Part shown: positions 1 through 64,000 of the stretch, in pieces
How the letters are laid out: each line of letters opens with the position of its first letter
Numbering within the stretch: position 1 is the first letter of the stretch
Assembly: GCF_019602855.1 (NCBI RefSeq)
Contig: NZ_CP080767.1
Coordinates: 2,852,001 to 2,916,000, forward strand
Length of the DNA: 64,000 nt
Source of the DNA: Cupriavidus pinatubonensis
GTDB lineage: Bacteria; Pseudomonadota; Gammaproteobacteria; Burkholderiales; Burkholderiaceae
Direction: 5' to 3'
Made by a program: the position numbers and the translations under genes
Notes under the pieces: model-generated
What the model was told of the DNA's origin: nothing
Databases searched by the model: none
The model's input: the letters and a program-made list of their open reading frames with translations, nothing else

Positions 1-27
1 GCAGGCAACCCTTCGCCACGTTGCCCC

Positions 28-522
28 ATGCCTGCAGCCAGCCAAGCGTCCCAAGCATCCCGTTCAACCGCCCTGCCCTCCACGCGGTCCCGATCGAAGC
101 TGCTGACGGTGGCGCTGGCCTTCCTGCTGGGCAGCCTCGGTGCGCACCGGTTCTACCTCGGCGGACTGCGCGACCAGTACGGCTGGCTTCATCTGCTGTC
201 CACGCTGGCCGGCGTGATCGGTGTTGCCTCGATGGTGACCGAGACTGGCTCGCCCGCGTTGAACTGGACCTTCGCCGTGGCCGGCGGCGCGTCGGTGATT
301 AGCGCGTTCCTCGCCGCGATCGTCTTTGGACTGCGGCCCGATGACAAATGGGATGCCCGCTTCAATCCGGGTGGCCCGCCCACGCGTTCGGGCTGGCCCG
401 TGGTGATCCTGGTGATCCTGTCGCTGCTGATCGGCACGGGCCTGCTGATGGCCGGACTGGCCATCAGCTTCCAGACCTTCTTCGAGTCGCAGGTCGAAGC
501 GGCACGCGCGCTGTCCCAGTAG
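28..522 (+). CDS. TM2 domain membrane protein
   Basis: A 164-residue protein with the TM2 signature in its first half: a hydrophobic helix (about residues 27-36), then GSLGAHRFYLGG (about 36-47) and a second helix. A third and fourth hydrophobic stretch follow near residues 80-105 and 125-150. TM2 proteins are small inner-membrane proteins of largely unknown function. The N-terminal ~20 residues are Ser/Ala/Thr-rich and may be cytoplasmic. The chosen ATG has no clear Shine-Dalgarno sequence, and only 27 bases of upstream sequence are in the window, so the start is not certain. It ends 24 bases before the LysR gene on the same strand. Confidence 0.8.
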   Translation: MPAASQASQASRSTALPSTRSRSKLLTVALAFLLGSLGAHRFYLGGLRDQYGWLHLLSTLAGVIGVASMVTETGSPALNWTFAVAGGASVISAFLAAIVFGLRPDDKWDARFNPGGPPTRSGWPVVILVILSLLIGTGLLMAGLAISFQTFFESQVEAARALSQ

Positions 523-546
523 CCATTCCAGCGGCGTCGGGCAGCC

Positions 547-1455
547 ATGTACTTCGACCTGCTCGACGTCGCGGTCTTTACGCGCGCGGCGTCGCTGGGC
601 AACCTGTCCGCCGCCGCGCGCGACCTGCAACTGTCCACCTCCACGGCGAGCGCGCGCCTCGCCAGGCTCGAACAAACCCTCGGCACACGCCTGCTGCACC
701 GGACCACGCGCCGGTTGTCGCTGACCGCCGATGGCGAGCGCTTCATCGAACACGCGCAGCAGCTGCTAGCCACCGCCGAGGCCGCCGAACAGTCGGTCGG
801 CAAAGGGGCGCGGGCACCGCACGGGTTGCTGCGCGTCACCGCGCCAGCTTCGTTCGGGCGGCAGCATGTGTCGCCGGCCATTCCAGCTTTTCTCGAAACG
901 TATCCTGAGATACGGCTCGACCTCCGCCTCAGCGATCAGGTCGTGCCGCTTGTCGACGCAGGCATCGACGTGGCGTTGCGCATGGGCGCTTTGCCAGACT
1001 CCTCGCTCGTGGCCCGCGCGCTTGCGCCAAGCCGCCGGGTGATCTGTGCGGCGCCCTCTTACCTCGCCGCGCACGGCATCCCAAAGCATCCCGATGACCT
1101 GCGCACGCACAATTGCCTCATTCTCGGCGACCAGTCCGCCTGGCGCTTCGACACGCCGCTCGGGGAAACCGCGGTCACCGTGCATGGCAACCTGCGCGTG
1201 GACAACGGCGAAGTCATCCGCGATGCACTGGTGGCAGGCATGGGCATCGCGCTCAAGTCGACCTGGGATGTGGGCGCCCTGCTGCGAAGCGGACAACTCG
1301 TGACCGTGCTCGACGAGTATCCGGTCCTGCCGGCCGTTTCCATCTGGGCGGTCTATCCGAGCCGCCATCTTGTTCCCGCCAAGACACGAGCCTTCGTCGA
1401 CTTCTTTGCGGCACGCTTCGGCAATCCGCCCTACTGGGACCGGGACCGCGCCTGA
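547..1455 (+). CDS. LysR family transcriptional regulator
   Basis: A 302-residue LysR-type regulator. The N-terminal winged helix-turn-helix spans about residues 5-63 (key stretch LSAAARDLQLSTSTASARL, then LEQTLGTRLLHRTTR). The remainder is the periplasmic-binding-like co-inducer domain. LysR proteins usually act as tetramers that activate a neighbouring or divergent gene when they bind a small ligand. Here the upstream gene is a co-directional TM2 protein and there is no divergent target, so the regulon and ligand cannot be read from context. The family is certain, the ligand unknown. Confidence 0.9.
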   Translation: MYFDLLDVAVFTRAASLGNLSAAARDLQLSTSTASARLARLEQTLGTRLLHRTTRRLSLTADGERFIEHAQQLLATAEAAEQSVGKGARAPHGLLRVTAPASFGRQHVSPAIPAFLETYPEIRLDLRLSDQVVPLVDAGIDVALRMGALPDSSLVARALAPSRRVICAAPSYLAAHGIPKHPDDLRTHNCLILGDQSAWRFDTPLGETAVTVHGNLRVDNGEVIRDALVAGMGIALKSTWDVGALLRSGQLVTVLDEYPVLPAVSIWAVYPSRHLVPAKTRAFVDFFAARFGNPPYWDRDRA

Positions 1456-1650
1456 GACGCCACGCCACACGGCGCTGGCGCTTCTGGCAATGTCCAGTGC
1501 GATCCCCTTCCAACTTGTCCGCGCGCAAACCCCGCCGATGTCAGGTTCCGCTTCCGTGCAAATCGCCCATACTGGAAGCACCCCGCTGGCTTCTGGCGGT
1601 AACCAGCCCGGCCGGCCATGACACCGACTGTGCAAAGGAGCAAGACTGAC

Positions 1651-1884
1651 ATGCCTACGTATGAAGAAGGACGCCTGGCGGCCATCGCCGTCAGGCTGGC
1701 GCTGTCTTCGGGCCTGCCCGCGGCCCGCGCGAGGGCCGCGCTGGAGTTGGCAAGCAGCATGATCGGCGACCAGGAAGCGGCCGCGAGCAGTCAGAACAAG
1801 GTGCCTTGCGCGTCGTCGTCCGCGACGGTCGTCCAGCTGGGCGGCACGCGGAAACGCGACGTATCGAGTTCGAACCGGTTGTAA
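1651..1884 (+). CDS. small hypothetical protein (77 aa), 3' end overlaps the radical SAM gene
   Basis: The ATG is preceded at 10 bases by AAGGAG (1635-1640), a strong Shine-Dalgarno sequence. The first ~48 residues form a plausible helical, Ala-rich small protein (MPTYEEGRLAAIAVRLALSS at the start). The last ~30 residues are read antisense through the 3' end of the convergent radical SAM gene (94-base overlap), and their Ser/Arg-rich composition looks like read-through. Either the gene truly ends here or a closer stop was lost. No family is recognised. The good ribosome-binding site is the main argument that it is real. Confidence 0.5.
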   Translation: MPTYEEGRLAAIAVRLALSSGLPAARARAALELASSMIGDQEAAASSQNKVPCASSSATVVQLGGTRKRDVSSSNRL

Positions 1885-3044
1885 CGGTATCCCAGCCGGT
1901 CTGCCGCCTTATAGAAGCGCTGGCGCATCAGGTCGGCCCACACCCCAGTCCCGCGCATGCGTGTGGCAAAGCTCGCGTCATAGGCCTTGCCCGCGCGCAT
2001 GTCGCGCACACGGTTCATCACCCGCTCTGCACGGTCCGGAAAATGGGCCTGCAACCACTCCTCGAAGAGCGGGTGAACTTCCCAGGGCAGTCGCAGCACG
2101 ATGTAATTCGCATACACCGCGCCGGCTTCGCGCGCGGCTTCGAGCACGCGCTCCAGATCAGGTTCGGTGATGAACGGGATCACCGGTGCAATGCTCACGC
2201 CGACCGGGATGCCCGCCTCCGTCAACGTCCGGATGGTGCGCAGCCGACGCGATGGCGTCGCCGCGCGTGGCTCAAGCGTACGGGCGATACCGGCATCGAG
2301 TGTGGTGATCGTCGCCGCGGCCACGGCCAGCCCTTTGGACGCCATCGGCGCGAGCAGGTCGATGTCGCGCTCGATCAGCGACGATTTCGTTATCAGGGCA
2401 ACAGGATGGTTGCACTCGCTCAAGACTTCAAGGATCCCACGCGTCACCCGATACTCGCGCTCGATAGGCTGGTACGCGTCGGTATTGACGCCCAGTGCAA
2501 TCGTCTCACACCGGTAGGAGGGCCGCATCAGCGCTTCCCGCAGCCGTTCGGCGGCGTTGGTCTTGGCGTACAGCCGGGTCTCGAAATCGAGTCCCGGCGA
2601 GAGGTCGAGGTAGGCATGCGTGGGCCGCGCAAAGCAGTAAATGCACCCGTGTTCGCAACCGCGATATGGATTCAGCGAAACGTCGAACGGGATATCCGGC
2701 GACGCGTTGCGCGTAAGAATTGACCGTGCGCGCTCGATCGTGACTTCGGTGCGCAGCGGCGGGGGCGTCTCCGCGTCGGCCGGTACGATTGGAATGACTG
2801 GCCTGGTAGCTTCAACGGGATCACCGGTTTCGGCACCCTCGTCGTAGCTGGCCGCGCACCAGCCATCATCGAACGGCTCGCGCTGATCGCGTTCATATCG
2901 GCCCTGGATATTGCTGACCGCGCCGCGCCCCTTGCGTGCCACGGGCGCACGAGTGCCTTCCGCGATGCCAACGTCATCGGCATCGCGTTCGCGTCGACTC
3001 TCACGGCGGGTATCGGGGGCGGAATCCGGCGGGGAACGTCTCAT
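1791..3044 (-). CDS. PA0069-family radical SAM protein
   Basis: A 417-residue radical SAM enzyme of the family typified by Pseudomonas PA0069, related to spore photoproduct lyase-like proteins. The iron-sulfur cluster motif CxxxCxxC is visible as C130, C134 and C137 in RGCEHGCIYCFARPTHAYL. The ~100 residues before it are Arg/Pro-rich and typical of the family. The start at 3044 was chosen because the Lrp gene ends at 3047 on the same strand, leaving a 2-base gap, so the two are probably co-transcribed. The reaction catalysed is unknown. The 3' end overlaps a small convergent reading frame. Confidence 0.88.
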   Translation of the reverse strand: MRRSPPDSAPDTRRESRRERDADDVGIAEGTRAPVARKGRGAVSNIQGRYERDQREPFDDGWCAASYDEGAETGDPVEATRPVIPIVPADAETPPPLRTEVTIERARSILTRNASPDIPFDVSLNPYRGCEHGCIYCFARPTHAYLDLSPGLDFETRLYAKTNAAERLREALMRPSYRCETIALGVNTDAYQPIEREYRVTRGILEVLSECNHPVALITKSSLIERDIDLLAPMASKGLAVAAATITTLDAGIARTLEPRAATPSRRLRTIRTLTEAGIPVGVSIAPVIPFITEPDLERVLEAAREAGAVYANYIVLRLPWEVHPLFEEWLQAHFPDRAERVMNRVRDMRAGKAYDASFATRMRGTGVWADLMRQRFYKAADRLGYRYNRFELDTSRFRVPPSWTTVADDDAQGTLF

Positions 3045-3046
3045 CG

Positions 3047-3550
3047 TCAGGCTGACTGGGCCTTCTCCTCCACGGAAATGGCCAGCGTCTCCTTGATCTC
3101 TTCCATCACCACATAGCTCTTCGACTGCGCCGCACCGGGCAACTGCAGCAGGATGTCGCCGAGCAGCCGCCGGTATTCGCCGATCTCCCGGATGCGCGCC
3201 TTGATCAGGTAGTCGAAATCGCCCGACACCAGGTGGCACTCGAGCACTTCGGGAATCCGCAGCACTTCGCGGCGGAACTGCTCGAACATATTGCCCGACT
3301 TGTTCCCCAGCGAGATCTCGACAAACACCAGCAGCGCGCTGCCCAGCAGAGTCGGATTGAGCCGTGCGTAGTAGCCCATGATGACACCATCGCGCTCCAT
3401 GCGCTTGACGCGCTCGATGCATGGCGTGATGGTCAGCCCGACTGCCTCGGCCAGGTCCTTCATCGACATCCGGCCGTCAGCCTGCAGCAGCGCGAGGATC
3501 TTGCGGTCGAGCCGGTCAAGGGCGCGGACGGGCTGGCGACTCGTTCTCAT
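3047..3550 (-). CDS. Lrp/AsnC family transcriptional regulator
   Basis: A 167-residue Lrp/AsnC-type regulator: N-terminal winged HTH (about residues 9-60, starting LDRLDRKILALLQADGR and including MSMKDLAEAVGLT) and a C-terminal RAM/ACT-like ligand-binding domain (HLVSGDFDYLIKARI about 105-119). It lies divergent to dadA with a 110-base AT-rich intergenic region, the usual arrangement for an amino-acid-responsive Lrp regulator of D-alanine catabolism. It is therefore probably the dadA activator or repressor (inference from position). Downstream by 2 bases is the radical SAM gene. Confidence 0.92.
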   Translation of the reverse strand: MRTSRQPVRALDRLDRKILALLQADGRMSMKDLAEAVGLTITPCIERVKRMERDGVIMGYYARLNPTLLGSALLVFVEISLGNKSGNMFEQFRREVLRIPEVLECHLVSGDFDYLIKARIREIGEYRRLLGDILLQLPGAAQSKSYVVMEEIKETLAISVEEKAQSA

Positions 3551-3660
3551 GACTTATTCCTGTTTTCCCGAGAAATTCAATAACTATGACTGGATTAGTT
3601 TCAATAGTATAGAGACAAATCCTTCAATACCCTGACATCCTGGTTAGGAGCCCCCGAAAC
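3551..3660. promoter_or_regulatory. divergent Lrp/dadA control region
   Basis: A 110-base intergenic region that is strikingly AT-rich for this genome (about 3565-3635), as expected for Lrp operators. GTATAG at 3605-3610 is a possible -10 element for dadA. No single operator can be fixed by eye. Confidence 0.5.
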
Positions 3661-4965
3661 ATGCGCGTTCTCGTACTTGGTAGTGGCGTTATCGGCGTCA
3701 CCAGTGCGTGGTATCTGGCCAAAGCCGGTCACGAAGTGACCGTTGTCGATCGCGAGGCGGGGCCCGCGCTTGGCACCAGCTTTGCCAATGCCGGGCAGAT
3801 CTCGCCCGGCTATGCGTCGCCATGGGCGGCTCCTGGCGTGCCTCTGAAGGCGATCAAGTGGATGTTCCAGGAACATGCCCCACTGTCGATCCGCCCGGAC
3901 GGGACCCTGTTCCAGTTGCAGTGGATGTGGCAAATGCTGCAGAACTGCAGCGCCGAGCGCTACGCGGTCAACAAGGAGCGCATGGTCCGTCTGGCCGAAT
4001 ACAGCCGCGACTGCATCCGGGCGCTGCGCGCCGACACCGGCATTGCGTATGAAGGCCGCCAGCACGGGACGCTGCAAGTTTTCCGCACGCAGGACCAGCT
4101 TGATGGCGCCGCCAAGGACATCGCGGTGCTTGAAGAAGCCGGCGTGCCCTACCAGTTGCTTTCGCGCGAAGAACTCGCCGCGAGCGAACCGGCGCTGGCC
4201 GCCGTCAGCCACAAGCTGACCGGAGGCCTGCGCCTGCCCAACGATGAAACCGGCGACTGCCAGCTGTTTACCCGACAGCTGGCAGCCATGGCCGAGGCGC
4301 TGGGCGTGAAATTCCAGTACAACCGTTCGATCAACAGCCTCATGACCCAGGGCGACGCCGTAACCGGCGCCGTGGTGGACGGCGAGCCGATCGCGGCCGA
4401 CCTCGTCGTGGTAGCACTCGGCAGCTGGTCGACGCAGCTCGTCAAGCCGTTCCTGCATGGCATGTCGAACCTGCCGGTCTATCCGCTCAAAGGCTTCTCA
4501 ATCACGGTGCCGATGACTGACGCCGCGCGCAGCCCGGTGTCGACCGTGCTCGACGAAACCTACAAGGTGGCGATCACGCGTTTCGAGGACCGCATTCGCG
4601 TCGGCGGCATGGCGCAGATCGTTGGCTACGACCGCTCGCTCGATCCGGCCAAGCGCCGCACGCTCGAGCACGTCGTGACCGACCTGTTCCCGGGCGCCGG
4701 CGACGTCAGCGAGGCCACCTTCTGGACCGGCCTGCGCCCAATGACGCCGGACGGCACACCGATCGTCGGCCCGACTCAGGTGCGCGGCCTGTGGCTGAAC
4801 ACGGGTCACGGCACCCTTGGCTGGACCATGGCGTGCGGCTCGGGCAAGTTGCTGTCCGACCTGGTATCGGGCCGCTCGCCCGCGATCCGCGCCGATGACC
4901 TGTCAGTCGGGCGCTACCTGAAGCCGCAGCGCATGCAGGGCGCCCCGCGTCCCGCTACGGCTTGA
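3661..4965 (+). CDS. dadA: D-amino acid dehydrogenase small subunit
   Basis: A 434-residue FAD-dependent membrane-associated dehydrogenase that oxidises D-amino acids (mainly D-alanine to pyruvate and ammonia) and passes electrons to the respiratory chain. The dinucleotide-binding motif [17 protein letters not shown] begins at residue 7, and the conserved [18 protein letters not shown] follows at about residues 37-54. The C-terminal [15 protein letters not shown] and [12 protein letters not shown] motifs match DadA. Length is usual for the family. It is divergent from an Lrp regulator. No alanine racemase (dadX) lies next to it. A strong bidirectional terminator follows. Confidence 0.95.
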
Positions 4966-4991
4966 CCTTCGGCGCAGCGCGCCACACCAGC

Positions 4992-5022
4992 AAAAAGGGC
5001 GACCCGACGGGCCGCCCTTTTT
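4992..5022. terminator. bidirectional intrinsic terminator between dadA and the acyl-CoA dehydrogenase gene
   Basis: An AAAAAGGGCG...CGCCCTTTTT inverted repeat with flanking A and T runs, lying between two convergent genes. It can serve both directions. Confidence 0.85.
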
Positions 5023-5042
5023 ATTTGCAGAGAACCGCCGGA

Positions 5043-6827
5043 TCAGAACTGATCGGGCGAGACAGCATTCACCGGCGCGGCACCCGCGACGATGGCATCG
5101 CGCAGCGCGGACGCCTGCGACAGGATGTGCTCCGCAAAGAAGTGCGCCGTCGCGATCTTGGCATCATGGAAGCCAGGATCTTCAGCGCGCTTTGCATCGG
5201 CCGCCAGCATCGCGCGGCCCAACTGCCAGCCCGAGAACACGATGCCGCACAGCTTCAGGTATGGCACGCTGCCGGCGAACACTGCGTTCGGGTCTGACTT
5301 GGCATTGGCAACCACGAACTCGACAACCGCTTCCAGCGCAGCACGGCCCTTGGCCAGTTGCGCCTGAACGGCCGTGAACGCGGCACCGCCATGCTTGCCG
5401 AGCGCCGCTTCGGTTTCGGCAATGCTGGCGCAGAAGGCACGCGCGACGGCACCGCCATCACGCACCGTCTTGCGGCCGACGAGGTCATTGGCCTGGATGG
5501 CCGTCGTGCCTTCGTAGATCGGTAGGATGCGTGCGTCGCGGTAGTGCTGGGCCGCCCCGGTTTCCTCGATGAAGCCCATGCCGCCATGCACCTGCACGCC
5601 CAGGCTCGTCACATCGATCGAAAGCTCCGTGCTCCAGCCTTTCACGATTGGCACCAGGAACTCGTAGAGCGCCTGGTTCTTCGTGCGCACGGCTTCGTCC
5701 GCATGGTTGTGCGCGGCATCGCAGGTAGCGGCCGCCACGTAGGCCACCGAGCGCGCGCCTTCGATCAGGCCGCGCATCGTCATCAGCATCCGCTTGACGT
5801 CGGGATGATGGATGATCGTCACCGCTTCGCGCGCCGAGCCGTCGACCGGGCGGCTTTGCACGCGTTCGCGCGCATAGGCCACGGCCTGCTGGTAAGCACG
5901 TTCGGAGACCGCGATGCCCTGCATGCCGACCGCGAAACGCGCCGAGTTCATCATGATGAACATGTACTCGAGGCCGCGGTTCTCTTCACCCACCAGCGTA
6001 CCGATGGCACCGCCGTGGTCGCCAAACTGTAGCACCGCGGTCGGGCTGGCCTTGATGCCCAGCTTGTGCTCGATCGACACGCAATGCGCGTCGTTGCGCG
6101 CGCCGAGCGAGCCGTCTGCATTGACCATGAACTTCGGCACGATGAACAGCGAGATGCCCTTCACGCCTTCGGGCGCATTCGGCGTACGCGCCAGCACGAG
6201 GTGGACGATGTTGTCCGCCATGTCGTGCTCGCCATAGGTGATGAAGATCTTGGTGCCGAATACCTTGTACGTACCGTCGCCCTGCGGTTCGGCACGCGTG
6301 CGCACCGCGGCCAGGTCCGAACCGGCCTGCGGCTCGGTCAGGTTCATGGTGCCGGTCCACTCGCCGGAAATCAGCTTGGGCAGGAAGGTAGCCTTCTGCT
6401 CGTCAGAGCCGGCGGTCAGCAGGGCCTCGATGGCGCCGTCCGTCAGCAACGGGCACAGCGCGAACGACAAATTCGCGCTGTTGAGCATTTCGTTGCAGGC
6501 CGTGGCGATCAGCTTGGGCAGCCCCTGCCCCTCGAATTCCTGCGGATGCAGCACGCCTTGCCAGCCGCCTTCGCCGAACTGGCGGAATGCGTCCTTGAAA
6601 CCAGGCGTTGTGGTGACCATGCCATCTTTCCAGCTGCTGGGGTCCAGGTCGCCCGCACGGTTCAGCGGTGCCACCACCTGCTCATTGAACTTGGCCGCCT
6701 CTTCCAGCACGGCCTGCGCCGTCTCCGGCGTGGCTTCCTCAAAGCCAGGCAACTGGCTCACGGCGTCCAGTCCGGCCAGCTCGTTCATCACGAACAGCAT
6801 GTCCTTGAGCGGTGCGCGGTAGGTCAT
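5043..6827 (-). CDS. acyl-CoA dehydrogenase (FadE/DmdC-like, C-terminal extended type)
   Basis: A 594-residue FAD enzyme that introduces the alpha-beta double bond of acyl-CoA thioesters and passes electrons to ETF. Recognisable parts are the central EWTGTMNLTEPQAGSDL and the C-terminal GGMGFIEETGAAQHYRD and PIYEGTTAIQANDLVGRK stretch. The ~600-residue length and extended C-terminal domain match the group that includes 3-methylmercaptopropionyl-CoA dehydrogenase (DmdC); the actual substrate cannot be read. The start at 6827 is preferred over an upstream ATG because GGAG precedes it and the family begins MxYxAPxxDMxF. The etfBA genes lie just upstream on the same strand, supplying its electron acceptor. 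Confidence 0.9.
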   Translation of the reverse strand: MTYRAPLKDMLFVMNELAGLDAVSQLPGFEEATPETAQAVLEEAAKFNEQVVAPLNRAGDLDPSSWKDGMVTTTPGFKDAFRQFGEGGWQGVLHPQEFEGQGLPKLIATACNEMLNSANLSFALCPLLTDGAIEALLTAGSDEQKATFLPKLISGEWTGTMNLTEPQAGSDLAAVRTRAEPQGDGTYKVFGTKIFITYGEHDMADNIVHLVLARTPNAPEGVKGISLFIVPKFMVNADGSLGARNDAHCVSIEHKLGIKASPTAVLQFGDHGGAIGTLVGEENRGLEYMFIMMNSARFAVGMQGIAVSERAYQQAVAYARERVQSRPVDGSAREAVTIIHHPDVKRMLMTMRGLIEGARSVAYVAAATCDAAHNHADEAVRTKNQALYEFLVPIVKGWSTELSIDVTSLGVQVHGGMGFIEETGAAQHYRDARILPIYEGTTAIQANDLVGRKTVRDGGAVARAFCASIAETEAALGKHGGAAFTAVQAQLAKGRAALEAVVEFVVANAKSDPNAVFAGSVPYLKLCGIVFSGWQLGRAMLAADAKRAEDPGFHDAKIATAHFFAEHILSQASALRDAIVAGAAPVNAVSPDQF

Positions 6828-6846
6828 CGATGTCTCCAATCGTGTA

Positions 6847-6883
6847 TAAAAAAGCCGTTCGCGGGACACGCCCGGAACGGCTT
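6847..6883 (-). terminator. intrinsic terminator after etfA
   Basis: On the minus strand AAGCCGTTC pairs with GAACGGCTT and is followed by a T-rich run (complement of 6847-6853). It separates etfBA from the acyl-CoA dehydrogenase gene. A second GC-rich inverted repeat lies at about 6902-6920, immediately after the etfA stop. Confidence 0.8.
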
Positions 6884-6926
6884 ATGCAGCATCTCTGCAG
6901 GGCCGGCCACAAGGGCCGGCGATAGA

Positions 6927-7862
6927 TCAGCCCAGTGCCGCAACCAGCTCCGGCACCACGGTGTTCAGGTCACCAACCAGGCCGTAGTCAGCCACCGAGA
7001 AGATCGGGGCTTCAGCGTCCTTGTTGATGGCGACGATCACCTTGGAGTCCTTCATGCCGGCCAGGTGCTGGATCGCGCCCGAGATACCGACGGCGATGTA
7101 CAGTTGCGGCGCGACGATCTTGCCGGTCTGGCCGACCTGGTAGTCGTTCGGCACGAAGCCGGCGTCCACGGCAGCGCGCGAAGCGCCCAGCGCGGCACCC
7201 AGCTTGTCGGCCAGGGGCGTCAGCACCTTGGTGTAGTTCTCGCCTGAACCCACGCCACGGCCACCGGAGACGATGATCTTGGCGGCGGTCAGTTCCGGAC
7301 GGTCGCTCTTGGCCACTTCGCGCGAAACGAATTGCGACACGCCTGCGTCGGCCACGGCCGGCAGGTTCTCGACAGCAGCCGAACCGCCTTCGGCGGCAGC
7401 AGCGTCAAACGCGGTGCCGCGCACGGTGATGACCTTGATCTTGTCCGACGACTTCACGGTCGCGATCGCGTTACCGGCGTAGATCGGGCGCTCGAACGTA
7501 TCCGGAGCGTCGACCTTCGAGATTTCCGAGATCTGGGCCACGTCCAGCTTGGCGGCCACGCGCGGCAGGATGTTCTTGCCGTACGGGGTAGCCGGAGCCA
7601 GGATGTGGCTGTAGTCGTTGGCGATCGCCAGGGCTTGCTCGGCGATGTTTTCGGCCAGGCCGTCGCCGAAGTAGGCGGCGTCGGCCAGCAGCACCTTCGA
7701 CACGCCGGCGATCTTCGCGGCGGCGGCGGCAGCGGCAGCGGCGTTGGCGCCAGCCACCAGCACGTGGACATCGCCGCCGCATTGGGCAGCTGCCGTCACG
7801 GTGTTCAGCGTGGCGGCCTTGATCGATTGATTGTCGTGTTCAGCAATGACGAGTGCAGTCAT
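6927..7862 (-). CDS. etfA: electron transfer flavoprotein subunit alpha
   Basis: A 311-residue ETF alpha subunit, which with EtfB carries FAD and shuttles electrons from acyl-CoA dehydrogenases to ETF-ubiquinone oxidoreductase. The C-terminal FAD domain is clear: [16 protein letters not shown], then [20 protein letters not shown] and [12 protein letters not shown], the usual FAD-binding segments. The ribosome-binding site GGGGGAG lies upstream. It starts 18 bases after etfB, so the two form an operon. The downstream neighbour on the same strand is a client dehydrogenase. Confidence 0.97.
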
Positions 7863-7880
7863 GTTCTATCTCCCCCGCGC

Positions 7881-8630
7881 TCAGATAACCTTGGCTTCGT
7901 TCTTCAGCTTCTGCACCAGCGTCGCAACGTCCGGCACCATCACACCTGCGCTGCGCTTGGCAGGCTCGACCACCTTCACGGTCGACAGGCGCGGCTTGAC
8001 GTCCACGCCGAGGTCTTCCGGCTTGACGGTATCGAGCTGCTTCTTCTTGGCCTTCATGATGTTCGGCAGCGTGACGTAGCGCGGCTCGTTCAAGCGCAGG
8101 TCGGTCGTCACCACGGCCGGCAGCTTCAGCGACAGGGTTTCCAGGCCACCGTCGACTTCACGGGTCACCGATGCCTTGCCATCAGCCACGACCACCTTCG
8201 AGGCGAAGGTTGCCTGCGGCAGGCCTGCCAGCGCGGCCACCATCTGGCCGGTCTGGTTCGAGTCGTCATCGATGGCCTGCTTGCCCAGGATCACCAGTTG
8301 CGGCTGTTCCTTGTCGATCAGCGCCTTGAGCAGCTTGGCCACGGCCAGCGGCTGCAGGTCTTCGTTCGACTCCACCAGGATGCCACGGTCGGCACCGATG
8401 GCCATGGCCGTGCGCAGGGTTTCCTGGCATTGGGCCACGCCGCACGACACGGCGATGACTTCGGTCACAACACCTGCTTCCTTCAGGCGGACGGCCTCTT
8501 CGACGGCGATTTCGTCGAAGGGGTTCATGCTCATCTTGACGTTGGCCAGATCCACGCCGGTGCCGTCGGCCTTGACACGCACCTTCACGTTGTAATCCAC
8601 CACCCGCTTGACTGCGACGAGTACTTTCAT
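7881..8630 (-). CDS. etfB: electron transfer flavoprotein subunit beta
   Basis: A 249-residue ETF beta subunit, the partner of EtfA. The family signature is visible: [19 protein letters not shown] at the start, the [19 protein letters not shown] segment, [16 protein letters not shown] and the C-terminal [19 protein letters not shown] good GGAG site precedes the ATG. It is the first gene of the etfBA operon and has a TATAAT -10 box about 50 bases upstream. Confidence 0.97.
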
Positions 8631-8677
8631 GCGCTCACTCCACTGATAGCTGATAGTCAGAAATTTGTCCGCTCATC

Positions 8678-8683
8678 ATTATA
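8678..8683 (-). promoter_or_regulatory. etfB: -10 element of the etfBA promoter
   Basis: A perfect TATAAT on the minus strand, 48 bases upstream of the etfB start. No good -35 hexamer is visible at 17 bases (ATATAG), so only the -10 is supported. Confidence 0.5.
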
Positions 8684-8735
8684 ACCACCGGGTTGGCGGC
8701 CTATATATTTTTCGAACGATCGTACTATTTTATAG

Positions 8736-8762
8736 GCAAAAAGTTGCCGGGCATAGCCCGGC
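8736..8762 (-). terminator. intrinsic terminator after metQ
   Basis: The minus-strand stem GCCGGGC/GCCCGGC with a 3-base loop is followed by AACTTTTTG. It closes the metNIQ operon before etfB. Confidence 0.8.
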
Positions 8763-8836
8763 TGGCTCTTGCATCCTCGTGATTGTGCCGCGACACGGGC
8801 GGCACGTACATCGTCGAATTGGATGAGATCCCCGGC

Positions 8837-9634
8837 TCACCAGGCCGTAATCACCGATTCCCTGAAGGTAGAAGTGATGTACTGTTTGATTTCCGGCGAC
8901 TGATAGGCCTTCACGAGCTTGGCAACCCAAGGCTTGTTCTTGTCTGCCTCGCGGATGGCGATGAGGTTCGCGTACGGCCCCTTCGGCCCTTCGATGGCGA
9001 TTGCATCACGTGTGGGCGACAGGCCAGCCGACTCGGCGTAGTTGCCGTTGATGGCGGCGGCGTCCAGGTCATCGAGCGACCGCGGCAGTTGCGCGGCGTC
9101 CAGCTCGACGATGCGGATCTTCTTCGGGTTCTCGACGATATCCAGCGGCGTTGCCTTCAGGCCGGCATTCGGCTTGAGCTTGATCACGCCCTTGCTTTGC
9201 AGCAGCAGCAGGCCGCGGCCACCGTTGGTCGGGTCGTTCGGCACGCCGACACGCGCGCCGGCCTTGAGCTGGTCGAGCGACTTGATCTTCTTCGAGTACA
9301 CGCCCATCGGGAACGTGACCGTAAAGGCCACGTGCGTGAACTTGTAGCCGCGATCCTTGATCTGCGCTTCGAGGTATGGCAAGTGCTGGTAGCTGTTGGC
9401 GTCCAGGTCGCCGGCGGCCAGCGCGGCGTTGGGCTGGATGTAGTCGCTGAACTCGACCACCTGGATGTTCAGCCCGTCCTTGGCCGCGACCTTCTTCACC
9501 TGTTCCATGATCTGGGCGTGCGGGCCGCCAGTCACGCCAACCTTGATCGGCTTATCCTGGGCCACCGCACCGGTAGCCAGCGTGGCGCCGAGCGCGGCAC
9601 CAAGAATCCATTGCAGCAGGTTGCGACGTTGCAT
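8837..9634 (-). CDS. metQ: methionine ABC transporter substrate-binding protein
   Basis: A 265-residue NlpA/MetQ-family binding protein that delivers L- or D-methionine to MetNI in the periplasm. Family motifs include VGVTGGPHAQIMEQVKK, the SYQHLPYLEAQ segment and VGVPNDPTNGGRGLLLLQ. The N-terminus is a signal peptide ending near AVAQ; unlike the E. coli lipoprotein it has no visible lipobox Cys, so it may be a soluble periplasmic protein or anchored by an uncleaved helix. It is the last gene of metN-metI-metQ. The ribosome-binding site GAAGG precedes the ATG. Confidence 0.93.
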   Translation of the reverse strand: MQRRNLLQWILGAALGATLATGAVAQDKPIKVGVTGGPHAQIMEQVKKVAAKDGLNIQVVEFSDYIQPNAALAAGDLDANSYQHLPYLEAQIKDRGYKFTHVAFTVTFPMGVYSKKIKSLDQLKAGARVGVPNDPTNGGRGLLLLQSKGVIKLKPNAGLKATPLDIVENPKKIRIVELDAAQLPRSLDDLDAAAINGNYAESAGLSPTRDAIAIEGPKGPYANLIAIREADKNKPWVAKLVKAYQSPEIKQYITSTFRESVITAW

Positions 9635-9699
9635 GTCTTGCCTTCTTTCTTGAGTAGCGGCGTGGCGCCTTGCGGCGCGTCGCCTGAATCGTTGAGGGA

Positions 9700-10353
9700 T
9701 CAGCGGTGGCTGATGCGGCGGACCAGCCAGTCGCCGAAGCTCTGCACAGCCTGCACGAAGATGATCAGGATCACCACCACCGCGACCATCACCTCTGTGA
9801 TGTAGCGCTGGTAACCATAGCGGATGCCCAGGTCGCCCAAGCCGCCACCGCCAATCGCGCCCGCCATGGCCGAATAGCCGACCAGGCTCACGAAGGTAAT
9901 GGTCAGGCCGGCCACGATGCCGGGCATTGCTTCGGGCAGCAGCACCTTCCAGACGATCTGGCCGGTCGTTGCGCCCATCGACTGGGCCGCTTCGACGAGC
10001 CCTTTGTCGACTTCGCGCAGCGCGCTTTCCACGAGCCGCGCGATGAACGGGACCGCCGCAATGGTCAGCGGCACGATCGCCGCCGTGGTGCCGATCGACG
10101 AGCCGACGATGAATCGCGTGAACGGAATCACCACCACCAGCAGGATGATGAAAGGCACCGAGCGCACCGCGTTCACCACGACGCCGATGGTGCGATTGAA
10201 CAGCGGGTGCGACAGCACGCCACCGCGATTGGTCAGGTGCAGCAGCACGCCGAGCGGCACGCCCAGCAGCGAGCCGACCACGCCGGAGATCACCACCATC
10301 AGCAGCGTCTCGTTGAAGGACGTCAGGAACAGGTCAAACATTTCAGACCACAT
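9700..10353 (-). CDS. metI: methionine ABC transporter permease
   Basis: A 217-residue integral membrane permease with about five or six hydrophobic helices and the permease EAA loop ([20 protein letters not shown], about residues 120-139) that docks on the ATPase. Together with MetN it forms the methionine importer. It overlaps the 3' end of metN by 11 bases, indicating translational coupling, and has a strong AGGAG ribosome-binding site inside metN. Length is typical for MetI. Confidence 0.95.
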
Positions 10354-11377
10354 GTTCGATCTCCTCTACCACCACGCCCTGTTGCTGCAGGTATTCCATT
10401 GCCGCCTTCACGTCGGCCAGCTCGCCGGTGGCCATGATGGCCAGCGAGCCGAAGGCCTGCCCCTGGATCTCGTCGATATGGCCGTGCAGGATATTGAAAT
10501 CGAGCCCATAGCGGCGGATCGCCTGGGCCAGCACCGGCTGGTCCACGCCTTCGCCGGTAAAGGCAAGACGGTAGACATGATCGCGCCCGTTGCCGAGCCG
10601 GCTTTCCACGCGCTTGAGCACGCTTTCGGGCAACTCCTGCGCGATCACGTCGCCGATCATGGCGCGCGTGACTTCATGCTGCGGGCGCAGGAAAACGTCG
10701 ATCACGCGGCCCTCTTCCACCACGCGTCCGGCTTCCAGCACGGCAACGCGGTCGCAGACCTGTTTGATCACCTCCATCTGGTGCGTGATCATCACGATGG
10801 TCAGGCCGAGTTCGCGGTTGATCTGCTTGAGCAGGTCCAGGATCGAGCGCGTGGTTTCCGGGTCGAGCGCGGACGTCGCTTCATCGGATAGCAGCACCTT
10901 GGGCTTGCTTGCCAGCGCGCGCGCAATGCCCACGCGCTGCTTCTGGCCGCCGGAGATCTGCGAGGGGTAGCGGTCCTTCAGCACGGACAGCCCCACCAGG
11001 TCCAGCAGCGGCAGCACCGTGGCCTCGATTTCCGATTTCGTCTTGCCCGCCAGTTCCAGCGGCAGCGCCACATTGTCAAACACGGTGCGCGACGACAGCA
11101 GGTTGAAGTGCTGGAAGATCATGCCGATGTCACGGCGTGCCAGGCGCAGGGCGCCGTTGTCCAGCGCGGTCAGGTCCTGGCCGCCGACGATCACGCGGCC
11201 GCTCGTCGGACGGTTGAGCAGGTTGATGGCGCGCACCAGCGTGCTCTTGCCGGCGCCGCTGCGGCCGATGATGCCGAAGACCTCGCCCGCCCCAATGGAC
11301 AGGCTGACGTCCCGCAAAGCATGCACTTCACCCGACCCGCCGGGGAAACGCTGCGAGAGTCCTTGCAGTTCGATCAT
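10343..11377 (-). CDS. metN: methionine ABC transporter ATP-binding protein
   Basis: A 344-residue ATPase of the methionine importer. Walker A is GRSGAGKST (residues 38-46), the ABC signature is [14 protein letters not shown], and Walker B is [13 protein letters not shown]. The last ~80 residues form the NIL domain that binds methionine and inhibits transport when the cell is replete, a feature specific to MetN. It is the first gene of the metNIQ operon. I looked for a SAM-responsive riboswitch upstream and could not recognise one; an 8-bp inverted repeat is present instead. Confidence 0.96.
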
Positions 11378-11448
11378 GAAAAGTGACCAAAAGAAAACGG
11401 CAACAGGCGAGAAAGGTCTCCAGCGCTGTTGCCGCCACGTTATGTTTT

Positions 11449-11492
11449 ATGAAGCGAGCATTTTAAGCGATCCGCTTCATGCAATAAACGAA
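11449..11492 (-). promoter_or_regulatory. metN upstream inverted repeat and possible promoter
   Basis: ATGAAGCG (11449-11456) and CGCTTCAT (11473-11480) form an 8-bp inverted repeat with a 16-base spacer about 75-100 bases upstream of metN. On the minus strand TAAAAT lies between the arms with TTTATT 17 bases before it, a possible -10/-35 pair. The repeat could be an operator (MetR-type sites contain TGAA/TTCA half-sites). Confidence 0.4.
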
Positions 11493-11544
11493 TTTTTTCC
11501 GATGGCTTTATGCACTCAAGGCATATAGCTGCGGCTCATAGGCC

Positions 11545-12348
11545 TCATGAGGCACGCCAACTCGGCGCCCGCTTGTCGATGAAGGCCTGGACGCCCTCCA
11601 GCGCAGACTCATCCATCATGTTGCAGGCCATAGTCTGTCCAGCGAGCTGGTAGGCCGCCTCGATGCCCATTTCGAGTTGCTTGTAGAACAGACCCTTTCC
11701 TGCCGCCACGGCCGCCGCCGGCTTGGCGCAGATGCTGGCCGCCAGCCGTGCCACTTCTTCATCGAGCTGGGCCAGCGGCGCGATCCGGTTGACCAGCCCC
11801 CGCGCGCAGGCCGTAGCAGCATCGATCATGTCGCCGGTCAGCAGCATCTCCATGGCCTGCTTGCGCGAGAGGTTGCGTGACAGGGCAACGCCGGGCGTCG
11901 AACAGAACAGCCCCAGATTGACACCCGATACGGCAAAGCGCGCATCGTCCGCAGCCACGGCGAGGTCGCACATGGCCACCAGCTGACAGCCTGCCGCCGT
12001 CGCAATGCCATGTACGCGCGCGATGACCGGCTGCGGCATCTTCTGGATGGCCATCATCACCCGGGTGCAGCGGTCGAACAGGCGCCGGTAGTAGTCATGC
12101 GATGGCGAGGCGCGCATCTCGCGCAAATCGTGCCCGGCGCAGAAGGCCTTGCCGGCGCCGCCCAGTACCACCACGCGTACCGACTCGTCCGCGGCCAGGC
12201 GGGCGAAGGCGGCAGCCAGTTCGTCCAGCAGGTCTTCGGACAACGCGTTGAACGCTTCCGGGCGGTTCATGGTCAGGCGCGCCACGCCCGCGGCATCGCG
12301 CGACTCGGTCAGCAGGGGTGCGCTCGTGCGCGGATCGGTGTCGGCCAT
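11545..12348 (-). CDS. crotonase-fold protein (enoyl-CoA hydratase/isomerase family)
   Basis: A 267-residue crotonase-superfamily protein. Recognisable features are the CoA-binding segment AFCAGHDLREMRA (about residues 69-81) and the oxyanion-hole region HGIATAAGCQLVAMCDLAVA. The following stretch VNLGLFCSTPGVALSR resembles the ECHDC3 group rather than classical hydratases, and the two catalytic glutamates of classical enoyl-CoA hydratase are not evident there, so the reaction may differ. It has an AAGGAG ribosome-binding site and starts 13 bases after the deacetylase-like gene, suggesting an operon. Confidence 0.88.
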   Translation of the reverse strand: MADTDPRTSAPLLTESRDAAGVARLTMNRPEAFNALSEDLLDELAAAFARLAADESVRVVVLGGAGKAFCAGHDLREMRASPSHDYYRRLFDRCTRVMMAIQKMPQPVIARVHGIATAAGCQLVAMCDLAVAADDARFAVSGVNLGLFCSTPGVALSRNLSRKQAMEMLLTGDMIDAATACARGLVNRIAPLAQLDEEVARLAASICAKPAAAVAAGKGLFYKQLEMGIEAAYQLAGQTMACNMMDESALEGVQAFIDKRAPSWRAS

Positions 12349-12361
12349 GCGGGCTTGCTCC

Positions 12362-13285
12362 TTATCGTTCCAGCAGCACTTTCAGGTGTGCCAGCACGCT
12401 GCGGCCCAGCGCGCTGAGGTTGTAGCCGCCCTCGAGACAGCTGACGATGCGGCCGTTCGCATGCGCGCGGGCCACATCGACGAGCTGCCCCGTGATCCAC
12501 GCATAGTCCTGCTCGACCAGGCCCATCTGACCCAGGTCGTCCTCGCGGTGGGCGTCAAAGCCGGCCGAGATGAACAGCATCTGCGGGCGGAACTCGTTCA
12601 GCCGCGGCAGCCAGATGGTGTCGACCACCTCGCGCACCGCGAGCCCGTTGGTATAGGCAGGCAGCGGGATATTCGCCATGTTCGTGGCGATATGCTCGGT
12701 GCCGCTGTAGGGATAGAACGGGTGCTGGAAGAAGCTGCACATCAGCACGCGATCGTCGCCCCGGAACGCTGCCTCGGTGCCGTTGCCGTGATGGACGTCG
12801 AAGTCGACGACGGCCACGCGCTCCAGCCCGTGCGCTGCCAGCGCATGGCGGGCCGCGACGGCCACGTTGTTGAAGAAGCAGAAGCCCATGGCGCGGTCGG
12901 GCTCGGCATGGTGTCCGGGCGGACGCACGCAGCAGAACGCGTTTTCCACCTCGCCCGCCATGACGGCATCGGTAGCCGCCACGGCCGCCCCCGCTGCCAG
13001 CTTCGCGGCTGCCAGCGTGTGCGAATTCATCGATGTGTCGGGATCGATCGGGTAGTAGCCGCTGGCGGGGCTCGCGCGCTCCAGCGAATCGACATAAGCG
13101 GCCCCGTGTACGCGTTCGATCTGCTCGCGGGTCGCGGGCGCCGCTTCACGGCGCTCCAGCAGGCCGTCCATGCCGTGGGAAATCAGGTGATCCTCGATCG
13201 CCTGCAGGCGTTCCGGGCACTCGGGATGGAAATGGCCCATCTCGTGCAAAAGGAACTCCGGATGCGTGTAATAGCCCGTCGGCAT
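12362..13285 (-). CDS. histone deacetylase-family amidohydrolase
   Basis: A 307-residue zinc-dependent arginase/deacetylase-fold enzyme (class II HDAC-like, as in bacterial acetylpolyamine amidohydrolase and HDAH). The catalytic residues are visible: VRPPGHHAEPD (general-base His pair), VVDFDVHHGNGTEAAF (zinc ligands Asp/His) and SAGFDAHREDDLGQM (third zinc ligand). The C-terminal SCLEGGYNLSALG also matches. Bacterial members deacetylate small acetylated amines or proteins; the substrate here is unknown. It is first in a two-gene unit with the crotonase-like protein. Confidence 0.93.
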   Translation of the reverse strand: MPTGYYTHPEFLLHEMGHFHPECPERLQAIEDHLISHGMDGLLERREAAPATREQIERVHGAAYVDSLERASPASGYYPIDPDTSMNSHTLAAAKLAAGAAVAATDAVMAGEVENAFCCVRPPGHHAEPDRAMGFCFFNNVAVAARHALAAHGLERVAVVDFDVHHGNGTEAAFRGDDRVLMCSFFQHPFYPYSGTEHIATNMANIPLPAYTNGLAVREVVDTIWLPRLNEFRPQMLFISAGFDAHREDDLGQMGLVEQDYAWITGQLVDVARAHANGRIVSCLEGGYNLSALGRSVLAHLKVLLER

Positions 13286-13464
13286 GTCTTATCTTCGTTG
13301 TTTTGTCTCCAAACGTTACGTTAGCACAGGACAAGCCCCCCAGCGGACCGCCAGGGCCCGTGGCGGCGCCATATCCGCGGCAATTGAGCGGCAGACAGGC
13401 GGCAGTTCGGCGTCGGAGCGTGCAGTGCCATCCGCTATACTCGCTGCGACTTGCTAAGGACACC

Positions 13465-14571
13465 ATGACCGACACCCAGCGTTCATTGCGCCGCCCGTTG
13501 CTGGGCGCTGCGTTATCCGCTGCCGCACTGGGACTCTGCGGCCTCTCCCCAAGCCTCCTCGCCGCCGGCAAGCGCCGCGTGAGCGTGCGGGAAGAAGAAA
13601 TCGAGCCCGGGCGCTATCGCGACAATGCACAGACCCGCGCCTTTATCGACGACATGGTGACTCGCCACGGCTTCGACCGCGGCACGCTGGAAGGCTGGTT
13701 CGGGCAAGCGGTCTATTCCGCCACCGTGGTGCGGCTGGTCATGCCGCCAGCCACGCCAGGGCGCAAAAGCTGGCGTGCCTACCGTTCGCGCTTTATCGAA
13801 CCGATCCGCATCAACGCGGGCATGCGCTTCTGGCAGGAAAACCGCGACACGCTGCGGCGCGCCGAAGCCGAGTTCGGCGTGCCGGCTTCGGTCATTGTCG
13901 GCATCATCGGCGTGGAAACCATCTACGGGCGCGACATGGGCACGTTCCGCGTCATCGACTCGCTCTCGACGCTGGCTTTCGACTATCCGTCCACGCCTAA
14001 CCGCGACGCCCGGGCGACGCTGTTCCGCAACCAGCTGGCGGATTACCTGATCTGGTGCCGCGACACGCGTACCGACGTCTTTTCGGTGCTGGGCTCCTTT
14101 GCCGGTGCGATCGGCATCCCGCAGTTCATGCCGACCAGCCTGCGCGAGTATGCGATCGACTATGACGGCAACGGCCGCATCGATCTGCGTAACAGCCCCA
14201 CCGACGCCATCGGCAGCGTCGGCCGCTTTCTGCAGTTGCACGGCTGGGAAGCCAACCGGCCCGTGGTCTGGCGCCTGGCCAACGATGAAGGCAGCCGCGG
14301 CATTGCGGCGGCGGCGGCCGACGGCGAGCCGTGGCCGACACGGACGCTGAACCAGCTTACCCGCGCGGGATTGCGTCTCGATGAGCCCGTCGACCTCGCG
14401 CGCGAAGGCGAAACCGGCGTCCTGGTGGTCGACCTGCCCACCCCCGATCAGCCCACCGAGTACATGATCGGCCTGCGCAACTTCTATGTGCTGACCCGCT
14501 ACAACCGCAGCTTCTTCTACGCGCTCTCGGTGTACCAACTGGGCGAAGCCGTCAAGGCTGCAATGGGCTGA
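13465..14571 (+). CDS. mltB: lytic murein transglycosylase B
   Basis: A 368-residue MltB-family (GH103) enzyme that cleaves peptidoglycan glycan strands to anhydromuramyl products. The N-terminal ~35 residues are a signal peptide (MTDTQRSLRRPLLGAALSAA onward, ending about LLAAG); no lipobox Cys stands out, so it may be soluble rather than a lipoprotein. Family motifs: VPASVIVGIIGVETIYGRDMG with the catalytic Glu in GVET, and GSFAGAIGIPQFMPTSLREYAID. The start was chosen because AAGGA precedes the ATG by 4 bases and the signal peptide begins here; a longer in-frame extension upstream lacks coding character. Confidence 0.9.
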   Translation: MTDTQRSLRRPLLGAALSAAALGLCGLSPSLLAAGKRRVSVREEEIEPGRYRDNAQTRAFIDDMVTRHGFDRGTLEGWFGQAVYSATVVRLVMPPATPGRKSWRAYRSRFIEPIRINAGMRFWQENRDTLRRAEAEFGVPASVIVGIIGVETIYGRDMGTFRVIDSLSTLAFDYPSTPNRDARATLFRNQLADYLIWCRDTRTDVFSVLGSFAGAIGIPQFMPTSLREYAIDYDGNGRIDLRNSPTDAIGSVGRFLQLHGWEANRPVVWRLANDEGSRGIAAAAADGEPWPTRTLNQLTRAGLRLDEPVDLAREGETGVLVVDLPTPDQPTEYMIGLRNFYVLTRYNRSFFYALSVYQLGEAVKAAMG

Positions 14572-14598
14572 CGCCCAGGCCTGTCGCCGGATACGCTA

Positions 14599-14626
14599 CC
14601 GCCTGCCAGCACTCGCCGGCAGGCGG
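14599..14626 (+). terminator. GC-rich hairpin after mltB
   Basis: A perfect 9-bp stem CCGCCTGCC/GGCAGGCGG with a 10-base loop, 28 bases after the mltB stop. There is no T run, so it may be a Rho-assisted terminator or a 3'-end stabiliser. Confidence 0.4.
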
Positions 14627-14739
14627 CATCACCGCGCCCGGCAATTGTGCGCCAAAAGCCACTGCAGTTTTCGGGCCAGTCCTTGCCCTCCCTTACAATA
14701 ACGGCCTGACGACGCCACGTGACTTCCCGCGAGCCATTC

Positions 14740-15849
14740 GTGACACAACCCCAGACACTGATTCCCGCAGACTTGCTGAAGCGGTCGAAAAAGATACTGT
14801 TCATCGCTCACCTCGCGCTGGGCGATTTCACTTATCTGCAAAACTTCTTCAAGGCATTCGCGCAGGCTAACCCGCACCTGGAAATCCACCTGTGGGTGGA
14901 CGAAGTGCGCCGCACCGGCGATGCCAAAGCCTGGGAACACCTGCGCAAGTACTCGCTCTACGACTGGCTGGCCGCCTGCCCGTTTTTCAGCAAGGTCTAT
15001 ACGCGCACTTATAGCCCGGAACTCTACGAGGCATCGATCCGCGAGGCGCAGCAGGAGCACTATCCGATCGTGGTGTCGCTAGCGACGCTGCGGCCGCCGC
15101 AGTACGCAAACCTTGCACGCACCATCAGTCCGGACGGATTCGTGGTGGGCATGACGCGCCCTGTCCGCTTCTATCAGCCACACCACCTGCTTGCCTACCG
15201 CAAGCTCGACGCCTCGATTCCGCCGTACAAGGTCGACCGGGCCTCGCCGCAGCACATCAGTGACGTGTATGCGCACTGGTTCCGCCAGATCAGCGGACTG
15301 GAAGTCAGCCCGGCGGAGCGCTTTCCCTTTGTCGATATTCCCGCGCAATGGCAACAGTATGCGCAGGACACGCTTGCCGCCTGGGGCTTTTCGCCTCGCG
15401 AAGGCAAGCTGGTGTTCATTAACCCGTACGCCAAGACGAAGAAGCGCTGCTGGACGCTGGAACAGGTCGCCGCGCTGATCCAGGCCATGCAGCAGCATCC
15501 GCGGTGGCGCGACAGCTGCTTCATCGTCAATGCGGTGCCGCAGGAACTGGCGCATGCGCGCGAGGTCATCAGCAGCTACAGCCTGGCGCGCACCGAGCTG
15601 TTCAGTGCCGAAGACAACTTCTTCCAGCTGCCTGCAATCCTGGCGCAATGCGATCTGATCATCTCGGTGGAAACGGCCGTGATGCACCTGGCGAACGCCG
15701 TGCATGTGCCCGTGATTGCACTGATGCGCCAGAAGAATCCTGAGTGGGTGCCGATCGACAGGCAGAACAGCACGGTGATCACCGCAGCGAATCGCCGGGA
15801 CTGGGTCAATGCCATTCCCGTCGAACAAGTCATGAAGACCATCCAATGA
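14740..15849 (+). CDS. glycosyltransferase family 9 (heptosyltransferase-like)
   Basis: A GT9-fold protein of about 370 residues, related to ADP-heptose:LPS heptosyltransferases. GT9 hallmarks: the N-terminal segment KKILFIAHLALGDFTYLQNFF (LGD in place of the usual IGD) and the C-terminal nucleotide-sugar site QLPAILAQCDLIISVETAVMHLA followed by VHVPVIALM. The start is uncertain: GTG at 14740 or GTG at 14719; neither has a strong ribosome-binding site. Its stop overlaps the start of the next gene as ATGA, so it is translationally coupled to the GT8 gene. It probably builds the LPS core; acceptor and sugar are unknown. Confidence 0.8.
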   Translation: MTQPQTLIPADLLKRSKKILFIAHLALGDFTYLQNFFKAFAQANPHLEIHLWVDEVRRTGDAKAWEHLRKYSLYDWLAACPFFSKVYTRTYSPELYEASIREAQQEHYPIVVSLATLRPPQYANLARTISPDGFVVGMTRPVRFYQPHHLLAYRKLDASIPPYKVDRASPQHISDVYAHWFRQISGLEVSPAERFPFVDIPAQWQQYAQDTLAAWGFSPREGKLVFINPYAKTKKRCWTLEQVAALIQAMQQHPRWRDSCFIVNAVPQELAHAREVISSYSLARTELFSAEDNFFQLPAILAQCDLIISVETAVMHLANAVHVPVIALMRQKNPEWVPIDRQNSTVITAANRRDWVNAIPVEQVMKTIQ

Positions 15850-16841
15850 ACCTGCCCGCATCCGACAACAACACCATGGCTCCGATGACAGGCAGCAACG
15901 GCAAGCCGTCGTTCCATATCGCGTTCTGCGTCGACGACAATTATTTCCGTGCGATGGGCGCGACGATCGCATCGATCATCGACAATAACCCGGGACAGCA
16001 TTTCACCTTCCATGTGCTGACGTTCTCCGCGCTGGAAGAAAATCAGCGCCGCCTGAAGCAGCTCGAAGAGATGTACCCGGTCAGCACCCAGCTGCACTTG
16101 CTGGATCTGGCATCCTTCACGCAGTTCTCGCATTTCCTCGGGCACTCGCACTACTCGCTGTCGATCTTTACTCGACTGGTCATTCCCGAGGTGCTGCAAG
16201 GGCAGACCGACCGCGTGCTGTACCTCGATGCCGATATCCTGTGCGTCAACCGCCTCGACGAACTGGTCGACATGGATATCAGCAACGAGATCGCGGTCGT
16301 CGTGCCGGATGCGCCCGTTACACTGCGCCGGCGTGTTGCCGCACTTGGCCTGGCCCATGCCGAGTATTTCAATGGCGGCGTGCTGTTCATCAATATCGAC
16401 AAGTGGCTGGCCGAAAACATCACGCCTCAAACCCTGGAAGCGCTACTTGATACCAGCACGGACATGCGTTTCAACGACCAGGACGCGCTCAACAAGGTGC
16501 TCAACGGTCGCGCGAAATACATCTCGCCGCGCTGGAATTACCTGTATGACCTGATCCACGACCTGAACGTCAACCGCTTTGCCATGCGTCCGGTCGGCAA
16601 GGCGGTCTTTATCCATTTTGCGGGCTCGGTCAAACCCTGGGCCGACTGGAGCGGCCATGAGGCCCGCGGACTGTTCCGCAAATATCTGGCCTTGTCACCG
16701 TGGCGTGACATGCCGCTGGATCCGGAACCGAGAAATACCAAGGAAATGCGCATGCATTCGCGTTTCATGTTCCGCCAGCACAAGCCGGTGGAGAGCCTGA
16801 AATGGTATTTGCGGTATTTGCGCAAGCGGGCGCAACGGTAA
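15846..16841 (+). CDS. glycosyltransferase family 8 (LPS-type)
   Basis: A 331-residue GT8 enzyme resembling WaaJ/WaaO-type LPS glucosyl/galactosyltransferases. The metal-binding DxD motif is visible as DAD at residues 128-130 in RVLYLDADILCVN, followed by AEYFNGGVLFINIDKW and FNDQDALNKVL, typical of the family. The C-terminal HFAGSVKPW is the conserved Lys/His nucleotide-contact region. The start overlaps the preceding stop by ATGA. It is the middle gene of a three-gene LPS transferase group. Donor sugar is not determined. Confidence 0.88.
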   Translation: MNLPASDNNTMAPMTGSNGKPSFHIAFCVDDNYFRAMGATIASIIDNNPGQHFTFHVLTFSALEENQRRLKQLEEMYPVSTQLHLLDLASFTQFSHFLGHSHYSLSIFTRLVIPEVLQGQTDRVLYLDADILCVNRLDELVDMDISNEIAVVVPDAPVTLRRRVAALGLAHAEYFNGGVLFINIDKWLAENITPQTLEALLDTSTDMRFNDQDALNKVLNGRAKYISPRWNYLYDLIHDLNVNRFAMRPVGKAVFIHFAGSVKPWADWSGHEARGLFRKYLALSPWRDMPLDPEPRNTKEMRMHSRFMFRQHKPVESLKWYLRYLRKRAQR

Positions 16842-16885
16842 TGCCTGAGTGGCATGCCCCCACCCTGCTCTGACATTGAAGATAA

Positions 16886-17917
16886 ATGGCAATCCGAAGC
16901 AACCACATACTGGTCAGCCGCACCGACAACATCGGCGACATAGTACTGACCTTGCCGATGGTCGCTCGACTGAGGCAACTGAATCCGAAAGCGAAGATCA
17001 GCTTCCTGTGCCGCGCCTATGCGGCGCCGCTGGTCCGCTTCTGCACGGATATCGATGAAGTCATCGAACTGGAAAACATTGCCGATGACCCGGCCGGCTT
17101 TCTCAGGAAATCCGGCATCGATACCGTGATCCTGGCACAGCCCGATCGAACGCTGGCGCAGGCCGCGTTCCGGGCAAGAGTCCGCCACCGGATCGGCAAC
17201 GCGCGCCAGAAGATTTACCTGATGTTGTATTGCAACCGCAGGGTGCGTTTCAGCAAGCGGACCACGGAAGACCATGAGGCGCAGATCAACTTTCGCTTCC
17301 TGAGCCCGTATGGCAGCCGTGACATTCCGACGCGGGAGCAAATCCCGGACCTGTATCACTTCGATATTCCCGAAGACAAGGCCATTTCGGAAATGCAGGC
17401 CCCGTATGCGTTCAATCTGGTCCTTCACACCAAGTCGAACGGCCACGGCCGCGAATGGCCGATCGAACACTACGCTGCGTTGGCGGAGTTACTGTTGGCC
17501 AGGCGCGATGTGCATCTGTGGCTGTCGGGCAGTGCAAAAGAAGGGGAATGGCTGAAAGCCAACGGCGGCGCGTTGCTGGCCAAGCCGAACGTCACGAGCC
17601 TGTGCGGCACGCAGACGCTGGGCCAGTTGACCACCTTCATCCACCAGGCGGATGGCCTGATCGCCAGTGGCACCGGGCCTCTGCATTTGTCGGCCGCGAT
17701 TGGCCAGCGCACGTTGGGGCTGTTCCCGCCGACGCGTCCGATGCATCCGGGCAGATGGGCGGCGCTGGGAAAACGGGCTCAGAATCTCGTCAGGGACAAG
17801 AGCTGCAGGGATTGCGAAAAGCTCGAAACGATCAGCTGCGACTGCATGGTTCAGCTCAGCCCCCAATCCGTGCTGGAAATTGTCGAGGGCTGGATCCGCG
17901 ACAAGTCCGCGGCATAA
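16886..17917 (+). CDS. glycosyltransferase family 9 (heptosyltransferase-like)
   Basis: A 343-residue GT9 enzyme. The N-terminal motif ILVSRTDNIGDIVLTLPM is the heptosyltransferase signature (GD), and the C-terminal TTFIHQADGLIASGTGPLHLSAAIG with GLFPPTRPMHPGRW forms the nucleotide-sugar site. A Cys-rich tail (SCRDCEKLETISCDCM, about residues 312-327) resembles the Cys motif seen near the C-terminus of many heptosyltransferases. It is third in the transferase group, 44 bases after the GT8 gene. It probably adds a heptose or related sugar to the LPS core; which position is unknown. Confidence 0.88.
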   Translation: MAIRSNHILVSRTDNIGDIVLTLPMVARLRQLNPKAKISFLCRAYAAPLVRFCTDIDEVIELENIADDPAGFLRKSGIDTVILAQPDRTLAQAAFRARVRHRIGNARQKIYLMLYCNRRVRFSKRTTEDHEAQINFRFLSPYGSRDIPTREQIPDLYHFDIPEDKAISEMQAPYAFNLVLHTKSNGHGREWPIEHYAALAELLLARRDVHLWLSGSAKEGEWLKANGGALLAKPNVTSLCGTQTLGQLTTFIHQADGLIASGTGPLHLSAAIGQRTLGLFPPTRPMHPGRWAALGKRAQNLVRDKSCRDCEKLETISCDCMVQLSPQSVLEIVEGWIRDKSAA

Positions 17918-17927
17918 GGAATACACC

Positions 17928-17963
17928 AGTACCCTGCAACGGGATTATCCGTCACAGGGTACT
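17928..17963. terminator. long hairpin between the LPS transferases and cysM
   Basis: AGTACCCTG (17928-17936) pairs perfectly with CAGGGTACT (17955-17963), and the loop can itself pair ACGG with CCGT. It lies between convergent genes and has no clear T run. Best read as a shared 3'-end structure or terminator. Confidence 0.55.
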
Positions 17964-17987
17964 TAGATTTCCGACTTCGGAGGAAAC

Positions 17988-18890
17988 TCAGGCGGGAAAT
18001 ACGCCCGTGGACAGGTATCGATCTCCCCTGTCGCAGACCACGAAAACGATCGTCGCGTTTTCCACCTCTTCAGCAACTCGCAAGGCCACGCACAGCGCGC
18101 CCGCCGCCGAGATACCGCTAAAGATGCCCTCCTCGCTTGCCATGCGCCGCGCCATGTGTTCCGCATCGGCCTGGCTCACGGGCTCGGTACGGTCCACGTA
18201 TTTCGCATCATAGATCTTCGGCAGATAAGCCTCCGGCCACTTGCGAATGCCTGGAATCCGCGAGCCTTCCGCCGGCTGCGCGCCGACGATCTCAATGGCC
18301 GGGTTCTGCTCTTTCAGGTATCGCGAAACGCCGGTGATTGTGCCGGTCGTTCCCATGGCCGATACGAAATGCGTAATCCGCCCTTCCGTATCGCGCCAGA
18401 TTTCCGGGCCGGTGGTTTCGTAGTGGGCCAGCGGATTATCCGGATTCCCGAACTGGTCCAGGATGACGCCCTTGCCCTCACGCTCCATCGAATCGGCGAG
18501 GTCGCGCGCGTACTCCATGCCGCCCTTCACCGGAGTCAGGATGATCTCGGCCCCATAGGCGGCCATGCTCTGGCGGCGTTCCAGGCTCAGATCTTCCGGC
18601 ATGATCAGCACCATCTTGTAGCCGCGGATGGCCGCGGCCATGGCGAGCGCGATGCCGGTATTTCCGGACGTGGCTTCGATCAGCGTGTCGCCGGGCTTGA
18701 TGCGGCCGCGCGCCTCAGCACGGGCGATCATCGACACGGCCGGGCGATCCTTGACTGACCCTGCCGGGTTGTTACCCTCGAGCTTGCCCAGGATGACGTT
18801 GCCGCGTGCGTCGTTGGCGGCACCGGGAATGCGCTGCAGTCTGACCAGCGGGGTATTGCCGATGGTGTCTTCGATTGTCTTGTAGGCCAT
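17988..18890 (-). CDS. cysM: cysteine synthase B (O-acetylserine sulfhydrylase)
   Basis: A 300-residue PLP-dependent enzyme that makes cysteine from O-acetylserine and sulfide (the B isozyme can also use thiosulfate). The N-terminal IEDTIGNTPLVRL, the PLP lysine in NPAGSVKDRPA (K47) and TSGNTGIALAMA are present. The length (~300) and the GSRIPGIRKWPEAYLP segment favour CysM over CysK. The start at 18890 was chosen because upstream in-frame sequence is not conserved in type and the family begins near YxTIEDxIGNTPL. Convergent with the LPS genes. Confidence 0.93.
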   Translation of the reverse strand: MAYKTIEDTIGNTPLVRLQRIPGAANDARGNVILGKLEGNNPAGSVKDRPAVSMIARAEARGRIKPGDTLIEATSGNTGIALAMAAAIRGYKMVLIMPEDLSLERRQSMAAYGAEIILTPVKGGMEYARDLADSMEREGKGVILDQFGNPDNPLAHYETTGPEIWRDTEGRITHFVSAMGTTGTITGVSRYLKEQNPAIEIVGAQPAEGSRIPGIRKWPEAYLPKIYDAKYVDRTEPVSQADAEHMARRMASEEGIFSGISAAGALCVALRVAEEVENATIVFVVCDRGDRYLSTGVFPA

Positions 18891-18987
18891 GGTGCGGGGT
18901 CGAAAATGTCTCGCACATTGTAATCCAGGCCCCTGACCCGCGCCGGCAGCGGCCCGTTGGGCCCACTGCCAGTGTGGATGCCCCGGC

Positions 18988-20286
18988 TTAAGCCTCCTTG
19001 TTGCCTTCGCCGAGCAGGTGGTAAAGCAGGATGCAACCGAACGTCGCGGTGCCAATGCCGCCCAGCGTCATGCCACCGAGCCTGAGCGTCAGGTCACCGG
19101 CCGCTACCGTCAGCGTCGCGCCCACTGTAATGAGGTTGCGCGAGCTGGAAAAGTCGACGTGATTCTGAACCCAGATACGGCCTGCCGTGGCAGCAATCAA
19201 GCCGAACACCACGATGGTCAAGCCGCCTATCACAGGGCCCGGAATGGTCAGGATCAGCGCACCGAACTTCGGCGAGAACCCGAGCAGGATGGCAACCGCA
19301 GCGGCCACGACGAAGATCAGCGTCGAATAGATCTTGGTCACGGCCATCACGCCCATGTTCTCGGCATAGGTGGTAACGCCGGTGCCGCCGCCACTGGCGG
19401 ACAGCATGGTCGCCACACCGTCGCCAATAAACGCACGGCCGATGTACGGATCGAGATTGCGGCCCGTCATCACGCCAATGGCCTTGATGTGACCGAGGTT
19501 CTCTGCGACCAGCACGATGGCCACCGGTGCGATCAGCAGCATGGCGCTGAATTCGAATACCGGCGAAGTGAACGCCGGCAGGCCGAACCAGTTCGCGGCG
19601 GCCACGCCAGCGAAATCGATTGGCTTGCCCAGGCCCATCAGGTTCGTGCCGACGAAATAAATCAGGTAGCCGAACAGGCCGCCGATCAGCACTGGAAGGC
19701 GACCGATCATGCCAGGCGCGCGCACTGCCACCAGTCCGACCGCCAGCACGGTCAGCAAGCCGACCCACGTATCGAACGACGATCCGCTCACGGCCTTTAC
19801 CGCCACCGGCGCGAGGTTCAGTCCGATGGCTGCGACGATCGCGCCCGTGACCACAGGCGGCATCAGCTTTTCCACCCAGCTATAGCCGACTGCCTGAACG
19901 ACGAGGCCGATCACCGTGTACAACGCGCCTGCGGCGATGATGCCGCCCAGCGCGACCGGGATATTGGTATTGGGTCCGCTGCCCGCATAGCCGGTGGCCG
20001 CGATCACGACGGCGATGAACGCGAAGCTGGAGCCCAGATAGCTGGGCACGCGGCCGCGCACGCACAGGAAAAAGATAAGCGTGCCGATGCCAGAGAAAAG
20101 GATGGCGATGTTCGGGTTGAATCCCATCAGGATCGGCGCGATAGCCGTGGAACCGAACATCGCCACCACGTGCTGGATGCCGGCAAGTACCGTCTGCCCG
20201 GTGGGCAGGCGCTCGTCCGGACCGATGACCCCTTCCGTCTTCAGTCGCCACTTCGGCAGGAACCCTGTGTCCTCGCCATTGGTCAT
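18988..20286 (-). CDS. uracil/xanthine family permease (NCS2)
   Basis: A 432-residue integral membrane nucleobase:cation symporter of the NCS2 family with about 12-14 hydrophobic segments. Typical family motifs: GIQHVVAMFGSTAIAPILMG near the start, LIAPVAIVLVAENLGHIKA in helix 8 and GGGTGVTTYAENMGVMAVT in helix 10. Similarity in type is to UraA and RutG (uracil). The start at 20286 is supported by GGGAG upstream; a longer frame has no family sequence. Substrate is probably a pyrimidine, but xanthine-type substrates cannot be excluded. Confidence 0.9.
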   Translation of the reverse strand: MTNGEDTGFLPKWRLKTEGVIGPDERLPTGQTVLAGIQHVVAMFGSTAIAPILMGFNPNIAILFSGIGTLIFFLCVRGRVPSYLGSSFAFIAVVIAATGYAGSGPNTNIPVALGGIIAAGALYTVIGLVVQAVGYSWVEKLMPPVVTGAIVAAIGLNLAPVAVKAVSGSSFDTWVGLLTVLAVGLVAVRAPGMIGRLPVLIGGLFGYLIYFVGTNLMGLGKPIDFAGVAAANWFGLPAFTSPVFEFSAMLLIAPVAIVLVAENLGHIKAIGVMTGRNLDPYIGRAFIGDGVATMLSASGGGTGVTTYAENMGVMAVTKIYSTLIFVVAAAVAILLGFSPKFGALILTIPGPVIGGLTIVVFGLIAATAGRIWVQNHVDFSSSRNLITVGATLTVAAGDLTLRLGGMTLGGIGTATFGCILLYHLLGEGNKEA

Positions 20287-20514
20287 TGTTATGCTCCCTG
20301 TTGTTCTGCCGGGCTCTCCCTGGCCCATTGGGAAGGGCGAGGCCTGGCCTGGTTATACAGATCGCGCGGCCGGAGAAACCACCTGGCCCGCGCTGGCTGC
20401 CGCATGATACTCCGCCGCTCCCGGCAAGCGAAGAACAGTGCGCCTGACTAGCACGAGCCATACCAACGGCACAACATCGAATCTGACACAAGGAACAAGG
20501 TGGCGAAGGACCAC

Positions 20515-20546
20515 GGCACCCGGGCACCCCCTTTGCGCCGGGTGCC
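20515..20546 (-). terminator. hairpin downstream of the ComEA-like gene
   Basis: A perfect 9-bp stem GGCACCCGG/CCGGGTGCC with a 14-base loop just after the ComEA-like stop on the minus strand. Not followed by a convincing T run. Confidence 0.45.
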
Positions 20547-20554
20547 ATGCGTGA

Positions 20555-20893
20555 TCAGCGCTTCGCGGAGCGCTGGGCGGCCGCTGCGCCGGCAGGGGCC
20601 GCTGCCGCCGGCGCAGCCTTGGCGCCGATCGTCAGCCCACCCTCCTGCATGCGGGCGACCGACTTGGCTCCCACGCCGCTGACGCGTTCGGCAAGATCGG
20701 CCGCACTTTTGTAGGGCCCGTGCTTGGTGCGTTCGTCGATGATGTTCTTTGCAGTTGCAGGCCCGATGCCTTTCACCGAGGTAAGCGCGGTTGCGTCGGC
20801 CGTATTGACATCCACTGCTGCCATCGCGGCACCGGTGAGCGCCATCCAGATTGCAGCGGCCAGGCAGCCGCGCTTGAACAATGCCTTGAACAT
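20555..20893 (-). CDS. ComEA-like helix-hairpin-helix protein
   Basis: A 112-residue protein with an N-terminal signal peptide (MFKALFKRGCLAAAIWMALT, cleavage likely after AMAA) and a ComEA-type HhH domain: VDVNTADATALTSVKGIGPA (about residues 26-45) and a second hairpin VSGVGAKSVARMQ. Such proteins bind double-stranded DNA in the periplasm and help natural transformation in many bacteria; short paralogs are common and not always tied to competence. The Ala/Pro-rich tail is low complexity. The start at 20893 has AAGGGGA upstream. Confidence 0.85.
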   Translation of the reverse strand: MFKALFKRGCLAAAIWMALTGAAMAAVDVNTADATALTSVKGIGPATAKNIIDERTKHGPYKSAADLAERVSGVGAKSVARMQEGGLTIGAKAAPAAAAPAGAAAAQRSAKR

Positions 20894-21045
20894 TTGTGAG
20901 TTCCCCTTCCGTTTGCGTTGCCTTGCCGGAATTGGCAAGGTGCGCTCAGGATAGGACCCGCCGCATGCGCCAGCGCATGCGGCAACAAACGTTCACGTGG
21001 ATTGCACGGAGATGTTTCCGAGCATCGAAGCGCCGCCGGGCGCGC

Positions 21046-22041
21046 TCACTGGCCGCGTTCGAGCAGCCACTGGCAATAGCGTGCCACGCCTTCCTCCATC
21101 GCAACGAAAGGAGCGGTGTAGCCAGCTTCGCGAAGGCGCGAACTGTCCGATTGGGTGAAGCTCTGGTAGCGCCCGCGCAGTGCATCGGGGAATCGCAAGT
21201 ATTCCAGCAGCCCTTCCTGCACGAGCTCCTCAAGGGCCAACGGCGGCTTGTCCTCCGCCGCGCGCAGGGTGTTGACGACAACACAGGCGACATCGTTGAA
21301 TGAGCGCGCATGGCCGGAACCGACGTTGAAGATGCCCGATCGGCGCGGATGATCGAGAAAGAACAGGTTCACCTTGACCACATCGTCGATGGAAACGAAA
21401 TCGTGGCTCTGGCAGCCCGGCCCATGGCCGCCGTGCTCGCCGAACAGCTTGACGGTGCCTTCGGCACGGAATTGCTCGAACTGCTGGCACACGATCGAGG
21501 CCATGCGGGCCTTGTGCGCCTCACCCGGGCCATACACGTTGAAATAGCGCAGCCCGACAACCTGAGACAGCGCGCCATCGAGCCTGTTGCGCACGGCCTG
21601 GTCGAACAGGAACTTGGAGTAGCCGTAGACGCTCAGCGGCCGCTCGTACTCGCGCGCTTCGCGAAACGAGTGCGACTCGCCGTAGACCGCCGCAGACGAG
21701 GCATAGATGAACTGGGTGTCCTGCGCGAGGCAGAGCTCCATAAGCGTCTTGCTGTAGCGATAGTTGTTCTCCATCAGGTAGCGCCCGTCCTGCTCCATCG
21801 TGTCGGTGCAGGCCCCAAGATGGAAAACAGCGCGTACCCGGCCGAACTCGCCCCGCTCGAACCGGGACAGGAAATCGTCCTTATCGAGGTAGTCGCGGAT
21901 TTCACAGTCCACCAGATTGTGGAACTTGTCCGCGCGGTGCAGATTGTCGACCGCGACGATGTGGTTCTCGCCGCGCGCGTTCAATCCCTTGACGAGGTTG
22001 CTGCCGATGAATCCTGCAGCGCCGGTGACGATGATGGTCAT
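21046..22041 (-). CDS. hldD: ADP-L-glycero-D-manno-heptose 6-epimerase
   Basis: A 331-residue short-chain dehydrogenase/reductase that converts ADP-D,D-heptose to ADP-L,D-heptose, the donor for LPS inner core synthesis. The NAD(P)-binding motif is GAAGFIGSN (residues 7-15) and the catalytic YxxxK is Y139-K143 in [11 protein letters not shown]. Length is usual. It is downstream of hldA with 49 bases between, so the two heptose genes are probably co-transcribed with ugd and lapAB. Products feed heptosyltransferases such as the GT9 enzymes at 14.7-17.9 kb (inference). Confidence 0.96.
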
Positions 22042-22090
22042 GATCGGTCCGACAGAGAGTTCAACAGGGCGCGCCGGAAGACACAGGCGA

Positions 22091-23038
22091 TCAGCCGGCA
22101 GCGCCGAACAGTTCCGGGTAGCTAACGACGGCAGTACCCAGCTTGCCCACGACAATGCCGCCAGCGCGGTTGGCGAACTGCACCGCCTGCTTCAGCGACA
22201 CGCCGGCCGCCAGCATGGTCGCCAGCGTGGCGATCACGGTATCGCCGGCACCTGATACATCATAGACTTCCCGCGCCTGTGCCGAGACGTGCAGTACCTC
22301 AGCCTCCGTGTAAAGAGTCATACCCTCTTCCGAACGGGTGAGCAGCAGCGCTTCGAGCTGCAAGTCACGCCGCAGGTTCTGGGCGCGCGCGGTGAGGTCC
22401 TGTTCGCTTTTCCAGGCGCCCACGACGCGCCGGATCTCGGCGCGGTTGGGAGTGATCAGCGTGGCACCACGGTAGCGCGAATAGTCGTCGCCCTTCGGAT
22501 CGACGAGCACCATCCGCCCGGCCGCGCGGCCGGCCTCGACCATGCGGCCCACGTGGGTCAGCCCGCCCTTGCCATAGTCCGACAGCACCAGTACCTCGTA
22601 CTGCTTCACGAGTTCCTGGAAACCTTCGAGCACCGACAGCAAGACCTCATGCGTCGGCGGGTTCTCGAAATCCACGCGCAGCAACTGCTGCTGGTGCGCG
22701 AGCACGCGCAGCTTGATCGTCGTGTTGACGCTGGCGTCGCGGTGCAGGTACGGCTGGACTTTGCACGCCGACAGCAACGATTCGATGGTGCGGCCGGGCT
22801 CATCGTCACCGACGACGCCGAGCATGCCGACCTGCGCACCGAGCGCGGCCGAGTTGCGCGCCACGTTGGCGGCGCCGCCCAGGCGCTCATCGCTGCGCTT
22901 GATCTGGACGACCGGTACCGGCGCCTCCGGCGAAATGCGCTCGACGTCGCCGAACCAATAGCGGTCCAGCATCATGTCGCCGACCACCAGGATGCGCGCC
23001 TGGCCGATCTGATCCTGCGAAATTTGATTCATACCCAT
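22091..23038 (-). CDS. hldA: D-glycero-beta-D-manno-heptose-7-phosphate kinase
   Basis: A 315-residue PfkB-family kinase that phosphorylates heptose 7-phosphate at O-1. The [17 protein letters not shown] start, [13 protein letters not shown] and the catalytic [13 protein letters not shown] motif are visible. It corresponds to the N-terminal half of E. coli HldE; the adenylyltransferase domain is absent, so a separate HldC must be encoded elsewhere. The start may be the second Met (23032). It sits between ugd and hldD with short gaps. Confidence 0.93.
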
Positions 23039-23089
23039 GATTCCTCCGGCAAGCCTGTCCGTCTTCGGACAGGCGCGCTGCTGATGCGT

Positions 23090-24463
23090 TCAGCGCTTCG
23101 CGGCCGATCGCCCGATCGCGTGGTATTCGATGCCGGCCTGCGCCATGGCTTCCGGCTCGTACAGGTTACGTCCATCGAAGATCACCGGCGTCTTCAGGCG
23201 CCGCTTGATCTGCTCGAAATCCGGGCTGCGGAAGACCTTCCATTCCGTCACGATCACCAGCGCGTCGGCACCATCGAGGGTCTCCATCTGGGCAGCGTGG
23301 AAACTGAGCCGGTCGATACCACCCGGAATGTCGGCGAGATCCGTTTCCAGCACGCGCCTCGCCTCTTCCATGGACACCGGATCGTGCATGCGCAGCGTTG
23401 CCCCGCGCGAGACCAGTTCGCGCGCGAGCACGCGGGACGGCGCTTCGCGCATATCGTCGGTGTTCGGCTTGAACGCCAGCCCCCAGATGGCAAAGGTGTG
23501 GCCGCTCAGGTCATCGCCAAACCGGCGCAGCACCTTGTCGCCGAGCACCTGCTTCTGAGCACCGTTCACGGCTTCGACAGCCTCCAGCACGCGCATCGGC
23601 TTGCCGTGGTCCGACGCCGTGCGCATCAGCGCCTGCACATCCTTCGGGAAGCAAGAACCGCCATAGCCTGCACCCGCATACAAAAAACTGTAGCCGATAC
23701 GCGGATCCGAGCCGATGCCCATGCGAACGAGTTCGATGTCGGCACCAACCTCGTCGGCCAGATTGGCCAGTTCGTTCATGAATGAAATACGCGTGGCCAG
23801 CATGGAGTTGGCGGCGTACTTGGTGAATTCCGCCGAGCGCACATCCATGTAGAAGGTGCGTTCGTGGTTGCGGTTGAATGGCGCATAGAGCTGCCGCATG
23901 GTGGCCTGCGCGTGGCGCCCGGCAGCGTCGGCGCTGCAGCCGAGCACGATGCGATCCGGACGCATGAAGTCTTCGACCGCAGCGCCTTCCTTGAGGAATT
24001 CCGGGTTCGACACCACGGAATACTGCAGGTCCTCCAGGCCGCGCGCGGCAAGCTCCTCGCGAATCACAGCGGCTACGCGGTCGCCCGTGCCGACCGGCAC
24101 CGTGGACTTGTCGACGACGACCTTGAAGCCGGTCATATGGCGGCCGATATTGCGCGCCGCCGCAAGCACATACTTCAGATCCGCCGAGCCGTCTTCATCG
24201 GGCGGGGTGCCAACGGCGATGAACTGCACATCGGCGTGCTCGACGCTCGCCGCCACATCGGTCGAGAACGTCAGCCGCCCGGCCGCGCGATTGCGCTGGA
24301 TGATTTCCTGAAGCCCCGGCTCGTAGATCGGCACACCGCCGGCGTTGAGCAAGGCAATCTTCTTTTCGTCGACGTCGAGGCAGAACACATCGTTGCCGAG
24401 TTCGGCCAGGCACGCGCCGGTAACGAGGCCAACATAGCCACTGCCAATAATGGTGACTTTCAT
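23090..24463 (-). CDS. ugd: UDP-glucose 6-dehydrogenase
   Basis: A 457-residue NAD-dependent enzyme that oxidises UDP-glucose twice to UDP-glucuronate, a precursor for exopolysaccharide, LPS and 4-amino-arabinose. The Rossmann motif [17 protein letters not shown] begins at residue 7, and the catalytic Cys lies in [17 protein letters not shown]. The segment [20 protein letters not shown] marks the C-terminal domain. It is 36 bases downstream of lapB and 51 bases before hldA, part of the envelope-biosynthesis run on the minus strand. Confidence 0.95.
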
Positions 24464-24499
24464 AGCATTTACATGAAATTAGTTCGCGTGGCGGCCTGG

Positions 24500-25723
24500 T
24501 CAGCCGAGCGCTTCGGATCGCCGGGGCGCATAGGTCTCCCAGCGGTTGCAGCCGGGACATTGCCAGTAGAAAAGCCGCGCACGGAAGCCGCATTCGCGGC
24601 AGGTGTAGCGGGCCAGGTTGCGCGTACGCAATTGCAGCAGGTCGCGGATCGCCGTGACCTCCTTTGTCTTGTCGCCCTCAACGGTCTCGCCGGTATCGGC
24701 TTCGCTGCCATTGCCGGCCATTGCGCCGGCTGGCGCCATACTGGCGGCCTGCGCCTCGAAGTACCGGGTCAGGGCCAGCAGCGTCGGCTGGCGGCGCAGT
24801 TGCTCGCGCATCAGCCGGGTCGCCGCTTCCGGCCCGTTCTGGTCGAGTTCCGTCTTGAACGCAACGTCGAGCAGTTCAGCCGCAAGACTGCCCTTCAGCA
24901 GACCGCGCAGCCAATCCAGTGCGACGCCTTGTTCGCCGAGGCCGGCATAGGCTTTCACCACGCGCTCTGCGACCAGCGGCAGGAAGGACGCATCCTGTCG
25001 CTCGATGCCGAGCCAGTGGCCCAACGCGGCGCGCGCATTACCGGCAGCCGCCGCCACATCGCCAAGCAGGATCGGCGCGCGCACATTGGCGGGATTTTCC
25101 TGGACCGCCTGGTTCAGCCACTTGACGGCGTCTTCAGGACGCTTGCGTTGCAGCGCATCCTGCGCCAGTTCGCAGCAGAACTGGGCAATTTGCAGGCGGT
25201 AGTCCTTATTCTCGAGCGCCTGCAGCTCGCGCGCGGCATCGATGGCCTTCTGCCATTCTTTCTCCACTTCATAGAGTTCAAGCAGCACCCGCTTGGCTGA
25301 CGCCGCGTACGGGCCAGACATCAGCCGGCGCAACGACTCTTCGGCGCGATCCAGCAGGCCCGCACGCAAGAAGTCCTGCCCCAGTTCATACAGCGCGTGC
25401 TCACGCTCTGGCTCGGGCAGATCCGGACGTGTGGCGAGGTTCTGGTGCACACGGATGGCGCGCTCGGTTTCGCCACGGCGACGGAACAGCGCGCCAAGCG
25501 CAAAGTGCAGTTCGGTGGTCTCCGGATCGAGCCGCGCGACCTCGATGAAGGCGTCGATGGCCTGGTCCGGCTGCTCATTGAGCAGGAAATTGAGGCCCTT
25601 GAAATACGAGCGCGGCAAGGCACCCTGCTCGCTGATGAGCTGGCGCACATCGAAGCGTGCCGCCATCCATCCAAGGCCAAAGACAAGTGGCAGCGCAAGC
25701 AGCCACCAGGTTTCAAACATCAT
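24500..25723 (-). CDS. lapB: lipopolysaccharide assembly protein B
   Basis: A 407-residue inner-membrane-anchored TPR protein. It has one N-terminal transmembrane helix (WWLLALPLVFGLGWMAA), a series of TPR repeats (about residues 35-330) and a C-terminal rubredoxin-like metal site with two CxxC pairs (CRECG and CPGCN). In E. coli LapB (YciM) adapts LpxC for proteolysis by FtsH and so balances LPS synthesis. A linker with low-complexity Ala/Gly/Met (about 315-350) precedes the metal site. It follows lapA by 3 bases, the standard lapAB pair. Confidence 0.94.
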   Translation of the reverse strand: MMFETWWLLALPLVFGLGWMAARFDVRQLISEQGALPRSYFKGLNFLLNEQPDQAIDAFIEVARLDPETTELHFALGALFRRRGETERAIRVHQNLATRPDLPEPEREHALYELGQDFLRAGLLDRAEESLRRLMSGPYAASAKRVLLELYEVEKEWQKAIDAARELQALENKDYRLQIAQFCCELAQDALQRKRPEDAVKWLNQAVQENPANVRAPILLGDVAAAAGNARAALGHWLGIERQDASFLPLVAERVVKAYAGLGEQGVALDWLRGLLKGSLAAELLDVAFKTELDQNGPEAATRLMREQLRRQPTLLALTRYFEAQAASMAPAGAMAGNGSEADTGETVEGDKTKEVTAIRDLLQLRTRNLARYTCRECGFRARLFYWQCPGCNRWETYAPRRSEALG

Positions 25724-25726
25724 GGA

Positions 25727-26047
25727 TCAGACTTTCGGGCCAATTACGTTGTAAGGAGCACTTTTGCCTTCACGTGCGGCATTATCGGAGGCCGCTTGAC
25801 GGCCGGCATCACCGAGCGCACGGCGCAGCCGCGCGACCTCCATGCGCTGGCGCATCAGGCCTGGTGCCACCGCTGCCAGTGCCGCGACGGCGCCGAGGAC
25901 AAACGCCACGAACAGGATCAGGATCAGCGGGGCGCGCCAGACAGCATCAAAGAAAAGCTGTAGCGAAGCGTCCGCGGTATTGCGCAGCGCGAGCACGAAC
26001 AGCAGCGCAAACAGGACGATGCGAATAATCCAGGCGACGAGTTTCAT
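25727..26047 (-). CDS. lapA: lipopolysaccharide assembly protein A (LapA, DUF1049)
   Basis: A 106-residue membrane protein with two hydrophobic helices (IIRIVLFALLFVLALRNT and APLILILFVAFVLGAVAAL) and a charged C-terminal helix (MRQRMEVARLRRALG). This matches the DUF1049/LapA family that pairs with LapB. The start at 26047 was chosen because the family begins just before the first helix and the upstream extension is not membrane-like. Confidence 0.9.
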   Translation of the reverse strand: MKLVAWIIRIVLFALLFVLALRNTADASLQLFFDAVWRAPLILILFVAFVLGAVAALAAVAPGLMRQRMEVARLRRALGDAGRQAASDNAAREGKSAPYNVIGPKV

Positions 26048-26175
26048 GCGGTATAAGCAGGCGTGGCGTTGCGGGAGCGCACAGGCGCATCGCTGGAGTG
26101 CGGCAGACCCCGGCATTGTAGCGGAATCACTTCCAGCAAATGAAAACGGCACGTTCCCGATGGGATGCCCAAAAT

Positions 26176-26207
26176 GAAAAAGCGCCCCGCAATGGAGCGC
26201 TTTTTTA
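26176..26207. terminator. intrinsic terminator between ihfB and lapA
   Basis: AAAAAGCGC and GCGCTTTTTT form a stem with A and T runs on both sides. On the minus strand it follows ihfB, and it separates the supraoperon from lapAB. Confidence 0.85.
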
Positions 26208-26241
26208 TTTGCGACAACACAGTGCCGGCAGACGGATCGCG

Positions 26242-26655
26242 TCAGGAGCGGGCCAGGTTCAGCCCGCCACCTTCATGCAGCACCGCCGGGCTGCCCGGCG
26301 CGGCGCCCTGAGGGCCCTTGCCGGACGGCGTACCGGTCAGGTGTCCGTTACCCGAACCGCCCGAAGACGGCGTGAGGTTCCGGTCTACCCGTTCGCGCAA
26401 CTCCTTGCCCGCCTTGAAGTGCGGCACCCGTTTCTCGGGCACGAGCACTCGCTCGCCGGACTTGGGGTTGCGCCCAACGCGCGGCGGACGCCGATTCAGA
26501 CCAAAACTGCCGAATCCGCGGATCTCGATGCGATGGCCATCGGCCAGCGCATCGGACATCGCGTCGAGTATCGTTTTCACCGAGATGTCCGCATCCCGCA
26601 GCAGCAACTGCGGAAAGCGGGCAGCCAGTTTTTCGACGAGCTCCGACTTGGTCAT
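26242..26655 (-). CDS. ihfB: integration host factor subunit beta
   Basis: A 137-residue nucleoid protein that with IhfA bends DNA at specific sites. The HU/IHF core fills residues 1-92: [37 protein letters not shown] and [18 protein letters not shown]-beta is usually about 95-100 residues; here a Gly/Pro/Ser-rich tail of ~45 residues follows. Such tails occur in Burkholderiaceae IhfB. It lies 30 bases after rpsA, the conserved rpsA-ihfB order. Confidence 0.95.
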
Positions 26656-26685
26656 GGGCGTTCGCGCGGGCGTCAGGGCCTGCGA

Positions 26686-28380
26686 TTACTGGTTGTCCTG
26701 GCCGAGCTTGGCCTTCAGCAGGGCGCCCAGGTTGGTCGTACCAGCGGTGCTGGTGTCGGCCTGGAACTTCTGCATGGCTTCCTGCTGCTCGACGTTGTCC
26801 TTGGCCTTGATCGACAGGTTGATGTTGCGCGACTTGCGGTCGACGTTCACCACCAGAGCGGTGATCTGCTCGCCTTCCTTCAGCACGTTGCGGGCGTCTT
26901 CCACGCGGTCAGCGGAGATTTCCGATGCGCGCAGGTAGCCTTCCACGTCGTCAGCCAGCTGAACCACGGCACCCTTCGGATCGACAGCCTTGATGGTGCC
27001 GGTCACGAGCGAGCCCTTGTCGTTGGCCGAGATGAAGTTGTTGAACGGATCGCCCGACAGCTGCTTGATGCCCAGCGAGATGCGTTCCTTGTCGACGTCG
27101 ATGCCCAGGACAACGGCTTCCACTTCGTCGCCCTTCTTGTACTTGCGCACAGCCTCTTCGCCGGTCTCTTGCCACGACAGGTCGGACAGGTGCACCAGGC
27201 CGTCGATGCCGCCCGGCAGACCGATGAACACGCCGAAGTCGGTGATCGACTTGATCTGGCCGCTCAGCTTGTCGCCCTTCTTGTGGTTGCGCGAGAAATC
27301 GTCCCACGGATTGGCCTTGCACTGCTTCATGCCCAGGCTGATACGACGCTTGTCTTCGTCGATATCCAGGACCATGACTTCCACTTCGTCGCCCAGCTGG
27401 ACAACCTTCGACGGAGCCACGTTCTTGTTGGTCCAGTCCATTTCGGACACGTGCACCAGGCCTTCGATACCGGCTTCGATCTCGACGAACGCGCCGTAGT
27501 CGGTCAGGTTGGTCACCTTGCCGAACAGGCGGGTGCCTTGCGGGTAGCGGCGCGAGATGCCCACCCACGGATCTTCGCCCAGCTGCTTCACGCCCAGCGA
27601 AACGCGGTTCTTCTCTTGGTCGAACTTGAGGATCTTGGCGGTGATTTCCTGGCCAACCGACAGCACTTCGCTCGGATGACGCACGCGACGCCATGCCAGA
27701 TCGGTGATGTGCAGCAGGCCGTCGATGCCACCCAGGTCCACGAACGCGCCGTAGTCGGTGATGTTCTTGACGATACCGTTGACGATGGCGCCTTCCTTCA
27801 GGGTTTCCATCAGCTTCTGGCGCTCTTCGCCCAGCGTGGCTTCGACCACGGCACGGCGCGACAGCACAACGTTGTTGCGCTTGCGGTCCAGCTTGATGAC
27901 CTTGAATTCCAGGGTCTTGCCTTCGTACGGGGTGGTGTCCTTGATCGGACGCACGTCAACCAGCGAACCCGGCAGGAACGCGCGGATGCCGTTGACCATG
28001 ACCGTCAGGCCGCCCTTGACCTTGCCGGTCACGGTACCCGAGATGATTTCGCCGTCTTCCAGCGCCTTCTCGAGGTTCAGCCACGATGCCAGGCGCTTGG
28101 CCTTGTCGCGGGAAAGGATGGTGTCGCCATAGCCGTTCTCGAGTGCGTCGATGGCCACGGAGACGTAGTCGCCGGCCTGCACTTCGAGTTCGCCCTGGTC
28201 GTTCAGGAACTCCTCCACCGGCACGAAAGCCTCGGACTTGAGGCCAGCGTTGACAACCACGAAGTTGTGGTCGATGCGCACGACTTCAGCGGAGATCACT
28301 TCGCCAGCCTTCATATTGGAGCGGGCGATCGATTCCTCGAACAGTGCGGCAAAGGATTCGTTAGTTTGCAGGTCGGACAT
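26686..28380 (-). CDS. rpsA: 30S ribosomal protein S1
   Basis: A 564-residue protein made of six S1 RNA-binding repeats; it melts mRNA structure and helps initiation on the ribosome. Repeats are recognisable from motifs such as [38 protein letters not shown] and [19 protein letters not shown]. The chosen ATG at 28380 is the family start ([17 protein letters not shown]). No Shine-Dalgarno sequence precedes it, as is known for rpsA, whose initiation region is recognised through structure and S1 autoregulation. It follows cmk. Confidence 0.97.
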
Positions 28381-28542
28381 AAACGTAAGTAGCAATCCGC
28401 GGTACACCGGCCGGCGCGAGGATCGCGCGCAGTCTGCCATGTGCAGCGGGGTCAGGTTGAACACTGCCGGCTTCGCCCCTGTGGTTACGGAGCCGACACC
28501 TGGTACGGGAAGCGTCCATCGCTTGGGTACGCGCTGACAATG

Positions 28543-29208
28543 TCAGGCTTTGCGCACAGCGGCGAACCACTCCAGCACCTGCGCCACTGCCTGATCCACC
28601 GTCATGTCGGAGGTGTCGAGCAGTTTCGCATCCTCGGCGGGACGCAGCGGCGCGGCAGCACGGTTTCGATCCCGTGCATCGCGCGCCTCAAGGTCACGCA
28701 AAAGGTCTTCGATATTAGCAGAAATTCCCTTATCAATCAATTGTTTATAGCGCCTGCGAGCGCGCGCTTCAACACTTGCGGTCAGGAATACCTTGAGCTG
28801 GGCATCAGGGAAGATCACCGTCCCCATGTCGCGCCCGTCCGCGACCAGGCCGGGCAGCTTGCGGAAGTCGCGCTGCAGCTTGGTCAGCGCGTCGCGCACC
28901 GGCTGGTGCACGGCGATGGCGGAGGCCCGATTGCCGATGGCTTCGGCCCGGATCGCCAGGCTGACTTCCTCGCCGGACAGCCAGACGCGGTCGGGACCGA
29001 ACTTGACATCGAGACGGGACGCGGTTTTTGCAAGGCCATCGACATCTTCGATATCCACGCCGATGCGGTCGCTGGCGAGCGCCACCAGGCGGTACAGCGC
29101 CCCGCTGTCGAGCAGATGATAGCCAACCGCGTCAGCTACCTTGTGCGCGACAGTGCCTTTGCCCGAGGCGGTTGGACCGTCAATGGTGATGACGTGAACG
29201 ATAGTCAT
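28543..29208 (-). CDS. cmk: cytidylate kinase
   Basis: A 221-residue NMP kinase that phosphorylates CMP and dCMP. The P-loop GPTASGKGT spans residues 11-19, and [17 protein letters not shown] is the conserved CMP-binding region. In the usual supraoperon it follows aroA directly, but here a plus-strand DUF2061 gene lies between them, so cmk probably has its own promoter in 29209-29337. Confidence 0.96.
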
Positions 29209-29236
29209 TGCTGATGATGCCGACAGAAAACTTCGA

Positions 29237-29270
29237 TTGGAAATTCAATTGCGAATCATTATCATTTGAT
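29237..29270 (+). promoter_or_regulatory. Fur-like box overlapping a promoter upstream of the DUF2061 gene
   Basis: TTGGAA (29237-29242) and TATCAT (29260-29265) are spaced by 17 bases and form a good -35/-10 pair on the plus strand. The -10 is covered by GCGAATCATTATCATTTG (29251-29268), which matches the Fur consensus (NATWAT repeats). Iron-dependent repression of the downstream gene is the likely consequence. Confidence 0.65.
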
Positions 29271-29337
29271 TCACCGCACTCCGGTGCCGCATTTCTGCCC
29301 TTCCCGCTACATCTCTTCGTTCGCGAGGCAATCTACC

Positions 29338-29559
29338 ATGGCCAAGACCCTGACGTTCGGCATCCTGCACCTCGGCATCGCCTTCAGCGTGACGTACGCG
29401 CTGACCGGCAGCCTCGCCGTGAGCGGCGCGATCACGTTTATCGAGCCCGCCATCAATACTGTGGCGCACTACTTCTTCGACCGCTACTGGGACCGGCGGG
29501 AAAAGCGGGAGCACCGGCACGAACCGGTGCAGGCTGGCACCCCGGCGCTTAGCGCGTAA
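29338..29559 (+). CDS. DUF2061 family small membrane protein
   Basis: A 73-residue protein with two hydrophobic helices ([19 protein letters not shown] and a second one around [18 protein letters not shown]) followed by a charged tail ([14 protein letters not shown]). This is the DUF2061 family, of unknown function. It lies on the plus strand between aroA and cmk and its 3' end overlaps the aroA 3' end by 11 bases. The upstream Fur-like box suggests expression in iron limitation. The ribosome-binding site is weak. Confidence 0.85.
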
Positions 29560-30853
29560 CGCCGCCGAACACCGCGAAGTAGTCCGGGAACGTCTTCGCC
29601 ACGCAGCCCGGGTCATTGATCCGGACCGGCAGCGGGCCGAATGCAGCCAGCGAGAAACACATCGCCATGCGATGGTCATCGTAGGTGCCAATGCCGTCGG
29701 CCGGCGTCTGCCACTGCGCGGGCGGCGTTACCTTCAGGTAGTCGGCCCCCTCTTCCACCGTCGCGCCGAGCTTGCGCAGTTCGGTCGCCATGGCCGAGAT
29801 GCGATCGGTTTCCTTGACGCGCCAGCTCGCGATATTCGTGAGCGTGGTCGTGCCCTCGGCGAACAGCGCCGCCACCGCGAGCGTCATCGCGGCATCGGGA
29901 ATATGGTTGCAGTCCAGTTCGATGCCATGCAGGCGGCCATCGTCGCGCTCGGTGCCGCGCACTTCGATCCAGTTGTCGCCGGCCATGACATTGGCGCCCA
30001 TCCGGTTGAGCGCCTCGGCAAAACGCACGTCGCCCTGAATGCTGCTCATGCCGACGCCTTCCACGCGCACCGGGCCGCCGCCGATCGCGCCGGCCGCCAG
30101 GAAATAGGAGGCCGACGAGGCATCGCCTTCCACGTAGATCTCGCCCGGCGAGCGGTACACCGCGCCGGCCGGGACGATAAAGCGCTCCCAGCCCTGCCGC
30201 TCCACGTTGATGCCGAAGCGCGCAAGCAGGTTGAGCGTGATCTCGATATAGGGCTTCGAGATCAGTTCGCCGACCACTTCGATCTCGATCTTGCCGTTTG
30301 CCGCCTGCGCCATCGGCAGCGTCATGAGCAGCGCGGTCAGGAACTGGCTCGACACATCGCCGCGCACGCGGATCGGCGCATCGATGCGGATCTGCGCGGG
30401 ACGGATATGCAAGGGCGGAAACCCTTCATTGGCGAGATAGCCGATGTCCGCGCCCACCTGGCGCAGGCCATCCACGAGATCGCCAATCGGCCGTTCGTGC
30501 ATGCGCGGCACACCGGACAGCTTGTAGTCGCCGCCCTGCAGCGCGAGCGCGGCCGTCAGCGGACGGATCGCCGTGCCGGCATTTCCCATGAACAACTCGG
30601 CCGCCTTGACCGGGAAATTGCCGCCCGAACCGGTCACGATGTAGTCGCTGCCTTCCTGGCGCCACGCGACGCCGAGGGTCTTCAGCGCCTGCAGCATGAC
30701 GCGGGTGTCGTCGGAATCGAGCAGGTCGCGCACGCGCGTCTCGCCGCCGGCCAGCGCAGCGAGTAGCAGCACGCGGTTCGAAATGCTTTTCGAGCCCGGC
30801 AAACGGACAGTGCCCGCGGCGCGGGTAAGAGGGCCAAGCGTCAGGTGTTCCAT
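29549..30853 (-). CDS. aroA: 3-phosphoshikimate 1-carboxyvinyltransferase (EPSP synthase)
   Basis: A 434-residue enzyme of the shikimate pathway that transfers the enolpyruvyl group from PEP to shikimate 3-phosphate; it is the glyphosate target. [17 protein letters not shown] (with K22, S23) and the [20 protein letters not shown] and [18 protein letters not shown] segments are typical. The start at 30853 was chosen from the family start MExLxLGP. It belongs to the serC-pheA-hisC-tyrA-aroA supraoperon, 37 bases after tyrA. Confidence 0.97.
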
Positions 30854-30890
30854 GGTATTCACGCTAGGCACGGCTCGTGGCCGCGCCAGT

Positions 30891-31787
30891 TCAGGGTTCA
30901 GTATTCGCCGCGGCTGCCCGGTCGGCGCCCCATTGCAGGCGAGTCTTGCTCGCGCGCGCAAAGATGCGTTCCAGCGCCGCGCCGTCGCCCTTCTCGATCT
31001 GCGTCTTCAGATGCGTCAGCACCGACTGGTAGGTGTTCAGCTCGCGCAGCAGCGCCTCGCGGTTGGCCACGCAGATATCACGCCACATCTCCGGCGACGA
31101 CGCGGCAATGCGCGTGAAATCGCGGAAGCCGCCGCCAGCAAACGCCAGCTTGAGCGCTGCGTCTTCCGCATTGCCGACCTGCGCCACCAGCGCATACGAC
31201 AGCACGTGCGGCAGGTGGCTGACCGAAGCGAACACCGCGTCGTGCTGCACGGCGGACATGACGTGGCATTCGGCCCCCGCGCTTTCCCACATCGCGCGCA
31301 CGGCAGCGACATCGGCACGCGAATTCTCCTGCAACGGGCATAGCACGGTCTTCTTGCCGACATATAGATCCGCCAGCGCGGCCTCGACGCCATTGAGTTC
31401 GCGCCCCGCAATCGGATGTGCCGGAACAAACTGCGCGACCTTGTCGCCCAGCGCAGTCTTGGCCGCCATGATGACGTCGGACTTGGTGCTGCCCGCATCA
31501 GTCACGATCGTGCCCGGCTGCAGGTGCGGCTCCAGCGCATGCAGCAACGCAAAATTCTGCGCGACCGGCGCGCACAGCACGACCAGGCTGGCGTCGCGCG
31601 CCGCCTCTTCCAGCGAAGCGGCCTCGTCGATGACACCCAGATCAAGCGCCTTTTGCAGCGACGCGGGCGAGCGACCCACGCCGACCACTGTCCCAACGAC
31701 GCCCGCGCGCTTGAGCGCAAGCGCAAGCGAACCGCCAATCAGGCCGACACCGACAATCACAACACGGGAAAAATGCAGAGCGCTCAC
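30891..31787 (-). CDS. tyrA: prephenate dehydrogenase
   Basis: A 298-residue NAD(P)-dependent enzyme that oxidatively decarboxylates prephenate (or arogenate) in tyrosine synthesis. The Rossmann motif [19 protein letters not shown] starts at residue 9, and [18 protein letters not shown] carries the conserved substrate-binding His. The dehydrogenase stands alone without a chorismate mutase domain. Position between hisC and aroA is the expected one. Confidence 0.94.
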
Positions 31788-31855
31788 AATCTCAGCCCTC
31801 GGGGGCGGGCAATACGGGAAATTCGAAAAAGGAAATGCATGGCCGTTGCGCGCGG

Positions 31856-32986
31856 TTACTTCAGCGCGCGCTCCAGCGCCGCGATGAAGGCGGCGTTTTC
31901 GTCGGGCAAGCCGATCGTGACACGCAGCCAGCGCGGCATGCCGTAGTTGCCCACGGGCCGCACGATCACGCCCTGCCTCAGCAGCGCCACGTTGACGCGC
32001 GCACCGGCGTCATCGTCATCGCCGACGCGCACCAGCACGAAGTTGCCGGACGATGCGACAAACTCGAGCCCGAGGCGCGAAAACGCCTCAACGAGCTGGG
32101 CCTTGCCCGCCCGGTTGAGTTCGGCGCTGCGCTGCAGGAATGCCGTGTCGCCAAGCGCAGCCACGGCCGCCGCCTGGGCGACGCTATTGACATTGAACGG
32201 CTGCCGGATGCGGTTCAGCAGATCGGTCAGTTCCGGCTGCGCCACGGCATAGCCGATGCGCAGGCCCGCCAGCCCGTAGGCCTTCGAGAACGTGCGCGAC
32301 ACCAGCAGGTTCGGATAGCGGCGAACCCATGCCACCGAATCATATTGCTGGTCGTCATCGAGATATTCGTTGTACGCCTCGTCCAGTACCACGACTACCT
32401 CGGCCGGCACCTTGGCCAGGAACGTTTCCAGCGCCGCCGCGGGCACGAACGTGCCGGTCGGGTTGTTCGGGTTGGCGATGAACACCAGACGCGTGTCGGA
32501 CGTGATCGCCGCCGCCATGGCGTCGAGATCATGGCCATAATCACGCGCCTTCACCACGATTGCGCGCGCGCCGATCTCCTGCGTCGCGAGCGCGTAGACC
32601 GCGAACGAATACTCGGCGTACACGATCGACTGCCCCGACGTGACCAGCGCATGCGCGGCCAGTTCGAGGATGTCGTTGCTGCCGTTGCCGAGCGTAAGCC
32701 AGTCCTGCGGCACACCGAGCTTTGTCGAAAGCGCAGCTTTCAGTTCGAAGCCGTTCGAATCGGGGTAACGACCCAGTTCGGCAATGGCCGCGGCCGCCGC
32801 GTGTTTCGCGGACTCCGGCATGCCCAGCGGGTTCTCGTTCGACGCGAGCTTCACGATGCCGGCCTCGTCGAGGCCGAACTCGCGCGCCACCTCTGAAATC
32901 GGCTTGCCCGCGATGTAAGGCGAAATCGCCCTGACGTAATCCGGGCCGAACGGTACCTTGCCGCCTTGCTTGCCTTGCTCTGCCAT
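31856..32986 (-). CDS. hisC: histidinol-phosphate aminotransferase (aromatic aminotransferase role likely)
   Basis: A 376-residue fold-type I PLP aminotransferase. The N-terminal ISPYIAGKPISEVAREFG, the FIANPNNPTGTFV segment and the PLP lysine in VSRTFSKAYGLAGLRIGY are visible. In this gene order the enzyme (called HisHb/HisC2 in the supraoperon literature) transaminates aromatic keto acids as well as histidinol phosphate. Its placement between pheA and tyrA supports a role in phenylalanine and tyrosine synthesis. A second hisC in the his operon is possible but outside this window. Confidence 0.93.
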   Translation of the reverse strand: MAEQGKQGGKVPFGPDYVRAISPYIAGKPISEVAREFGLDEAGIVKLASNENPLGMPESAKHAAAAAIAELGRYPDSNGFELKAALSTKLGVPQDWLTLGNGSNDILELAAHALVTSGQSIVYAEYSFAVYALATQEIGARAIVVKARDYGHDLDAMAAAITSDTRLVFIANPNNPTGTFVPAAALETFLAKVPAEVVVVLDEAYNEYLDDDQQYDSVAWVRRYPNLLVSRTFSKAYGLAGLRIGYAVAQPELTDLLNRIRQPFNVNSVAQAAAVAALGDTAFLQRSAELNRAGKAQLVEAFSRLGLEFVASSGNFVLVRVGDDDDAGARVNVALLRQGVIVRPVGNYGMPRWLRVTIGLPDENAAFIAALERALK

Positions 32987-33016
32987 CTTGTCTCCTTGCC
33001 TCGTATCTGCGCGTGC

Positions 33017-34165
33017 TTACTTGCTCGACGGGTACGACCCGAGCACCTTCAGGTACGCTGCGTTGCGCCGCAGCGTCTCGATCGCGCGCGCCACGGCCGG
33101 CTCGTGCTGGTGGCCTTCCACATCGACGTAGAAGTAGTACTCCCATGCACCACTGCGCGCGGGGCGCGATTCGAAGCGGCACATCGACACACCGTTCTCC
33201 GCCAGCGGCGCGAGCAACTGGTAGACCGCGCCGGCCTTGTTGGGCACCGACAGGATCATCGAAGTCTGGTCGCTGCCCGACGGCTCAGTCTCGTACCGGC
33301 CAATCACGGCAAAGCGCGTGCGGTTGTGCGGATCGTCCTGGATATGCGGCCGGATGATATGGAGGTGATAGCGATTAGCAGCCGATTCGCCGGCAATGGC
33401 CGCGACCGTGGGATCTTCGCTCGCCATGCGCGCCGCCTCGGCATTGCTCGATACGGCCTGCCGCTCGAGGTGCGGATAGTTCGCCGTCAGCCAGTGCTGG
33501 CACTGCGCGAGCGCCTGCGCATGCGCGCGCACGACCTTCACGCCGTTCATGTCCGGCGAAGCGGCCATCAGGTTGTGGTGCACCTTCAGCGCGATTTCGC
33601 CGCTGATCTTCAGCGAGGTCTGCAGGAACAGGTCCAGCGTGCGCGACACGGCGCCCTCGGTGGAGTTTTCCACCGGAACCACGCCGTACTCGACGGTCCC
33701 CGCCTCAACGGCGCGGAATACTTCGTCGATGCTCGGGCACGGCACGCCGCTCACTTCATGGCCGAAGTGCGCGTACAAAGCCTGTTCCGAGAACGTACCG
33801 GCCGGGCCGAGGAAGGCGATCTCAAGCGGCTTTTCCAGGCCACGGCATGCCGACATGACCTCGCGCCAGATCGACGCCACGCTCTCGCCGAGCAGCGGAC
33901 CCGGATTGGCGGCCTGCACCTTGCGAATGACCTGCAGTTCGCGCTCGGGGCGGAACACCGGCGCGCCGTACTTCTTCTTTACCTCGCCGACATCGAGCGC
34001 AAGCTGCGCGCGCCGGTTCAGCATGGCCAGCAGTTCACGGTCGACGGTATCGATCTGCTCGCGCAACGGGGCCAGTTCGGCACCGAGGGCACGTTCCGCC
34101 GCGCTCGGGGAAGCACCGCTCTGCTGCGTCTCCTCGCGCGCGGTGTTGTTGTCTTCGCTTGTCAT
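33017..34165 (-). CDS. pheA: bifunctional chorismate mutase/prephenate dehydratase
   Basis: A 382-residue P-protein. Residues about 28-105 form the AroQ chorismate mutase (LREQIDTVDRELLAMLNRRA), residues about 112-290 the prephenate dehydratase (IAFLGPAGTFSEQALYAHFG, with YGVVPVENSTEGAVSRTLD), and the end is an ACT domain with the ESRP motif (CRFESRPARSGAWEYYFY) that binds phenylalanine for feedback inhibition. The start at 34165 follows the family; ~25 extra N-terminal residues precede the mutase. Lies downstream of serC past a terminator-like hairpin. Confidence 0.95.
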   Translation of the reverse strand: MTSEDNNTAREETQQSGASPSAAERALGAELAPLREQIDTVDRELLAMLNRRAQLALDVGEVKKKYGAPVFRPERELQVIRKVQAANPGPLLGESVASIWREVMSACRGLEKPLEIAFLGPAGTFSEQALYAHFGHEVSGVPCPSIDEVFRAVEAGTVEYGVVPVENSTEGAVSRTLDLFLQTSLKISGEIALKVHHNLMAASPDMNGVKVVRAHAQALAQCQHWLTANYPHLERQAVSSNAEAARMASEDPTVAAIAGESAANRYHLHIIRPHIQDDPHNRTRFAVIGRYETEPSGSDQTSMILSVPNKAGAVYQLLAPLAENGVSMCRFESRPARSGAWEYYFYVDVEGHQHEPAVARAIETLRRNAAYLKVLGSYPSSK

Positions 34166-34204
34166 TTGCAGGAACCGGTTGGGCCGCTCCGCAGGGAGGG
34201 CCTG

Positions 34205-34239
34205 AGAATAAAACAATACCGCGCGCCGTTCGCGCGCGG
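34205..34239 (-). terminator. terminator-like hairpin between serC and pheA
   Basis: On the minus strand CCGCGCGC pairs with GCGCGCGG (5-base loop) and is followed by TATTGTTTTATT. It sits inside the supraoperon, 18 bases after the serC stop, and may be an internal partial terminator or attenuator. Confidence 0.6.
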
Positions 34240-34257
34240 CTGTCCGCCGCAGCGCCG

Positions 34258-35409
34258 TCAGGCAGCGTTGCGCTCGAACTCACGCATGAAATCGATCAGC
34301 GCATACACGCCCTCGATCGGCATGGCGTTGTAGATGCTGGCGCGCATGCCGCCCACGGACTTGTGGCCCTTGAGTTGCAGCAGGCCATGGGCGCGGGCCT
34401 GCTGCAGGAATGCCTCGTTGCGGGTCTCGTCAGCGAGGAAGAACGGCACGTTCATGCGCGAACGGCAGTTCGGGTCGATCTCATTGCGATAGAAATCGCT
34501 CTGGTCAAGGAAGTCGTACAGTGCCTTCGCCTTGGCGATATTGCGTTGCTCGATCGCCGGCACTCCGCCTTGGCGCTTGAGCCACTTGAAGACCAGCCCC
34601 GCGATGTAGATGGCGTACGTCGGCGGCGTGTTGTACATCGAGTCATGCTCGGCGACGATACGCCAGTTAAACGCCGACGGGCATAGCGGATGAGCATGGC
34701 CCAGCAGGTCTTCTCGCACGATCACGATCGTCACGCCAGCGGGCCCGATATTCTTCTGTGCACCGCCATACATCACCTGCACGCGCGACCAGTCCACTGG
34801 GCGCGACAGGATGTGGCTCGATGCGTCGGCCACCACGACGCGGCCCTTGTCCTGCCCGATATCCGGAACCTCGTGGAACTCCACGCCGCCGATCGTCTCG
34901 TTGGTGCAGAGATGCACGTAGGCAGCGTCATCGGACAGCTTCCAGCCGGCCACGTCGGGGATATCGTGAAACTTCCGGTCGGCGCTCGATGCTGCGATGT
35001 TTACCTCGCCGTAGCGTCGCGTTTCCTGCTCGGTCTTGACAGACCACGAGCCGGTCACCACGAAGTCTGCCTTGGGGCGATCGGCATTGCGCAGCCGCAT
35101 CAGGTTCAGCGGCACGATCGCGTTCTCGCCGATGGCGCCGCCCTGCAGGAACAGAATGCGGAAGTTCTTTGGAATCTTGAGCAGTTCACGCAGATCCGCG
35201 GTCGTTTCGGCAAGAATGCCTTCGAACTCGCGGCTGCGGTGGCTCATCTCCATGACCGACACGCCCGTCCCATGCCATGACAGCATCTCTTCTGCGGCCT
35301 GTTGCAGCACTTCGGCGGGCAGCGTGGCGGGTCCCGGGGAGAAGTTGAAGACGCGTTCGGCCAATGCACGCTGCATGCCGGCGAGGGCGGGAGTCTGTGG
35401 ATCGTTCAT
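34258..35409 (-). CDS. serC: phosphoserine aminotransferase
   Basis: A 383-residue PLP enzyme that makes 3-phosphoserine and, in pyridoxal phosphate synthesis, 4-phosphohydroxythreonine. [18 protein letters not shown] is the family start (residues 20-37) and the PLP lysine lies in [15 protein letters not shown]. The ATG at 35409 is the only Met upstream except one at residue 12. There is no Shine-Dalgarno sequence: the preceding bases are a pyrimidine-rich tract that belongs to a terminator-like hairpin. It is the first gene of the aromatic supraoperon. Confidence 0.95.
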
Positions 35410-35411
35410 GA

Positions 35412-35456
35412 ACTGGAAAAGAAAAATGGCTGCCGGGGATACCCCAAGCAGCCATT
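35412..35456 (-). terminator. terminator-like hairpin immediately before the serC start
   Basis: On the minus strand AATGGCTGC (from 35456) pairs with GCAGCCATT (35433-35425), with an inner GGGG/CCCC stem, and is followed by TTTTTCTTTT. The U-rich tract ends only about 10 bases before the serC ATG. It looks like an intrinsic terminator for the upstream DUF2059 transcript or a leader attenuator for serC. Confidence 0.75.
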
Positions 35457-35466
35457 ATCCCTCAAA

Positions 35467-35491
35467 CCCGCATCCCGTTGGGCGATGCGGG
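35467..35491 (-). terminator. GC-rich hairpin downstream of the DUF2059 gene
   Basis: CCCGCATC pairs with GATGCGGG around a 9-base loop; on the minus strand it is followed by TTTGAGGG. A weaker structure preceding the stronger hairpin at 35412-35456. Confidence 0.4.
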
Positions 35492-35523
35492 CGGGCGCAG
35501 GACCTGCACCCTGTCGCCGGAAG

Positions 35524-36087
35524 TTACTTCGCGGCGGCCGCGATTTCCTTCTCGGCGGCGTCGCGCATCGACTTGCCGACCTGCGGACCGTACTTCTGCA
35601 TCATCGAACCCCAGATCTCCTGGGTCGCCTTGCCCTGGTTAGCCATGAACTTCTGGCCGGTCGGCGACTTCAGGAACGTGGTCAGGTCCTTGAGTTCCTG
35701 CGTGCTGTAGTACTTGCCGAAGGCGTCGTAGTGAGCCTGGATCGCATCCTTCCGGAAGCCATCGGTATTGAACGCCGTACCGGCGCCATCCACCATGCGC
35801 TGTACCGCGCCGTTCTTCTTCAGCTTCTCGACAGCGGCCTGCTTCTGCTTGTCGTTCAGCGTCTTGTTCTCTACCAGTACCTGCTCCAGCACCAGCGGGG
35901 CTTCCTGCTTGGCGCCTTGCTGCCAGTTTTCTGCCTGGCCCTTCACGGCCTGGTCAGCCTGCATGACGGAAAGCAGTTCCTTGATGGCAGCCGTCTTGTC
36001 CGCGTCCTGTGCGTGCGCATGCTGCGCCATCATGAACGTCGGAACGAAAGCAGCCAGAACAGCGATACGTCGATAGGTTTTGAGCAT
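35524..36087 (-). CDS. DUF2059 domain-containing periplasmic protein
   Basis: A 187-residue exported protein of unknown function. The signal peptide (MLKTYRRIAVLAAFVPTFMM, cleavage about AHAQD at residues 23-27) is followed by a helical, Gln/Lys-rich domain with IQAHYDAFGKYYSTQELKDL and FLKSPTGQKFMANQ, the DUF2059 signature. It lies between gyrA and serC on the same strand, a conserved position in this lineage, 82 bases after gyrA. Confidence 0.9.
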   Translation of the reverse strand: MLKTYRRIAVLAAFVPTFMMAQHAHAQDADKTAAIKELLSVMQADQAVKGQAENWQQGAKQEAPLVLEQVLVENKTLNDKQKQAAVEKLKKNGAVQRMVDGAGTAFNTDGFRKDAIQAHYDAFGKYYSTQELKDLTTFLKSPTGQKFMANQGKATQEIWGSMMQKYGPQVGKSMRDAAEKEIAAAAK

Positions 36088-36169
36088 TGTGACTCCCTGG
36101 TAAATATGTCCGTTTTAGTCCGGACCGCCATCTGGCGAGTTCCGGCCGGTGTCCTATTGTTGCAACAAC

Positions 36170-38821
36170 TTACGAATTGGCATCGGCATCGGCGGCACCA
36201 TCCGCCTCTTCCGCCTCTTCCGAGCCCGCACCGTTGTCGGCATCGGTTTCCACGATGCGCTGCAGGCCCGAGAGCTTAGTGCCTTCGTCAACATTGATCA
36301 GCGTGACGCCCTGCGTCGCGCGGCCCATCTCGCGGATTTCGGCCACGCGCGTGCGGATCAGCACGCCGCCTGTGGTGATCAGCATGATCTCGTCATCGGG
36401 CGAAACCAGTGCAGCAGCCACCACACGGCCGTTGCGCTCGCTCGTCTGGATCGCAATCATGCCCTTGGTCCCACGACCGTGTCGAGTGTACTCGGCGATC
36501 GGCGTACGCTTGCCGTAGCCGTTCTCGGTCGCGGTCAGCACGCTGCCCGGCGAGCCGGCTTCGGTTTGCTCCGCCGTCTCTGCCGGCGCTACGAGCATGG
36601 CGATGACGGTTTGCGACTCGTCGAGATTCATGCCGCGTACGCCACGTGCCTGGCGGCCCATCGGGCGCACATCGTTCTCATCGAAACGCACGGCTTTGCC
36701 GGCATCCGAGAACAGCATCACATCGTGCTGCCCGTCCGTCACGGCGGCGCCGATCAGATAGTCGCCCTCGTCGAGGTCGACGGCGATGATGCCGGCCTTG
36801 CGAGGGTTCGAGAATTCCGTCAGCGCCGTCTTCTTGACCGTGCCGCGCGCGGTGGCCATGAAGATGAAGTGCTCGGCGTCGAACTGGCGGACCGGCAGGA
36901 TGACGTTGATCTTCTCGCCGTCCGACAGCGGGAACATGTTGACGATTGGGCGGCCGCGCGAGTTGCGCGAGCCCTGCGGCACTTCATAGACCTTGAGCCA
37001 GTACAGGCGACCTCGGTTCGAGAAGCACAGGATGTAGTCGTGGGTGTTGGCCACAAACAGCGTGTCGATCCAGTCGTCTTCCTTGGTCGCCGTCGCCAGC
37101 TTGCCGCGTCCGCCGCGCTTCTGGGCACGGTATTCGGAAATCGGCTGGCTCTTCATATAGCCACTGTGGGACAGCGTGACCACCATGTCCTGCGGCGTGA
37201 TCAGGTCCTCGGTGTCGAGCTCGGTGGCGTTCAGCTCGATCTGCGAGCGGCGCTCGTCGCCGAATTCCGCGCGGATAGCGGTCAGTTCGTCGGAAATGAT
37301 GGTGGTAATACGCTCGGGCCGTGCCAGGATATCGAGCAAATCCGCGATGATCGCCATCACATCGCGATATTCCTGGACGATCTTGTCCTGTTCCAGACCG
37401 GTGAGGCGTTGCAGGCGCATCTGCAGGATTTCCTGCGCCTGGGAATCCGACAGGCGGTACAGGCCATCGCCCTGCATGCCGAACATCGCTGGCAACCCAT
37501 CCGGGCGGTACGACGCACGGCCACCAGGGGTGTCGGCTTCGGCACGTGCGAGCATTTCGCGCACAAGCCCGGAATCCCACGACTTCGCCATCAGTTCCTG
37601 CTTGGCGATAGGTGGCGTAGGCGCCGCCTTGATGATCGCGATGAACTCGTCGATGTTGGCGAGCGCCACGGCCAGGCCTTCCAGCACATGGCCACGCTCG
37701 CGCGCCTTGCGCAGCTCGAATACCGTACGGCGCGTCACAACTTCCCGGCGGTGCTGCAGGAAGTACTCGAGCATCTGCTTCAGGTTCAGCAGGCGCGGCT
37801 GGCGGTCGACCAGCGCCACCATGTTCATGCCGAACGTGTCCTGGAGCTGGGTGTTCTTATATAGGTTGTTGAGGACGACCTCGGGAACCTCGTTGCGCTT
37901 GAGTTCGATCACCACGCGCATGCCGGACTTGTCCGACTCGTCGCGGATGTCCGAGATGCCCTCGACCTTCTTCTCGGTGACCAGCTCGGCAATGCGCTCG
38001 AGCAGCGTGCGCTTGTTCACCTGGTACGGCAGCTCGTCGACGATGATGGCCTGGCGCTGGCCGCGGTCGATGTCCTCGAAGTGCGTGCGCGCGCGCATGA
38101 CAACGCGTCCACGTCCGGTCCGATAGCCTTCGCGCACGCCCTGAATACCGTAGATAATGCCGGCGGTCGGGAAATCGGGCGCGGGAATCAATTCAATCAG
38201 CTCATCCACCGTTGCCTGCGGATTGCGCAGCAGGTGAAGACAGCCATCGACGATTTCATTAAGGTTATGCGGCGGGATATTGGTGGCCATGCCGACCGCA
38301 ATACCCGACGAACCATTGATAAGCAGATTCGGAATTCGCGCAGGGAGAATAGCGGGCTCTTTTTCCGAACCGTCATAGTTCGGATCGAAATCGACAGTTT
38401 CCTTGTCGATGTCGTGGAGCATCTCGTGGGCGATTTTCGAAAGTCGGATTTCGGTATAACGCATTGCTGCCGCGTTATCGCCGTCCACCGAACCGAAATT
38501 CCCCTGCCCGTCGACGAGCATGTAGCGCAGCGAGAAATTCTGCGCCATGCGGACGATCGTATCGTATACAGCAGTGTCGCCGTGCGGATGGTACTTACCA
38601 ATCACATCACCGACGATACGGGCTGATTTCTTGTACGCCCGGTTCCAGTCGTTGTTGAGCTCATGCATCGCATAGAGCACGCGCCTGTGAACCGGCTTCA
38701 GGCCATCCCGCACATCGGGAAGCGCCCGCCCTACGATCACGCTCATTGCGTAATCCAGATACGAGCGGCGCATTTCCTCTTCAAGGGAGACCGGAAGGGT
38801 TTCTTTTGCGAATGGATCCAT
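36170..38821 (-). CDS. gyrA: DNA gyrase subunit A
   Basis: An 883-residue type IIA topoisomerase subunit. The catalytic tyrosine is Y122 ([10 protein letters not shown]) and the quinolone-determining region reads [11 protein letters not shown] with Thr83 and Asp87, numbered as in E. coli. Thr83 is the wild-type residue in Burkholderiaceae and Pseudomonas, so it is not a sign of acquired resistance. The C-terminal pinwheel repeats follow, with the GyrA-box-like QKRGGRGK (about residue 560) and an acidic tail ([17 protein letters not shown]). The intergenic region upstream has notable inverted repeats. Confidence 0.98.
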
Positions 38822-39257
38822 TGCGGCGTGGTTTATGCGGCGGGTTTAAGCGAAAGGAGGGCCGTGTTTTCCGCTCAATGCGCGAGGGCATCCGGCGGCG
38901 GGCCAACATGGCATTCTACCATGCGCGCGGACCCGCCTCCGACCCCCTGCGCCAGCCCGACAAACCCGCCCGCGCGCCTCTCGGCCAAACCCGCAAAGCC
39001 TGATGCCACAAGGCTTTGCGGGTAGTTCAAGACCCATGTTGCACAAACACCACAGGCCCAAAAGGGGTTGATTGAATCGAATATATTTACTTCTTAGGAA
39101 ACGAGCCTTGTGGCACAATTCCCCAGCGAAGAGCCAGACATTGTTCGAAGTGGAGCATACACCACATCGAGAATGTTATACTCCGAAGAATGTATGACTT
39201 GTTTTCGTCCATTTGCTCGCAGTAACCCTGCGGTGATCTCATCCTGAGAGGAGAAAT
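38822..39257. promoter_or_regulatory. gyrA/ompA divergent intergenic region
   Basis: A 436-base region without a gene. It holds a perfect 13-bp hairpin (38989-39001 with 39011-39023), a distal element complementary to its loop and inner stem (39105-39116), an AT-rich patch (about 39067-39100) and the likely ompA promoter (TATACT at 39177-39182). Promoters for gyrA are expected here but none could be fixed by eye. Confidence 0.6.
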
Positions 39258-39914
39258 ATGAAAAAATTTGCCAAGCTCGCGCTCGTTGCAGCTACCGCAG
39301 TAATGGCTGCATCCGCTCAAGCCCAGTCCGTCCCCTATGAAAAGAAGGCCGTGAATGACAACTGGGGCAACGGTACGAGCGAGTACGTGTGGAAGAATGG
39401 CACGAACGAGCTCTGCTGGCGCGACAGCTCCTGGACCCCGGCTACCGCCAACGCCCTGTGCGACGGCGCGCTGGCCCCGGCCGCTGCTCCGGCACCGGCA
39501 CCGGCACCGGTGGCTCCGCCGGTCGTCTCCAGCGAGAAGGTCACTTTCGCAGCTGACACCCTGTTCGACTTCGACAAGGCTGTCCTGAAGCCGGAAGGCA
39601 AGGCCAAGCTGGACGATCTGGTCTCGAAGCTGCAAGGCATCACCCTGGAAGTCATCATCGCCGTTGGCCACACCGACTCGTTCGGTTCGGACAAGTACAA
39701 CGATCGCCTGTCGATCCGTCGTGCTGAGTCGGTCAAGGCTTACCTGGTGAGCAAGGGCGTTGAAGCCAACCGCGTCTACACCGAAGGCAAGGGCAAGCGC
39801 CAGCTGAAGGTCGATCCGAAGTCGTGCAAGGGCAACCGCACCGCCCAGATCGCCTGCCAGCAGCCGAACCGCCGCGTGGAAGTCGAAGTGGTCGGCACCC
39901 GCAGCGCACGTTAA
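39258..39914 (+). CDS. OmpA family outer membrane protein
   Basis: A 218-residue protein: Sec signal peptide ([20 protein letters not shown], cleavage after AQAQ), a short N-terminal domain with two Cys (about residues 53 and 69, possibly a disulfide), an Ala/Pro linker ([16 protein letters not shown]) and a C-terminal OmpA/MotB peptidoglycan-binding domain ([49 protein letters not shown]). It links the outer membrane or periplasm to the cell wall. It lacks an 8-strand barrel. A GAGAGGAG ribosome-binding site and a strong terminator frame the gene, which looks like a highly expressed single-gene transcript. Confidence 0.93.
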
Positions 39915-39936
39915 TCGGATTCTTTCCGATGCAGGA

Positions 39937-39970
39937 AAGCCCAGCGCAAGCTGGGCTTTTTTTTTTGGTA
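39937..39970 (+). terminator. intrinsic terminator after the OmpA gene
   Basis: The stem AAAGCCCAGC/GCTGGGCTTT with a 4-base loop is followed by an uninterrupted run of ten T. Confidence 0.95.
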
Positions 39971-40033
39971 CAGTGGCCAGACACCCTCCTATCTGCCGGC
40001 TCAGGCACTTCGTCCGTACCGGCACTGCAAACC

Positions 40034-40783
40034 ATGACGTCGCCTTCGCAAGTCCTGCCGGCCTCCGCTGGCAAACCCACCGGCCCCAATGCCGACCCCA
40101 AGGAAATCGACAAGTTCAGCGAACTGGCCCACCACTGGTGGGACCCGAACAGCGAGTTCAAGCCGCTGCACGACCTGAATCCGCTGAGGCTCGGTTGGAT
40201 TGACGGCATTGCCGGACTGGCCGGTAAGAAAGTTGTGGATATCGGCTGCGGTGGCGGCATCCTGTCCGAGAGTATGGCGCGCCTTGGCGCAAATGTGCGT
40301 GGAATTGACCTCTCGACGAAGGCGCTTCGGGTGGCCGACCTGCACAGCCTCGAGTCCGGCGTTGCCGTCAACTACGAGGAGATCGCCGCGGAAGCGCTGG
40401 CGGCGCGCGAACCGGGCAGCGTGGATGTCGTAACTTGCATGGAAATGCTTGAACATGTGCCCGATCCCGAGTCGATCGTCCAGGCGTGCGCGACGCTAGT
40501 CCGCCCGGGCGGCCATGTCTTCGTCTCGACGATCAACCGCAACCTTAAGGCGTATCTGATGGCCGTCGTGGGCGCCGAGTACATCCTTCAAATGCTGCCG
40601 CGTGGCACGCACGACTACGAGAAATTCATCACGCCATCGGAAATGGCGCGATTTGCCCGCAATGCCGGACTAGATCTCGTGGAAATGCGCGGCATGACCT
40701 ATAACCCGCTGTCGCAGATTTATTCACTGAGCCGTGATACGGACGTCAATTACATGATGGCGTTTCGCCGGGTTGCAGAATGA
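40034..40783 (+). CDS. ubiG: 3-demethylubiquinone-9 3-methyltransferase / 2-polyprenyl-6-hydroxyphenol methylase
   Basis: A 249-residue SAM-dependent O-methyltransferase acting twice in ubiquinone synthesis. Family features: [20 protein letters not shown] near the start, the SAM-binding motif [20 protein letters not shown] and the later [19 protein letters not shown]. The start at 40034 was chosen from the family; the ATG overlaps gph at the 3' end (ATGATGA), so the two are coupled. The pair ubiG-gph is common in proteobacteria. Confidence 0.95.
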
Positions 40784-41445
40784 TGACTGGAATCGACGCC
40801 GTGTTTTTCGATCTCGACGGGACGCTCGCCGACACCGCTCCGGATCTTGCCGCAGCTGCCAACCGGCTGGTCGTCGAGCATGGTGGCTCGCCTGTTGCCT
40901 ATGAAAAGCTGCGCCCCGTGGCGTCGCATGGCGCGCGCGGCCTGCTGGGCGCTGCATTCGGCAAGCACCCGGACGATCCGGACTTCCCTGCGCTGCGCGA
41001 CCTGTTTCTCGACTACTACGAAGCCGATATCGCCGTGCATACTCGGCTGTTCGACGGCATGCCGCAGGTACTCGATGCGCTGGAAGGTGCAGGCATCCGC
41101 TGGGGCATTGTGACCAACAAGATCGCCAGATTCACCGTGCCGCTCGTGACCGCGATCGGGCTGGCGCCGCGCGCGTCAGCCGTGGTCAGCGGGGATACGA
41201 CGCCCCATGCCAAGCCACATCCGGCTCCGCTGCTCCGTGCCGCAGAACTCAGTGGCGTATCGCCTAAGCGTTGCGTGTATGTGGGCGATGACTTGCGCGA
41301 TATCCAGGCGGGCAAGGCAGCGGGCATGCTCACGGTCACGGCCGCGTACGGGTACTGCGGCGAAGGCGAACCGCCGGAGACCTGGGGCGCCGACTACCTC
41401 GTGCGCCACCCTGCCGAGTTGATTCCGCTGCTCATGCCGGACTGA
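40780..41445 (+). CDS. gph: phosphoglycolate phosphatase (HAD superfamily)
   Basis: A 221-residue HAD-family phosphatase that removes 2-phosphoglycolate. Motif I is [15 protein letters not shown] (nucleophile Asp), motif II/III are [11 protein letters not shown] and the [12 protein letters not shown]ys, and motif IV is [18 protein letters not shown]. It overlaps the end of ubiG by 4 bases. HAD specificity cannot be fixed by sequence alone; context with ubiG supports Gph. Confidence 0.88.
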
Positions 41446-41500
41446 TCGCCCTCTGCAAGCAAAAACGGAACCCGGCGCGGCAACTTGCGTCCAACCCGGG

Positions 41501-41506
41501 TACAAT
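41501..41506 (+). promoter_or_regulatory. ssrA: ssrA -10 promoter element
   Basis: TACAAT lies 16 bases before the mature tmRNA 5' end, a plausible -10 box. No good -35 hexamer is visible at 17 bases. Confidence 0.5.
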
Positions 41507-41522
41507 CCGTCTTCTCATCACT

Positions 41523-41882
41523 GGGGCCGACCTGGTTTCGACGTGGGTTGCGAAGCAGTGGAGGGCATACCGAGGACCCGTCACCTCGTTAATCAATGGG
41601 AATGCAATAACTGCTAACGACGAACGTTACGCACTGGCAGCCTAAGGGCCGCCGTCCTCGCACTGGCTCGCTGACGGGCTAGGGTTCGCAAGAACCAGCG
41701 AGGTCATTTACGTCAGATAAGCCCCGTCGGTGTCACGACTGCGGGGACGAAAACCAAGTGACTCGCCGTCGTAGAGCGTGTTCGTCCGCGATGCGGCGGT
41801 TAAATCAAATGACAGAACTAAGTATGTAGAACTCTCTGTGGAGGGCTTGCGGACGCGGGTTCGATTCCCGCCGGCTCCACCA
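41523..41882 (+). ncRNA. ssrA: transfer-messenger RNA (tmRNA)
   Basis: About 360 bases. The acceptor stem is GGGGCCG (41523-41529) paired with CGGCTCC (41872-41878), followed by A and CCA (41880-41882). The T arm GGGTTCGATTCCC is present near the 3' end. The mRNA-like part encodes the tag ANDERYALAA (41613-41642) and then TAA, the usual betaproteobacterial tag. It rescues stalled ribosomes with SmpB. No integrase is adjacent, so the common integration site at its 3' end is unoccupied here. Confidence 0.98.
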
Positions 41883-41895
41883 GTATTTCCGAATA

Positions 41896-41922
41896 CCCAG
41901 CCTGCACAGGCTGGGTTTTTTC
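41896..41922 (+). terminator. intrinsic terminator after ssrA
   Basis: The stem CCCAGCC/GGCTGGG with a 6-base loop is followed by TTTTTTCTT, 13 bases after the tmRNA 3' end. Confidence 0.9.
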
Positions 41923-42004
41923 TTGCCTCCGCTATTCTCCGCATGCGTTGGCCGCTCGTCCGGCAACTACAATACCGTCCTGCAGCCTGCCCCGTCGCCT
42001 AGCC

Positions 42005-42406
42005 ATGTCCGACTATCCCCGCTTCACCATCAACCGCGCCCTGGTCGCGATCGTTCCCGAGCAGCCGTTTCTGGACTGGATTCAGGCTGTAGATCCGGAG
42101 CCCGTGCCGAACCTGACACTCGAGCACATTCGGGAGGACCAGAGCGTTTTCCTGCTGCCCGAGGAAATTGCGGACACCACCGACAACGCCCGGCATTGGG
42201 TGGAGAAGCGCTGGCGCGGTTTCTTCGAATTCATGCTCGCCGAGTGGTTCGACGAGTCACTGTGGCCCGAGACGCTGTCGCTGCAGATGTTCCGCGAATG
42301 GTTCAGCGTGCACTATCACTCGTCGGTCTTCGACATGGTCCCCGACATCCCGCTGATGCATGACGACATGGACGAAGACGACGACGGCGAGGAACTGCTG
42401 CACTGA
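42005..42406 (+). CDS. conserved hypothetical protein with acidic tail
   Basis: A 133-residue protein of unknown function. It begins MSDYPRFTINRALVAIVPEQ, has a central Trp/Phe-rich segment (HWVEKRWRGFFEFMLAEWF) and ends in an acidic stretch (HDDMDEDDDGEELLH). No signal peptide or membrane helix is visible, so it is probably cytoplasmic. The start at 42005 was chosen for the hydrophilic N-terminus; an earlier ATG at 41948 gives a tail read from the tmRNA-terminator side. It follows ssrA and converges with the cyanophycin-associated genes. Confidence 0.7.
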   Translation: MSDYPRFTINRALVAIVPEQPFLDWIQAVDPEPVPNLTLEHIREDQSVFLLPEEIADTTDNARHWVEKRWRGFFEFMLAEWFDESLWPETLSLQMFREWFSVHYHSSVFDMVPDIPLMHDDMDEDDDGEELLH

Positions 42407-42434
42407 GGCAGCAGCCCCGTCCCAACGCAACCGG

Positions 42435-42938
42435 TCAGAGGAAGCGGTCCAGAATCTTGCGGCTGGCCCGGTCCAGCGCCATCAGGTCGCGGATCAGGTA
42501 GTGGATGCCGTGGCTGTCTGAAATCAGCAGCGTGGTGCCCGCCAGGCGGCGGATATCTTCCTCGCCGCGCAGCACCAGCGTGGTCTGGCCGCGGTCGGTC
42601 TGAACGGTCCACTCGCTCGGCGTGGCGAACGTCGACACGCCGACGATGCGTTGGATTTCCGGCATGAACTCGCGCGCAGCCAGTTCTTCTTCCACCATGG
42701 CGCGTTGCGGCGCGGGCAGCCGATCGAGCCGCGGAATCCAGGCCAGTTCATGGCCATCGGTGCTCATCATGCCGATGCCATCATCGGGCGCGCCGATCGG
42801 GAATGCACGCACGGGAACCACGCCCTCATGCGCCGTGCCATCGCCAAGTGTCAGCACCAGGCGGCCGAAGCCATTGCGGGTCAGCGTGAATTCCGTGTCG
42901 GGCATGTCAGCCGCTTGTAGATTGGCATCATTGAGCAT
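42435..42938 (-). CDS. DUF1854 protein (cyanophycin metabolism-associated)
   Basis: A 167-residue protein of the DUF1854 family, which occurs next to cyanophycin synthetase and a dedicated ABC transporter in betaproteobacteria. It shows FTLTRNGFGRLVLTLGDG, VVPVRAFPIGAPDDGIGMMS and RDLMALDRASRKILDRFL. No catalytic motif, signal or membrane helix is visible. Its start overlaps the end of the ABC transporter gene by 11 bases, so it is translated coupled to it. Its role is unknown; a partner of the exporter or of polymer handling is inferred from context. Confidence 0.88.
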   Translation of the reverse strand: MLNDANLQAADMPDTEFTLTRNGFGRLVLTLGDGTAHEGVVPVRAFPIGAPDDGIGMMSTDGHELAWIPRLDRLPAPQRAMVEEELAAREFMPEIQRIVGVSTFATPSEWTVQTDRGQTTLVLRGEEDIRRLAGTTLLISDSHGIHYLIRDLMALDRASRKILDRFL

Positions 42939-45234
42939 TGGCAGCCTCCGCTTCCCTCGCAAGCACCTCGCTTTCGCTCTCGGTGTCGTCGTCCTCGGTA
43001 TCCACATTGCGCGCCTGCGCCTGGTATAGCTTGTAGTAGGCGCCCTCTTTCGCCAGCAGTTCGTCGTGACCGCCGACTTCGACGATCTTGCCGCGGTCCA
43101 TCACCACGAGGCGATCGGCCTTGCGCAGCGTCGAAAGCCGGTGCGCGATCGCGATAGTGGTCCGTCCCTGCACGAGATTGTCGAGCGCCTTCTGGATTTC
43201 CTTCTCCGTCTGCGTGTCGACCGACGACGTGGCCTCGTCCATGATCAGGATGCGCGGATTGATCAGCAGCGCGCGCGCGATCGAAATACGCTGGCGCTCG
43301 CCGCCGGACAGCGCCTGTCCGCGTTCGCCGACCAGCGAGTCATAGCCGTGCGGCAGGCGCAGGATGAACTCATGCGCGTGCGCGGCGCGCGCGGCCGCGA
43401 CGATTTCCTCGCGTGTGGCATCGGGCTTGCCGTAAGCAATATTCTCGGCGATCGTGCCGAAGAACAGGAACGGCTCCTGCAGCACCAGGCCGATATGGCG
43501 ACGGTATTCCGACACCGGCAGCGAGCGGATGTCGATGCCGTCGACACGGATCGCGCCTTCGGACACGTCATAGAAGCGGCAGATCAGGTTGACGAGCGTG
43601 CTCTTGCCCGAGCCGCTGTGACCCACCAGGCCAATCATCTCGCCCGGCGCGATCGACAGATCCAGCCCGCGAATCACCGCGCGGTTACCGTAGCGGAAAC
43701 CGAGGTCGCGCATTTCGATGGCGCCCTCTACCTTGTCCAGCTTTGCCGGCCGCACGGGCTCAGGCACGCTTGATACGTGGTCGAGAATATCGAAGATCCG
43801 CTTCGCGCCGGCCGCGGCCTTCTGCGTGACCGAGACGATGCGGCTCATCGAATCGAGCCGCGTATAAAAGCGGCTGATGTACGTGAGGAAGGCCACCAGC
43901 ACACCGACCGTAATGGCGCTGTGCGACACCTGCCAGATGCCGAACACCCACACCACGAGCAGGCCGATTTCCGTGAGCAGCGTGACGGTCGGCGTGAACA
44001 GCGACCACACCGCATTCACGCGATCGTTGATGGCAAGGTTGTGCTTGTTGGCTTCGCGGAAGCGCGCGACTTCTCGCTTTTCCTGCGCAAACGCCTTGAC
44101 CACGCGGATGCCGGGAATCGTGTCGGCCAGCACATTGGTGATCTCCGACCAGATCCGGTCGATCTTCTCGAAGCCATGGCGCAGCTTGTCGCGCACAAGG
44201 TGGATCATCCAGGCGATGAACGGTAGCGGCACCAGCGTCACGAGCGCGAGCCACGGGTTGATCGACACCAGGATCAACGCGGTCATCACGATCATCAGCA
44301 CGTCGGTCGCGAAGTCGAGCAGGTGCAGCGACAGGAAGACGCAGATGCGGTCACTTTCCGAGCCAATGCGCGCCATCAGGTCGCCCGTACGCTTGCCGCC
44401 GAAATACTCGAGTGACAGCTTCAGCAGATGCTCGTAAGTGGTAGTGCGAAGATCCGCGCCGATGCGTTCCGACACGCGCGCCAGCAGGTAGGTGCGCGCC
44501 CAGCCCAGGCTCCATGCCACCAGCGCCGCACCGAGCAGCCCGGCGAGGTACAGGCGCACCAGGTCGTAGTTGATCGGCACGCCGTTCTGAAACGGGATCA
44601 GCACCTTGTCCATCAGCGGCATGGTCAGGTAAGGCGGTACCAGCGTGGCCGCGGTGGACAGCAGCGTCAGCATGAAGCCAGTGAGCAATTCCCAGCGGTA
44701 CGGGCGTGCAAAACGCCACAGGCGCAGAAGTGCCCATGTCGACGACGGGGTTTCCAGCTCGCGGCTGCACTGCGGGCATTCTTCCTCGCCCGGTGGCAAC
44801 GGTGCCTTGCACGTGGGGCACAGCACTTCGCCGTCATCCTCGGGGACCATGGAAGGGGCCGTATCGCGGCGTGCTTCGAACTGATCCACCAGCCGCAGCG
44901 CGGCGGGATTGTAACCAAGCGTGTAGCGCCAGCTGCCGAGCCGGCCCGCGGCATCGCACAGTTCGAGGGTGCCAACGCCGGCGTGGTCGGTATGGGTCAG
45001 GCGCAGGCCCGGCTCGATGGCCCATTCCCGCACACTTTTTTCACCGGGAGCGCGGGCCAGGAGCCGCCGGTCCGTCACAACCAGCCACCCTTGGGTAAAA
45101 TGCAGCCTCGCGTCGAGGTCGAGTTCCAGTCCAGCCAGAACGGTCTCGCCGGGACGAAGCGTCGCGCCGGCTTCGGCACGCCACGGCTCATCCGGGGCGA
45201 GGCTTTGAGAGACAGGCAGGGAAGACTGGGTCAT
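42928..45234 (-). CDS. ABC exporter with N-terminal zinc ribbon (cyanophycin-associated)
   Basis: A 768-residue half-transporter. Residues about 1-135 are an extra N-terminal region (a beta-rich, PH-like segment: LHFTQGWLVVTDRRLLARA), followed by a zinc ribbon CPTCKAPLPPGEEECPQC (about 139-156), a six-helix ABC exporter membrane domain (about 175-470) and an ATPase: Walker A GLVGHSGSGKST, signature LSGGERQRISIARAL, Walker B RILIMDEATSSVD. The C-terminus is acidic (NVDTEDDDTESESE). It is divergent from cphA. The substrate is unknown; cyanophycin peptides, an assembly lipid or another molecule are all possible. Confidence 0.9.
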   Translation of the reverse strand: MTQSSLPVSQSLAPDEPWRAEAGATLRPGETVLAGLELDLDARLHFTQGWLVVTDRRLLARAPGEKSVREWAIEPGLRLTHTDHAGVGTLELCDAAGRLGSWRYTLGYNPAALRLVDQFEARRDTAPSMVPEDDGEVLCPTCKAPLPPGEEECPQCSRELETPSSTWALLRLWRFARPYRWELLTGFMLTLLSTAATLVPPYLTMPLMDKVLIPFQNGVPINYDLVRLYLAGLLGAALVAWSLGWARTYLLARVSERIGADLRTTTYEHLLKLSLEYFGGKRTGDLMARIGSESDRICVFLSLHLLDFATDVLMIVMTALILVSINPWLALVTLVPLPFIAWMIHLVRDKLRHGFEKIDRIWSEITNVLADTIPGIRVVKAFAQEKREVARFREANKHNLAINDRVNAVWSLFTPTVTLLTEIGLLVVWVFGIWQVSHSAITVGVLVAFLTYISRFYTRLDSMSRIVSVTQKAAAGAKRIFDILDHVSSVPEPVRPAKLDKVEGAIEMRDLGFRYGNRAVIRGLDLSIAPGEMIGLVGHSGSGKSTLVNLICRFYDVSEGAIRVDGIDIRSLPVSEYRRHIGLVLQEPFLFFGTIAENIAYGKPDATREEIVAAARAAHAHEFILRLPHGYDSLVGERGQALSGGERQRISIARALLINPRILIMDEATSSVDTQTEKEIQKALDNLVQGRTTIAIAHRLSTLRKADRLVVMDRGKIVEVGGHDELLAKEGAYYKLYQAQARNVDTEDDDTESESEVLAREAEAANAQ

Positions 45235-45476
45235 TGTCGGCGCGCCTTGCAGCGTCCAGCGGAAACGGACATAACTTGAAACAATTTAGAATGGCCGCAC
45301 TCTGGCGGCCGGCGATTTTGCCCGCAAGTATACATAACGCCAACCAGCGGGTGCTCCTGATGCATTGCACAATCGGATGTCAGCTAAAGAAGTCAACCTG
45401 ACGTATGCTGTAACGTTATTGAAAGGTTAGGCTTCCATTTCTCGGGCGGTCCCGCCCATTGCCTCAAGCTAAATCA
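45235..45476. promoter_or_regulatory. divergent control region of the cyanophycin locus
   Basis: A 242-base intergenic region between the exporter operon and cphA. It contains AT-rich patches (about 45272-45292 and 45405-45428, the latter with the palindrome TAACGTTA) that could hold divergent promoters. No classical operator was recognised. Confidence 0.45.
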
Positions 45477-48113
45477 ATGAAAAAGAAGGACATTGAGATT
45501 TTCGATGTCATGTCGCTGCGCGGCCCGAATATGTGGACATATCGGCCCGTGCTGGAGGCGTGGGTCGATATCGGGGAGCTGGAGGACTTTCCCTCCAACA
45601 CGATTCCGGGGTTCTATGAACGGCTGTCGACGTGGCTGCCCTCGCTAGTCGAGCATCGCTGCAGCATCGGCGAACGCGGCGGCTTCCTGCAGCGCCTCAA
45701 GGAAGGCACGTGGCCGGGTCATATCCTGGAACACGTGACGCTTGAGCTGCAGAACCTGGCTGGCATGCCCGGCGGCTTCGGCAAGGCGCGCGAGACCCCC
45801 ATCCGCGGCGTCTACAAGGTGATCGTGCGCGCCTGGCATGAGGAAGTCACGCGCGCCGCGCTGTTCGCGGCCCGCGACCTGGTCATGGCCGCCATCGAGG
45901 ACCGTCCGTTCGACGTGCCCGCCGCTGTGGACAACCTGCGCCGCCTGGTCGACGAGCACTGCCTCGGCCCGAGCACGGCCTGCATCGTCGATGCCGCGGA
46001 CGACCGCGACATCCCGTCGATCCGCCTGTCCGACGGCAACCTCGTGCAGCTTGGCTACGGCGCGCGCTCGCGCCGTATCTGGACGGCCGAGACCGATCGC
46101 ACCAGCGCCATCGCCGAAAGCATCTCGCGCGACAAGGACCTGACCAAGAGCCTGCTGGAATCGTGCGGCGTGCCGGTGCCGGAAGGCCGCATGGTCGAGT
46201 CGCCCGAAGACGCGTGGGAAGCCGCCGAGGACATCGGGGTGCCGGTGGTGGTCAAGCCGTACGACGGCAACCACGGCCGCGGCGTCTTCACCAACCTGAT
46301 GACGCGCGAGGAAGTCGAGACCGCCTATGCGGTAGCCATCGAGGAAGGCAGCGGGGTCATCGTCGAGCGTTTTGTGCCCGGCAACGAACACCGCCTGCTG
46401 GTAGTGGGCGGCCGCGTGGTCGCCGCCGCGATGGGCGAGACTGCGAGCGTGGTGGGCGACGGCAAGTCGACCATCGAGGAACTGATCGAACTGCAAATCA
46501 ACTCGGATCCGCGCCGTGGCAGCACCGAAGATCATCCGCTGAACCGCGTCCGCCTGGACTCGGCAGCGCGCCTGGAACTCAAGCGCCAGAACATGGATGG
46601 CGAGTCGGTACCTCCGGCAGGCAAGACCGTGCTGATCCAGCGCACCGGCAATGTGGCGTTCGACGTGACCGACCGCGTACACCCCAGCGTGGCCGCTCAT
46701 GCGGCGCTGGCTGCGCGCGTGGTCGGCCTGGACATCGCCGGCGTGGATCTGGTGGCCGAAGACATTTCGCGCCCGCTGACCGACCAGCGCGGGGCCATCG
46801 TCGAAGTCAACGCCGGCCCCGGCCTGCTCATGCACCTCAAGCCGGCCGAAGGCAGGCCGCGCCCGGTGGGCCGCGCCATCGTCGATCACCTGTTCCCCGA
46901 GGCCGACGACACGTATCCCGGCCGCATCCCCGTGGTCGGCATTACCGGCACCAACGGCAAGACCGTGGTGGCCAAGCTGGTCGCGCGCCTGCTGCAACTG
47001 TCGGGCAAGCACACCGGCCTGGCGTGCAGCGACGGCCTGTTCCTGGATCGTCGGCTGGTCCAGGGCGGCGACCGCGCCAACTGGGACGCCGGCCATCGCA
47101 TCCTGATGAACCGTGCGGTCGAAGCCGCCGTGTTCGAGAACGACAGCGGCGCCATCCTGTCCGAAGGTCTCGTCTATGACCGCTGCCAGGTTGGCGTGGT
47201 CACGAACTTCGACACGCCCGACCACATGGGCGATTACTACGTCGAAGACGAAGACCGCATGTACAACGTGCTGCGCACGCAGATCGACGTGGTCCTCAAG
47301 AACGGCGCCGCCGTGCTCAACGCGCGCGACGAGCGCGTGGTCGAAATGGCCGAGCTGTCCGACGGCGACGTGATCTTCTTCGGCCTGTCGGCAGATCTGC
47401 CGGCCATCGTCGCGCATCGCGCCAAGGGCAAGCGCGCGGTATTCGTGCGCGACGGCAAGGTCGTGCTGGCCACCGGCAACAGTGAAACGCCGCTGACCGA
47501 TGTCGCCGCGATTCCGGTGACTTATGCCGGCCGCGTGTCGTTCCAGGTCGAGAACGTGCTGGCGGCCGTCGCTACAGGCTGGGCGCTGGGCATCTCCAAT
47601 GACCTGATCCGCGCCGGCATCGTGACGTTCGACGTCGGCCAGGTCGATGTACCGGGGCGCTTCACGCAGTTCGAGCGCAATGGCGCCACGGTGATCGTGG
47701 ACGATGCGCACAACGCCCCTGCCCTGGAAGCCTTGGCCACGGCTCTGGACCGCTTCCCGGCGGAACGCCGCATGATCGTCTACGGTGCCGGCGTACAACG
47801 CCGCGACGAAGACATGGTCCGCCAGGGCAAGGTCATTGGCGCTACCTTCGACCGCGTGTTCCTGTGCGAGGACCGCAGCGTCAAGGGCGCGCTGCCCGAT
47901 GCCGAGGCGCGCGCCCTGCTCAAGCAGGGGCTGTACGAAGGCCGCCGCGTCACCAAGATCATCGACGAAGGCACGCGCCAGGACGCCATCGAAACCGCGC
48001 TCGGCCAACTGGTGGCCGGCGACCTGCTGGTTCTGCAGTGCGACGAAGGCGCCACCGCCGCCACCGTCGACCGCGTGCACCAGTGGATGGGTCAGCCCCC
48101 GCGCCGCGCCTGA
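45477..48113 (+). CDS. cphA: cyanophycin synthetase (first paralog)
   Basis: An 878-residue three-domain enzyme that makes multi-L-arginyl-poly-L-aspartate. N domain: the zincin-like H82-xx-E85-H86...E90 in GHILEHVTLELQ. ATP-grasp domain: SRDKDLTKSLLES and VPVVVKPYDGNHGRGV with K260. Mur ligase-like domain: GTNGKT at 491-496. The Mur domain departs from the canonical pattern: ENDSGAIL replaces ETARGGIL, NFDTPDHMG replaces NxGExDHLG and DDAHNAPAL replaces DYGHNPDAL. The start ATG at 45477 has no obvious ribosome-binding site. Tandem with a second copy, 29 bases downstream. Confidence 0.93.
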   Translation: MKKKDIEIFDVMSLRGPNMWTYRPVLEAWVDIGELEDFPSNTIPGFYERLSTWLPSLVEHRCSIGERGGFLQRLKEGTWPGHILEHVTLELQNLAGMPGGFGKARETPIRGVYKVIVRAWHEEVTRAALFAARDLVMAAIEDRPFDVPAAVDNLRRLVDEHCLGPSTACIVDAADDRDIPSIRLSDGNLVQLGYGARSRRIWTAETDRTSAIAESISRDKDLTKSLLESCGVPVPEGRMVESPEDAWEAAEDIGVPVVVKPYDGNHGRGVFTNLMTREEVETAYAVAIEEGSGVIVERFVPGNEHRLLVVGGRVVAAAMGETASVVGDGKSTIEELIELQINSDPRRGSTEDHPLNRVRLDSAARLELKRQNMDGESVPPAGKTVLIQRTGNVAFDVTDRVHPSVAAHAALAARVVGLDIAGVDLVAEDISRPLTDQRGAIVEVNAGPGLLMHLKPAEGRPRPVGRAIVDHLFPEADDTYPGRIPVVGITGTNGKTVVAKLVARLLQLSGKHTGLACSDGLFLDRRLVQGGDRANWDAGHRILMNRAVEAAVFENDSGAILSEGLVYDRCQVGVVTNFDTPDHMGDYYVEDEDRMYNVLRTQIDVVLKNGAAVLNARDERVVEMAELSDGDVIFFGLSADLPAIVAHRAKGKRAVFVRDGKVVLATGNSETPLTDVAAIPVTYAGRVSFQVENVLAAVATGWALGISNDLIRAGIVTFDVGQVDVPGRFTQFERNGATVIVDDAHNAPALEALATALDRFPAERRMIVYGAGVQRRDEDMVRQGKVIGATFDRVFLCEDRSVKGALPDAEARALLKQGLYEGRRVTKIIDEGTRQDAIETALGQLVAGDLLVLQCDEGATAATVDRVHQWMGQPPRRA

Positions 48114-48142
48114 CGGCCCAAGAAGAACGGATACCAGAATCT

Positions 48143-50713
48143 ATGGAAGTCTCTCGCATCCGGGCCCTGCGCGGCCCGAACCTGTGGTGCCGCCACACCG
48201 CCGTCGAGGCGATCGTGGCCTGTCCGGAGCCGTCGGACATGGTCGCTACCCTGCCCGGCTTTGAAGACCGCCTGCGCGCGCGCTTTCCCGATATCGGCCC
48301 GCTGCATCCGGACGAGGACGCCGGCGAGCTGTCGCTCGCGCACGTGCTCGAAGCCGCCACGCTGCGCCTGCAGGCCGCGGCCGGCTGCCCGGTCACGTTC
48401 AGCCGCACGGCGCAGACGGTCGAGCCCGGCACCTACCAGGTGATCGTGCAATACAGCGAGGAAGAAGTCGGCCGCCTGGCGTTCGACCTGGCCCAGGCGC
48501 TGTGCCTGGCCGCGCGCGATGACGCGCCCTTCGACCTTGATGACGCGTTGCACCGCCTGCGCGAACTCGATGAAGACGTGCGCCTCGGCCCCAGCACGGG
48601 CTCGATCGTCTACGCAGCCGTCGCGCGGGGTATTCCCTACCGCCGCCTGACCCAAGGTTCGATGGTGCAGTTTGGTTGGGGCAGCAAGCAGCGCCGCATC
48701 CAGGCCGCCGAAACCAGCGCCACCAGCGCTGTCGCCGAATCCATCGCGCAGGACAAGGAACTGACCAAGAGCCTGTTGCACGCGGCCGGCGTACCCGTGC
48801 CGCTGGGCCGTTCGGTGCGCAGCGCCGAGCAAGCCTGGGAAGCCGCGCAGGAAATCGACGCACCTGTCGTGGTGAAGCCGCGCGACGGCAACCAAGGCAA
48901 GGGCGTGGCCGTGCGCATCCGCACGCGCGAGGAAGTGATGACGGCGTACGAAGTCGCGTCCGACATCAGCTCCGACGTGATCGTCGAACGCTACATCCCG
49001 GGCCACGATTTCCGCCTGCTGGTAGTCGGCAAGCACCTCGTCGCCGCCGCGCGCCGCGATCCGCCGCAAGTGATCGGCGATGGCACGCATACGGTGCGCC
49101 AGCTCGTCGAGGAAGTGAACCGCGACCCGCGCCGCGGCGAGGGCCATGCGACGTCGCTGACCAAGATCCGTTTTGACGACATCGCGCTCGCCACGCTGGC
49201 CAAGCAAGGCTTGACCGCGGAGTCTGTGCCGCCCAAGGGCACGCGTGTAGTCCTGCGCAACAACGCGAACCTGTCGACCGGCGGCAGCGCCACCGACGTG
49301 ACCGACGACGTCCATCCGGACATCGCCGCGCGCGCCGTCGCCGCTGCACAGATGGTCGGCCTCGACATCGCCGGCGTGGACGCCGTGTGCGAGACCATGC
49401 TGAAGCCGTTCGAGGAACAGGCCGGCGGCATCGTCGAAGTCAATGCCGCGCCAGGCCTGCGCATGCACCTGCAGCCGTCATACGGCAAGGGCCGCGCAGT
49501 CGGCGAAGCGATCGTATCGACCATGTTTGCCGATGGCGACGATGGCCGCATTCCTGTGGTCGCGGTATCGGGCACCAACGGCAAGACCACCACGGTCCGC
49601 CTGATCACGCACATCATGGCCACGAGCGGCCTGCGCATGGGCATGACCGGCACCGACGGCGTGTACATCCGTGGCGAGCGCATCGACACCGGCGACTGCA
49701 GCGGCCCGCGCAGCGCGCGCAACGTGCTGCTGCACCCTGACGTCGACGCGGCCGTGTTCGAAACCGCGCGCGGCGGCCTGCTGCGCGAAGGCCTGGCCTT
49801 CGACCGCTGCGACGTTGCCGTGGTGACCAACGTCGGTGAAGGCGACCACCTGGGCCTGTCCTTCATCAGCACGGTGGAAGACCTGGCCGTGCTCAAGAGC
49901 GTGATCGTGCAGAACGTGGCGCCTCACGGCATGGCCGTGCTCAACGCCGCGGATCCGATGGTGGTGCGCATGGCTGATGCCTGCCCGGGCCTGGTGACCT
50001 TCTTCGCGCACGACCCGGGCCAGCCGGCCATGGCTACGCACCGTGCCCAGGGCAAGCGCGTGGTGTTCGTCGACGGCGATCACATCGTGGCGTCGGAAGG
50101 CGACAACGAAATGCGCATCCCGCTGGCCGAGATCCCGCTCACGCGCAATGGCACGATCGGCTTCCAGGTCGAGAACGCCATGTCGTCGATCGGCGCGGCG
50201 TGGGCGCTCGGCATCGACTGGAACGTCATCCGCCGCGGCCTGGCTACCTTCGTCAACGACGCGCAGACGGCCCCGGGACGCTTCAACGTGTTCGACTACC
50301 GTGGCGCGACGCTGATTGCTGACTACGGCCACAACCCGGATGCCATCCAGGCGCTGTGCAATGCCGTGCAGACCATGCCGGCCAAACGCCGGCTGGTGGT
50401 GATCAGCGGCGCGGGCGACCGCCGCGACGAGGATATCCGCAAGCAGACGCAGATCCTCGGCGGCGTGTTCGACGAGGTCATCCTGTACCAGGACCAGTGC
50501 CAGCGCGGCCGCGCCGATGGCGAGGTGCTGGCGCTGCTGCGCGAGGGCCTGCAAGGTGCCACGCGTACCAGTGCGGTCGAGGAGATTCGCGGTGAGTTCG
50601 TCGCCATCGACACGGGTCTGTCGCATTTGCAGCCGGGTGACCTGTGCCTGATCCTGGTGGATCAGGTCGATGAAGCACTCGCGCATATCGCCGGGCGCGT
50701 CGCGCAGGGTTAA
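48143..50713 (+). CDS. cphA': cyanophycin synthetase (second paralog, CphA')
   Basis: An 856-residue CphA homolog with ATP-grasp (VVVKPRDGNQGKGV, K245) and Mur ligase-like (GTNGKT 477-482, FETARGGLLREGLAFDRCD, NVGEGDHLGL, DYGHNPDAIQ) domains fully canonical. In the N domain the aligned segment is HVLEAATLRLQ (from H67), so the second His and the last Glu of the HxxEH...E motif of the first copy are Ala71 and Arg75. It starts 29 bases after cphA and ends before a strong terminator, so both form one transcript. Tandem CphA pairs are known in Cupriavidus. Confidence 0.93.
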   Translation: MEVSRIRALRGPNLWCRHTAVEAIVACPEPSDMVATLPGFEDRLRARFPDIGPLHPDEDAGELSLAHVLEAATLRLQAAAGCPVTFSRTAQTVEPGTYQVIVQYSEEEVGRLAFDLAQALCLAARDDAPFDLDDALHRLRELDEDVRLGPSTGSIVYAAVARGIPYRRLTQGSMVQFGWGSKQRRIQAAETSATSAVAESIAQDKELTKSLLHAAGVPVPLGRSVRSAEQAWEAAQEIDAPVVVKPRDGNQGKGVAVRIRTREEVMTAYEVASDISSDVIVERYIPGHDFRLLVVGKHLVAAARRDPPQVIGDGTHTVRQLVEEVNRDPRRGEGHATSLTKIRFDDIALATLAKQGLTAESVPPKGTRVVLRNNANLSTGGSATDVTDDVHPDIAARAVAAAQMVGLDIAGVDAVCETMLKPFEEQAGGIVEVNAAPGLRMHLQPSYGKGRAVGEAIVSTMFADGDDGRIPVVAVSGTNGKTTTVRLITHIMATSGLRMGMTGTDGVYIRGERIDTGDCSGPRSARNVLLHPDVDAAVFETARGGLLREGLAFDRCDVAVVTNVGEGDHLGLSFISTVEDLAVLKSVIVQNVAPHGMAVLNAADPMVVRMADACPGLVTFFAHDPGQPAMATHRAQGKRVVFVDGDHIVASEGDNEMRIPLAEIPLTRNGTIGFQVENAMSSIGAAWALGIDWNVIRRGLATFVNDAQTAPGRFNVFDYRGATLIADYGHNPDAIQALCNAVQTMPAKRRLVVISGAGDRRDEDIRKQTQILGGVFDEVILYQDQCQRGRADGEVLALLREGLQGATRTSAVEEIRGEFVAIDTGLSHLQPGDLCLILVDQVDEALAHIAGRVAQG

Positions 50714-50737
50714 GCGCGGATATCCCGGAGGTACGAT

Positions 50738-50769
50738 GGGCCAGCCCACCGGGCTGGCCCTTCTTGTTT
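50738..50769 (+). terminator. intrinsic terminator after the second cphA
   Basis: The perfect 10-bp stem GGGCCAGCCC/GGGCTGGCCC with a 3-base loop is followed by TTCTTGTTT. Confidence 0.85.
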
Positions 50770-50782
50770 GCTGCGCCTCAGT

Positions 50783-51442
50783 TCAGTGGCGGCCCGGCAA
50801 CGACAGCCTGCGCTCCAGCACATGCTGCAGTCCCGACAGCCCGGTGCTGAGCACCCAGTAGATCGCCGCCACCGCAAGATAAAGCGGCAACGGCTGATAA
50901 GTCGCCGCAATGACCTCCTGCGCCGTGCGCAACAGCTCCGTCACGGTAATGACCGACACCAGCGAGGTGTCCTTGATCAGGCTGATCAGGCTGTTGGAAA
51001 GACTCGGCACCGCAAGACGCAGGGCCTGCGGGCCGACCACGTAACGCAGTGTCTGGCCGGGCGTCAGCCCAAGGCTATAGGCCGCGAGCCACTGCCCGCG
51101 CGCAATGCCGAGAATCGCCCCGCGCATGCTCTCGGACAAATATGCGCCCACATTGAGGCTCAGCGTCAGTACGCCCGCAGGCGTCGGCTCCAGCGCGACG
51201 CCGATACCGGGCAAGCCGTAGTAGACGACAAAGATCTGCACCAGCAGCGGCGTGCCGCGCATGATGCTGACGTACGTGCGTGCGATGCCCTTCAGCACGG
51301 GGTTGTGGCTGATGCCCATGAGCGCCACGACCATGCCCAGCACCAGCCCGAAGGCCATCGACCACAGCGCGAACTTGATGGTCAGTAGCGTGCCCTGCAG
51401 CAGCACGGGCATGGAATCGGAGATGAGCTGGAGCGCGGACAT
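50783..51442 (-). CDS. amino acid (cystine-type) ABC transporter permease
   Basis: A 219-residue permease of the His/Glu/Gln/cystine polar amino acid family with about five hydrophobic helices and the EAA-like ARGQWLAAYSLGLTPGQTLRYVV loop. Together with the binding protein just upstream on the same strand it forms a cystine-type importer (TcyL/YecS-like). The start is uncertain: ATG at 51442, 51469 or 51487, none with a clear Shine-Dalgarno sequence. No ATPase gene is adjacent. Confidence 0.87.
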   Translation of the reverse strand: MSALQLISDSMPVLLQGTLLTIKFALWSMAFGLVLGMVVALMGISHNPVLKGIARTYVSIMRGTPLLVQIFVVYYGLPGIGVALEPTPAGVLTLSLNVGAYLSESMRGAILGIARGQWLAAYSLGLTPGQTLRYVVGPQALRLAVPSLSNSLISLIKDTSLVSVITVTELLRTAQEVIAATYQPLPLYLAVAAIYWVLSTGLSGLQHVLERRLSLPGRH

Positions 51443-51545
51443 AGGAAGGTCGCCGGAAAAAGCACGCATCATACGGATTGCCCGCATGCGCGCAAACCCC
51501 GCGCAGCCTGTGGCCGGGCGGGGTGTCGTATGACAGGTTGCGGTT

Positions 51546-52358
51546 TTACTTGCCGGGCTTGGTCACGTCCGACCCGAACCACTTCACCGACAGCTTGGTC
51601 AGCGTGCCGTCCTTGCGCAGGTCATCGAGCGCATGGTCGATGGCCTGGGCGAACTTCGGGTTGTCCTTGCGGAACGGGATGGCCACTTCGGCATTCGCGC
51701 CCGCCACCACCGCGCCCGGGCGCAGCGGCAGGTTGGCGGTCTTGATCAGGTAGTTGACCATGAGCCGGTCGTTGAGTGCGGCGTCGACCCGCTGCGCGGC
51801 CAGGTCGCGCAGGTACTCTGGCGCACCGGGATAGGTCTTGACGTCGATGCCTGGCACCGACTTGGCCAGTTCGTTGTAGTTGCTACCCAGGCTCACGCCG
51901 AGCTTGTGGCCCTTGAGCGCTTCCAGCGAATTGAACTCGCGCTTGTCATCCTTGCGCTGGATAAGCTGCGCGGCCGAGTAGACATAAGGCGTCGAGAAGT
52001 CCAGCACCTGCTTGCGCTGCGGCGTCACCGAAACCTGGTTGACGATCACGTCGAACTTGTCCGCCTGCAGGCCGGCAATGATGCCGCTCCATTCCGTGGT
52101 CACGAACTCCGGTTTCACGCCGAGCTTCGCGGCGACGGCACGTGCCACATCCACGTCGAATCCATCGAGCTCGTTCTTCGGGTTGCGGAAGCCGAACGGC
52201 GGATAGGTGCCCTCCAGGCCAATCTTCAGGACACCGGCCTGCTTGACCGTATCGAGCAGGTCCGCGGCGCTGGCCGCGGTGGCGCTCAGGCCGGCGGCGC
52301 CGGCGATCAGCGAGGCAGCCAGCAGGGATTTGAGCCAGCCATGACGAATCGATCGCAT
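51546..52358 (-). CDS. cystine ABC transporter substrate-binding protein (TcyJ/FliY-like)
   Basis: A 270-residue periplasmic binding protein of SBP family 3. It has a signal peptide (LLAASLIAGAAGLSATAASA, cleavage about AASAAD) and the family stretch KIGLEGTYPPFGFRNPKNEL, NQVSVTPQRKQVLDFSTPYV and WFGSDVTKPGK, the last matching the C-terminus of E. coli cystine-binding FliY/TcyJ. Cystine is the likely substrate. The permease follows on the same strand; the ATPase is missing locally. Confidence 0.88.
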   Translation of the reverse strand: MRSIRHGWLKSLLAASLIAGAAGLSATAASAADLLDTVKQAGVLKIGLEGTYPPFGFRNPKNELDGFDVDVARAVAAKLGVKPEFVTTEWSGIIAGLQADKFDVIVNQVSVTPQRKQVLDFSTPYVYSAAQLIQRKDDKREFNSLEALKGHKLGVSLGSNYNELAKSVPGIDVKTYPGAPEYLRDLAAQRVDAALNDRLMVNYLIKTANLPLRPGAVVAGANAEVAIPFRKDNPKFAQAIDHALDDLRKDGTLTKLSVKWFGSDVTKPGK

Positions 52359-52617
52359 ATGTTCTCCAGTGGGATGCGGACTGACGGGCGCCTTTTGTAA
52401 AGGTGCCCGTCGCTTGTGCTGCTATGAGCCTATATCGGCCTCAACACTACCGCAAACGCTATCGATATCGAAATAACGATTCGTCATGGCTATATGGCTT
52501 TGACCCCTGCCACTGGACCTCTGGAACGCCTTGCCGCTCATGTTGATGCCCCGCGGCGGGAACGGCGATACGAACCACAGTTGTATAGCCCGCTACTGCA
52601 AGGATTCCGCCGCGCAA

Positions 52618-53898
52618 CTACGCGTGCGCGGCGATGAAATCATCGCCATTGACGGCAGGCTTGCGTCCGGCAAGGCGGTCGGCAAGCAGCCCTGCGCTGC
52701 CCATAGCAAGCGTAAAGCCAAGCGCGCCATGCCCGAGATTGAGCCACAGGCCGCGCAGGCGTGATGGCCCGACCATCGGCAAGCCATCGGGCGTCGCGGG
52801 CCGCAGCCCTGCCCACGGCTGCAACTGCGCGAGCGGGATGTCGGGCACGATACCCTCAAACACCGTGCGCGTCTGCGCCACCAGCGTGCCAATGCGCTCG
52901 GGATCGATCCGCGCGCCACCACGCACGAGATCGGCCATGCCCGCGACGCGCAGCGTATTGCCGATGCGTGCATAGACGATCTTGTTGGCGAAATCCGTGA
53001 TGCTGATGTGCGGAGCCGGCCCACTGTTCGACAGCGGCACGGTAATGCTGTAGCCCTTCAACGGCCAAAGCATCGGCCGCACGCCCAGTGGGCGCAGCAG
53101 CGGCACGCTGCCGATGCCACCCGCCACCACCACCGCATCGGCGGGCACTACGCCGGCTACCGTCTGCACGCCCGTGACGCGGTCCCCTTGTTGCACCAGG
53201 CCGTGCACGACATTGCCGAACCGCATCGACACGCCCGGCTGATGCTGCAGCAACCGTGCCAGCGACAGGCAGAAGCGATGGCAGTCGCCCACCTCCTCGC
53301 TCGGTGTGTAGATCGCGCCGGCGATCTCGTCGCGGATACCTGCCAGCGCGGGTTCCAGCGCCACGCACGCGTCCCGGTCGAGTGCCTGCTGTTCGCACCC
53401 GAGACTGGCTTGATAATCGAGCAAGCGGCGCGCCGATTCAAACGCCGCGCCATCGCGGTGCACAATCAGTTTGCCGCGCCGCGCAAAATCGAAATCGCTC
53501 GCCGTCCCGGCCTTCGCGCCTTCGCTGGCGACGAACGCCTCCATCAGGTCGCGCGAGTAAAATGCCAGGCGCAGCAGCTTGCGCGTGGTGGCCTCGCTGG
53601 TGCCGGCATTGCAAGCGCGCATGAATGCCGCCAGCCAGAGCCACTGCGCGGGATCGGCTACGGGCCGGAAGCGCATCGGCGAATCGCGCCGCAGAAGCCA
53701 GCCTGGCACCTTGCCCATCACGCCCGGTCCGGCCAGCGGCGCCACGTAGCTGTAGCTAAGCTGCCCGCCGTTGGCGAAGCTGGTTTCCTCGCCAGGGCCG
53801 TCATGGCGTTCGAGCACCGTCACCTCGTGGCCATCCTGCGCCAGGCGCCACGCACTGGTCATGCCGACCACGCCGGCGCCTACGATCACTACCCGCAT
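52618..53898 (-). CDS. FAD-dependent D-amino acid dehydrogenase-like oxidoreductase (DadA2)
   Basis: A 426-residue DadA-family dehydrogenase, distinct from the dadA at 3661. The motif MRVVIVGAGVVGMTSAWRLA opens the FAD domain, ETSFANGGQLSYSYVAPLAG and GLRPATPDGLPMVGPSRL follow. The start at 53898 is supported by AAGG six bases upstream of the ATG. It lies next to the cystine transporter genes and is divergent from a LysR regulator, so it may act on a D-amino acid or thioether amino acid imported by that system (inference). Which substrate is unknown. Confidence 0.88.
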   Translation of the reverse strand: MRVVIVGAGVVGMTSAWRLAQDGHEVTVLERHDGPGEETSFANGGQLSYSYVAPLAGPGVMGKVPGWLLRRDSPMRFRPVADPAQWLWLAAFMRACNAGTSEATTRKLLRLAFYSRDLMEAFVASEGAKAGTASDFDFARRGKLIVHRDGAAFESARRLLDYQASLGCEQQALDRDACVALEPALAGIRDEIAGAIYTPSEEVGDCHRFCLSLARLLQHQPGVSMRFGNVVHGLVQQGDRVTGVQTVAGVVPADAVVVAGGIGSVPLLRPLGVRPMLWPLKGYSITVPLSNSGPAPHISITDFANKIVYARIGNTLRVAGMADLVRGGARIDPERIGTLVAQTRTVFEGIVPDIPLAQLQPWAGLRPATPDGLPMVGPSRLRGLWLNLGHGALGFTLAMGSAGLLADRLAGRKPAVNGDDFIAAHA

Positions 53899-54026
53899 TG
53901 CCATCCTTGTCGCTTGCTGTTCATTCAATGGCGTCAGCGTAGTCGAGTGCACGCGGCTTGCCCAATGCCAATACGTGCCAGAATATGTCTTTAGGCTATG
54001 GGCTGCACTTTCCCAGCGTCCCGACC
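53899..54026. promoter_or_regulatory. divergent LysR/DadA2 control region
   Basis: A 128-base region between the divergently transcribed DadA2 and LysR genes, with an AT-rich centre (about 53986-54000). The layout is typical of LysR autoregulation and activation of the divergent gene; no exact operator was fixed. Confidence 0.4.
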
Positions 54027-55001
54027 ATGCGTTTGCGCCAGATCGAAGTGTTTCGCGCCATCATGCTGACCGGCACCGTCAGCGAGGCGGCGCGCCTGCT
54101 GCACGTCTCGCAGCCGGTGGTCACGCGCGTGCTGCAGCATGCCGAAGCCTCGCTCGGCTTCCGGCTGTTCGAGCGCGTGCGCGGCCGCTTGCAGGCCACG
54201 CCGGAAGCCAACGCACTGTATGGCGATGTCGAAAGGCTATATGGCGAGATCGACCGCGTGCGGCGAGTCTCGGAAAGCCTGCGCCACAAGGGCGCCGGGC
54301 GCCTGCGGGTCGCTGCCACGCCGAGCCTCGCGGAGCCGCTGCTGGTGCCTGCGGTGCGCGGCTTTTGCGCGCGCTATCCCGACACACAGGTGCAGGTGCT
54401 GACCCACCATACCGACGAGATCGTCGATGCGCTGCTCGCGAACCAGATCGATCTCGGCTTCGCCTTTTCGCCGCCGCGGCACGAAGCGATCACATGCGAA
54501 CCGGTGGCCGCAGGCCACATGCTGCTGGCGGTACCGCGACAGCAGCCGCTGCCCGCAGGCGGACGCCGCCATGTGGTGCCGATGCACAAACTGATGGAGC
54601 GGCCTTTCATCGGCTACGACGACAATAGCTCGCTGGGCCTGCTGGTGCGCCAGACCCTGGCCCGGCATGCGCTGGAACCACATTCGACGCTCGAAGTGCA
54701 GACGTATTCGCTCGCGTTGTCGCTGGTGGAAGCCGGACTGGGCATGGCTTTGCTTGACCAGTTCACGGCATTGAGTGCCAGCACGGCGCGCGTGTCGCTG
54801 CACGCCGTGCAGCCTGCCCTGCCGTTCGAGATCCAGCTGCTGCGCGCGAGCCACCGCGCCGCGTCGAGTCTCGTCGACGACATGCGCGACGAGTTTGCGC
54901 AGGCCGCCGCGGCACTAGTCGCGACCTTGCCGGACCGGCTCGAAGCGCCCGTTGCCAGCTTTGACGCCACCGCCACTACTGCCACCAGAGGACGGGATTG
55001 A
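54027..55001 (+). CDS. LysR family transcriptional regulator
   Basis: A 324-residue LysR protein. The HTH (MRLRQIEVFRAIMLTGTVSE, then AARLLHVSQPVVTRVLQHAE) opens the protein, followed by the effector-binding domain (LRVAATPSLAEPLLVPAVRG). The start at 54027 fits the family; an upstream ATG adds 23 residues of non-family sequence. It is divergent from the DadA2-like oxidase and probably controls it and perhaps the cystine transporter (inference from layout). The last ~30 residues are an Ala/Thr-rich tail. Confidence 0.9.
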   Translation: MRLRQIEVFRAIMLTGTVSEAARLLHVSQPVVTRVLQHAEASLGFRLFERVRGRLQATPEANALYGDVERLYGEIDRVRRVSESLRHKGAGRLRVAATPSLAEPLLVPAVRGFCARYPDTQVQVLTHHTDEIVDALLANQIDLGFAFSPPRHEAITCEPVAAGHMLLAVPRQQPLPAGGRRHVVPMHKLMERPFIGYDDNSSLGLLVRQTLARHALEPHSTLEVQTYSLALSLVEAGLGMALLDQFTALSASTARVSLHAVQPALPFEIQLLRASHRAASSLVDDMRDEFAQAAAALVATLPDRLEAPVASFDATATTATRGRD

Positions 55002-55062
55002 TTGACAGCCTCGCGCGGCCTGCACCATCATCAAGGCGCCCGAACGGTGCCCTCAACCAGCC

Positions 55063-56394
55063 ATGTTCGTACTGACCCTGCTCCTCCTGATCCTGATCAG
55101 CGCCTTCTTCTCGATTTCCGAGATCGCGCTGACCGCCGCCCGCCGCACCAAGCTGCAGGTTCTGTCCGAACGCGGCGACCGCCGTGCCACCAAGGTGCTG
55201 CTGCTGAAGGAAGAGCCCGGCAACTTCTTCACGATCGTGCAGATCGGCGTGAACAGCGTGGCGATCCTGGCCGGTATCCTCGGGGAAAAGCATGTCTCCG
55301 ATCTGGTGTTCGGAGCGTTATCGCAGTACATGGATACCGGCATCGCGCAGCGCATCGCCAATATCGGCTCGTTCCTGATCGTCACGCTGCTTTTTATCCA
55401 GTTTGCCGATCTGATCCCCAAGCGCATCGCGATGACGTTCCCCGAGGCCTGCGCGCTCGCGGTGATCGATCCGATCCTGACGCTGCTGCGCGTGCTCAAG
55501 CCACTGGTCTACGTGTTCAATGCCGCCGCCGATGCCACGCTGCGGCTGTTCGGCCTGCCGACCAAGACCGTCGAGCAGATCACCACCGAAGACATCGCCG
55601 CGATGGTCGATGCCGGCGCGGAGGCCGGCGTGCTGCTCAAGCATGAAATCCACCTGATCGAGAATGTGTTCGAACTCGATTCAAAGAGCGTCACGGCGAT
55701 CATGACGCCGCGCGATGACGTGGTCTACCTGAGCCTGGACGAGGGCGCCGACAGCGTGCGGCGCAAGCTCGTCAACCAGCCGCATGCGCAATATCCGGTT
55801 TGCGGCCACGATCTCGACGACGTGCAGGGCTACATCGACTCCAAGGACATCCTGCAGTTGCTGCTGGCCGACGAAACGGCAACGGTGATCGGCAATATCG
55901 GCAAGCACCACGACAAGAACGTGCTGGTGATTCCGGACACCCTGACGCTTTCCGAAGCGCTCACACGCTTTCGCGAAATGCACGAGAACTTTGCCGTGGT
56001 GATGAACGAGTACGGCCTGGTAGTCGGCATCGTCACGCTGGACGACATTGTCGGCGCGCTGATGGGCGACATCCTTTACTCGAGCGAGGATGAACAGATC
56101 GTGCGGCGCGACGATAGCTCCTGGCTGGTGGACGGCCTGACACCGCTGATCGACCTGAAGAAGGCGCTGGAGATCGACGCGCTGCCGGGCGAGGACTACG
56201 TCGATACGGTGGCAGGCCTGGTGATCTACGCGCTCAAGCGCATCCCGAAGAAATCGGAGTCGATCACCGTGGGAGGCTTCCGCTTCGAAGTGCTGGACAT
56301 CGACCATCACAAGATCGATCAGCTCCTGGTGTCGCGCCTGACGGCCGGGACGACGGCGACGCTGGGACAGCCGGCGCCCGAAGCGGGTCGCTGA
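55063..56394 (+). CDS. CNNM/CorC-type transmembrane protein (hemolysin family)
   Basis: A 443-residue protein with a DUF21 membrane domain (about residues 1-185: LLLILISAFFSISEIALTAAR), a pair of CBS domains (about 200-330: VTAIMTPRDDVVYLSLDEG and NFAVVMNEYGLVVGIVTLDD) and a C-terminal CorC/HlyC domain (about 345-425: YVDTVAGLVIYALKRIPK). Family members are linked to magnesium or cobalt efflux and envelope stress; the transported ion is not determined. The 3' end overlaps the convergent PAP2 gene by 131 bases. Confidence 0.92.
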   Translation: MFVLTLLLLILISAFFSISEIALTAARRTKLQVLSERGDRRATKVLLLKEEPGNFFTIVQIGVNSVAILAGILGEKHVSDLVFGALSQYMDTGIAQRIANIGSFLIVTLLFIQFADLIPKRIAMTFPEACALAVIDPILTLLRVLKPLVYVFNAAADATLRLFGLPTKTVEQITTEDIAAMVDAGAEAGVLLKHEIHLIENVFELDSKSVTAIMTPRDDVVYLSLDEGADSVRRKLVNQPHAQYPVCGHDLDDVQGYIDSKDILQLLLADETATVIGNIGKHHDKNVLVIPDTLTLSEALTRFREMHENFAVVMNEYGLVVGIVTLDDIVGALMGDILYSSEDEQIVRRDDSSWLVDGLTPLIDLKKALEIDALPGEDYVDTVAGLVIYALKRIPKKSESITVGGFRFEVLDIDHHKIDQLLVSRLTAGTTATLGQPAPEAGR

Positions 56395-57379
56395 GCGCGC
56401 CCGCCTGGCGATACTGCTCGAGCCTGTCGGGCAGGCGATACGCTACGAGATAGCCCGCTGCCACGATGACCGCGGTCGCCGCCACAGCGCCGAGCTGCCA
56501 TGCCGGCAGACGCGCCGGCACATGCAGCATGATGTAGGCTGTGCCCACCAGCGCAATCCACGCGAGCCCAAGCACGAAGCCGGCGGCCACGTCCGAGAGC
56601 CAGTGCATGCCCAGGTACAGGCGCGACAGGCCGATCGCCGCCACCGCCACGGCGGTCAGCGCGAGCACCGGCGCACGCACGCGCCAGGGCTGGCGCAGGC
56701 AGATCAGGAAAGCGAGGAAGCCATAGGTCACCATGCTGCTGCTGGCGTGGCCGCTGGGGAACGAGTAGGACTCCAGCCCGCTGTAGATGCTTGCCGGACG
56801 GTGGCGCTGCAAGCCGAACTTGAGCGCAATCACGCAGGCGCGCGCGCCGAGCAAGGCAATCGCCCAGTACGCCGCGGCCGCCCATGCGCGCCGCCACGCC
56901 AGCCACGCAAAGACGGCGACACCGACCGCAACCGAGACCCGCGCGCCGCCAAGCTCGGTGATCGCGATCATGGCTACGTCAAGCCAGCCCTGCCGCACCG
57001 CGCGCAATTGGTCGAATACTGCGTGGTCCAGGGCGACCAGTCCCCGGTCTTCGGCAATCCCGTCGACCAGCCAAAGCAGCGCGCTGCCGCAGGCCAGAAG
57101 GCTCGCGCCTGCGGCAGCGACAAGCAGCAGCTCGGCCGCGTCGCGCTCGAGCATGCGCAGCGTCATGGCCCGCAGGCGCGATGAGCGCCCGCCACGGCCG
57201 GCAGTGCGATTCGACAATGCCTCCACGCTCGCGGCCCGCCACACATCAAGCCATCTCACCAGCGGCCGGATGATGCCGAGCAACAGCGGAATCAGCCAGA
57301 ACAGCATCAAGGCCGCCAGCGCGAACAGCGCCAGCAAGCCGAGCGCATGGGCGGGCATCAGCAATTGCTGCGCATCCAT
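56264..57379 (-). CDS. PAP2 superfamily membrane phosphatase
   Basis: A 371-residue integral membrane phosphatase with several hydrophobic helices and the three PAP2 motifs: KFGLQRHRP, SFPSGHASSS and SRLYLGMHWLSDVAAGF. It probably dephosphorylates a lipid or polyprenyl phosphate. The start at 57379 has GGAG upstream. The last ~45 residues are low-complexity Pro/Ser/Arg sequence read antisense to the CNNM gene; the true functional C-terminus may be shorter. Confidence 0.9.
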   Translation of the reverse strand: MDAQQLLMPAHALGLLALFALAALMLFWLIPLLLGIIRPLVRWLDVWRAASVEALSNRTAGRGGRSSRLRAMTLRMLERDAAELLLVAAAGASLLACGSALLWLVDGIAEDRGLVALDHAVFDQLRAVRQGWLDVAMIAITELGGARVSVAVGVAVFAWLAWRRAWAAAAYWAIALLGARACVIALKFGLQRHRPASIYSGLESYSFPSGHASSSMVTYGFLAFLICLRQPWRVRAPVLALTAVAVAAIGLSRLYLGMHWLSDVAAGFVLGLAWIALVGTAYIMLHVPARLPAWQLGAVAATAVIVAAGYLVAYRLPDRLEQYRQAGALSDPLRAPAVPASPSSRPSGATPGADRSCDGRCPALRSGSLPR

Positions 57380-57404
57380 GACGACTCCTGCTTCGTAGCC
57401 GTTT

Positions 57405-58247
57405 TCAGTCGGCGGCAACGCGCGCAATGTTGGCGCGCGCCGTGGCTTCGCAATCGGCGAAGGCGTCAGTTACGAACAGCCGTGGGCGCTGCGCGAGCGT
57501 GGACAGGAAGGCGGCACGGCGCTCCCGGAACGCCTGCATCAGCGGCTCGCCCGAAAGTCCGGTGTGCGCCGCCAGCAAGGCGCGGTTCTCTTCGAAGACG
57601 GCGAGGCTGTAGGCGTCGAAGTCCGCCGCAGGCACGGCGAGCCGGTACAGATCGAGATCGAGTACGAGCGCTGCATCCGCGACCGTGGCTGCATGGGTAT
57701 GCGTATCCAGCACGATCTGCGCGGCGAGTTGAACGATGCCGGCGTCGACACCGGGTGCCATCGTCGCGATCAGCGCGGCCGAAGCGGCTTCGTTATGTTC
57801 GCAACCGGGGATATACACGGCGTCATGGAACAACACCGCCAGCGCTTGGGCAGCGTTCAGCGCCACGCCGCGGATACGGGCTTGCTCGAACATCTCGAGC
57901 ACGTGTCGGCGGTCGTGGTAGTGCCGGTACGGCGCGTCGTACAGCGCGAGCACATCGAGCACCGCCTTGCGCGGCAGGAAATCGAGGCAAGCCAGCGCGG
58001 CCGGCCAGTCAGGCGCAAAGCGTGGCACCGTACCGTTCGACGTTGCTACCGGCTCGCTGAAGACATCGGCGGTACGCACCCACAGCAGCGAACGGTCGCG
58101 CATCGCTTCATACACGACAACGGGCGACAAGTCGGCTTCGAACCGGCCAAGGCCAACCACGGCATAGGCGCCGCCTTTGTAGTGCCGGTATGGCATGCCG
58201 GGAACGAGGTCGGGATCGCGGGGCAGTTCGGCGGGCGTGGATGTCAT
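57405..58247 (-). CDS. DUF1653-HD domain fusion protein
   Basis: A 280-residue protein joining two families. Residues about 15-70 are a DUF1653 domain (MPYRHYKGGAYAVVGLGRFE, VVVYEAMRDRSLLWVRTADV). Residues about 95-280 are an HD-type metal-dependent phosphohydrolase (YHDRRHVLEMF with H111/H115, VLFHDAVYIPG with H141-D142, then CEHNEAAS). DUF1653 is usually a stand-alone ~70-residue protein; its fusion to an HD enzyme suggests the former modulates or recruits substrate. Substrate unknown. The gene ends 25 bases upstream of the PAP2 start on the same strand. Confidence 0.85.
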   Translation of the reverse strand: MTSTPAELPRDPDLVPGMPYRHYKGGAYAVVGLGRFEADLSPVVVYEAMRDRSLLWVRTADVFSEPVATSNGTVPRFAPDWPAALACLDFLPRKAVLDVLALYDAPYRHYHDRRHVLEMFEQARIRGVALNAAQALAVLFHDAVYIPGCEHNEAASAALIATMAPGVDAGIVQLAAQIVLDTHTHAATVADAALVLDLDLYRLAVPAADFDAYSLAVFEENRALLAAHTGLSGEPLMQAFRERRAAFLSTLAQRPRLFVTDAFADCEATARANIARVAAD

Positions 58248-58321
58248 CGGCTGAGACCTCGGTGGTCCGGCCAGCATCAGGGCCGGTGAACGCGCGCCGG
58301 ATCACAGCAAATCCGGCGCAC

Positions 58322-58359
58322 AAAAAACAAAACCGACGCCTGCTTGCGCAGGAGTCGGT
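58322..58359 (-). terminator. intrinsic terminator after tRNA-Ser
   Basis: On the minus strand ACCGACTCCTGC pairs with GCAGGCGTCGGT (4-base loop, one mismatch) followed by TTTGTTTTTTG. Confidence 0.9.
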
Positions 58360-58418
58360 CTGAGTTTTACTACAGTCTTCTTGTCTGCCGGTGGTCGAAA
58401 CAGTCGGCAGCTTCTTGT

Positions 58419-58508
<90 letters not shown>

Positions 58509-58587
58509 GGTAACTTGGTCGCGTGCAGCGAAACCAAGATTATAGACAGGTTCCTGCAGCCCGCGCAAGAGCCTGGCATGCAGTTTT

Positions 58588-59943
<1,356 letters not shown>

Positions 59944-59993
59944 TTACTTCACCCGGCCCGGCTGCCGTACCCGATCAGCACGGACGAGCCGCC

Positions 59994-61334
59994 TTATTCC
60001 GCCGGTTTGCCCTTGGCCTTGTGCTCGCGGTGCCAGGCCGCGTCGAGTTCGCGCAGGTGGCGCAGCTTCTCGGCGATCTTGCCTTCCAGGCCGCGCGGTA
60101 CTGGCTGGTACCAGTCCTGCGCCTTGAGGTCGTCCGGGAAATAGTGCTCGCCGGCTGCATAGGCCTCGGGCTCGTCATGCGCGTAGCGGTAGGCGTGGCC
60201 GTAGCCGAGTTCCTTCATCAGCCGCGTGGGCGCGTTGCGCAGATGCACCGGCACCGCGCGCGACTTGTCCTTGGACACGAACGCGCGTGCCGCGTTGTAC
60301 GCGTTGTAGCCGGCGTTCGACTTGGGCGCCACGGCCAGGTAGATCAGTGCCTGTCCTAACGCCAGCTCGCCTTCGGGCGAACCGAGGCGCTCATAGGTCT
60401 CGGCGGCGTCCAGTGTGATCCGGGCGGCGCGCGGATCGGCCAGCCCGATGTCCTCCCACGCCATGCGCACGATACGCCGTGCGAGGTAGCGTGGATCCGC
60501 GCCGCCGTCGATCATGCGGCAGAACCAGTACAGCGCGGCGTCGGGGTCGGAGCCGCGCACCGACTTGTGCAGCGCGCTGATCTGATCGTAGAACGCATCC
60601 CCGCCCTTGTCGAAGCGGCGCAGGTTCTCGGACAGCGCGCTGCCCAGCAGAGCGGTATCGATCTCGGTCGCGCCTGCATTGCGTGCCGCGCGGACTACTA
60701 TCTCGATATTGTTCAGCAGCTTGCGGCCATCGCCATCGGCGGACGCCACGATCAGCTTGAGCGCCTCTTCCTGCCACGTGATACCGCCCAGCTCTTCGCT
60801 CGCGCGTTGCGCGAGCTGCGTGAGTTCGGCATCGTCGAGACTTTTCAGCACGTACACGGCCGCGCGCGACAGCAATGCGCCGTTGACCTCGAACGACGGA
60901 TTCTCGGTGGTCGCACCGATGAACGTGAACAGCCCGCTTTCCACGTGCGGCAGGAACGCGTCCTGCTGGCTCTTGTTGAAGCGGTGGACTTCATCGACGA
61001 ACACGAGCGTGCGGCGGCCATGCGCGCGAAACTGCTCGGCGCGCTCCACCGCCTCACGGATATCCTTCACACCGGACAGCACGGCCGACAGCGCGATGAA
61101 CTCGGCGTCGAACGCATCGGCCATCAGCCGCGCGAGCGTGGTCTTGCCCACGCCGGGCGGGCCCCACAGGATCATCGAGTGCGGCTCGCCGGACTCGAAC
61201 GCCACGCGCAGCGGCTTGCCCGCTCCGAGCAGGTGCTGCTGGCCGATCACCTCGTCGATATTGCGTGGACGCAGGCGCTCAGCAAGCGGTTGCCGGGAAC
61301 GGTCGGGAGAATCGGAAAACAACGTGTCCGCCAC
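59994..61334 (-). CDS. rarA: replication-associated recombination protein A
   Basis: A 446-residue AAA+ ATPase (MgsA/RarA) related to clamp loaders and RuvB, acting at stalled forks. Walker A GPPGVGKTT is at residues 58-66, Walker B is RTLVFVDEVHRFN, and the sensor region FIGATTENPSFEVNGALLSR is present. The C-terminal tetramerisation domain carries the conserved YGHAYRYAHDEPEAYAAGEH. It is followed by serS, the usual rarA-serS order. Confidence 0.96.
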   Translation of the reverse strand: MADTLFSDSPDRSRQPLAERLRPRNIDEVIGQQHLLGAGKPLRVAFESGEPHSMILWGPPGVGKTTLARLMADAFDAEFIALSAVLSGVKDIREAVERAEQFRAHGRRTLVFVDEVHRFNKSQQDAFLPHVESGLFTFIGATTENPSFEVNGALLSRAAVYVLKSLDDAELTQLAQRASEELGGITWQEEALKLIVASADGDGRKLLNNIEIVVRAARNAGATEIDTALLGSALSENLRRFDKGGDAFYDQISALHKSVRGSDPDAALYWFCRMIDGGADPRYLARRIVRMAWEDIGLADPRAARITLDAAETYERLGSPEGELALGQALIYLAVAPKSNAGYNAYNAARAFVSKDKSRAVPVHLRNAPTRLMKELGYGHAYRYAHDEPEAYAAGEHYFPDDLKAQDWYQPVPRGLEGKIAEKLRHLRELDAAWHREHKAKGKPAE

Positions 61335-61664
61335 GGTATTCAGGCCTCGAAAATCGCCAGCTGCAAGGCATCGGCGTGGTTGGCGCCAGCGGCGCCGGGG
61401 AACGTGAGAGTGTAGACCATTGTTCCGCCGCGCCGCGCGCAGACGCGGACAAGGCTCTTGCGGGGGGGCTGCTGACGCCCATGGGCCGCAGGATTCTGCG
61501 TGTTCTGATTTCCCTCAAGGTTCGCCCAGCGACGGCCGATATCCGGGCTTGGCCCGGCTCAGGATTCTTGCGGAATCCCGTCCGGGGACAACAGACAAGG
61601 CGGCGGGCGAGGCAGGCCGGATGTCGCTTCCCGCCACGCGGCTAACAAGATTGCCCGGGGAATT
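61335..61664. other. gene-free interval upstream of rarA
   Basis: A 330-base region between the divergent rarA and 61665 genes. It contains a GGCGCC-AGC-GGCGCC inverted repeat (61382-61396) but no convincing gene. Promoters for both flanking genes must lie here; none is obvious. Confidence 0.6.
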
Positions 61665-62339
61665 ATGCTGAAATATCACTTTCTGGTGTTCAAGATGAAC
61701 CGGCTTGTCGGCAAGGGCAAGCTCAGCAGCGTGGAGGAGGTTTCCCTGGCGGGCCAGCTGGCCGAAATGATCGACTCGCCGGACGCCGCGCAGCGCGTGC
61801 TCGCCGACCTGGCCGACCATGCCAATCCGCAGATCCGGCGCATCACGCTCAATGCCATCCGCCGCTCGCACCAGGTGAGCGCGCCCGCCCTGCCCGCCGT
61901 ACTGCTGCGCAGGATGGCGGACACCGAAGCACTGATCCGGCATGACGCCGTCTGGATCGTGCAGGACAACAAGATGGATGGCCCCGAACTGCGCGCCGCG
62001 CTGCGCCGCCTGGCCGGCAAGGTGCGGTTGCCGTGGGATGCGGAGCGGGCCCGCGCCAATCCGTCCGACGCGACTCTGATGGCCCAGGTGCGCGCCCGCG
62101 TCGCGCTCGACAAGCTGCTCGAAAAGAGCGCCGCCGAGCGCAATGCTGCGCTCGCCGCGGGGTTGCTGAATATCGGAAACGGCCAGCCCTATGCCGAAGG
62201 CACGGTGGGCCACAAGGGCGTGATGCAACGCGCGCTTCGGCGCAAGCAAGCTGGCCGAAGGCTCGACAGCAGCGTGAAACTCACTTTCCGGAAGGTCGAG
62301 CCGACCGAGGTAACCGGCAACAAGCGATTCCTTCTCTGA
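61665..62339 (+). CDS. hypothetical protein, HEAT-like helical
   Basis: A 224-residue protein of unknown function. It has an N-terminal basic/hydrophobic start (MLKYHFLVFKMNRLVGKGKL) and Ala/Leu-rich amphipathic helices through the middle (ADLADHANPQIRRITLNAIR, LRAALRRLAGK), resembling HEAT/ARM-type helical repeats. The C-terminus is basic (RRKQAGRRLDSSVKLTFRK). GGGGA precedes the ATG by 4 bases. It ends 3 bases from the convergent I78 gene. No reaction can be suggested. Confidence 0.65.
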   Translation: MLKYHFLVFKMNRLVGKGKLSSVEEVSLAGQLAEMIDSPDAAQRVLADLADHANPQIRRITLNAIRRSHQVSAPALPAVLLRRMADTEALIRHDAVWIVQDNKMDGPELRAALRRLAGKVRLPWDAERARANPSDATLMAQVRARVALDKLLEKSAAERNAALAAGLLNIGNGQPYAEGTVGHKGVMQRALRRKQAGRRLDSSVKLTFRKVEPTEVTGNKRFLL

Positions 62340-62342
62340 AAC

Positions 62343-62738
62343 CTAGCCGCGGCGCACCCACGCAACCTTGCCGGACGTGACGCCAAGCGTGCGGCGTTGC
62401 GGGTTGTAGTCCATGGTGCCCGGATACTGCTGGCCGTCGCGCTCGCCAAGACGCCAGGCGCAGCCTTGCAGCAGCACGATGGCCTCGGCCTCGGTCTTGC
62501 CGACCAGGATGTCGTCGCCCAGCTTGTCGGCCTGACAGCCTTCGGACGTGCCGCGCGCACCTTGCGGGCCAGTCGGGCTCTGCGTGGGACTTTGGATAGG
62601 GCTTGGGGACGAACCCTGCGCGGGACTGCCGGATGCGGCAGGTGGCGCGGGAGGCGCTGCACAGCCGACGCCCAGTGCGCCAAGGGTGGCTGCAAAGGCA
62701 AGCGTGTGCAGTGCACGGCGACGAAGCAGGGAGAACAT
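62343..62738 (-). CDS. I78 family peptidase inhibitor-like lipoprotein
   Basis: A 131-residue exported protein. The N-terminus is a lipoprotein signal (TLAFAATLGALGVGCAAP, lipid-attachment Cys at about residue 27), followed by a Pro/Ser/Gln linker and a C-terminal domain CQADKLGDDILVGKTEAEA, then WRLGERDGQQYPGTMDYN and RTLGVTSGKV that match the I78 peptidase inhibitor family. AAGGAAA precedes the ATG. It would sit in the envelope and may inhibit serine proteases (inferred from family). Confidence 0.8.
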   Translation of the reverse strand: MFSLLRRRALHTLAFAATLGALGVGCAAPPAPPAASGSPAQGSSPSPIQSPTQSPTGPQGARGTSEGCQADKLGDDILVGKTEAEAIVLLQGCAWRLGERDGQQYPGTMDYNPQRRTLGVTSGKVAWVRRG

Positions 62739-62969
62739 GTTCTTTTTCCTTGATCCGATGATCGCTGGCCGTCGCGATCTGTTTGTTTCGCGAGACCACA
62801 ATTCTGCGACAGGGCCCGTCGCGCGGGCATTCAGTTTCTTGGCAGGCCGATCTGAATCTTTTGGCAAACGCCAGCCTGCGCCGAAATCCCGGCAGTACCA
62901 TGGCACGCGCGACCGCGCCATACCGGCCGGCCGCCGAGCGCTTTTCCCACAGAACGGAGGCTGCCTGCC

Positions 62970-63143
62970 ATGGCCATCACCACCCGGGTTCGAAAGAAGA
63001 AGCAATACCGCAAAGCGGTACTCAGGCTGCGCGCCGCCATCAAGCGCGGCGATGAGGAAGCCATCCGCATCCGCCGCGAGCAGCTCAAGGCGCTGCCGGT
63101 GCCGCGCCAGCGCTACTTGCATGCACCCAGCGCAGCGACGTAA
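62970..63143 (+). CDS. very basic small protein (57 aa)
   Basis: A 57-residue open frame beginning MAITTRVRKKKQYRKAVLRL, with GGAGG about 9 bases upstream (62956-62960). Nearly a third of residues are Arg or Lys, and a long amphipathic helix (RAAIKRGDEEAIRIRREQ) spans the middle. It ends exactly one base before the convergent lipoprotein gene's stop. It is too short for most gene callers. A nucleic-acid-binding role is possible but not shown. Confidence 0.55.
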   Translation: MAITTRVRKKKQYRKAVLRLRAAIKRGDEEAIRIRREQLKALPVPRQRYLHAPSAAT

Positions 63144-63566
63144 TCAGCCCTTGGCGCGATCGACCAGCGTCTTCATGGCATCGGCGGGCAGCGGACCATG
63201 ACAAGTCCGCTCGCCGCCAGCTTCGCTGGTGACGAGCCAGACCCGCCCTGGCGAACTGGCGGGATGCAGCACCCACGCCGGGCCGCGCGCGCTGCTGCTC
63301 GGTGGCAAATCTTCGAGCACGCCGGTGCTGGCCGACTGAAGCATGACGGCGCACTCGTTCGCCGGCACGCGCGTCGCCGACAGGAACGCCGCGTTGCCAA
63401 GCACTTCGGGCAAGGCCGTGTCGGACGCCCGCAGGAAAGAATCGACATCGAACTTGCCGCTGGCCGTCGTTGCGCACGCGGACAAGCCAAGCGCGACCGC
63501 CATGCATACGGCAGCCACCGCGACACGGCGCGCGTCGCTGGACACCACGGGTTTCAGTGCGGACAT
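63144..63566 (-). CDS. hypothetical lipoprotein
   Basis: A 140-residue exported protein with a lipoprotein signal: VAVAAVCMAVALGLSACATT, lipobox LSAC with the lipidation Cys near residue 31. The mature part has SDTALPEVLGNAAFLSATRV, VPANECAVMLQSAS and a C-terminal ERTCHGPLPADAMKTLVDR. No domain is recognised. The start at 63566 has GAGAGG six bases upstream; an alternative ATG at 63578 overlaps the lolA stop (ATGA). It is co-directional with and directly downstream of lolA, so it is probably co-transcribed. Confidence 0.7.
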   Translation of the reverse strand: MSALKPVVSSDARRVAVAAVCMAVALGLSACATTASGKFDVDSFLRASDTALPEVLGNAAFLSATRVPANECAVMLQSASTGVLEDLPPSSSARGPAWVLHPASSPGRVWLVTSEAGGERTCHGPLPADAMKTLVDRAKG

Positions 63567-63574
63567 GGCGCCTC

Positions 63575-64000
63575 TCATTGCTTCATCACATCGGCGCCCT
63601 TGGGCACCGTGAACCGGAATGCATTCGCGGGCAGTTGCGGATTCTTCTGCATGGCCGAGAACGTCAGCAGCGTGGTGTTGCCGAACGCGTCGCGCAACTC
63701 CATCGCCTCCAGATTGCCGCCCTTGAAGCCAATACCGATCCGCTCGAACTGCGTGTCCTTCGACTTCGGCGTCAGCTCCAGCCACTCGACGCCGTCACGC
63801 GTCGGGCCGTTCTTGACCGTGAAATTCTTCTCGAGGTCATTGCTGCCGAACAGGATGGCTGCCGGACTCGAGCCCAATGCGCCGTCGAGCTTGCGCTCGG
63901 TGACCTGGTTCAGGTCCTTGTCGTAGATGTAGAGCGTCTGCCCGTCTGCCTGCAACAACTGCTCATAGGGCTTGGCATAGCGCCACGTGAACTTGCCCGG
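63575..64000 (-). CDS. lolA: outer-membrane lipoprotein carrier protein (partial, 5' end outside the window)
   Basis: The 3' 142 codons of a LolA protein, the periplasmic chaperone that ferries lipoproteins from LolCDE to LolB. The visible sequence has [36 protein letters not shown] and [20 protein letters not shown], matching LolA. The beginning is cut by the window edge. In related genomes ftsK-lolA-rarA-serS are contiguous; here several genes separate lolA and rarA. Confidence 0.9.

Follow-up and report, generated by a model that had tools for sequence, protein, structure and literature searches.

The window, by which we mean the whole 64,000-nucleotide stretch of Cupriavidus pinatubonensis DNA that was analysed, carries two adjacent genes on the forward strand whose products both exceed the NCBIfam cut-offs for cyanophycin synthetase. 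The stop of the upstream gene, hereafter copy 1, is separated from the downstream gene, copy 2, by a gap of 29 bases. Two further genes lie before them on the reverse strand, each matched by an NCBIfam model, NF052233 or NF052234; these models name the neighbours only, and the split of the synthetase described below is not covered by them. The genes are arranged as follows.

42435..43007, minus strand: DUF1854 protein, NF052234 CphA_assoc_prot (cyanophycin metabolism-associated), NCBIfam 238.5 bits, cut-off 150
42928..45234, minus strand: ABC transporter, NF052233 CphA_assoc_ABC (cyanophycin metabolism-associated), NCBIfam 1462 bits, cut-off 880
45477..48113, plus strand: copy 1, upstream CphA, 878 aa; N site intact, Asp-recognition residues of the G domain lost, M signatures rewritten
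48143..50713, plus strand: copy 2, downstream CphA, 856 aa from the ATG; N site incomplete, canonical Asp site and M domain, Gln in place of His267

CphA1 has been reported as a polymerase with its own primer-making site, and the roughly one fifth of these enzymes that lack the site are taken to be primer-dependent (PMC9262961). From motifs in the two genes the first-pass annotation had proposed a division of labour, in which one copy generates primers and the other adds arginine, the two working as a hetero-oligomer. We aligned copy 1 and copy 2 to SuCphA1, the enzyme from Synechocystis, and compared the residues with published roles.

Active-site residues of the two copies

The segments that carry these residues lie at the following positions.

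45654..45683, plus strand: HRCSIGERGG of copy 1; His60 and Cys62 correspond to SuCphA1 His57 and the metal ligand Cys59
45720..45752, plus strand: HILEHVTLELQ, copy 1 residues 82-92; HxxEH metallopeptidase-like motif (H82, E85, H86) and Glu90
46263..46283, plus strand: DGNHGRG, G-domain P-loop of copy 1; His266, equivalent to SuCphA1 His267, retained
46428..46454, plus strand: AMGETASVV of copy 1; Gly at the Arg323 equivalent
46635..46664, plus strand: IQRTGNVAFD of copy 1; 5-residue deletion that takes STGG out of the Asp-binding loop
46815..46835, plus strand: GPGLLMH of copy 1; Leu at the Arg458 equivalent
47136..47153, plus strand: ENDSGA, copy 1 residues 554-559, M domain; replaces ETARGG
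47700..47717, plus strand: DDAHNA, copy 1 residues 742-747, M lid; replaces DYGHNP
48302..48373, plus strand: LHPDEDAGELS...HVLEAATLRLQ, degenerate N site of copy 2, which lacks the Cys, the second His and the final Glu and has a shorter loop
48884..48904, plus strand: DGNQGKG of copy 2; His267 replaced by Gln
49760..49777, plus strand: ETARGG, copy 2 residues 540-545; canonical M-domain signature

The Cx19HxxEH site of the N domain is complete in copy 1, with equivalents of Cys59, His79, Glu82 and His83 all present. In SuCphA1 these four residues form the metallopeptidase-like primer-making site (PMC9262961). The Cys, Cys62 in copy 1, is the third metal ligand; copy 2 has lost it, together with part of its loop. 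The first-pass annotation had read H82, E85, H86 and E90 as an intact motif, and the alignment to a characterised CphA1 bears this out, as the N-domain residues match the published site. It was equally right about copy 2, where the segment HVLEAATLRLQ (residues 67-77) carries Ala71 and Arg75, and where two of the four N-site residues are left in the alignment. It had overlooked the retention and loss of Cys62, the losses in the G domain of copy 1 and the Gln at position 267 of copy 2.

The incoming aspartate is held in the G domain by Arg323, Asn394, Ser396 and Arg458 (PMC9427784). In copy 1 Arg323 has become Gly, Ser396 is deleted and Arg458 has become Leu, so that Asn394 alone of the four aligns, and the loss of the other three suggests that copy 1 should not add aspartate. 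The G-domain ATP residues and Arg309 are kept. Copy 2 retains all four Asp-recognition residues. Its Gln251 occupies the position of SuCphA1 His267, at which H267A is the published G-null mutation (PMC9262961).

The M-domain signatures of copy 2, ETARGG, NVGEGDHLG (residues 563-571) and DYGHNP (residues 727-732), are canonical, as the first-pass annotation stated. Its description of the copy 1 signatures as altered also stands for ENDSGA, NFDTPDHMG (residues 577-585) and DDAHNA, but the M-domain nucleotide site is not gone. Equivalents of K499, T500, E558, D585, H586, R731 and H748 are present in copy 1, as are both the M P-loop and the Mlid, and T522 is Ser, which is also found in 39 of the 160 downstream copies surveyed below. 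The published M-null SuCphA1 carries changes at Asp585 and His586 (PMC9262961), and the retention of both in copy 1 makes the conclusion drawn from the Mur motifs weaker than it appears. For copy 1 of the window we rejected an M domain inactivated through its ATP site, since K499, T500, E558, D585 and H586 are present. Arginine addition by copy 1 may nevertheless have been lost in the window's lineage, a reading that comes from the rewritten signature and not from a dead ATP site.

The structure model of copy 2 is weak (mean pLDDT 69.6), with CphA1 chains as its best matches at an rmsd of 15 to 18 Å, and supports the predicted fold by domain only.

Tandem pairs, single copies and their origin

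We assembled 160 adjacent pairs, drawn from the best 80 of 157 stretches found with the copy 1 motif and from 120 stretches found with the general family profile. The motif search leans towards copy 1, and the family profile does not use copy 1's own motifs; the two contributed 78 and 82 loci respectively. Some pairs come from the same species, 152 are non-identical, and thinning to below 90% identity of the upstream copy left 87 distinct pairs. Stretches were taken from all 75 other genomes with hits in the order sample and, in the further samples, from all 17 others, from 26 of 28 (phylum sample) and from 15 of 27. Broken or partial genes in L061, L126, L182 and L183, the divergent CphA-like loci L196 and L197, which lie off the pair pattern, and two extra L142 copies in genome G056 were dropped before counting. 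Genes were classed as upstream or downstream by position only.

All 160 upstream copies have Cys59, His79, Glu82 and His83, and all have His57, Phe67, Arg70 and Glu87. Every one of them also has Arg at M-domain position 603 and Asp at 607, the positions that contact polymer bound to the N site. Arg323, Ser396 and Arg458 are each kept in none, ARGG is likewise found in none, and the Asp-binding loop is deleted in all 160; the usual replacements are Gly for Arg323 (157/160) and Leu for Arg458 (158/160). The residues of the upstream G domain that contact ATP and polymer are retained in most copies (K220 in 159, K261 in 160, R309 in 160, D431 in 159 and E450 in 158). The downstream copies mirror this arrangement, with a complete N site in 0/160 (two copies have three of the four residues) and with the four Asp-recognition residues, ARGG and the M lid each present in 160/160. 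The reciprocal pattern is found in 87/87 distinct pairs and in all 62 adjacent pairs recovered from the order sample with the general family profile, and its presence in 160 of 160 pairs and in these 62 argues that it is not due to chance. Within the order sample 69 of 76 cphA-bearing genomes were sorted as pair-type, with both members whole or partial in 68; in the pair-type genome G030 the contig ends about 500 bases past the upstream gene.

Position 267 is not strictly reciprocal. Downstream copies have Gln in 156 cases and His in 4, whilst His is kept in 155 upstream copies and absent from 5, and the pairs L210 and L211 belong to both exception groups. Gln is also found at this position in a protein annotated as an NAGGN (N-acetylglutaminylglutamine) synthetase, and given this and the 156 downstream copies we do not read H267Q as inactivating. 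A copy 2 G domain killed by H267Q was judged unlikely on two further grounds: the G domain is the slowest-evolving part in both genera tested, and an ABC-linked single copy, L220, has Gln with the other tested sites intact.

The M domain of the upstream copies varies more. The lid is kept in 75, all of which retain K499, T500, E558, D585 and H586. The other 85 are without a full lid, and in 84 of these at least one of the five M-core residues is changed; in 83 of the 160 most of the lid is missing, fewer than 30 of its 98 positions being left. With 85 upstream copies placed on a quick tree, the lid state changes four times by parsimony, and starred branches force two of these changes. The retention of the M-core residues in lid-bearing copies suggests that the M domain in the window's lineage has been rewritten, not dismantled. 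Over the 87 pairs the upstream Mcore is the most divergent part (mean pairwise identity 0.484), and the G domain has a mean pairwise identity of 0.674 upstream versus 0.717 downstream. We prefer these 87-pair figures to the 82% mean column identity of the upstream G domain, which comes from 10 of 14 drawn sequences, the four omitted including divergent ones. Simple decay of copy 1 was rejected, as its N and G domains are conserved and the G-domain changes are fixed rather than random.

Selective constraint was compared by domain in 34 Cupriavidus-type pairs, using dN/dS as sums over all sequence pairs with kinship ignored. Upstream values were 0.108 for N, 0.137 for G, 0.214 for Mcore and 0.248 for Mlid, and downstream values 0.188, 0.092, 0.137 and 0.124, so the order of the domains is reciprocal between the upstream and downstream copies. 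In 13 Pandoraea pairs the dN/dS of the downstream N domain was 0.046, a constraint similar to that on the G domain and lid, which counts against a simple relaxation.

In a G-domain tree all upstream copies group together (100/99), as do all downstream copies (94/74), each as a single clade, and the pairs together with L220 are set apart from other CphA1 (100/99.7); a larger quick tree agrees. The G-domain tree that gave these supports used 24 of 54 pairs and the window, with the long-branch L198 and L210 (upstream) and L199 and L219 (single) omitted. On the placement of L220, a tree with the pairs as one clade was not rejected (p-AU 0.548). The G-domain tree supports one duplication as the origin of the pairs.

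A further 35 CphA rows have no intact adjacent partner. In 26 of them the N and Asp sites are complete in one protein, and all 26 also have ARGG, with four of the five M-core residues in L218 and L219. The other nine, six of upstream and three of downstream type, look like separated members of pairs, their partners lying on another contig, being cut by a contig end or being broken, and they enter no pair count. L220, whose contig ends inside the gene, combines all three sites with Gln267 and with ABC and DUF1854 neighbours, and thus fits a pre-duplication form. We looked for a second genome of this type within the order of L220 by means of the transporter family, which was found in 1 of 48 genomes, L220's own.

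Within the flanks retrieved, 80 of the 87 distinct pairs have a close relative of the window's ABC transporter and 79 the DUF1854 protein. Seven pairs are without the transporter, and in four of these the flank reaches 5 kb or more to either side. L220 is the only one of the 26 single-copy loci with ABC and DUF1854 neighbours, and the 21 of 398 phylum-sample genomes that hold the transporter family are the 20 pair genomes and that of L220. Cyanophycinase scoring over the TIGR02069 cut-off was found in 8/8 of the other single-copy genomes, in 0/1 for the genome of L220 and in 1/20 pair genomes. The exception, G056, has one TIGR02069 match beside an extra CphA locus outside the pair and a second elsewhere. 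A search of the window's genome with the TIGR02069 profile, which covers this model's cyanophycinases only, gave no match; two Peptidase_S51 matches were seen there, the strong one being PepE and the other weak and partial.

A candidate two-subunit synthetase and its alternatives

We hypothesise that the two genes encode the subunits of one natural synthetase, with copy 1 cutting the primers on which copy 2 depends, an explanation that we regard as reasonably probable. An ancestral three-site CphA1 would have duplicated to give a two-gene cyanophycin synthetase. Copy 2 would be the polymerase, with its G domain adding Asp and its M domain adding Arg, and without an N site it would depend on primers. 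Copy 1 would be a catalytically narrowed subunit, in which the N-domain site would cut nascent polymer into short primers and the G domain would bind ATP and polymer but be unable to hold the incoming aspartate. The ATP, Mg and polymer-carboxylate residues kept in the upstream G domain, and its conservation, suggest that it probably binds ATP and chain ends, perhaps for assembly or control; this is the weakest step of the model. The G domain of copy 1 is almost as well conserved as its counterpart in copy 2, for a function the model does not explain; we count this against the model, and in the same way Gln267 in copy 2, the constraint on the Pandoraea N domain and the four of 87 pairs that have ample flanks and no transporter.

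A published experiment offers a parallel. SuCphA1 with its G domain, M domain or both inactivated makes the primer-dependent TmCphA1 primer-independent in trans (PMC9262961), and by analogy copy 1 resembles a naturally occurring form of the G/M-inactivated SuCphA1, and copy 2 resembles the primer-dependent enzyme. We infer that the N site of copy 1 is active, that copy 1 does not synthesise, that the two proteins are in contact and that the product is cyanophycin. The residues kept and lost in the pairs, the one duplication and the conserved linkage are read from comparison of the sequences. As to the proposed division of labour, comparison across the pairs, the tree and the dN/dS values all point to copy 1 as the holder of the primer-making site. 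The split into primers and arginine does not hold in that form: Asp recognition is gone from copy 1 as well, which should leave the addition of both Asp and Arg to copy 2. The predicted hetero-oligomer of copy 1 and copy 2 is plausible.

The intact N site could have another use. Copy 1 might be a depolymerase whose N-domain endo-cyanophycinase mobilises stored polymer, with copy 2 initiating chains on its own or from leftover fragments. The distribution of TIGR02069, found in all eight single-copy genomes without the transporter versus one of 20 pair genomes and unmatched in the window's genome, would agree with this, but the N-domain activity described in the literature is slow, with four-unit fragments as its main product (PMC9262961), and nothing found at these loci has been shown to process such fragments, leaving this role quite unlikely. 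It is also conceivable, if improbable, that copy 1 is a CphA2-like ligase whose G domain links beta-Asp-Arg units or fragments where CphA1 would add free Asp, its unneeded M domain degrading. CphA2 is without the M P-loop and Mlid (PMC9427784), and the 85 upstream copies without a full lid, 84 of them with a changed M core, resemble it in this; the G-domain ATP residues and Arg309 of copy 1, and the His267 of most upstream copies, would suit a ligase, and the loss of part of the loop and of Arg323, which reads the beta-carboxylate, could fit a larger unit. However, the N motif that every upstream copy carries is absent from CphA2 (PMC9262961). Arg323 and the N..TGG loop are, moreover, kept in annotated ligases with other acceptors (the comparison took in an NAGGN synthetase, a GshAB query and two GshAB chains of solved structure), which suggests that their loss stops ligation, and the CphA2 profile fit, 318 residues versus 311 profile positions of copy 1, indicates that the loop is probably kept in CphA2. 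We lowered, but did not discard, a CphA2-like function as a reading of copy 1. A structural or ATP-sensing regulatory subunit, with the N site conserved mainly to bind polymer and not to cut it, would account for a conserved G domain that keeps its ATP and polymer residues after losing the Asp site. It is not obvious why mere binding would require the general base Glu together with three metal ligands, yet all four are present in 160/160 upstream copies, and we hold this role to be similarly improbable.

The product itself may differ. The pair might make another Asp-based polymer or oligomer and be misnamed, a possibility that overlaps with the primer-cutting model, as the split of labour could still hold. 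The linkage to the ABC transporter and DUF1854 protein in place of cyanophycinase and the near-universal Gln267 of the downstream copies favour another product, as do reports on Ralstonia eutropha H16 (Cupriavidus necator H16): according to the review PMC8560796 its homologs gave no cyanophycin on overexpression or in E. coli, and PMC11362209 reports that none was seen in the wild type. The four Asp-recognition residues and ARGG are nonetheless present in all downstream copies, and another product seems unlikely, although it deserves some weight. A related and rather unlikely variant is a non-storage system in which copy 2 would build an Asp-based chain, the N domain of copy 1 would cut the chain into pieces of fixed length, and the resulting oligomers would be handled by the ABC and DUF1854 proteins; this would account for the lack of a cyanophycinase and for the reports that the H16 genes gave no cyanophycin. 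For the two-subunit synthetase, the H16 results depend on how the genes were expressed. Failure of the genes expressed singly is allowed by the model, and the split may then explain the lack of polymer; failure of the two expressed together would speak against the model or for another product.

Relation to known systems

In SuCphA1 and in TeCphA1 from Trichodesmium the three sites are in one protein, whereas in the pairs the N site and the Asp and Arg sites are in separate genes. The primer-dependent TmCphA1 from Tatumella and AbCphA1 from Acinetobacter, the latter so assigned by its residues, resemble copy 2 in having an incomplete N site with G and M domains intact, but they keep His267 where copy 2 has Gln. 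The Tatumella sequence in the comparison lacked residues 1 to 60, and PMC9262961 is the source for the absence of its four N-site residues. CphA2 is like many upstream copies in being without the lid and in having a broken M-core site, and unlike them in being without the N motif.

Pairs of CphA and CphA-prime have been the subject of earlier work. A literature search over titles and abstract openings, with subscription papers mostly outside it, found no description of a reciprocal CphA split, and the words Proteobacteria, paralog, two genes and operon are absent from the main text of PMC9262961. In the lineage studied here the primer-making site would lie in a separate gene, and the split is lineage-wide among the pairs compared. 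It follows that some annotated cyanophycin synthetases may not be synthetases, and that copies described as primer-dependent may have an adjacent partner; the pair could offer a tunable two-part system for polymer production. A survey of complete genomes found CphA1 in 1,614, of which 903 are beta-proteobacterial, with a recognizable cyanophycinase in 2.8% of the 903 (PMC10206079). If most of these 903 hold the pair, more than half of the genomes with CphA1 would need to be read again. The Group 1 cphA cluster of activated-sludge bacteria, which has two cphA genes and an ABC transporter and no cphB (PMC10687191), is very probably the same system. The section of that paper describing the cluster proposes that Group 1 is a composite transposon and makes no comparison of active sites.

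CphA copies outside the standard pair

One genome (G056) carries a standard pair and, at a separate locus (L142), two additional CphA genes that are divergently placed and adjoined by a cyanophycinase. By residue comparison both of these extra copies have incomplete N (primer-making) sites, intact G (Asp-adding) and M (Arg-adding) sites, and Gln267, the glutamine that replaces His267 of SuCphA1. In two further genomes, one of them a draft, the genes of the pair are broken into separate open frames (L061 and L126), and either sequencing error or decay could account for the split. Two divergent CphA-like proteins (L196 and L197) have no recognisable N site, and in them the positions equivalent to 585 and 748 of SuCphA1 are occupied by Asn and Asp, respectively.

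A single ABC-linked CphA was observed outside the order of the window (L220, genome G729); its N, G and M sites are all intact, and it has Gln267. It is possible that this protein represents the form before duplication. The contig stops within its CphA gene.

M-domain-like frames beside single copies

Of the 26 single-copy loci, 15 carry, next to CphA, a frame of 561-618 aa with a match to the cyanophycin synthetase M domain. Neighbour frames of this kind are located as follows.

L216, 4078-5838, minus strand: match to the M domain of cyanophycin synthetase, checked individually
L245, 8306-10111: annotated as Mur ligase family protein
Other loci with such a frame: L135, L169, L179, L194, L200-L202, L205, L207-L209, L214, L215, L217

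The corresponding frame at L163 is longer than those of 561-618 aa.

The ABC transporter of the window

42928-45234, minus strand: ABC transporter

The membrane domain of this transporter is preceded by an N-terminal extension, within which the sequence contains a zinc-ribbon-like motif, CPTC...CPQC.
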